A stretch of DNA of 25,709 nucleotides. It comes from Pseudomonadota bacterium (GTDB lineage: Bacteria > Pseudomonadota > Gammaproteobacteria > Burkholderiales > Gallionellaceae). Below the pieces are notes generated by a model. It saw nothing but the letters and a program-made list of their open reading frames with translations, was not told the DNA's origin and made no database searches. Position 1 is the first letter of the stretch. Each line of letters starts with the position of its first letter. The DNA is taken from the NCBI GenBank assembly GCA_021822115.1, contig JAJZSA010000032.1:1-25709 (forward strand). Reading direction: 5' to 3'. Of the stretch, positions 1 through 25,709 are shown one piece after another. Position numbers and translations under genes: made by a program.

Positions 1-2373
1 CGGCGCCTCATTGGCGATCCTGTACATCAGCTGCGCCATGGAATCCCCTTCGAAAGGAAGCTTACCACAGGCCAGTTGATACAGGCTCACTCCCAGCGAG
101 AACAGGTCGGAGTGCCCGTCGATCTTGGCCCCGGAAAGTTGTTCCGGCGACATGTATGAAGGCGTCCCGAGCACCATCCCGGTCTTGGTCTTGGAAGAAT
201 CGGTGATGCGGGCGATCCCGAAATCAGTGACTTTCACCGTATCGGAGGTCGGGTCGTACATGATGTTGGCCGGCTTGATGTCGCGATGCACCACGTTCTG
301 CGCATGGGCGTAGGCCAAGGCATCCGCCACCCGCGCAACGATGGACAGCACCTGCGGCAGCGGCAGCAGCTTATCGGCCTTGGTGTACGGGATGAGATCC
401 TGTCCTTTGAGGAATTCCATGGCGATATAGGCCAGATCGTGTTCCTCGCCGGCATCGTACATGGTCACGATATTGGGATGGTTCAGACGGCCGGCCGTCT
501 CTGCCTCGCGGAAGAAACGCGCCTTCACTTCTTCCAGTTCATCCGGTTCGAACTCCTGCGACAAGGCCATGGTCTTGATCGCCACGATCCGGCCGATCTT
601 CGGGTCCTTGCCCAGATACACCACCCCCATGGCGCCCTTGCCCAACTCCTTCTCGATCTCATAGCGCCCCAGCATAGGCTTGGACAGATTGGATCTATCC
701 AGCTTCATCGTGCTCTCATTGCTGCGCCCGGTCGTCCCGCCGAGGATGATGGTCTCCGCCATGGCATGCGATTGCGAGATGCGCGTCTCCAGATCACGGA
801 ACTTGGGGTTATGTTGGGCGATGTACTTGAAAACCGCCTCCGCCTTGTTGAACTGGCGCTTGCGCTCGAAATCCAGCCCCAGGTTGTACAGCACATCCAT
901 CAGGCCGTCGTCCATCGGCACCTTGCGCAGCTTGTCGAATGCCATGTCCAGTTGCCCCTGCCCCTGGAAAGCCAGGCCGAGCATGCGATTGCTCTCGGCC
1001 GATTCGGCCTCGGAACGCTCCTTGCCACGCTCGGTGACCAGAAAGCGTTTGGTGGTGACCAGCAGATGGCCGACCAACAACAAGGCGGCAGGCAACATCA
1101 ACTGCAGCCACAGCGCCTGGGTGGTCATCAGCACGAAGTGGATGGACAGCAAGGCAATGAACAGCAGCGCGGTCACGCCCGCGGCTGCTCCGGCGCCCAG
1201 CCTGGGCAGCACGAACAGCAAATACAGCGCGATCAGCGCGAACACCCCCATGCGGGCCTGCATCGCCCACGGCGGCACCACGAAGAAATCCTGCTGGAGG
1301 ATGCTGGAGACCGCATGCGCCAGTGTCACCACGGGCGGCGTGACTGCCGACACAGGGGTCACCTGCATGGAACCCACCCCCGCCGCCGTCGCGCCGATCA
1401 ACACGATCTTGTCGCGATATTTCGCCGGCGGGATCTTGCCGCTCAGCACATCGAAGAAAGAATCTACCTGGAATGCCGGACGCCCCGCCTGATCGGTATA
1501 GAAATAGGTATTCATGCGCAACGCGGCATCGGTTGCGATGCGCAGATTGCCGAGCGCCACGCCCGCGCCCGGGCGCACCTGGATATCCTGCACCCCCAGG
1601 TTGAGACTGCGCGCGGCCAACATCAACGACAGCGATGGATACAAGCGGTCGTAATAGCGCACCAGCAAGGGCTCGGTGCGTACCCCGCCATCGATGTCCG
1701 GCAATGCATTCAGGTGCCCCAGCGCAGCGGCCTGCAGCCCCAGCAAAGGGATAGGCGCCAACACATCAAGTGCTGGCAACGGGGTATAACCGGCGGCCGC
1801 CGTGACATCCGCGAGACTGCTGTGCGTCACATAGTCCGGCAAAGGGGCGTCCGGATTGCCTTGCGGCTCGCCCACCTCGAAGTACAGCCCCAACAGGACA
1901 TTGTGGATGCGCCCCATGCTATCTGCGAGCTTCTGGTCGTTGTCCAGATGCTGCAAGGCCTCGCTCAGCAAGCCTTGCAACTCTTGCCACTGTTCGGGAT
2001 GGGTCTGCGCCAGATCGGTCTGTTGCAGCAGCGTCGCGATGTTGACGATGTAGTCCAGCCCGGCATCAACCTGAGGCTCGAAGAAGAAGATGGTCTGACC
2101 GACCACCTTGGGCTGCCCCTCTGCCAGGATATCCAACAACTTGGCCTGGATCTCGCGTGGCCACGGCCAACGCCCCAGATTGGCGATACTCTCGTCGTCG
2201 ATAGCGATGATGGCGATGCGGTCACTCGGCTGGCGAGAGGATTCTCGCCCCCCCCAGTCATAGGCTTTGCGTTCCAGGCTCTGGATCAGGTCGGTAGGTG
2301 CGAGCGCCAGGAAAACCACCACCACCGCCAGGGCGGTGAACCAGTCCGTTTTCCAGAATGCCGTTTTCCTCAT
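1..2373 (-). CDS. CHASE2-domain membrane serine/threonine protein kinase (C-terminus cut by window edge)
   Basis: Reading frame open from an ATG at 2373 to the window edge (791 codons), so the C-terminus is missing. Residues about 10-28 form one membrane helix. Residues about 30-365 read as a CHASE2 sensor (AIIAIDDESIANLGRWPWPR early, KIVLIGATAAG near the end), expected in the periplasm. Residues about 376-440 contain two or three hydrophobic helices. The cytoplasmic kinase domain starts near 573, with a glycine loop (GKGAMG, around 582), the VAIK lysine (K600), catalytic HRDIKPAN (D698), DFG (D717) and the SPE version of the APE motif (E744), so it should be active. The activation loop carries several Thr/Ser for autophosphorylation. 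In-frame ATGs at 2388 and 2391 are alternatives; 2373 has a CAGGG upstream. The ligand cannot be read from the sequence. It lies 101 bp after usp, probably as its own unit. Confidence 0.93.
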   Translation of the reverse strand, partial: MRKTAFWKTDWFTALAVVVVFLALAPTDLIQSLERKAYDWGGRESSRQPSDRIAIIAIDDESIANLGRWPWPREIQAKLLDILAEGQPKVVGQTIFFFEPQVDAGLDYIVNIATLLQQTDLAQTHPEQWQELQGLLSEALQHLDNDQKLADSMGRIHNVLLGLYFEVGEPQGNPDAPLPDYVTHSSLADVTAAAGYTPLPALDVLAPIPLLGLQAAALGHLNALPDIDGGVRTEPLLVRYYDRLYPSLSLMLAARSLNLGVQDIQVRPGAGVALGNLRIATDAALRMNTYFYTDQAGRPAFQVDSFFDVLSGKIPPAKYRDKIVLIGATAAGVGSMQVTPVSAVTPPVVTLAHAVSSILQQDFFVVPPWAMQARMGVFALIALYLLFVLPRLGAGAAAGVTALLFIALLSIHFVLMTTQALWLQLMLPAALLLVGHLLVTTKRFLVTERGKERSEAESAESNRMLGLAFQGQGQLDMAFDKLRKVPMDDGLMDVLYNLGLDFERKRQFNKAEAVFKYIAQHNPKFRDLETRISQSHAMAETIILGGTTGRSNESTMKLDRSNLSKPMLGRYEIEKELGKGAMGVVYLGKDPKIGRIVAIKTMALSQEFEPDELEEVKARFFREAETAGRLNHPNIVTMYDAGEEHDLAYIAMEFLKGQDLIPYTKADKLLPLPQVLSIVARVADALAYAHAQNVVHRDIKPANIMYDPTSDTVKVTDFGIARITDSSKTKTGMVLGTPSYMSPEQLSGAKIDGHSDLFSLGVSLYQLACGKLPFEGDSMAQLMYRIANEAP

Positions 2374-2436
2374 GTTCGCCCTGAGCATCATCGCGTGTTG
2401 AAAGTAAGCCGGGCGGATACTAATGCAAATTCCAGC

Positions 2437-2457
2437 ATCAATCCATACTTGATTGAT
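2437..2457. repeat. 21-bp inverted repeat upstream of the kinase gene
   Basis: Perfect 7-bp arms ATCAATC (2437-2443) and GATTGAT (2451-2457) are separated by 7 bases, inside the 101-bp gap between usp and the kinase gene. It is AT-rich and has no T-run on either side, so it is a poor intrinsic terminator. An operator or a weak mRNA 3' stem is equally possible. Confidence 0.35.
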
Positions 2458-2474
2458 TTATCAGCGCTTTGAGG

Positions 2475-2900
2475 TCAGCGAACGAAGGTCACCGGCATCG
2501 TTGCCGTTTCCGCCACTTGCTGTGCAACCGAACCCAGCAGGCGCTTGGCGAGGCCGCCCGCCCCGTGAGTGCCGAGCACCAGCAACGCGACCTGCTCCGT
2601 TTGCGCGAACTGCACGATAGCTGCGGCAGGTGCGCCGACACTCAGATGATAACGATAGGATAGCCCCGCCTCATCGAGCAGACGGCGTGCATCCTGCAAA
2701 GCGGCCATACCGCGCTCGACCTCGTAATCCTCGATAGTGCCGGGATCGATGAACAGCTTCACATTGCCGGTCGCCACATTGGGCTGCACATTGAGTAGCA
2801 ACAGTTCTGGCGGCTGGCGCAGCTCGGCGGCCAACTGCAGCACATGGCGCACCGCCTGCAAGGAGTGAGAGGAACCATCGATCGCCATCAATATCTTCAT
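2475..2900 (-). CDS. Universal stress protein, UspA family (ATP-binding type)
   Basis: 141 residues, a normal length for a single-domain UspA protein. It starts with the family's beta strand MKILMAIDGS, and the ATP-binding signature G-x2-G-x9-G-S is intact at residues 110-124 (GTHG...GS). It should therefore be a cytoplasmic, ATP-binding dimer of the MJ0577 type; such proteins help survival under stress, but their targets are rarely known. The start ATG overlaps the terC stop by 4 bp (ATGA) and has its own ribosome site (AAAGGAA, 8 nt upstream). It is the last gene of the sucC-sucD-terC-usp run, so its level should follow that of the TCA-cycle enzyme and the membrane protein. Confidence 0.93.
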   Translation of the reverse strand: MKILMAIDGSSHSLQAVRHVLQLAAELRQPPELLLLNVQPNVATGNVKLFIDPGTIEDYEVERGMAALQDARRLLDEAGLSYRYHLSVGAPAAAIVQFAQTEQVALLVLGTHGAGGLAKRLLGSVAQQVAETATMPVTFVR

Positions 2901-3649
2901 CTTTCGTTCCTTTCTTCATGTCCGGCAGGTGCTTGCACCCTGCCATCCGCCAGATCGTATATGCCTGCTGGCTTGCGCTGCAGGGCTAGCCACCTGCCGA
3001 CCGCCAACACCAGCACAGCCCCCAGCGCCGGCACCAGCCAGTGCAGATAATGATGCTCCACGATCAGTGGCTGCAGCGCGGCCTCGGTCACCAGCATCTC
3101 GCCCGCCACATAACCCAGCAATGCGCCGCCGCCATAGATGATCACTGGATAACGATCGATCAGCTTGAGGACGAACTGGCTGCTCCAGGCGATCATCGGG
3201 ATGCTGATGATGAGGCCGAAGGCCAGCAACCAGCCATTGCCCTTGGCCGCCGCCGCCACGCCCAAGACGTTGTCCAGGCTCATCACAAAATCGGCGACGA
3301 TGATGGTCTTCACCGCCCCCCACAGATTTGCCTCAGCCTTGATGCTACCCTCGCCATGCTCCTCGTCCTCCGGCAGGATCAACTTGATGCCGATCCACAA
3401 CAGCAACAATGCCCCGATCAGCTTCAGATACGGCAGCGCCAACAGGCCAACCGCAAAGAAAGTCAGCACCACGCGCAGACCGATCGCCCCGCCCACACCG
3501 TACAGGATGCCCTTGCGGCGTTGCGCTTCCGGCAGGTTGCGACAGGCCAGTGCGATCACCACCGCGTTGTCGCCCGACAACAGCAGGTCGATCATGATGA
3601 TCTTGAACACATCCAACCAGAACTGGCTGGTCTGCACCATCTCAAACAT
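2897..3649 (-). CDS. TerC-family integral membrane protein (YjbE/YkoY-like, probable metal exporter)
   Basis: 250 residues with about seven hydrophobic segments. It carries the two family acidic motifs inside helices: LLLSGDNAVV near residue 22 and the matching MSLDNVLGV near the middle. In TerC/YjbE/YkoY proteins these acidic residues are thought to bind a divalent metal. Bacillus members export Mn2+ and help load secreted metalloenzymes, so Mn or a related metal is the best guess here; tellurite resistance is historical and not implied. The polar C-terminal tail is Arg/Glu-rich and probably cytoplasmic. It starts 3 bp after sucD, with the ribosome site AAAGG inside the sucD end, and overlaps usp by 4 bp, so the three are very likely one transcript. 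Confidence 0.9.
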   Translation of the reverse strand: MFEMVQTSQFWLDVFKIIMIDLLLSGDNAVVIALACRNLPEAQRRKGILYGVGGAIGLRVVLTFFAVGLLALPYLKLIGALLLLWIGIKLILPEDEEHGEGSIKAEANLWGAVKTIIVADFVMSLDNVLGVAAAAKGNGWLLAFGLIISIPMIAWSSQFVLKLIDRYPVIIYGGGALLGYVAGEMLVTEAALQPLIVEHHYLHWLVPALGAVLVLAVGRWLALQRKPAGIYDLADGRVQAPAGHEERNER

Positions 3650-3652
3650 CGT

Positions 3653-4534
3653 TTAGCCTTTCAGTATCTTCTGCATCGTGCGCCCCATCTCCGCCGGATT
3701 GCGCGTGATATGGATACCACACGCCTCCATCACGGCGAGCTTGTCGTTGGCGCCCCCCTGACCGCCGGAGATGATCGCTCCGGCATGCCCCATACGCTTA
3801 CCTTCCGGCGCAGTGACTCCTGCGATGAAACCGACCACCGGCTTCTGCATGTTGGCCTTGATCCAGCGCGCGCACTCCTCCTCGTCGCTGCCGCCGATCT
3901 CACCCACCATGATCACTGCATCGGTGTCCGGATCGTCGTTGAACAGACGCATGACATCGATATGCTTGAGCCCGTTGATCGGGTCGCCGCCGATACCGAC
4001 GCAGGACGACTGACCGTAGCCCAGCGCAGTCAATTGCCCCACGGCCTCGTAGGTCAGGGTGCCGGAGCGCGACACCACGCCGATGCGACCCTTCTTGTGG
4101 ATGTGGCCGGGCATGATGCCGATCTTGATCTCGTCGGGCGTGATCAGACCCGGACAGTTCGGTCCGATAAGCAAGGTCTTCTTGCCCTGCATCTTGTAGC
4201 GCGTCCTGATCATGTCGTGCACCGGGATGCCCTCGGTGATACAGATGACCAGATCGAGATCGGCCTCGACCGCCTCGTCGATGGCCGCCGCCGCACCTGC
4301 AGGTGGGACGTAGATCACCGACACCGTTGCACCGGTCGCCGCTTTCGCATCGCGCACCGTGGCGTACACCGGGATGCCCTCGAAATCCTCGCCCGCCTTC
4401 TTGGGATTCACGCCCGCTACGAAACAATTGGCGCCGTTCGCATAGGCCTTGCACTGCTGGGTGTGGAACTGGCCGACCTTGCCGGTCATGCCCTGGGTGA
4501 TGACTTTGGTGTCTTTATTGATGAGTATGGACAT
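3653..4534 (-). CDS. sucD: Succinyl-CoA synthetase (succinate-CoA ligase), alpha subunit
   Basis: 293 residues, close to E. coli SucD. With SucC it interconverts succinyl-CoA and succinate while making ATP or GTP. The N-terminal CoA-binding Rossmann part begins [19 protein letters not shown]. The active-site phosphohistidine lies in GHAGAII at H250, close to H246 of the E. coli enzyme. The frame stays open upstream to 4729, but that extension is Arg/Gly-rich shadow of sucC. The ATG at 4534 has AAAGG 7 nt ahead and the canonical family N-terminus. Gap to sucC is 2 bp, to terC 3 bp. Cytoplasmic. Confidence 0.98.
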
Positions 4535-4536
4535 GA

Positions 4537-5700
4537 TTAACCTTTCGCCGCCGCGACGACCTTCTGCGCCGCATCCGCCATGTCGTTGCCGGAGATGATG
4601 GGCAAGCCGGAGTCGGCCAGTATCTTCTTGCCGAGATCGACGTTGGTGCCTTCCAGCCGCACCACCAGCGGCACGGCCAGATGCACCTCGCGCGCTGCCG
4701 CCACCACGCCTTCGGCGATCACGTCGCACTTCATGATGCCGCCGAAGATGTTCACCAGGATCGCCTTCAAGTGCGGATTCTTCAGCATCAGCTTGAATGC
4801 TTCCGTGACCTTTTCTTTCGAGGCACCACCGCCCACATCGAGGAAGTTGGCCGGACTGCCGCCGTACAGCTTGATGATGTCCATGGTCGCCATGGCCAGT
4901 CCGGCGCCGTTCACCAGACAGCCGATGTCGCCATCGAGCGAGATGTAGGACAGATCGAACTTCGATGCTTCGATCTCCGCCGGATCCTCCTCGTCGAGGT
5001 CGCGCATGGCGACGATCTCGGGATGACGGTACAGCGCGTTGGAATCGAAATTGAACTTGGCATCCAGTGCCACGACCTTGTTGTCTGCGGTCAGGATCAG
5101 CGGGTTGATCTCGGCCAGCATCGCATCCTTCTCGACAAACGCGCGATATAGCCCCTGCAGCACCTTTACTGCCTCGGCCGCCGCAACGGCGGGGATGCCG
5201 ATCTTGTGCGCCGTACTCGCAGCATCCGCCTCCGTCAGACCGGACACCGGATCGATACGCACGGTATGGATCTTGTCAGGAGAATGTTTGGCGACCTCCT
5301 CGATCTCCATGCCGCCTTCGCTGGAGGCCAGCAAAGCCACGCGCTGGGCGGCGCGATCCACGACCATGCCGACGTAGAATTCCTTGACGATGGCCGCTCC
5401 TTCCTCGACCAGCAGGCGGCGTACTGGCTGTCCTTGCGGACCGGTCTGGTGCGTGACCAGTTGCATGCCCAGGATCTGGCTGGCGTACTGGCGCACCTCG
5501 TCCAGCGACTTCGCCACTTTCACGCCGCCGCCCTTGCCGCGCCCACCGGCATGGATCTGCGCCTTCACCACCCAGACCTTGCCGCCCAGTTCCTGTGCGG
5601 CGGCAACCGCCTCATCGACGCTGAAACACGCTTTGCCGCGCGGCGTCGGCACGCCGTACTCGCGCAGTATCTCTTTACCTTGGTATTCGTGGATCTTCAT
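4537..5700 (-). CDS. sucC: Succinyl-CoA synthetase, beta subunit (ADP/GDP-forming)
   Basis: 387 residues, the usual SucC length. An ATP-grasp domain opens with [17 protein letters not shown] and carries the glycine-rich nucleotide loop GGRGKGGGV at residues 52-60. The C-terminal ligase-CoA domain contains [11 protein letters not shown], typical of SucC. It forms the heterodimer with SucD, which follows after 2 bp. It is the first gene of sucC-sucD-terC-usp. The upstream 124 bp hold a candidate extended -10 (5731-5740) and the terminator of the oppositely located porin unit. The ribosome site is weak (GATGAG). Confidence 0.98.
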
Positions 5701-5730
5701 GTCGAACTCATCGAGAAAACACAGGATGGC

Positions 5731-5740
5731 AATTTACCAG
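5731..5740 (-). promoter_or_regulatory. Possible extended -10 element for the sucCD-terC-usp operon
   Basis: On the minus strand 5740-5731 reads CTGGTAAATT, containing TG-N-TAAATT, an extended -10 form, about 31 bp ahead of the sucC ATG. No convincing -35 lies 16-18 bp upstream, which extended -10 promoters tolerate. The position fits, but the evidence is one short motif. Confidence 0.3.
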
Positions 5741-5765
5741 AGCATCATGCTTTCTGCTCTCGCAC

Positions 5766-5802
5766 AAAACAGAAAGGGCCGCCGAACTGCCATCGGCGGC
5801 CC
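5766..5802 (-). terminator. Rho-independent terminator closing the porin-cytochrome operon
   Basis: A perfect 10-bp GC-rich stem pairs 5776-5785 (GGGCCGCCGA) with 5793-5802 (TCGGCGGCCC) around a 7-nt loop. On the minus strand it is followed by TTTCTGTTTTGTG. It lies 22 bp past the porin stop codon, so it should end the transcript that starts near 11904. Confidence 0.88.
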
Positions 5803-5824
5803 TCCCATCAGACTGCCCGCCGGA

Positions 5825-7948
5825 TCAGAAGTCCCAGCGCAGACCGGCAGAACCAAAGATGCGGGTGATCTTGGTCGTCACCTGCGAACCTTGGTTCTTG
5901 GTGCTTTCCAGACCGAGGTCGGCATCGAAGGTCAACTGATCGCCCAGACGATAGGTGCCGCGCACCATGGGCGAGATGCGTGTCGTCACCGCATTGAATT
6001 GATCGGTCTGTTTGTACAGCTGCAACGAGCTGTCCAGCCCCCAGCCGCCGCGCACGTCAACATGGTTATACACATAGAGCGTGTTGCCCTTGACGGTGCT
6101 GCTGGTGTTCAACGCTGCGCTGAACGTCCAGATGTCGCCCGCCATCAACAGCCCGGTACCAATCAACTGGCCGGAGACGCTCTTCTCAGCACCGCGCCCC
6201 GGATTGGCAGCAAGATAACCTTGCGCGGTATTCAGCGTACCGCTGGCGGCAGTCCCGGTGATGTTGGAGACACGAAAATCACCACCGACCTGCCATTTGC
6301 TGTTCAACGGCTTGGTGATACCGACCTGGCCCATGTTGGAGGTGGCGGTACGCGCCAATGCCAGATCGCGCAAAGCCGTGGCCGACATCGCCTGCTGCAA
6401 TACCGCGATGGAAGAATTGGTCGCACCGTACAGTGCATTGCGGATGCTCAGCGACGGGGTCTTGCGGTGGTCGACCATGAAGTTGATGGAAGCATCAAAG
6501 GCATTGATGTTGCCCATCAACTGCGCAGCATTCAGCGCCTTGAAATTGATGTCGTAATCCACCAAAGCATAAGCCGAAGTCTTGTCCTCATAATAGCGCC
6601 ACTCGGCACCGACCGCGCGACGATCCAGCACACCTTCCGCCGTCTGGTTGATGCCATACAGCGAATAATTGCCACTATCCACACTGGCGCCGAAGAACGA
6701 AGGCGCCTTGCTGTCGCTGTAATCCGCAATCCTGCCGGCAACCGCATTGGCACGCAGATACGCGGCATCGCCATAGGAGGCAGCAATACCATCGAAATAT
6801 CCGAGCACGCCGCCGCCATTGGAAGACTGGCGACCGACGCGCATCAGGTAATCCTGCTTGCGCCCCTTGATCTCGCCATACAGCGAACTGACACGCGACT
6901 GACTGGGTTTGCCAGACAGGAAGTTCTTGGTCTCGTTGCCACGGAACACCAGACGGCCATCCATCTCATCGCTGGTATAACGCATCGAAGCGTCTTCGGT
7001 CGCGATCATCATCGACTGGTCGGTGAGCGTCACAGACTGCGTTTCGCTCGCCTGGTTGAAGGTAGTGGTCGAATTGATCTTGCTCTTACCGAAGTAGTAA
7101 CGCGCCGAGACACTGCCGAAATTGCTCCAACGTGCCGCCTGCTTGCGCTCACCCGCCTCCACGATGCCGGGGCCGCTCGCCTTGCCGGACAAACCGGCCA
7201 GACGCTGCACCACGCGCGGCACGCCTTCACCTTGAGGATACAGGTTCAGGTACAGGTCATATTCGGTCTTCGCCTTGTCATACTGACCGGCCCGCTCACG
7301 CGCCACACCGACCCATTCCTGGGCATCTTCGGTGTAATCGTTGGGCGGTAAGGACAACAACTTATTGAAGGCCGAGACCGCGGTATCGTTATCCTGCTGC
7401 GCCAAAGCTTCGCGCGCTTGTTTCATCAGCTCGAAGCCCTGCTTGTTGTTCTCGGCCAGATTGGCATCGGCCGGCGTCGCGCGCAATGGCCTCACGGCAG
7501 GCAAAGCCGGCAAAGCGACCTGCGCCACGGCACGGTCCGGCTTGATGGTGATCAACAAGCTGCGTTGATCGCTGCCCGGTGCGACGGAATACTGCGCTTC
7601 ACGTGCGAACTCGATCACCATCTTGGGGCGTGTCGTTTGATCGCGCGTGGTCACGGTGAAAGACGGGATCAATCCGGACGGCGGTGAATTGCGTGTCTCA
7701 TTGTCCGCCCATTTCTCATTGACATCGCCGCCCGGGGCACGTTCGTAGAAGATCTCCAGCGTCTTGCCGCTATTGGCCGGGAAATGGCGTACATAGCGGA
7801 TAGGCGAGGTCGTCCGGATCGTCGCCACGATACCGTCGGTCTTGTACTCCAGCGTCACATCGTCCAGTGGCTGCGCCATGGCCGCGGTCGCAGCCAGCCC
7901 CAAGGACAGTGCCGCAACAAAGGAAATCCGATTGATGAATGAAGACAT
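5825..7948 (-). CDS. Outer-membrane beta-barrel porin with N-terminal periplasmic helical-repeat domain (putative conduit porin)
   Basis: 707 residues from the ATG at 7948, which has a good ribosome site (GGGAG); the frame runs on to 8020 but without signal-peptide character. Signal peptide MSSFINRISFVAALSLGL..AMA. Residues about 27-155 form a beta-rich domain loosely like AMIN-type domains. Residues about 165-250 are helical, TPR-like repeats (REALAQQDNDTAVSAFNKLL, AGQYDKAKTEYDLYLNLYP). From about 275 to the end, alternating polar/aromatic strands end in GSAGLRWDF; a terminal Phe is the BAM recognition signature of barrel proteins. The roughly 430-residue barrel suits about 20 strands. It is the last gene of a unit encoding two multiheme cytochromes, so a porin-cytochrome conduit is inferred. 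Sequence similarity to MtrB/PioB is not obvious to me. An unrelated porin cannot be excluded. Confidence 0.85.
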   Translation of the reverse strand: MSSFINRISFVAALSLGLAATAAMAQPLDDVTLEYKTDGIVATIRTTSPIRYVRHFPANSGKTLEIFYERAPGGDVNEKWADNETRNSPPSGLIPSFTVTTRDQTTRPKMVIEFAREAQYSVAPGSDQRSLLITIKPDRAVAQVALPALPAVRPLRATPADANLAENNKQGFELMKQAREALAQQDNDTAVSAFNKLLSLPPNDYTEDAQEWVGVARERAGQYDKAKTEYDLYLNLYPQGEGVPRVVQRLAGLSGKASGPGIVEAGERKQAARWSNFGSVSARYYFGKSKINSTTTFNQASETQSVTLTDQSMMIATEDASMRYTSDEMDGRLVFRGNETKNFLSGKPSQSRVSSLYGEIKGRKQDYLMRVGRQSSNGGGVLGYFDGIAASYGDAAYLRANAVAGRIADYSDSKAPSFFGASVDSGNYSLYGINQTAEGVLDRRAVGAEWRYYEDKTSAYALVDYDINFKALNAAQLMGNINAFDASINFMVDHRKTPSLSIRNALYGATNSSIAVLQQAMSATALRDLALARTATSNMGQVGITKPLNSKWQVGGDFRVSNITGTAASGTLNTAQGYLAANPGRGAEKSVSGQLIGTGLLMAGDIWTFSAALNTSSTVKGNTLYVYNHVDVRGGWGLDSSLQLYKQTDQFNAVTTRISPMVRGTYRLGDQLTFDADLGLESTKNQGSQVTTKITRIFGSAGLRWDF

Positions 7949-7988
7949 GCTCTTCTCCCGACTAACTTGATTTGTTGTTATGCGACTC

Positions 7989-8031
7989 GAACAGGGTGCC
8001 GTGCCACTACTCTTGGACACGGCACCCGTTC
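7989..8031 (-). other. Intercistronic stem-loop between the 12-heme cytochrome and porin genes
   Basis: A perfect 10-bp stem pairs 7994-8003 (GGGTGCCGTG) with 8018-8027 (CACGGCACCC). It extends by 4 bp (7989-7992 with 8028-8031) past one bulged base; loop of 14 nt. On the transcribed strand the following bases are not U-rich, so it should not terminate fully. It could block 3'-exonucleases or mark a processing point, setting different amounts of cytochrome and porin. Confidence 0.65.
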
Positions 8032-8040
8032 AGGGTTGGC

Positions 8041-9087
8041 TTACCAGCCGCCGTAAGTTGCCGCTCGGCTGTGCTCATGGCAGGCGGTAGTGCAGTTATT
8101 GCCACTACTTCCCTCATGCGACTTCTTGGTTTTTTGATTGTTGCCCGCATAGGGTGTCGGGCTGATGTGGCAAGTTTCACAGGTATAGGAAGCTGTACTG
8201 TAGTTGTGCAGCACCGTCACGTTGACCAAGCCAGTCGCTGCGGTGTGACAAGCGGTACATGCAACACCCGCGTTATACGGGATATGGTTGGACGGTTTCG
8301 CCCCCAAGGCAGGAGTCCACGAACGAGTGGTATTGATATGGCATTCGCTGCAATCCGCACCATTGATAGCAACGTGTCCTGCCGGGGTCGTGATGGCCAC
8401 CGTGCCGTTGTGGCAGCTATCGCAACGGCCTGTTGCGCCGACGTGATCATAAGGCGCCGGATTCCATCTGACGTAGTTGTGGCACCGCTGACAAGCATAG
8501 GTAGCCATGCCAGTGCGGGTATGCGCAGTGCTCACGCCCTTGTACCAGATGTTCTGGCCCGCGATATGACACCCAGCCTGATCGCAACTGCCGACTGAGT
8601 TATTGTGGTTCCAGCTTGCCGGATTCCAGGCAAAGGTGCGGTGACACTGGTCACAGGACTTCTGCGCTTTGTTCACATTACTGTTGTGGCTTGCCGGACG
8701 GCCTGCCGCCTGACGTCCGTTATGGCAGGACGCGCACTGCCCGACCATCGCGGAACCATGGTTATAGCGAGCCCCCAGCCAGGTCGAGGTATTGAAATGG
8801 CAGGACTCGCAAGGCGCATCGGTCACGATGTGCCTGTCGTTCTTGGGCGTCGCCACCACACGCTTGCCGACGGCGTGACAGCCATCGCAGTTTCGCGGCG
8901 TGCCCTTGAATACACCGCCGATGTGGCAGGACTCACAGGCGGCCGCCGCATGGCCCCCGGTCAGCGTGAAGCCGGTCGTAGCGTGATTGAAATCACGCCC
9001 CACCTGCTGTGCGGCTTGTGCCTGCAGTGTGGCCGTCGCCAGCATGACGGCGAACAACGCGCCGAAATATCGTCCCAGTCTCTCCAT
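8041..9087 (-). CDS. Multiheme c-type cytochrome, 10 CXXCH plus two atypical heme motifs (up to 12 hemes)
   Basis: 348 residues; start at 9087 chosen for its strong ribosome site (GAGGAGGTG). Signal peptide MERLGRYFGALF..AQA, so exported; heme is added in the periplasm. CXXCH motifs begin at C51, C67, C93, C118, C145, C199, C222, C246, C277 and C303. A CX4CH (C168-H174, CDQAGCH) and a CX3CH (C332-H337, CTTACH) fit the regular spacing and probably bind heme too. Thirteen other His can act as distal ligands. Its first module (FNHATTGFTLTGGH, then CESCH and CDGCH) matches the repeat of the neighbouring 24-heme protein, so the two share ancestry. No lipobox or membrane anchor is seen. It may sit in or outside the porin, or in the periplasm; sequence alone does not tell. 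75-bp gap to the 24-heme gene. Confidence 0.95.
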   Translation of the reverse strand: MERLGRYFGALFAVMLATATLQAQAAQQVGRDFNHATTGFTLTGGHAAAACESCHIGGVFKGTPRNCDGCHAVGKRVVATPKNDRHIVTDAPCESCHFNTSTWLGARYNHGSAMVGQCASCHNGRQAAGRPASHNSNVNKAQKSCDQCHRTFAWNPASWNHNNSVGSCDQAGCHIAGQNIWYKGVSTAHTRTGMATYACQRCHNYVRWNPAPYDHVGATGRCDSCHNGTVAITTPAGHVAINGADCSECHINTTRSWTPALGAKPSNHIPYNAGVACTACHTAATGLVNVTVLHNYSTASYTCETCHISPTPYAGNNQKTKKSHEGSSGNNCTTACHEHSRAATYGGW

Positions 9088-9162
9088 GTCACACCTCCTC
9101 GATAGATCATTCACTACCCGACGCGACTCCCCTGCCGCTCAGGCCGACACTCTCCCAATCCT

Positions 9163-10977
9163 CTACTTCTTCGGAACGATGACGCCCATCTTTACCGTTT
9201 TCCAGTCATTGCCTTCATGACAACGGTCGCAGCGGTCGCCGAAATTGCCGTTATGTACATCATCCCGTTCATGACAGCTGCCGCAGGCGGTCGACGCTAC
9301 GACCTTCTTGGCCATGGGCTTGGCGTGGCAAGCATAGCACTTGTTCGCGGTCTTCTTGTGCGGGCCATCCAGCTTGAAGTTGGTCTTGTTGTGATCAAAG
9401 TCCCAAGCGCCCCACGAACGCGTGGAGTGGCAAACCTGGCATTCGGTTCCCAGACGGCGACGATGCACCTTGTCGTCGTCCTTCTCATGGCAGGACCAGC
9501 AATCGGACTTGGTGTCCTTGAAGGTGGTTTCTTCATGACACTTCTTGCAGGCAACCAAGGCATGGCGCCCCAGCAACGGGAAGGTCGACATACGGTTATG
9601 GTTGAATTTATCCACCTGCTTCCAGTCATCCTCGACGTGGCAGCTCTCGCACTTCTTGCCTTCCTGGCCCTTATGCGCTTTGTCGTCGTCCTTCTGGTGA
9701 CAGCTCACACAAGCCTGTTGCAGCTTGTCCTTGTACAGGTCGCCCTTGTGACAAGCGCTACATTTCGCCTTCTTGTGCTTGCCCAACAACGGGTACTTGG
9801 TCTGCTTGTCGTGGTCGAACTTGATGTCCTTCCAGTCGTCCGCCACGTGGCAGGTCTCGCACTTCACGCCGAAGTTGCCCTTGTGCGCCTTGTCGTCATC
9901 CTTCTTGTGGCAGGACACACAGGTCATCTGCAATTTATCCTTGTACAGATCGCCCTTATGGCAAGCGGTACATTTCAGCGGCGGTGATTTGTGCTTGCCG
10001 ACCAGGTCGAATTTGGTCTGCTTGTTGTGGTCGAATTTGATCTCTTTCCAGTCCTTCTCGACGTGACAGGTCTCGCACTTGGCGCCGAACTTGCCCTTGT
10101 GCGCCTTGTCGTCGTCCTTCTTGTGACACTCGTTACACTTCTTGGGCGTGCCCTTGTATTTCTTGTCGATGTGGCACTTGTCGCACTTCACATCGACGTG
10201 CTTGCCCAACAAGGGGAACTCGGTCTTGTCGTGATCGAACTTGGTTTGCTTCCAGTCTTTGTCGGTGTGGCAACTCTCGCACTTCTTGCCCAATTTGCCC
10301 TTGTGCGCCTTGTCATCATCCTTCTGGTGACAGGACACACAGGCCATCGGCGTGTCCTTGAACTTGTTGTCGATGTGACATTTCACGCATTTCACATCGA
10401 CGTGCTTGCCGCGCAGCTTGAACTTGGTCTTGTCGTGATCGAACTCGGTGGTCTTCCAGTCCTTCTCGATATGGCACTTGCCGCAATCCTGCCCCAGGCC
10501 ACCTTTATGTTTATCATCCTTCTTGTGGCAGCTATAGCAAAGCTGCGGCGCTTCGCGGAACTTCAAACCCGGCTTGTGGCAGCTCTCGCATTTCACCTTG
10601 GAATCGAGGTGCCCGCCCCTCAGCTCGAAATCGGTCTGCTTGTGGTCGAACTTGGCATGGTCGAACTCGGCCGCCTTGAAGTCACGTCCCTTGTGCTCGG
10701 AGTGGCACTCCTTACATTCCTTGTCCGCATCCAGACGACCGTGATAACCGGCCTTCTCCGCCACATCCTTGCCCACATCCTTGTGGCAATCCATGCACAG
10801 ACGGTTCTGCGCCTTCTTGTCGAACTTCTTGTGACAGAGTTCGCACTTCTCCTCATCCTTGGCATGCCCCTTGATGACATCACCGGGCATCAGCAATTTA
10901 TTGGCGTGCGCCTGCAACGGCAGGGCGAACAGGAACAAGATCAGTGTGAGCGTGCGAAGTACCATCATTCGAACCAT
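9163..10977 (-). CDS. 24-heme c-type cytochrome built from eight tri-heme modules
   Basis: 604 residues from the ATG at 10977, which overlaps the stop of the upstream gene (TAATG); no ribosome site is visible, so it probably depends on translational coupling. Signal peptide with cleavage near A25. Exactly 24 CXXCH motifs run from C45 to H587. They fall into eight modules of three hemes; modules 2-7 are 68-72 residues each and follow CxxCH, then CxSCHxKDDDKAHKG, then CExCH, DWK, FDHDKT and GKH. There are about 25 non-motif His, enough for bis-His ligation of every heme. Very rich in Lys and Asp, with few hydrophobics: a soluble, elongated heme wire. It most likely bridges the periplasm between the cytochrome b and the outer-membrane porin, though an outside position is possible. 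Iron oxidation is inferred, not shown. Confidence 0.97.
   Translation of the reverse strand: MVRMMVLRTLTLILFLFALPLQAHANKLLMPGDVIKGHAKDEEKCELCHKKFDKKAQNRLCMDCHKDVGKDVAEKAGYHGRLDADKECKECHSEHKGRDFKAAEFDHAKFDHKQTDFELRGGHLDSKVKCESCHKPGLKFREAPQLCYSCHKKDDKHKGGLGQDCGKCHIEKDWKTTEFDHDKTKFKLRGKHVDVKCVKCHIDNKFKDTPMACVSCHQKDDDKAHKGKLGKKCESCHTDKDWKQTKFDHDKTEFPLLGKHVDVKCDKCHIDKKYKGTPKKCNECHKKDDDKAHKGKFGAKCETCHVEKDWKEIKFDHNKQTKFDLVGKHKSPPLKCTACHKGDLYKDKLQMTCVSCHKKDDDKAHKGNFGVKCETCHVADDWKDIKFDHDKQTKYPLLGKHKKAKCSACHKGDLYKDKLQQACVSCHQKDDDKAHKGQEGKKCESCHVEDDWKQVDKFNHNRMSTFPLLGRHALVACKKCHEETTFKDTKSDCWSCHEKDDDKVHRRRLGTECQVCHSTRSWGAWDFDHNKTNFKLDGPHKKTANKCYACHAKPMAKKVVASTACGSCHERDDVHNGNFGDRCDRCHEGNDWKTVKMGVIVPKK
9358..10608 (-). 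repeat. Tandem tri-heme coding repeats (modules 2-7)
   Basis: Six consecutive 204-216 bp units encode residues 124-540 of the 24-heme cytochrome. The DNA is visibly repetitive, for example recurring blocks encoding KDDDKAHKG and FDHDKT. The conserved blocks lie in phase with the reading frame, as expected from internal gene duplication. Confidence 0.9.
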
Positions 10978-11876
10978 TAGTAAGCGTGGACAGCGTAGAC
11001 GTGATAGATGGCGCTGAACACCATCATGAACACCAGCGGGATATGGAAGATGTGCCACCAGGAGAACAGCCGCTCATAGGTATGGAATTGGCCCGCATCG
11101 CGCACCGCATGCAGATAGGCCACGATCTTCTCGCGATAATCCTCGAACATCGCCTCCATCCCCTTGACCTGATCGGCGGAGAAATTCTTCTCCTTCGCCT
11201 GCGCCTCCATCACCTGACGCAACTCGGCCGGCAACTGGCGGGAAAGGACGGCAGAACGCCAGCCGATGCGGGCGAAGCTGATGAAGCCATAGCCTTTCTC
11301 CTTGGCATACAGCTCGGCTTGGGCATGGAACGCTTCCAGCTTCTGTTCGACCTGCGGCGCGAAACCGAACATGGTCTTGATGTCACCAGTCTGCTCCATC
11401 TGGGCACGCAGTTCATTCACCGTCGCCTGGCGGCCATACAGGCCGTGGTGGATCTTGGTATAGAAAAAACGGCCGAAGGTGCCGCTACCGGACACCAGCA
11501 GCATGCAGTACATCGCCACCGCCGCATTGATGGAGCCGGTCGGGTGGATGAAGGGGATGTAAACGTGATAGGTGGAATGGAAGATGATGAACAGGGGGCC
11601 AAGGATACCCAGCACCATGTGCCACTTGAACCAGGTCGGCAGAAAACCGACGTTCTCCAGCAACTTCCAGCGCTTGCGCAAGGGATAGAGCAGCAACAAG
11701 GCCATCATCAGGCCGCCGGTCAGACCCAAGTTATAGCCGAAATCGAACAATTCCTCGCCCGGCTTGTAATAAGTCTGCGGATAGACAACGAAGTAGCCGG
11801 CGAACGTGATGATGCCGACGATGGAGATAAAGATCATCCAGTAGAGATGTTCGGATTGTTTCTTCGTTCTTTTCAT
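10977..11876 (-). CDS. Inner-membrane cytochrome b-type protein, candidate diheme quinone-linked partner
   Basis: 299 residues with no signal peptide; the N-terminus is positive (MKRTKKQSE). Five hydrophobic helices lie near residues 12-32, 47-65, 83-108, 115-138 and 272-296. Helix 3 has H86 and H100, helix 5 has H278 and H292; each pair is 14 apart, the spacing that binds two b hemes across a membrane. Further His (H104, H111, H143, H144, H275, H297) cluster at helix ends. Residues about 145-270 form a charged helical domain of unknown role. As first gene of the cytochrome-porin unit it probably exchanges electrons between the quinone pool and the 24-heme cytochrome. It is not recognisably NapC/CymA (no CXXCH). 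Its stop overlaps the next start. A promoter sits 35 bp ahead of the ATG; no clear ribosome site. Confidence 0.85.
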   Translation of the reverse strand: MKRTKKQSEHLYWMIFISIVGIITFAGYFVVYPQTYYKPGEELFDFGYNLGLTGGLMMALLLLYPLRKRWKLLENVGFLPTWFKWHMVLGILGPLFIIFHSTYHVYIPFIHPTGSINAAVAMYCMLLVSGSGTFGRFFYTKIHHGLYGRQATVNELRAQMEQTGDIKTMFGFAPQVEQKLEAFHAQAELYAKEKGYGFISFARIGWRSAVLSRQLPAELRQVMEAQAKEKNFSADQVKGMEAMFEDYREKIVAYLHAVRDAGQFHTYERLFSWWHIFHIPLVFMMVFSAIYHVYAVHAY

Positions 11877-11910
11877 GGTGGCTTACAAAATCTGGGCTCA
11901 AACGCGCGAA

Positions 11911-11939
11911 ATTTTAACCGCGAATACGGCTGCTGTCTT
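11911..11939 (-). promoter_or_regulatory. Sigma70-like promoter of the cytochrome-porin operon
   Basis: On the minus strand the -35 AAGACA (11939-11934, 4 of 6 consensus) is followed after exactly 17 bp by the -10 TAAAAT (11916-11911, 5 of 6). Transcription would start near 11904, giving a leader of about 28 nt before the ATG at 11876. The -35 lies inside the first copy of the 9-bp direct repeat. Confidence 0.6.
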
Positions 11940-11956
11940 AATAAATTTGTCTTAAT
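11934..11956. repeat. Tandem 9-bp direct repeat, candidate shared operator
   Basis: TGTCTTAAT occurs at 11934-11942 and again at 11948-11956, separated by AAATT (14-bp period). Copy 1 contains the -35 of the leftward promoter, copy 2 most of the -35 of the rightward promoter. A protein dimer bound here could affect both units. The regulator is unknown. Confidence 0.6.
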
Positions 11957-11975
11957 CCACACAGCCCCCTAGAAT
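11947..11975 (+). promoter_or_regulatory. Sigma70-like promoter of the ferredoxin-flavoprotein gene
   Basis: -35 TTGTCT (11947-11952, 4 of 6) and -10 TAGAAT (11970-11975, 5 of 6) are 17 bp apart. Start expected near 11982, giving a leader of about 115 nt to the ATG at 12097. It points away from the leftward promoter, and their -35 regions are only 7 bp apart. Confidence 0.55.
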
Positions 11976-12096
11976 GCGGCGCTTGCGACAGTGGCGAATA
12001 TGACAAAGTTCAATATCGACACACCATAGCCAGACCGCGACAACGGCCAAATCGCCAGCGGCCCTATCCTTTCAATCACTTAAATCGCGAAATGAC

Positions 12097-13407
12097 ATGG
12101 ATATCCTCGACCTTTCCGTCTACCTGATCCCCCTCATCGTCATCATGCTGTTCTATCTCGGCCGCCGCAAGAAGACCGAACAGAGCTCCGTGGAACAGAT
12201 GAAAGAAGCCATCGCGCAGGGTCTGACCGAGCCGGCCTCTCTGCATCCGGTGATCGACCCGCGCCTGTGTCTCGGTTCCGGCAGCTGCATCAAGGCCTGT
12301 CCCGAGGGCGCCCTGGGCATGATCAAAGGCAAGGCCGTGCTCATCAATCCGACTTATTGCATCGGCCACGGCGCCTGCGCCGCCGCCTGCCCGCACGATG
12401 CCATCACACTGGTGTTCGGCACCGAGAAACGCGGCATGGACATCCCGCAGGTCGACCCCAACTTCGAGACCAACATCAAAGGCATCTATATCGCCGGCGA
12501 ACTGGGCGGCATGGGCCTGATCCGCAAGGCCGCCAGCCAAGGCTCACAGGCAATCAATTCCATCGCCAAGCTCAAAGGCACCCACCATTTCGACTACGAC
12601 GTGGTGATCGTGGGTGCCGGTCCCGCCGGCCTCGGTGCCGCATTGGGCGCCATTGAGCACAAGCTGAAATACCTGGTGGTCGAACAGGAAGTCTCGCTCG
12701 GCGGCGCCATCTTCCAGTATCCGCGTAACAAGATCGCCATGACCGCCCCGGTCAAACTCCCGGTCATTGGCGAGATGCAATTCAAGGAAGTCAGCAAGGA
12801 GAAACTGCTGGAATGGTGGCTGGGCATCATCGAGAAGACCGGCATCAAGCTCAACTACAACGAACGCATGGACAACATCACCCCCGAAGGTGATGGCTTC
12901 GTCGTGAAGACCGCCAAGGGCGAGTACAAGACGCGCACCGTATTGCTCGCCATCGGCCGCCGCGGCACGCCACGCAAACTGGGCGTGCCCGGCGAAGAGC
13001 TGCCCAAGGTGGTGTATCGCCTGATCGACCCGGAACAATACCGCAACATGCACGTGGCTGTGGTCGGCGGCGGCGACAGCGCGGTGGAAGCGGCCATGTC
13101 CATCGCCGAAGAACCGGGCACCACCGTCTCGCTGCTGGCCCGTGGCGAAGATTTCGGCAAGGCATTCGGCGGTGCAAAACCGAAGAACCGCGACAAGCTG
13201 AAAGCGATGTCCGACGCCGGTAAAGTGAAGATCTATTTGAAGTCCAGCATCAAACAGATCCACAAGGACACGGTCGACATACGCTTCGGCGATGAAGAAG
13301 CCAACATCCCCAACGACGGCGTCATCGTCTGCGCAGGCGGCACCTTGCCGACTCCGTTCCTGAAACAGATCGGCGTGATGGTGGAGACCAAATTCGGCAC
13401 TGCTTGA
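12097..13407 (+). CDS. Membrane-anchored ferredoxin-flavoprotein oxidoreductase with permuted thioredoxin-reductase-like fold
   Basis: 436 residues. One helix at about 6-21 anchors it to the inner membrane. Residues 53-105 form a two-cluster ferredoxin domain with cysteines C58, C64, C68 and C88, C94, C98. The second Cys of each CxxCxxCxxxCP motif is replaced (S61, H91). Residues about 115-158 (KGIYIAGELGGMGLIRKA) look like the C-terminal FAD-closing segment of thioredoxin reductase-type enzymes. Next come the N-terminal FAD motif VIVGAGPAGLG (170-180) and an NAD(P) motif AVVGGGDSAVEAA. The protein ends just after VIVCAGGTLPT, where the closing segment would normally follow: a circular permutation. 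There is no redox CxxC, so it is no thioredoxin reductase. It probably moves electrons between NAD(P)H and an Fe-S or quinone partner. Divergent from the cytochrome operon; no clear ribosome site. Confidence 0.88.
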   Translation: MDILDLSVYLIPLIVIMLFYLGRRKKTEQSSVEQMKEAIAQGLTEPASLHPVIDPRLCLGSGSCIKACPEGALGMIKGKAVLINPTYCIGHGACAAACPHDAITLVFGTEKRGMDIPQVDPNFETNIKGIYIAGELGGMGLIRKAASQGSQAINSIAKLKGTHHFDYDVVIVGAGPAGLGAALGAIEHKLKYLVVEQEVSLGGAIFQYPRNKIAMTAPVKLPVIGEMQFKEVSKEKLLEWWLGIIEKTGIKLNYNERMDNITPEGDGFVVKTAKGEYKTRTVLLAIGRRGTPRKLGVPGEELPKVVYRLIDPEQYRNMHVAVVGGGDSAVEAAMSIAEEPGTTVSLLARGEDFGKAFGGAKPKNRDKLKAMSDAGKVKIYLKSSIKQIHKDTVDIRFGDEEANIPNDGVIVCAGGTLPTPFLKQIGVMVETKFGTA

Positions 13408-13425
13408 AATTCTTGCCTTCGAATG

Positions 13426-13456
13426 AAAAACGGCCTGCGATGTGCAGGCCGTTTTT
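13426..13456. terminator. Bidirectional intrinsic terminator between the flavoprotein gene and the tRNA genes
   Basis: An 8-bp stem pairs CGGCCTGC (13431-13438) with GCAGGCCG (13444-13451), loop of 5 nt, flanked by AAAAA (13426-13430) and TTTTT (13452-13456). It gives a U-run in either direction. It lies 18 bp after the flavoprotein stop and directly after the tRNA-Thr 3' end, so it can stop both converging transcripts. Confidence 0.92.
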
Positions 13457-13459
13457 ATT

Positions 13460-13535
13460 TGGTGCCGCTTGTCGGATTCGAACTGACGACCTACCGCTTA
13501 CAAGGCGGTTGCTCTACCAACTGAGCTAAAGCGGC
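13460..13535 (-). tRNA. tRNA-Thr(UGU)
   Basis: A 76-nt cloverleaf reads from 13535. The acceptor stem GCCGCTT pairs with AAGCGGC, the D-arm is GCTC/GAGC, the anticodon stem ACCGC/GCGGT has loop CTTGTAA (anticodon TGT), the T-loop is TTCGAAT, and CCA is encoded. The T-stem GTCAG/CCGAC has one A-C mismatch (positions 52-62). It lies 11 nt behind tRNA-Lys and is followed directly by the terminator. Confidence 0.96.
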
Positions 13536-13546
13536 TAGGTTGAAAC

Positions 13547-13622
13547 TGGTGGGTCGGGCGAGATTCGAACTCGCGACCAACGGATTAAAAGTCCGCTGCT
13601 CTACCGGCTGAGCTACCGACCC
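13547..13622 (-). tRNA. tRNA-Lys(UUU)
   Basis: A 76-nt cloverleaf reads from 13622. The acceptor is GGGTCGG/CCGACCC, the D-arm GCTC/GAGC, the anticodon loop CTTTTAA (anticodon TTT), the T-arm GCGAG-TTCGAAT-CTCGC is fully paired, and CCA is encoded. It is the first gene of a two-tRNA transcript from the promoter at 13637-13664. Confidence 0.97.
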
Positions 13623-13636
13623 GAAAAAGAGCGCGC

Positions 13637-13664
13637 ATTATACGGGTTTGACCTTCGGAGTCAA
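13637..13664 (-). promoter_or_regulatory. Near-consensus sigma70 promoter of the tRNA-Lys/tRNA-Thr pair, overlapping an inverted repeat
   Basis: -35 TTGACT (13664-13659) and perfect -10 TATAAT (13642-13637) are 16 bp apart, with the start about 8 nt ahead of the mature tRNA-Lys. The bases after the -10 (GCGCGC) form a GC-rich discriminator, as in stable-RNA promoters under stringent control. A perfect 8-bp inverted repeat (13645-13652 with 13660-13667, 7-nt loop) spans the spacer and -35. It could be the queC mRNA 3' hairpin or an operator; no U-run follows. Confidence 0.85.
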
Positions 13665-13680
13665 ACCAAAATGTGCGCTC

Positions 13681-14352
13681 TCAGGCCTTGTAGTGCGTGG
13701 GGTCTGGCACATTCGCTGCGATGAATCCGGCATGCCGCAAACGACAGGAATCGCAACGCCCGCAAGCGAGTCCCTGCTCGTCTGCTTGATAGCAGGAAAC
13801 CGTCAAGCCGTAATCGACCCCCAGCTCGACACCGGCACGGATGATCTCAGCTTTGGTGAGATGTTGCAGCGGCGCATGCACGGTGAGCGCATGACCTTCC
13901 ACACCCGCCTTGGTCGCCAGATTCGCCATGTGCTCGAAGGCACTCACGAACTCGGGGCGGCAATCCGGATAGCCGGAATAGTCCACCGCGTTCACACCGA
14001 TGAAGATGTCCTGCGCCCGCAACACCTCAGCCCAGGCCAAGGCAAGGGACAGCATGATGGTATTGCGTGCCGGCACATAGGTGAGCGGGATACCGCTGGT
14101 CGCGACTTCCGGCACCGCGATGTTCGCATCGGTCAGCGCAGAACCGCCGAATGCGGCCAGGTCGATATGTATGACCTTGTGCTCGCAGGCGTCCAACGCT
14201 TGCGCCACGCGCTGCGCCGCAGCCAGCTCTGCATGATGCCGCTGTCCATAGTCGACGCTCAAGGCATGACACTGAAAACCCTGCTTGCGCGCCATGGCCA
14301 GCACCGTGGCCGAATCCAGTCCTCCGGACAACAACACCACCGCTCGCTTCAC
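13681..14352 (-). CDS. queC: 7-cyano-7-deazaguanine synthase
   Basis: 223 residues. It converts 7-carboxy-7-deazaguanine to preQ0 with ATP and ammonia in the queuosine pathway, in the cytoplasm. The PP-loop SGGLDS is at residues 9-14. Four Zn-binding cysteines (C187, C197, C200, C203; ACGRCDSC) lie near the C-terminus as in the family. The frame continues upstream to 14535, but that is queE shadow. The homologous N-terminus begins at a GTG (14352, [11 protein letters not shown]), 2 bp after the queE stop, with a GTGGGG upstream as a modest ribosome site. It is the last protein gene of the long run from yebC. Confidence 0.96.
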
Positions 14353-14354
14353 GC

Positions 14355-15011
14355 TCAACGCCCCACCTCGTTCCCCCACAATATCTTGTGCAACTGCACC
14401 TGCATGCGCACCGGCAGACGATCGCGCAAGATCCATTCCGCCAGGTCGCGCGGTGCCAGTAAATCCTGCACCGGCGAGAACAGCACCGCACAGCGTTGCG
14501 ACAGACCATGTTCGAGCAACACCTGCTTCGCCCATTGGTAATCAACCTCATCCGCCAGCACGAACTTGATCTCGTCCGTCGGCGCCAGATGAGCCAGATT
14601 GCTCCACAGGTTCTTCCCCACCTCGCGCGAACCCGGCGTCTTGATATCGACCACCTTCAACACCCGCGCGTCGACACCGCTCACATCCAGCGCACCGCTG
14701 GTCTCAAGCGACACGGCATAACCGGCGTCGCACAACGCACGCAACAGGACGAGGCAGGCTTTCTGCGCCAGCGGTTCGCCACCGGTGACAGTGACGTAAT
14801 GCGCGCCGTATTGCGCAACGGTGGTCAGCACCTCGGCCACCGACATGGCATTGCCGCCGGTGAACGCATGCGCACTGTCGCAATAGGAACAACGCAAAGG
14901 GCAACCGGTCAGACGCACAAACACCGTAGGCAGACCGATACGCGAACTCTCGCCTTGCAGCGAAAAAAAGATCTCGCTGATACGCAATGCGCCCTCGGCA
15001 CGGGAAGACAT
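14355..15011 (-). CDS. queE: 7-carboxy-7-deazaguanine synthase (radical SAM)
   Basis: 218 residues from the ATG at 15011. A GTG at 15026, overlapping the cpoB stop (GTGA), would add five residues and is also plausible; neither has a strong ribosome site. The radical-SAM [4Fe-4S] motif CPLRCSYC (C37, C41, C44) is intact, as is the family opening [16 protein letters not shown] ([12 protein letters not shown]) is the SAM-contact motif. It forms the ring-contracted 7-carboxy-7-deazaguanine from 6-carboxytetrahydropterin, the substrate of QueC encoded next. A queE-queC pair behind tol-pal-cpoB is a common proteobacterial order. Confidence 0.96.
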
Positions 15012-15022
15012 GGCGGAGGAAA

Positions 15023-15781
15023 TCACTTCAGCGTCGCCAGACGCTTTTTGGCTTTATCCGATGCATCGCTGCCGGGGAATTGCGAGATCAGCTTCTTCAG
15101 GGTCGCCTTGGCATCAGCCTTCTTCTTCAGCGCCAGCTGGCATTCGGCCAGGTTGAGCATGGCCTCAGAGGCACGCGGATGATCGGGATATTTGGTCAGC
15201 AGATTACGGTAGGCATCGATGCCGCCCGCATACTCGCGCGACAGGAAATCGGCGTTCCCCAACCAGTAGTAGACATTCGCTTCATGTGCGGATTGCGGGA
15301 AACGGCGCAAGAAATCGCCGAATGCACGCGCCGCCTCGCGATAGCTCTCGGCACGATAGAAACCATATGCCGCCTCGAACGCGCGGTCCTCGCCCAGTTG
15401 GCCACCAGCATCGCCGGCAGCCGGTGCACGTGCGCCGGTATTATTGCCTGCTTCCAGTTGCTTCAGGCGAGAATCCAAGTCGACATAGAAATCCTTCTGG
15501 CGCTTCTCGGCATCCTGCTGCACGTGGGTGAATTCTTCGAACAGACCGCGCTGCTTGCGTGCTTCGCTCGCCTGCATCTCCATCTGCATTTGCAGATCGA
15601 GCAGTGAACGCACCGTCAATTTGTTCTGCAACTCGACTTCCGCCAGCCGTTTCTCCAGGGTGGCGATGTGCGCCTCCAGCTGCTTGACCTGCTTGCGCGC
15701 GTCCTCATCAGCGAACAGCCCCGCATGAGCGGGGCTGGACACCAACAACAGACCACCCAACAGGGAGGCTGCGTACTTCAT
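15023..15781 (-). CDS. cpoB: Cell division coordinator CpoB (YbgF), Tol-Pal-associated periplasmic TPR protein
   Basis: 252 residues. Signal peptide MKYAASLLGGLLLVSSPAHA. Residues about 27-110 form a coiled coil (heptad-rich ARKQVKQLEAHIATLEKRLA), the part that trimerises in E. coli CpoB. A short Ala/Gly linker leads to TPR repeats at about 130-252 (AYGFYRAESYREAARAFGDF, YYWLGNADFLSREYAGGIDA and a third). It links outer-membrane constriction by Tol-Pal with peptidoglycan synthesis at division. It starts 6 bp after pal. Confidence 0.95.
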   Translation of the reverse strand: MKYAASLLGGLLLVSSPAHAGLFADEDARKQVKQLEAHIATLEKRLAEVELQNKLTVRSLLDLQMQMEMQASEARKQRGLFEEFTHVQQDAEKRQKDFYVDLDSRLKQLEAGNNTGARAPAAGDAGGQLGEDRAFEAAYGFYRAESYREAARAFGDFLRRFPQSAHEANVYYWLGNADFLSREYAGGIDAYRNLLTKYPDHPRASEAMLNLAECQLALKKKADAKATLKKLISQFPGSDASDKAKKRLATLK

Positions 15782-15787
15782 GATGCT

Positions 15788-16309
15788 TTACTGCGCGCTG
15801 TAGTTGATATCGGCGCGGCGGTTCTGAGCCCAGCAGGATTCATTGTGCTCAGAGCAGCGTGGCTTTTCTTCGCCATAGCTGACGGTCTCGATCTGGGACG
15901 GCTGCGCACCGCCCAGCACCAGTGCCTTCTTGGTATTGTTGGCACGACGCTGGCCCAGGCCCAGGTTGTATTCGCTGCTGCCACGCTCGTCGGCGTTACC
16001 CTCGATGCGTACCTTCAGCTCAGGGTGCTTGGCCAGATAGGCACCATTGTTCATGATGGTCTCGCGGTCGGCATCCTGGATCGCATCGACGTCGAACGGG
16101 AAAAATACGCTGGTGGCTGCAGGGGCGACATCCGCTGCCGCCTGCACATCAGTGGCGGCCTGATTGGCAGCCTGTGCGTTTGCGTCGGCCGCAGTGGTCT
16201 CGCTGGTCGTTGCCGCGGTGGTCGGCGCTGCAGCCTCTTCCTTCGGCGGATTGCTGCTACAGGCAGCCAACAGATTCAACAACAATACACTGATAATCAG
16301 TTTTTTCAT
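15788..16309 (-). CDS. pal: Peptidoglycan-associated lipoprotein
   Basis: 173 residues. The lipobox LLAAC places the acylated cysteine at C17. An Ala/Thr-rich linker (about 25-65) precedes an OmpA-like peptidoglycan-binding domain (about 70-173) with GNADERGSSEYNLGLGQRRA, the classic Pal motif. The ATG at 16309 is chosen over a GTG one codon earlier because AAAGGAG lies 8 nt upstream. Pal ties the outer membrane to the wall and binds TolB, encoded just upstream. Confidence 0.98.
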   Translation of the reverse strand: MKKLIISVLLLNLLAACSSNPPKEEAAAPTTAATTSETTAADANAQAANQAATDVQAAADVAPAATSVFFPFDVDAIQDADRETIMNNGAYLAKHPELKVRIEGNADERGSSEYNLGLGQRRANNTKKALVLGGAQPSQIETVSYGEEKPRCSEHNESCWAQNRRADINYSAQ

Positions 16310-16331
16310 CACGCATACTCCTTTGATTGAT

Positions 16332-17585
16332 CTATTTCAGGTAAGGGCCCCACATCGGCTCATGGATATCTCCATGCTGGGCGACCATCTTCTGCTTCAC
16401 TCGGCCATCGCTTGAAACGGTCGCCAATATACCACGACCCTGCCCCTCGGTTGCAAACAGGATCATCTTGCCATTGGGTGCGAAGCTGGGTTTCTTCTCC
16501 CAACCGCCGGCCGTAAGTATCTGTGTCTGCCGGGTACCGATGTCATATACCGCGATGTGGAACATGCCATCGGAGAACTGGGTAAACACGAAGCTGTTGC
16601 CATCCGGACTGTAACGCGGCGAGAAGGCGTTGCCGCTGTCGAAAGTCATGCGTTCGGCCGCGCCGCCCGCCACCGGGATGCGATAGATCTGCGGACTGCC
16701 GCCGCGATCCGAAGTGAACAGCAACCACTGCCCGTCGGGTGAGAAGGATGGCTCGGTATCGATCGCATCGCTGTAGGTCAGGCGACGCAAATGTTTGCCG
16801 TTGCTGTCGGCAAGATAGAGCTGCGATTGATCGTCACGCGTCAGTACCAGCGCGAGCTGCTTGCCATCCGGCGACCAGACCGGCGCACTGTTGCTGCCCG
16901 GGAAGTCCGCGATCAGTTTGCGTTGCGACGAGGTCAGCGACTGCACGAACACCATCGCCCGCTTGCGTTCGAAGCTGACATAGGCGATCTGCTTGCCATC
17001 CGGCGACCAGGCGGGAGACATCAGCGGCTCGCGCGAGGTCAGCAAAGCCTGCTCATTGAAACCGTCGCTGTCCGCCACCATCAGACGATGCTCGCCATCC
17101 TCGCGACTCACATAAGCGATGCGCGTACTGAACACGCCCGGCACGCCGGTCATGCGCTCATAGACCATATCGGCGATACGGTGCGCGATCGCACGCAGCT
17201 GCGCCGGTTGCGCGCTCACCACCTGCGACATCAACTCGGCATTGCGCACCAGATCCATCAAACGGAACTCCACCGCCAGCGCGCCATCCGGCCGCGTCTC
17301 CAGCGAACCGATCAACAAGGCTTCCACGCCCGGCCACTCGTAAGGACGCACTTCGCGCGGTGTATGCGGCACACGACCCGCGGCATCGACCAGCTTGAAC
17401 AAGCCGGTGCGCGCCAGATCGCTCCCCACCACATCGACGATCTCCTGGGCGACCTTCTCATCCCCGGCGAAGCGCACCAGCGACACTGGCGTCTGGTGCT
17501 CACCCGCACCGGTGATCTCGATGTTCAGTACCGCATGTGCGGGCAACGCACATAACGCCAACCACAAACAGATAACACGCATCAT
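16332..17585 (-). CDS. tolB: Tol-Pal system periplasmic protein TolB
   Basis: 417 residues. Signal peptide MMRVICLWLALCALPAHA. An N-terminal alpha/beta domain (about 20-155) is followed by a six-bladed beta-propeller with repeated PxWSPDGKQ-type motifs (PAWSPDGKQIAYVS, PVWSPDGKQLALV, PSFSPDGQWLLFTS, PRYSPDGNSFVFT, PSFAPNGKMILFA). It binds Pal and TolA. Start 17585 or 17582 (MM) cannot be decided; the gap to tolA is 3 bp. Confidence 0.98.
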   Translation of the reverse strand: MMRVICLWLALCALPAHAVLNIEITGAGEHQTPVSLVRFAGDEKVAQEIVDVVGSDLARTGLFKLVDAAGRVPHTPREVRPYEWPGVEALLIGSLETRPDGALAVEFRLMDLVRNAELMSQVVSAQPAQLRAIAHRIADMVYERMTGVPGVFSTRIAYVSREDGEHRLMVADSDGFNEQALLTSREPLMSPAWSPDGKQIAYVSFERKRAMVFVQSLTSSQRKLIADFPGSNSAPVWSPDGKQLALVLTRDDQSQLYLADSNGKHLRRLTYSDAIDTEPSFSPDGQWLLFTSDRGGSPQIYRIPVAGGAAERMTFDSGNAFSPRYSPDGNSFVFTQFSDGMFHIAVYDIGTRQTQILTAGGWEKKPSFAPNGKMILFATEGQGRGILATVSSDGRVKQKMVAQHGDIHEPMWGPYLK

Positions 17586-17588
17586 GTC

Positions 17589-18305
17589 CTACTCATCCTC
17601 CGGCCTGATGGTCAGGCGCAATTCCCGAAAACGTTTCTTCAACACCGGGTCGGTCGGCATCGGCAAGGGTTGCGCCTTGTAGATCGCCCGCTCGGTCGCC
17701 TCGTCGTAGGCGGTGTTGCCGCTGCTCTTCATGCGCACCGCATCCAGCACCGAACCATCCGGCAACAAGATCACCTTGAACTCCACCGAGATGCCCGCTG
17801 CAACATTGGGCGGCATCACGATGTTGTGACGGATCTTGCTGCGGATCATGTCCTGGTAGCGCCCCACCTCGGCCGCCGTCGCGGCCGCCACCTCGGCGCG
17901 TACGCGCGCACGCGCCGACTCGCGCTGCTGCTCCGCATAGGCCTCCAGCACACGCTGCTCTTCGAGCAATTTGCGCTGTCTTAGTTCCTTGGCACTAGGT
18001 TGCGGCTTGGCCGGCTTCTTCACCTTCTTGTCACGCAGCTCGATATCCGCCTTCTGCGTCACCGGTGCCGGCGCTGGCTGCACAGCCTCCTGCGGCGGCG
18101 CAACCTGCTTGGGCGGCTCGACCACTTCCTGCTGTTCCGCAGGTTCCGGCAAAGCCTGCCACAACTCGACTGCATATTGCCCCGCATCATGCTGCTGCCA
18201 GCGCACACCGAACATCAGGAACGCAGCGAATGCAGCATGCACACCGAGCGCCAGCAGTGCCGCCTGCCAGCGGTAAGGGTCGCGATAGACCTGGACTGCG
18301 CTCAT
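17589..18305 (-). CDS. tolA: TolA, Tol-Pal inner-membrane-to-outer-membrane linker (short form)
   Basis: 238 residues, far shorter than E. coli TolA (about 420) but like many betaproteobacterial forms. One membrane helix lies at about 14-34. A Pro/Gln/Glu-rich stretch (about 50-85) is followed by an Ala/Arg/Glu-rich helix (about 100-150), and a C-terminal TonB/TolA-like domain (about 155-238, including FKVILLPDGSVLDAVRMKSSG) contacts TolB/Pal. The long helical domain II is reduced, so it should span less of the periplasm. It overlaps tolR by 4 bp. Confidence 0.95.
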   Translation of the reverse strand: MSAVQVYRDPYRWQAALLALGVHAAFAAFLMFGVRWQQHDAGQYAVELWQALPEPAEQQEVVEPPKQVAPPQEAVQPAPAPVTQKADIELRDKKVKKPAKPQPSAKELRQRKLLEEQRVLEAYAEQQRESARARVRAEVAAATAAEVGRYQDMIRSKIRHNIVMPPNVAAGISVEFKVILLPDGSVLDAVRMKSSGNTAYDEATERAIYKAQPLPMPTDPVLKKRFRELRLTIRPEDE

Positions 18306-18721
18306 CGCCCCTTGGTGAGCAACCCCACCTTCTTCACATTCTGCTGCTGCAACATATCCATCACGTTGATGACCTCTTCATAGCGCACCTTCTTGTCCGC
18401 CGAGATCACCACTGCCTGCTCAGGACGCTGCGCCAGCTTCTCTTTCAGCAAGGCCACCAACTCCTCGCGCGACACCGGACGCTCCACGCCCCCCAGGGCA
18501 TGGTCGCGCAACACCAGCGTACTATCCTTGCTGATCATCACTTCCAGCGGCTGCACCGAAACGCTGGCGGCCTTGCCCACACTGGGCAGATCGATCTGGC
18601 CGGGATTCATCAGCGGCGCCGTCACCATGAAGATCACCAGCAGCACCAGCATCACGTCGATGTACGGCACCACGTTGATCTGGCTCATCGGCCGATGCGA
18701 ATTACGCCGCGACGAGATCAT
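18302..18721 (-). CDS. tolR: Tol-Pal system proton-channel subunit TolR (ExbD family)
   Basis: 139 residues. A single N-terminal membrane helix has the channel aspartate D22 (PYIDVMLVLLVIFMV), equivalent to D23 of E. coli TolR, then a periplasmic domain. It works with TolQ to use the proton gradient to energise TolA. A very strong ribosome site GAGGAGGGG sits upstream, unlike most genes in this run. The gap to tolQ is unusually long and filled by a small ORF. Confidence 0.98.
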   Translation of the reverse strand: MISSRRNSHRPMSQINVVPYIDVMLVLLVIFMVTAPLMNPGQIDLPSVGKAASVSVQPLEVMISKDSTLVLRDHALGGVERPVSREELVALLKEKLAQRPEQAVVISADKKVRYEEVINVMDMLQQQNVKKVGLLTKGR

Positions 18722-18870
18722 GGCTGCCCCTCCTCATGGTTCTGAGCATGAGCAATCTTCAGCCGCAGTCGGTGCAACGCAGCCATTGGTTCCGGCATAA
18801 CGTGATTCGCACGTGAGCCTGCACCGTAGCTTCGCTGTCCCGCACCCATCGCTTGCGCGCACCGCGTCAT
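18718..18870 (-). CDS. Possible 50-codon ORF filling the tolQ-tolR gap
   Basis: An ATG at 18870 overlaps the tolQ stop (ATGA) and its own TGA overlaps the tolR start (ATGA), so it fits the space exactly. A modest ribosome site (AGAGG) lies 5 nt upstream. The product begins MTRCAQAMGAGQRSYGAGSR and ends AHAQNHEEGQP, with no signal peptide, helix or motif I recognise. GC at third positions is about 60%, and codons such as CGA, GGA, TCA and CCA are used that the neighbours avoid. It may be a real coupled small protein, or a translated insertion that keeps ribosomes running into tolR. Confidence 0.3.
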   Translation of the reverse strand: MTRCAQAMGAGQRSYGAGSRANHVMPEPMAALHRLRLKIAHAQNHEEGQP

Positions 18871-18877
18871 GGCTGCC
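18718..18877. repeat. 11-bp direct repeat bounding the extra tolQ-tolR segment
   Basis: TCATGGCTGCC occurs at 18718-18728 and at 18867-18877, 149 bp apart. On the coding strand both read GGCAGCCATGA and contain start/stop overlaps. The segment between them is the part absent from the usual tight tolQ-tolR junction. This could reflect a duplication or insertion event, or coincidence around two ribosome-binding regions. Confidence 0.5.
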
Positions 18878-19544
18878 TCTGCAACACGTTGGAGAATTCC
18901 TCGATGAAGCTCTCGAAGCGCGTGGCCAAACGCGATACATCGTGCACATAACGGTTATAGGCCACCACCGCCGGGATCGCCGCGAACAAGCCCATGGCCG
19001 TCGCCACCAGCGCTTCGGCGATACCTGGTGCGACCAGCGCCAAGGTCGCTTGCCCCACTCCGGCAAGACCACGGAATGCATTCATGATGCCCCATACCGT
19101 ACCGAGCAGGCCGACATACGGGCTGACCGAACCCACCGTGGCCAGGAAGGATAGGTTGGATTCCAGATCGTCCATCTCGCGCTGATAGCGCGCGCGCATG
19201 GCACGGCGCGTACCTTCCATCACCGCGGCACTATCCACGCCTTGCGTCTTTTTCAGCTTGACGAACTCGGCGAACCCGGCCGCGAAGATACGTTCCATCG
19301 CGCCCTGGTCATGGCGCAAGCGGCTACCCGCCTGCTGATAGAGCGCCACCAGGTTGGGATTGCCCCAGAACGCGTCCTCGAATTCGCGCGTCTGGCGCAC
19401 CGCCGCGCGCACCGCGAACAGCTTGCGGAAGATGTACCACCACGACAGCATGGAAGCGGCGAGCAGCAAGCCCATCACCAGTTGCACCAGCAGGCTGGCA
19501 TTGCCGACCATCTGCACCAGCGTCAGATCATGTATCAGATCCAT
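18867..19544 (-). CDS. tolQ: Tol-Pal system proton-channel subunit TolQ (ExbB/MotA family)
   Basis: 225 residues with three membrane helices near 15-37, 130-155 and 168-195. The MotA/ExbB/TolQ region reads LSFLATVGSVSPYVGLLGTV and ALVAPGIAEALVATAMGLFAAIPAVVAYN, with the helix Thr/Ser residues that line the proton path. It forms the TolQR motor for TolA. Its start follows ybgC by 3 bp, a standard ybgC-tolQ arrangement. Ribosome site weak (GGGG at 7 nt). Confidence 0.98.
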   Translation of the reverse strand: MDLIHDLTLVQMVGNASLLVQLVMGLLLAASMLSWWYIFRKLFAVRAAVRQTREFEDAFWGNPNLVALYQQAGSRLRHDQGAMERIFAAGFAEFVKLKKTQGVDSAAVMEGTRRAMRARYQREMDDLESNLSFLATVGSVSPYVGLLGTVWGIMNAFRGLAGVGQATLALVAPGIAEALVATAMGLFAAIPAVVAYNRYVHDVSRLATRFESFIEEFSNVLQRQP

Positions 19545-19547
19545 CTA

Positions 19548-19952
19548 TCAACCCCATTGTTTGCGCAACACATCCGGCACGCTGACCGGCTTGAAAGTTT
19601 CCACGGCGACACACACCAGATGCACCTCGCCCTCCGTCAACAACTGCTCGCCGCGCCGTATCGTCTGTTTGAGCGTCAGCCGACTGCGACCGATCTCCTT
19701 GATCTGCGCGGTGACCGTCAGCAGATCGTCCAGCACAGCCGGCTTCAGGTAATCCACCTTGATCGAACGCACCACGAACATCACGCCCAGCTCCTTCATC
19801 AAGCCGGCATTGCTGTAGCCGAAGGTACGCAACCACTCGGTGCGTGCGCGCTCCATGAAGTTCACATAGTTGGCGTGATAGGCCACGCCGCCGGCATCGG
19901 TATCCTGGTAATACACGCGCACCGTGAGTTCGAACAACGGATGTTCACTCAT
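19548..19952 (-). CDS. ybgC: YbgC, Tol-Pal-associated acyl-CoA thioesterase
   Basis: 134 residues, a single hot-dog domain. The 4HBT catalytic motif [16 protein letters not shown] is at residues 14-29. YbgC of E. coli hydrolyses acyl-CoA/ACP and belongs to the Tol-Pal operon. The frame extends upstream to 20135 within ruvB; the ATG at 19952 gives the family N-terminus. It overlaps ruvB by 8 bp, joining the recombination and Tol-Pal genes in one run. Confidence 0.97.
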
Positions 19953-20997
19953 CCCACAATTCCCGGTTATTGCCGCTGCGCGGCTGCGCCAGACCGAAAT
20001 GCTGATAGGCGTTCGCCGTGGCGATACGTCCGCGCGGCGTGCGTTGCAGATAGCCCTGCTGGATGAGATACGGCTCCAGCACATCCTCGATGGTGTCGCG
20101 CTCTTCGCCGATGGCCGCAGCCAGGTTGTCCACACCGACCGGCCCGCCCATGAATTTCTCGATCACCGTCTGCAACAGCTTGCGGTCCATCACATCCAGG
20201 CCACGCGCATCCACATCGAGCATGGTGAGTGCCGCATCGGCCACCTCGCGCGTGGCCTCACCGGCCGCTTTCACGTCGGCATAGTCGCGCACGCGGCGCA
20301 ACAAACGGTTGGCGATACGCGGCGTGCCGCGCGAACGGTGGGCGATCTCCAGCGCGCCAGCTTCCGACAGGTTCATCTCCAGCAAGCGCGCCGAACGCAG
20401 CACGATGCGCTGCAACTCCTGTGGCGTGTAGAACTCCAGCCGCGCCACGATACCGAAACGGTCGCGCAGCGGATTGGTCAGCATGCCGGCGCGCGTGGTG
20501 GCGCCCACCAGCGTGAACGGCGGCAGGTCGATCTTCACCGAACGTGCCGCCGGGCCTTCGCCGATCATGATGTCGATCTGGTAATCCTCCAGCGCCGGAT
20601 AGAGGATCTCCTCCACCACCGGCGACAGACGATGGATCTCGTCGATGAACAGCACATCGTGCGGTTCCAGGTTGGTGAGCAGCGCCGCCAGGTCGCCCGC
20701 GCGTTCCAGCACCGGGCCCGAGGTGTGGCGGATATTGACCCCCATCTCGCGCGCAATGATCTGTGCCAGCGTGGTCTTGCCCAAGCCCGGCGGGCCGAAC
20801 AGCAGCACATGATCGAGTGGCTCGTTACGCTTCTTCGCGGCATGGATGAAGATCTCCAGTTGCCCGCGGATCTTCTCCTGCCCGACATACTCTTCGAGCT
20901 GCTTGGGACGCAGCGCACGCTCCAGCGCCTCTTCCTGCGGCGAGGCAGCGGCAGCTGAGATGATGCGTTCGGCGGTGAGGTCGTCGTTATGGATCAT
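19945..20997 (-). CDS. ruvB: Holliday junction branch migration ATPase RuvB
   Basis: 350 residues. The AAA+ domain has Walker A GPPGLGKT (68-75) and Walker B DEIH (D119-H122), sensor 1 GATTRAG and an arginine finger in the DRFG segment; a C-terminal winged helix follows ([14 protein letters not shown]). It drives branch migration on RuvA-bound four-way junctions. It overlaps ruvA by 4 bp and ybgC by 8 bp. Confidence 0.99.
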
Positions 20998-21572
20998 GTT
21001 TTGGATAGTAACTTAAGCGCCTGGCGGATACCGTCCGATATCCCGACCTCGGCGGGCAATTGTTTGGCCGCCCACTCCGCCTCTTTATCCTTGTAGCCCA
21101 GCGCCAGCAAGGCATTGACGATGTCACTACCGGCAGCTTCCATGGCCACGGGCGCAACGCCGCCGGCGCTCACCGAGAACTTGCCTTGCAGCTCCAGCAA
21201 CAGCCGCTCGGCCGTCTTCTTGCCCACGCCCGGCACCTTGATCAGACGTGACGCATCCTTGTTGGCGACGGCGGCCGCCAGATCGGTGATGCTCAGGCCG
21301 GACAGCACCGACAAGGCCAGTTTGGGGCCGACCCCGCTGATCTTCAGCAACTGGCGGAAGGTGACACGCTCTTCCTGCGTGAGGAAACCGAACAGCAGGT
21401 GCGCATCCTCGCGCACGATGAATTCGGTATGCAACACGACTTTCGCATTGATCTCGGGCAGGTTGTAGAACGTGCTCATCGGCACATCCACTTCATAGCC
21501 CACACCCTGCACATCGAGCAGGATCTGCGGCGGGTTCTTTTCCAGCAAGGTTCCAGACAGACGACCGATCAT
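20994..21572 (-). CDS. ruvA: Holliday junction-binding protein RuvA
   Basis: 192 residues from ATG 21572, which gives the family start MIGRLSG; a GTG two codons earlier (21578) overlaps the prenyltransferase stop. The order is an OB-fold (about 1-62), a helix-hairpin-helix domain (about 65-140, including [17 protein letters not shown] and [16 protein letters not shown]), a linker, and a RuvB-binding domain III (about 145-192). A tetramer holds the four-way junction for RuvB. Confidence 0.98.
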
Positions 21573-21574
21573 GC

Positions 21575-22513
21575 TCACCCCAATATCATTCCTATGGACA
21601 ACATCGCCCCATGCACCATCGCGGCGGCGATGGTCAACTTGATCGCGCCCGCCAATTGCTGCGGGCGATGCGCATGCCGCATCAATTGATGCGCCGCTTC
21701 AAAGCTCAAGGGCAACGACAACGTTCCCAACAAGGCCCACTGCGGCAACAGTCCGACCACCACCGCCGCGAGCAGCCAGGCATAGGCCGACAGCGCGATC
21801 AGCAGGTAACCCCAGCGCGCCCGCTGCACCTCCAGCCGCGCCACCCAGTGCAGCTTGCCAGCGGCCGTATCCGCCGTCCGGTCCGGGAACTGGTTGATGT
21901 ACAGCAGATCGGCCACCAGCAAGGCATAGGGCATCCCCGCGATGAGCGGCAGCCAGTCGAAGGCCGCATATTGCACCATCGTCGCGCCGACCACGATGGC
22001 GAGGAAACTCGCGGCGATGCACAACTCGCCCAGTCCGCGGCTGTTCAGACGGAACGGCGGCGCCGAATAGGCCCAGCCGATGAACAGCCCAGCCAGGCCG
22101 ACGCCCAGCAGTTGCGGCGTGGAGCGCACCATCAGCCACCAGCCGGCCGCTGCCACGCAGGCCATCAACATGAAACCGAAGTTGCGCGTCTGCGCCTCGG
22201 TCAACACGCCGTTCTGGATGAAACGACTACCTCCGGTGAACGGGAAGATGCGCTGCGTATTGCGCGCATCGGTGCCGTTCAGCGCATCGTAATAGTCATT
22301 CAGCACATTGGCGCCAGCATGTGCCAGTACGGCGAACAGCACGGTAACGACAGCCAACCCAGGGGCGACCCCATCCGCGCCATGCCAGGCCACCGCCAAG
22401 CCCAACATGGCCGCCATCAGGCTGGCGCTCAGAAAAGCCGGACGCGTCGCAGCGAAATAACGCGCCAGCGGATTGGCATACAGCTCCAGCGTCGGCTCCA
22501 GCGGTGCACTCAT
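21575..22513 (-). CDS. UbiA-superfamily polyprenyltransferase (MenA-like), membrane protein
   Basis: 312 residues with about eight or nine membrane helices. The first Asp motif is [11 protein letters not shown] (N72, D73, D76, D82), the second [14 protein letters not shown] (D211, D215, K220), the arrangement seen in UbiA/MenA enzymes that attach a polyprenyl chain to an aromatic ring. The second motif resembles MenA-like proteins more than UbiA, but no menaquinone genes are in view, so the acceptor is unknown. The ATG at 22513 overlaps the ruvC stop by 4 bp; the frame continues upstream as ruvC shadow. It sits between ruvC and ruvA. Confidence 0.88.
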
Positions 22514-23037
22514 ACCAGCCTGCCTCCCTTCATGCGCAACCCTTGGGTCGAGAACGCGCCCAAGCCCAGGCCGCCATTCGCATGACAGATCGCACAGGCC
22601 AGTGCATCCGCCGCATCCGGGCTGGGCGTGCCGGACAGTTTCAGCAAACGCTGCACCATGGCCTGCACCTGCTCCTTGTTCGCACGGCCGGTACCGACCA
22701 CCGATTGTTTCACCTGCAAGGCGGTGTACTCCGCCACCGGCAACCCCGCCTGCACTGCGGCACAGATCGCCGCCCCGCGCGCCTGGCCCAGCAACAAGGT
22801 AGAGTGCGGATTGACGTTCACGAACACCTTTTCCACCACCGCCTGCTGCGGCAGGTACTGCGCGATCACCTCGCCCAATGAAGACAGGATCACCTTCAGG
22901 CGTGGCGCCAAATCGCTTTCCTGCGGCGTCTTGATGCAACCGCTGGCGATGTACTGCAACCTCTGCCCCTGCTTCTCAATGACACCGAAGCCGGTCACTC
23001 TCAGGCCGGGATCGATCCCCAAAATTCTTATTGTCAT
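22510..23037 (-). CDS. ruvC: Holliday junction resolvase RuvC
   Basis: 175 residues with an RNase H fold. The acidic catalytic residues are D9 (ILGIDPG), E69 (VVEKVF), D141 and D144 ([12 protein letters not shown]), so it should be active. The start ATG 23037 has GAGGTG upstream; a GTG at 23046 is less likely. The first codons (ACA ATA AGA ATT TTG GGG) are AT-rich compared with the neighbours. A second copy of the RuvC start lies just upstream (23034-23159), see below. Confidence 0.98.
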
Positions 23038-23159
23038 GCGCCGCACCTCAAACTGAGATGCCGGTGACGGGTTTCAATGCAGACTAACTTGCGCATGCCA
23101 GTTATGTCGGAACTGAAACCGGTGATATGAATTCCGGGATCGATGCCGAGGATGCGCAT
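23034..23159 (-). pseudogene. Remnant of a second ruvC 5' end between yebC and ruvC
   Basis: A 41-codon frame starts at an ATG overlapping the yebC stop (TGATG) and stops in the ATGA of ruvC. It begins [15 protein letters not shown], which matches the intact RuvC start ([14 protein letters not shown]) with the catalytic Asp kept. After about 15 residues it loses all similarity ([20 protein letters not shown]). DNA identity to ruvC is limited, and its codons (CGC ATC CTC GGC) are more native-looking than those of the intact gene. It looks like the original ruvC start left behind after replacement, or an old partial duplication. It may still be translated as a leader. Confidence 0.75.
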
Positions 23160-23887
23160 CAATCCTCGATGACCGCATTGGTATAGACCTCCTGCACATC
23201 GTCCAGGTCTTCCAGCGCATCCAGCAACTTCTGCATCTTCACGGCATCGTCGCCAGTGAAGCTGACCTCGTTCTGCGGCTTCATGGTGACCTCGGCCATC
23301 TCCGGTTTGAAACCGGCCGCTTCCAGACGCTGCTTCACCGTGACGAAATCGTTGTTCGGCGCGGTGATGACTTCGATGCTGCCGTCATCGTTGTTGATGA
23401 TGTCCTCGGCACCGGCATCCAGCGCCACTTCCATCAGCGCGTTCTCATCGGTACCCGGGGCGAACAGCATCTGGCCGCAATGCTTGAACAGGAAGGACAC
23501 CGAGCCGTCGGTACCGAGGTTGCCGCCATATTTGGTGAAGGCATGGCGCACGTCGGCCACGGTACGCGTCTTGTTGTCGGTCATGCAATCGACCATCACC
23601 GCCGCACCGTTGATGCCGTAGCCTTCGTAGCGCAGTTCCAGGTAATCCACGCCCTCCAGCTCACCGGCGCCGCGCTTGATCGCGCGCTCGACGTTGTCCT
23701 TGGGCATGTTGTTGTCATAGGCCTTCTCCATCGCCAGGCGCAAACGCGGGTTACTGTCCGGATCGCTGCCGCCCAGCTTGGCCGCGACGGTGATCTCCTT
23801 GATCAGTCGCGTGAAGATCTTCCCGCGTTTCGCATCCTGACGTCCCTTGCGGTGCTGGATGTTCGCCCATTTGCTGTGTCCTGCCAT
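23159..23887 (-). CDS. yebC: YebC/PmpR/TACO1-family regulatory or translation factor
   Basis: 242 residues, normal for the family, from [23 protein letters not shown], the signature N-terminus. The acidic C-terminal half includes [18 protein letters not shown] and GSVSFLF. The family was called transcriptional regulators; recent work links members to ribosome rescue at proline-rich stretches. A yebC-ruvC-ruvA-ruvB order is widespread. Ribosome site AGGAAAGG. First gene of the long leftward run. Confidence 0.97.
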
Positions 23888-24043
23888 CGCCTTTCCTCAA
23901 GCCTGAAATGAACCGCGCGCATGGTAACACTTGCCCCTTGCCCGACCCAAATGCTGTGCCATTCACGGTGCGCTATCCGCAGAAAAATTTTCGGGAGTAG
24001 AATGGCCGCAGCGTTCTCGTTAACCAAACTGAAGGAGTCCAAA

Positions 24044-24361
24044 ATGAAAGTCCAACACGCCCTGATGCTTTCCGCAGGTCTGCTGCTGTCCGCTCCGGCC
24101 ATGGCCGCCGACGGTGCCGCCCTGATGAAGCAGCACAACTGCACGACCTGCCATCAGGTGGACAAGAAGACTGTCGGCCCCGCACTGCAGGCCATCGCAG
24201 CCAAGTATGCCGGCGACGCCGGAGCGGCCGCCAAGCTGGAGAAGAAAGTGCGCAGCGGCGGTGCTGGCAGCTTCGGCACCATGCCGATGCCGGCCACACC
24301 GGCCAAGGTCAGCGATGGCGACATCGAGGTCATGGTGAAGCACATCCTGGCCACCAAGTAA
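24044..24361 (+). CDS. Small periplasmic monoheme cytochrome c (class I, c551/c552-like)
   Basis: 105 residues from ATG 24044 with a clear ribosome site (GAAGGAG). Signal peptide MKVQHALMLSAGLLLSAPAMA, mature part about 84 residues. The heme site CTTCH is at 33-37 and the sixth ligand is Met80 or Met82 in GTMPMPA; a C-terminal helix is typical of the class. It should be a soluble electron shuttle to a terminal oxidase or other periplasmic enzyme, and could take electrons from the multiheme system, though it lies 12 kb away. Own transcript: a divergent spacer in front, a terminator behind. Confidence 0.96.
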   Translation: MKVQHALMLSAGLLLSAPAMAADGAALMKQHNCTTCHQVDKKTVGPALQAIAAKYAGDAGAAAKLEKKVRSGGAGSFGTMPMPATPAKVSDGDIEVMVKHILATK

Positions 24362-24378
24362 CAGGTCTCGCCCAAACG

Positions 24379-24408
24379 AAACGGGCCGGTGGAAACCGGC
24401 CCGTTTTT
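24379..24408 (+). terminator. Intrinsic terminator of the cytochrome c gene
   Basis: A perfect 10-bp stem pairs ACGGGCCGGT (24381-24390) with ACCGGCCCGT (24395-24404) around GGAA, followed by a T-run to 24408. It lies 19 bp past the stop. The reverse side has a weaker T-rich stretch and may also stop the oppositely directed EF-hand gene. Confidence 0.93.
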
Positions 24409-24424
24409 CATTCTGCCGCCCCGC

Positions 24425-24919
24425 TCAGGGGTTGCCGCGCATCATGCCTTGACCACGCGGCGGACGCGGATCGCTCATGATCTCGTCCTTGCTGATCTTG
24501 CCGTCCTTGTTGGCATCGTTCTCGTCGAAACGGTCAAACAGGATAGGCATGCCGTCCTTGGCTTCTTCCCTGGACAGGAAACCATCGTGGTTGGTGTCTG
24601 CCGCATCGAAGTGCTGCTCAAAGCTCATCTGCATCCCGCCGCGCTGCATGCCGTGCATGGGCGGATGCATCGGCGTCAATTCGTCTGCGCTCAACTTGCC
24701 GTCCTTGTTCGTGTCCAGTTCCTGGAAACGCTCGGCGTGGTAAGCATCGAATTCCTTGCGACTGACCACGCCGTCGCCGTTCTTGTCCATCAGTTGCGTC
24801 ATGCCGCCGCCGACCGGACACGGTGCGCCTGCGCCATGCTGTCCGCCGGGACACGCGACCGCCTGTTGCGCCAGCACGAGCAGGCCGCCCGTGGCGATGG
24901 ATACGATGATTGCCTTCAT
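24425..24919 (-). CDS. Secreted EF-hand calcium-binding protein (four loops)
   Basis: 164 residues. Signal peptide MKAIIVSIATGGLLVLAQQAVA. Four canonical 12-residue EF-hand loops with Asp at 1, 3 and 5, Gly at 6 and Glu at 12 lie at 45-56 (DKNGDGVVSRKE), 69-80, 108-119 and 135-146. A Met/His/Pro-rich stretch between loops 2 and 3 (PMHPPMHGMQRGGMQM) could bind a soft metal such as copper. It acts in the periplasm or outside; the role is unknown. Good ribosome site AAGGAG. Confidence 0.92.
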   Translation of the reverse strand: MKAIIVSIATGGLLVLAQQAVACPGGQHGAGAPCPVGGGMTQLMDKNGDGVVSRKEFDAYHAERFQELDTNKDGKLSADELTPMHPPMHGMQRGGMQMSFEQHFDAADTNHDGFLSREEAKDGMPILFDRFDENDANKDGKISKDEIMSDPRPPRGQGMMRGNP

Positions 24920-24996
24920 ATGCTATCTCCTTGTCTGGATTGATGTTGAAGCCTGCGACACAGGCGCCGAGCGGATGGACAGCGGCGCAGGATGGA

Positions 24997-25025
24997 AGTT
25001 CGACGGACTAGCGGCAGGTTATAAT
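24997..25025 (+). promoter_or_regulatory. Probable promoter of the RNase II-family gene
   Basis: A perfect -10 TATAAT lies at 25020-25025, 27 bp ahead of the ATG at 25053. The -35 region is poor (only AGTTCG-like sequence near 24997-25002), so the promoter may be weak or activator-dependent. The leader would be about 20 nt and has no clear ribosome site. Confidence 0.5.
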
Positions 25026-25052
25026 CCGCCGCATTCCTTTGCGTATCTCCTC

Positions 25053-25709
25053 ATGAACATATTCTACGAAGAAGACGGCGGTTTCAAGGTCGGCAGCATC
25101 ATGACCGATAACACCACCTCGCTGCAGATCGAAAACCCCCACGGCAAGCGCAGCAAGATCAAGGCCGCCAATGTGATGATCCGTTTCGCCCAGCCCGGCC
25201 TGGTCGAATTCATGAACCAGGCGGAAGCAGCCGCCAACGACATCGACCTGGATTTCCTGTGGGAGGCCTCGCCGCCGGAAGAGTTCGGCTTCGAGGAATT
25301 GGCGCAGGACTACTACGGTCATACCCCGACTCCGATCGAATCTGCCGCCGCGCTGATGCGGCTGCACGGTTCGCCCATGCATTTCTACAAGAAGGGCAAG
25401 GGCCGCTACAAGGCCGCGCCCGCCGACGCCTTGAAGGCCGCGCTCGCCAGCGTGGAGAAGAAACGCCTGCAAGCCGAACTGCAAGCACGCTATCAGGAAG
25501 AGCTGACGCAGTTCAGGCTGCCAGCCGAATTCGCCGACAAGTTGCAGATGATCCTGTACAAACCGGACCGCAACACGCTGGAGGTCAAGGCACTGGAGGC
25601 CGCCTGCGTCACCACCCACCTGTCCGCCGCCCACCTGCTACAACGCTGCGGCGCGCTGCCTTCGTCACGCGACTATCACCTGCACAAGTTCCTGGTCGAA
25701 CACTTCCCC
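25053..25709 (+). CDS. RNase II/RNB-family exoribonuclease, N-terminal part (cut by window edge)
   Basis: 219 codons are open from ATG 25053 to the window edge. The N-terminus (MNIFYEEDGGFKVGSIMTDN, then HGKRSKIKAANVMIRF) resembles the region I remember from betaproteobacterial proteins annotated as RNB-domain ribonuclease II, with a basic, probably RNA-binding, fold. The central helical part is Ala/Lys/Glu-rich. The catalytic RNB domain with its Asp cluster lies beyond the window, so activity cannot be judged. It would degrade RNA from the 3' end in the cytoplasm. Confidence 0.7.
   Translation, partial: MNIFYEEDGGFKVGSIMTDNTTSLQIENPHGKRSKIKAANVMIRFAQPGLVEFMNQAEAAANDIDLDFLWEASPPEEFGFEELAQDYYGHTPTPIESAAALMRLHGSPMHFYKKGKGRYKAAPADALKAALASVEKKRLQAELQARYQEELTQFRLPAEFADKLQMILYKPDRNTLEVKALEAACVTTHLSAAHLLQRCGALPSSRDYHLHKFLVEHFP

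Follow-up and report, generated by a model that had tools for sequence, protein, structure and literature searches.

PCC3 gene clusters are defined by an inner-membrane protein (IMP) of about 300 aa with an SGXXG motif, two WX3HX13H motifs and five transmembrane (TM) helices, the WX3HX13H motifs lying on TM3 and TM5, together with very heme-dense multiheme cytochromes (MHCs) that include 21-27 periplasmic hemes (PMC5566968). PMC12442390 describes their function as hypothetical. The window, by which we mean the whole stretch of 25,709 nucleotides analysed here, contains four minus-strand open reading frames at positions 5825-11876, transcribed in the order IMP, MHC1, MHC2, porin, and by its sequence features this cluster is a PCC3. 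According to published descriptions (PMC5566968, PMC10734462, PMC12442390, PMC13386937), the PCC3 clusters of Sideroxydans lithotrophicus ES-1, Sideroxydans sp. CL21 and Leptothrix share with it the four genes, their order, the IMP motifs and a 24-heme MHC1, and copy 2 of CL21 likewise carries 24 and 12 hemes. The preliminary description had likened the genes to PCC3 of the Gallionellaceae; its features are indeed present, but PCC3 reaches beyond this family (PMC5566968), and our order and phylum samples agree. PCC3 has been described as a set of four genes; at the locus analysed here, a gene for a flavoprotein, FAD-FeS, lies beside them.

MtrCAB, MtoAB and PioAB follow the same logic of an outside cytochrome, a porin and a periplasmic cytochrome, but their wire carries 10 hemes whereas that of the window carries 24. 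Where Mtr systems have CymA (PMC13322032), the window cluster has a predicted cytochrome b of its own. The absence of MtrCAB, PioAB and Cyc2 signatures, first judged by eye, was borne out by the family models: the porin gave no match to MtrB_PioB at E<=0.01, MHC2 reached 26.1 bits against a cut-off of 192.2 for the DmsE/MtrA-type decaheme family, to which MHC1 gave no match, and the cytochromes of the window did not match the OmcA/MtrC decaheme models. Moreover, the porin, even in its longest-ORF version, contains no CXXCH and is thus no Cyc2-type monoheme cytochrome-porin fusion. PCC4 clusters have the IMP motifs in common with the window, and in some of them an Fe-S gene lies upstream of IMP (PMC5566968). 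However, they possess three periplasmic cytochromes (4, 5 and 10 hemes) and no extracellular one, whereas the present cluster has one MHC with 24 heme sites and another with 12.

The four conduit genes

IMP (10977..11876, minus strand) is a 299-aa inner-membrane protein that is predicted to be a diheme cytochrome b. It contains WX3HX13H twice (W82 and W274) and SGTFG at 131, and the four histidines of the predicted ligand pairs, H86/H278 and H100/H292, were invariant among 17 aligned sequences. Hydropathy peaks and positive-inside counts predict five TM helices with the N-terminus inside, the two HX13H on TM3 and TM5, a pattern of the ferric reductase/NOX (FRD) superfamily, and a large cytoplasmic hairpin between TM4 and TM5. 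IMP has no CXXCH and no match in Pfam (E<=0.01), NCBIfam or the PDB sequences, and its structure model (pLDDT 77) gave no informative fold match, for or against the FRD domain. The protein had been taken for a cytochrome b linked to quinone. It does carry the histidine pattern, but neither family nor fold searches gave a match that backs a quinone site, and the quinone link is hypothetical. Flavin-fed proteins of the ferric-reductase/NOX type show this pattern just as well (PMC5566968).

The start of MHC1 (9163..10977, minus strand), a predicted periplasmic 24-heme cytochrome, was corrected to the ATG at 10977, giving 604 instead of 631 aa and a one-base overlap with the IMP stop (TAATG). It contains 24 CXXCH motifs, or one heme per 25 aa, while shuffling of the longest-ORF version yielded a mean of 0.31 and a maximum of 3 (2000 shuffles). 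The hemes are arranged in a triheme repeat of about 70 aa, with a spacing of 66-72 aa beyond the first few, and relatives have 21, 24 or 27. For MHC2 (8041..9087, minus strand, 348 aa), the start was corrected to the ATG at 9087, which has GAGGAGG ahead of it. Its 12 sites (ten CXXCH, one CX3CH and one CX4CH; 29 aa per heme) compare with a mean of 0.13 and a maximum of 2 CXXCH in shuffled longest-ORF versions. Both cytochromes match the Cytochrome_C7 family, and MHC2 is predicted to be extracellular by analogy with the PCC3 literature. The counts of 24 and up to 12 hemes in the preliminary description were thus reproduced, as was its estimate of about 38 if all sites are filled, made up of 24 plus up to 12 c-hemes and two predicted b-hemes.

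The gene of the predicted outer-membrane porin (5825..7948, minus strand, 707 aa) is the third for which the start codon was moved, here to the ATG at 7948, preceded by GGGAGAAG. A signal-peptide-like start is followed by a conserved N-terminal region of unknown fold, a TPR-like region, to which family and domain searches gave matches, and a presumed barrel. The protein is homologous to the porins of other PCC3 loci and ends in F, a residue that is near-invariant in an alignment of 23 sequences. Porin homologues lacking cytochromes would speak against a conduit, and we looked for them in 150 genomes of the family. Such porins are not the rule, since 60 of the 70 genomes matching the porin profile also contain IMP and in eight of the other ten the porin directly adjoins a cytochrome gene; in all ten the contig is broken at or near the cluster.

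The spacing of the genes suggests that IMP, MHC1, MHC2 and the porin form a single transcript. The terminator claimed behind the porin corresponds to a strong hairpin (5772..5806, minus strand) with a stem of 14 pairs, ten of them G-C, and a folding z-score of -2.57, equalled by 3 of 200 shuffles; across the region, terminator-like sites showed no excess (8 vs 8.2 in shuffles). From the coordinates, the promoters of IMP and FAD-FeS are both presumed to lie in the 220 bases between these divergent genes (11877..12096); promoter-like sites again showed no excess (three against 4.2 by chance). The conservation of gene order, proposed earlier as a check, was confirmed: all four genes were found in the same order and on the same strand in 32 of 42 loci, and the remaining ten are either broken by a contig end (seven) or contain IMP alone (three). 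The titles of the relatives mostly name Sideroxydans or Gallionellaceae.

A divergent flavoprotein that accompanies PCC3

The four genes had been thought to cover every step from the quinone pool to the cell surface, which overlooked the flavoprotein FAD-FeS (12097..13407, plus strand, 436 aa), encoded divergently from IMP. An N-terminal TM anchor is followed by a ferredoxin-like part with unusual Fe-S motifs (C58xxS61xxC64xxxC68P and C88xxH91xxC94xxxC98P) and by a circularly permuted FAD/NAD(P) domain of the TrxR/YpdA type, as recognised by Pfam, NCBIfam and a permutation test. The charges following the TM helix point to a cytoplasmic location. The structure model is poor (pLDDT 64, below 50 in the Fe-S part). 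FAD-FeS shares its FAD and NAD(P) domains with YpdA, thioredoxin reductase and TrxR-type ferredoxin-NADP reductase, but differs from them in the permutation, in the preceding ferredoxin and TM segment and in lacking the catalytic cysteines: it has no CXXC, and A177 stands in place of the YpdA cysteine (GAGPAG instead of GGGPCG). FAD-FeS is therefore more likely to be an electron carrier than a disulphide reductase.

MsrQ-Fre, NOX and ferric reductases likewise pair a transmembrane diheme b with a flavoprotein on the cytoplasmic side, either a separate partner or a domain, and since MsrQ receives its electrons from the flavin reductase Fre (PMC11031084), there is a precedent for a flavoprotein-fed IMP. 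Their flavoprotein is of the FNR type, whereas that of the window is of the TrxR type with Fe-S centres, and, unlike in these systems, the electron outlet in the window is a multiheme wire. A keyword search of the main texts of the PCC3 papers did not find FAD-FeS.

FAD-FeS co-occurs tightly with PCC3. It adjoins IMP divergently in 35 of the 42 loci (gap <=1551 bases), a pairing that holds down to 32-37% IMP identity. Among the 150 family genomes, 61 contain IMP, 64 FAD-FeS and 60 both (Fisher p 8e-36, relatedness ignored); 54 of 66 FAD-FeS matches lie less than 1.5 kb from IMP, all of them divergent, and all 64 genomes with FAD-FeS have IMP or the PCC3 porin. A PCC3 gene occurs without FAD-FeS in seven family genomes, six with a contig end cutting the cluster and G011, a genome of unstated completeness with two IMPs. 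Strong IMP matches (E<1e-50) and FAD-FeS were found in the same 16 of 300 genomes of the order, as divergent neighbours in 15, and in the phylum sample (398 genomes) both occurred in the same six, where some FAD-FeS genes are only co-directional behind the porin (L063, L066) or apart from IMP (L064, L067/L068). In G149, two IMP subfamilies each adjoin the matching FAD-FeS subfamily. Over 20 sucC-linked loci, FAD-FeS distances are matched as closely by those of SucC (0.65) as by those of IMP (0.64), and what looks like a joint evolution of FAD-FeS with IMP, rather than with the porin, depends on one module swap (L044/L045).

Of the IMP matches, 9 of 25 from the order and 2 of 8 from the phylum were weak and partial (E of 1e-10 to 1e-15), and we left them out of the IMP counts; FAD-FeS at E<=1e-80 was absent from all 11 genomes concerned. 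Those inspected at L073, L074 and L075 belong to other cytochrome clusters, a remote IMP relative at L075 standing in a run of flavoprotein, IMP-like protein and 6-heme cytochrome.

The distribution of FAD-FeS also bears on the four-part model of PMC5566968, in which an outside donor (Fe(II), a mineral or humics) would feed the quinone pool through a quinone-reactive IMP, with FAD-FeS as a co-inherited side protein, for example in redox balancing. This model fits the HX13H pairs of IMP. Solo IMP copies, moreover, precede genes resembling UbiU, UbiV and UbiT (in G073 and G010, two Peptidase_U32 genes and SCP2; in G011, one Peptidase_U32 gene), an arrangement compatible with a quinone function that needs no flavoprotein. 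Type-B PCC3 clusters, such as cluster 2 of G054 (ES-1 by its heme counts), have no adjacent FAD-FeS; in this genome one FAD-FeS copy lies beside cluster 1 and the second at queC/sucC, where the four PCC3 genes are missing. However, none of the three samples contained a FAD-FeS genome without IMP or the PCC3 porin, and nearly all genomes with these genes have FAD-FeS, even where it is unlinked. We consider this four-part model, with FAD-FeS in a side role, rather unlikely.

Alternatively, FAD-FeS could be dedicated to the maturation of cytochrome c, providing the reductant with which 30 to 80 hemes per conduit are attached. It follows PCC3 rather than a gene position, and it adjoins ccm genes at L064 (ccmF/ccmH/ccmI), L068 (ccmF/redoxin/ccmI) and L077 (ccmI). 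Yet these are three of the few annotated loci, and FAD-FeS adjoins IMP in most genomes, lacks both CXXC and the YpdA-type cysteine and is absent from 284 of 300 order and 392 of 398 phylum genomes sampled, which makes this role improbable.

Electron path and direction

We see about an even chance that FAD-FeS is a fifth, PCC3-specific component of the conduit, which trades electrons between NAD(P)H and IMP. At the cytoplasmic face, it would use FAD and the two unusual Fe-S centres to link NAD(P)H to the heme on the N side of IMP, the predicted diheme cytochrome b of the inner membrane, and may dock near the large TM4-TM5 hairpin; IMP may exchange electrons with quinone, too. MHC1 would serve as a 24-heme wire across the periplasm, and MHC2 would be extracellular, held within the porin. 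Electrons could thus pass outward from NAD(P)H or quinone via IMP, MHC1 and MHC2, and the reverse may be possible as far as quinone. Outward flow from NAD(P)H is downhill, whereas inward flow to NAD+ is uphill. Only tentatively do we go further and propose that PCC3 is a five-part exporter similar to NOX or MsrQ, with a conduit to the cell surface as its outlet, in which the membrane-anchored, permuted FAD-FeS protein hands electrons from cytoplasmic NAD(P)H straight to the heme wire via the diheme b.

Compatible with a fifth component is a reading that concerns direction: PCC3 could be an electron sink or a mineral or humic reductase fed by NAD(P)H or quinol, rather than an iron oxidase. An NAD(P)H-type flavoprotein of presumed cytoplasmic location and the thermodynamics of outward flow favour such an export; against it, to our knowledge, no reduction phenotype is known for PCC3. 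In PMC8788666, both PCC3 clusters of ES-1 are expressed at a lower level on Fe(II) than on thiosulfate, which does not support iron oxidation by PCC3, argues against the four-part model and is in line with export. PMC12442390 reports PCC3 expression above the mean on lactate in CL21, which also agrees with export, but an increase for the inner-membrane gene of copy 2 in cells capable of iron oxidation, which does not. Export is possible, but we regard it as doubtful.

Overall, the window carries a typical copy of PCC3, a four-gene set already published as a putative route for electrons between the interior and exterior of iron-oxidising bacteria, with FAD-FeS as a partner newly tied to it. PCC3, the function of which is putative, gets listed among the possible iron oxidases in environmental genomes. 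The association with FAD-FeS hints at what the wire may be connected to at its inner end and suggests a possible outward flow. If the five-part exporter proved true, clusters at present classed as iron oxidases would instead act as reductases or as reversible valves. Moreover, with the rule of 21, 24 or 27 hemes, the relation of wire length to the width of the periplasm becomes testable.

The four-gene cluster and its relatives

All four open reading frames proposed in the preliminary description are present in the window (25.7 kb, 60% G+C). They lie on the minus strand and are read in the order inner-membrane protein IMP (11876-10977), predicted periplasmic cytochrome MHC1 (10977-9163), predicted extracellular cytochrome MHC2 (9087-8041) and porin (7948-5825); the terminator claimed behind the porin is a 14-pair hairpin at 5806-5772. 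The starts first given for MHC1, MHC2 and the porin were those of the longest ORFs and have to be moved, as ribosome-binding sites and a TAATG overlap favour later ATGs. The heme counts stand, with 24 CXXCH in MHC1 and 10 CXXCH, one CX3CH and one CX4CH in MHC2, both far above shuffles. IMP carries two WX3HX13H motifs and SGXXG, and its four ligand histidines are invariant in an alignment of 17 sequences. Charge counts place the N-terminus, the TM2-TM3 loop and the ~130-residue TM4-TM5 loop inside and the C-terminus outside, which together with the histidine positions puts one predicted heme near each membrane face. A CHASE2-Ser/Thr protein kinase gene, terC, sucD and sucC come after the cluster (1-5700), an order that also adjoins it in many fetched loci.

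The four-gene cluster is already known as PCC3, a porin-cytochrome conduit class described by He et al. 2017 (PMC5566968), and the window cluster shows every testable defining feature, the porin barrel lying outside those tested. Gallionellaceae are a known home of PCC3, with a complete set in 26 genomes and a partial one in 11, according to PMC10734462. We found a complete set, with gene order and strand conserved, in 32 of the 42 loci with IMP; seven others are interrupted by a contig end and three (L029, L030, L036) hold an IMP without cytochromes. A porin occurring mostly apart from cytochromes had been named as the contrary case. It was found in 70 of 150 family genomes, 60 of which have IMP also; in the remaining ten the contig ends at or near the cluster, and a cytochrome gene directly adjoins the porin in eight. 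Two mid-contig pairs of porin and MHC2 lack IMP and MHC1 (L095:4666-8121, L096:5186-8516), in genomes that hold the full set as well. MHC2 and porin can therefore travel as an outer module, a separable cassette.

Among 55 uncut PCC3 MHC1 proteins from fetched loci, the number of CXXCH is 21 (n=13), 24 (n=32) or 27 (n=10), with no intermediate values; four other uncut matches are left out: two at L057, where the protein is divided between two frames, and one each at L074 and L075, which are clusters of another kind. A periplasmic cytochrome cluster is listed with 21, 24 and 27 hemes in PMC10734462. Beyond the first few hemes, the window MHC1 has three hemes per 66-72 aa repeat, and triheme length steps would fit a spacer cut to the periplasm. 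MHC2 has 9 to 63 motifs, the three motif kinds taken together. At L057:3946-5695, MHC1 lies in two overlapping frames (12 + 10 CXXCH) beside an intact IMP and flavoprotein gene, either a real break or an assembly error.

A flavoprotein that accompanies PCC3

Divergent from IMP and 220 bases apart lies the gene of a 436-aa flavoprotein, FAD-FeS (12097-13407, plus strand). It neighbours IMP in 35 of the 42 loci, divergently in all 35, with gaps of at most 1551 bases and IMP identities down to 32%. The other seven comprise two that end inside IMP (L028, L041), the solo IMPs L029, L030 and L036, and two full clusters without a neighbouring FAD-FeS (L031, L038).

Profiles of IMP (A1) and FAD-FeS (A2) were both run on the same genomes. 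In 150 genomes of one family, that of G001 (source of L002, titled Sideroxydans lithotrophicus), IMP was found in 61, FAD-FeS in 64 and both in 60 (Fisher p 8e-36, which is not a true probability since the genomes are related and of unstated completeness). Only G011 has IMP without FAD-FeS. The four genomes with FAD-FeS without IMP (G022, G032, G095, G106) all hold the porin, on contigs ending at the cluster, and a PCC3 gene (IMP or porin) accompanies FAD-FeS in 64 of 64. In seven family genomes a PCC3 gene occurs and FAD-FeS does not; these are G011 and six genomes in which the cluster is cut. Strong IMP matches (E<1e-50) occur in 16 of 300 genomes of the order, and FAD-FeS in the same 16; among 398 genomes of the phylum both occur in the same 6, the three samples sharing a few genomes (G001, G007, G029, G041, G409). 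The cut-off is not arbitrary, because among 17 genomes at 1e-40 the matches fall from 1e-207 to the next class at 1e-45. Within the family, 54 of 66 FAD-FeS matches lie within 1.5 kb of IMP, all 54 divergent; the order sample shows the same arrangement for 15 of 16. In G149, two IMP subfamilies each adjoin their own FAD-FeS subfamily. Loci L044 and L045 have an IMP 35-37% but a porin 59-60% identical to the window counterparts; inner and outer parts are exchanged here, and FAD-FeS (57%) remained paired with the divergent IMP. Between the FAD-FeS and IMP genes of these loci lies an ORF of 254-285 aa, with no Pfam match in L045.

A keyword search of the main texts of open papers on PCC3 multiheme cytochromes found no mention of FAD-FeS tied to PCC3. 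A '4Fe-4S ferredoxin' (cluster 360) with one heme motif is given for 41 of 87 genomes in PMC10734462; this is probably another protein, because heme motifs are absent from all 59 FAD-FeS copies.

FAD-FeS consists of a TM helix, a ferredoxin-like region and an FAD/NAD(P) domain, the flavin part matching YpdA and thioredoxin reductase (TrxR). This part is circularly permuted, its last strand-helix (residues ~122-160) preceding the first. When residues 107-164 were moved to the end, the TrxR match reached profile position 298 instead of 246, of 300, and its score rose from 76.3 to 88.4 bits (75.6-75.8 with three shuffled segments). With phmmer, query 169-436 aligned to YpdA 6-272 and query 122-137 to 279-294, the second piece not being significant alone. 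The YpdA cysteine is alanine in FAD-FeS, and CXXC is absent. Both Fe-S motifs are unusual. At the second-cysteine position of the first Fe-S motif, 54 of the 58 copies covering it have S (34) or A (20), and L040, L042, L064 and L066 have C; in the second motif this position is H in 59 of 59. In single-cluster ferredoxins, such motifs yielded [3Fe-4S] centres whose potentials were shifted, upwards in the His and Asn versions and downwards in the Ser version (PMC6237146). By analogy, FAD-FeS may likewise carry [3Fe-4S] centres with shifted potentials.

FAD-FeS at other positions

In G409 FAD-FeS follows the porin in the same orientation, as it does in G484 provided the two G484 contigs are neighbours; ccm genes separate it from IMP in G586, and in G782 it is on a different contig. 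Cytochrome c maturation genes (ccmF, ccmH, ccmI) adjoin it in L064, L068 and L077. At L066:4669-6672 (G484), an ankyrin-repeat gene in the same orientation shares four bases with its end.

The PCC3 clusters of G054 have 21/17 and 24/28 CXXCH. We take this genome to be S. lithotrophicus ES-1, because the counts agree with those of Slit_0867-0870 and Slit_1446-1449 in PMC8788666. Its first FAD-FeS is just behind the cluster-1 porin, convergent. The second sits at the chromosomal site that the window occupies, flanked by queC and sucC, and none of the four PCC3 genes is present there. This also applies to G062 and to the sucC side of G106, where the opposite side lies beyond the contig end. The gene is kept intact at this site in L054 (G106), L055 (G054) and L056 (G062).

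Possible function and direction of electron flow

Published data do not favour iron oxidation by PCC3. In ES-1, both clusters showed lower expression with Fe(II) than with thiosulfate (PMC8788666); in the ES-1 magnetite proteome MtoA appeared on magnetite only, PCC3 proteins were without such change and the cluster 2 extracellular cytochrome was not detected (PMC12016527). In Sideroxydans sp. CL21, expression of both copies exceeded the mean, and a significant rise in cells capable of iron oxidation was confined to the copy 2 inner-membrane gene (PMC12442390).

In the simplest model, FAD-FeS would give or take hydride at the inner membrane face, and its Fe-S centres would pass electrons one at a time to the heme on the N side of IMP; from the P-side heme these would reach MHC1 and, after it, the porin-bound MHC2. 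A precedent is MsrQ-Fre, in which a diheme b protein receives electrons from a flavoprotein of its own (PMC11031084). In the run L075:3568-7135 (G624), a remote IMP relative (an IMP-like protein of 252 aa) is flanked by an FNR-type flavoprotein with 2Fe-2S (703 aa) on one side and a 6-heme cytochrome on the other, an analogous arrangement built from different parts. Weak IMP relatives also lie among 10-heme cytochromes and HbpS-like domain proteins (L073:290-6980, L074:6262-16001), and neither cluster contains FAD-FeS.

Solo IMP paralogues without cytochromes (~61% identical; L029 = L051 in G010, L059:8848-9813 in G073, L030 = L048 in G011) follow a GGDEF gene and precede two Peptidase_U32 genes and SCP2 in G010 and G073, or one Peptidase_U32 gene in G011. 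We take these to be UbiU/UbiV/UbiT-like, and the surroundings hint that IMP-type proteins work with quinone. Electron flow from NAD(P)H to the outside is downhill and is moreover in the direction favoured by the membrane potential, and flow from the outside to NAD+ would need energy input. We therefore tentatively lean towards export or a reversible valve as the role of PCC3 with FAD-FeS.
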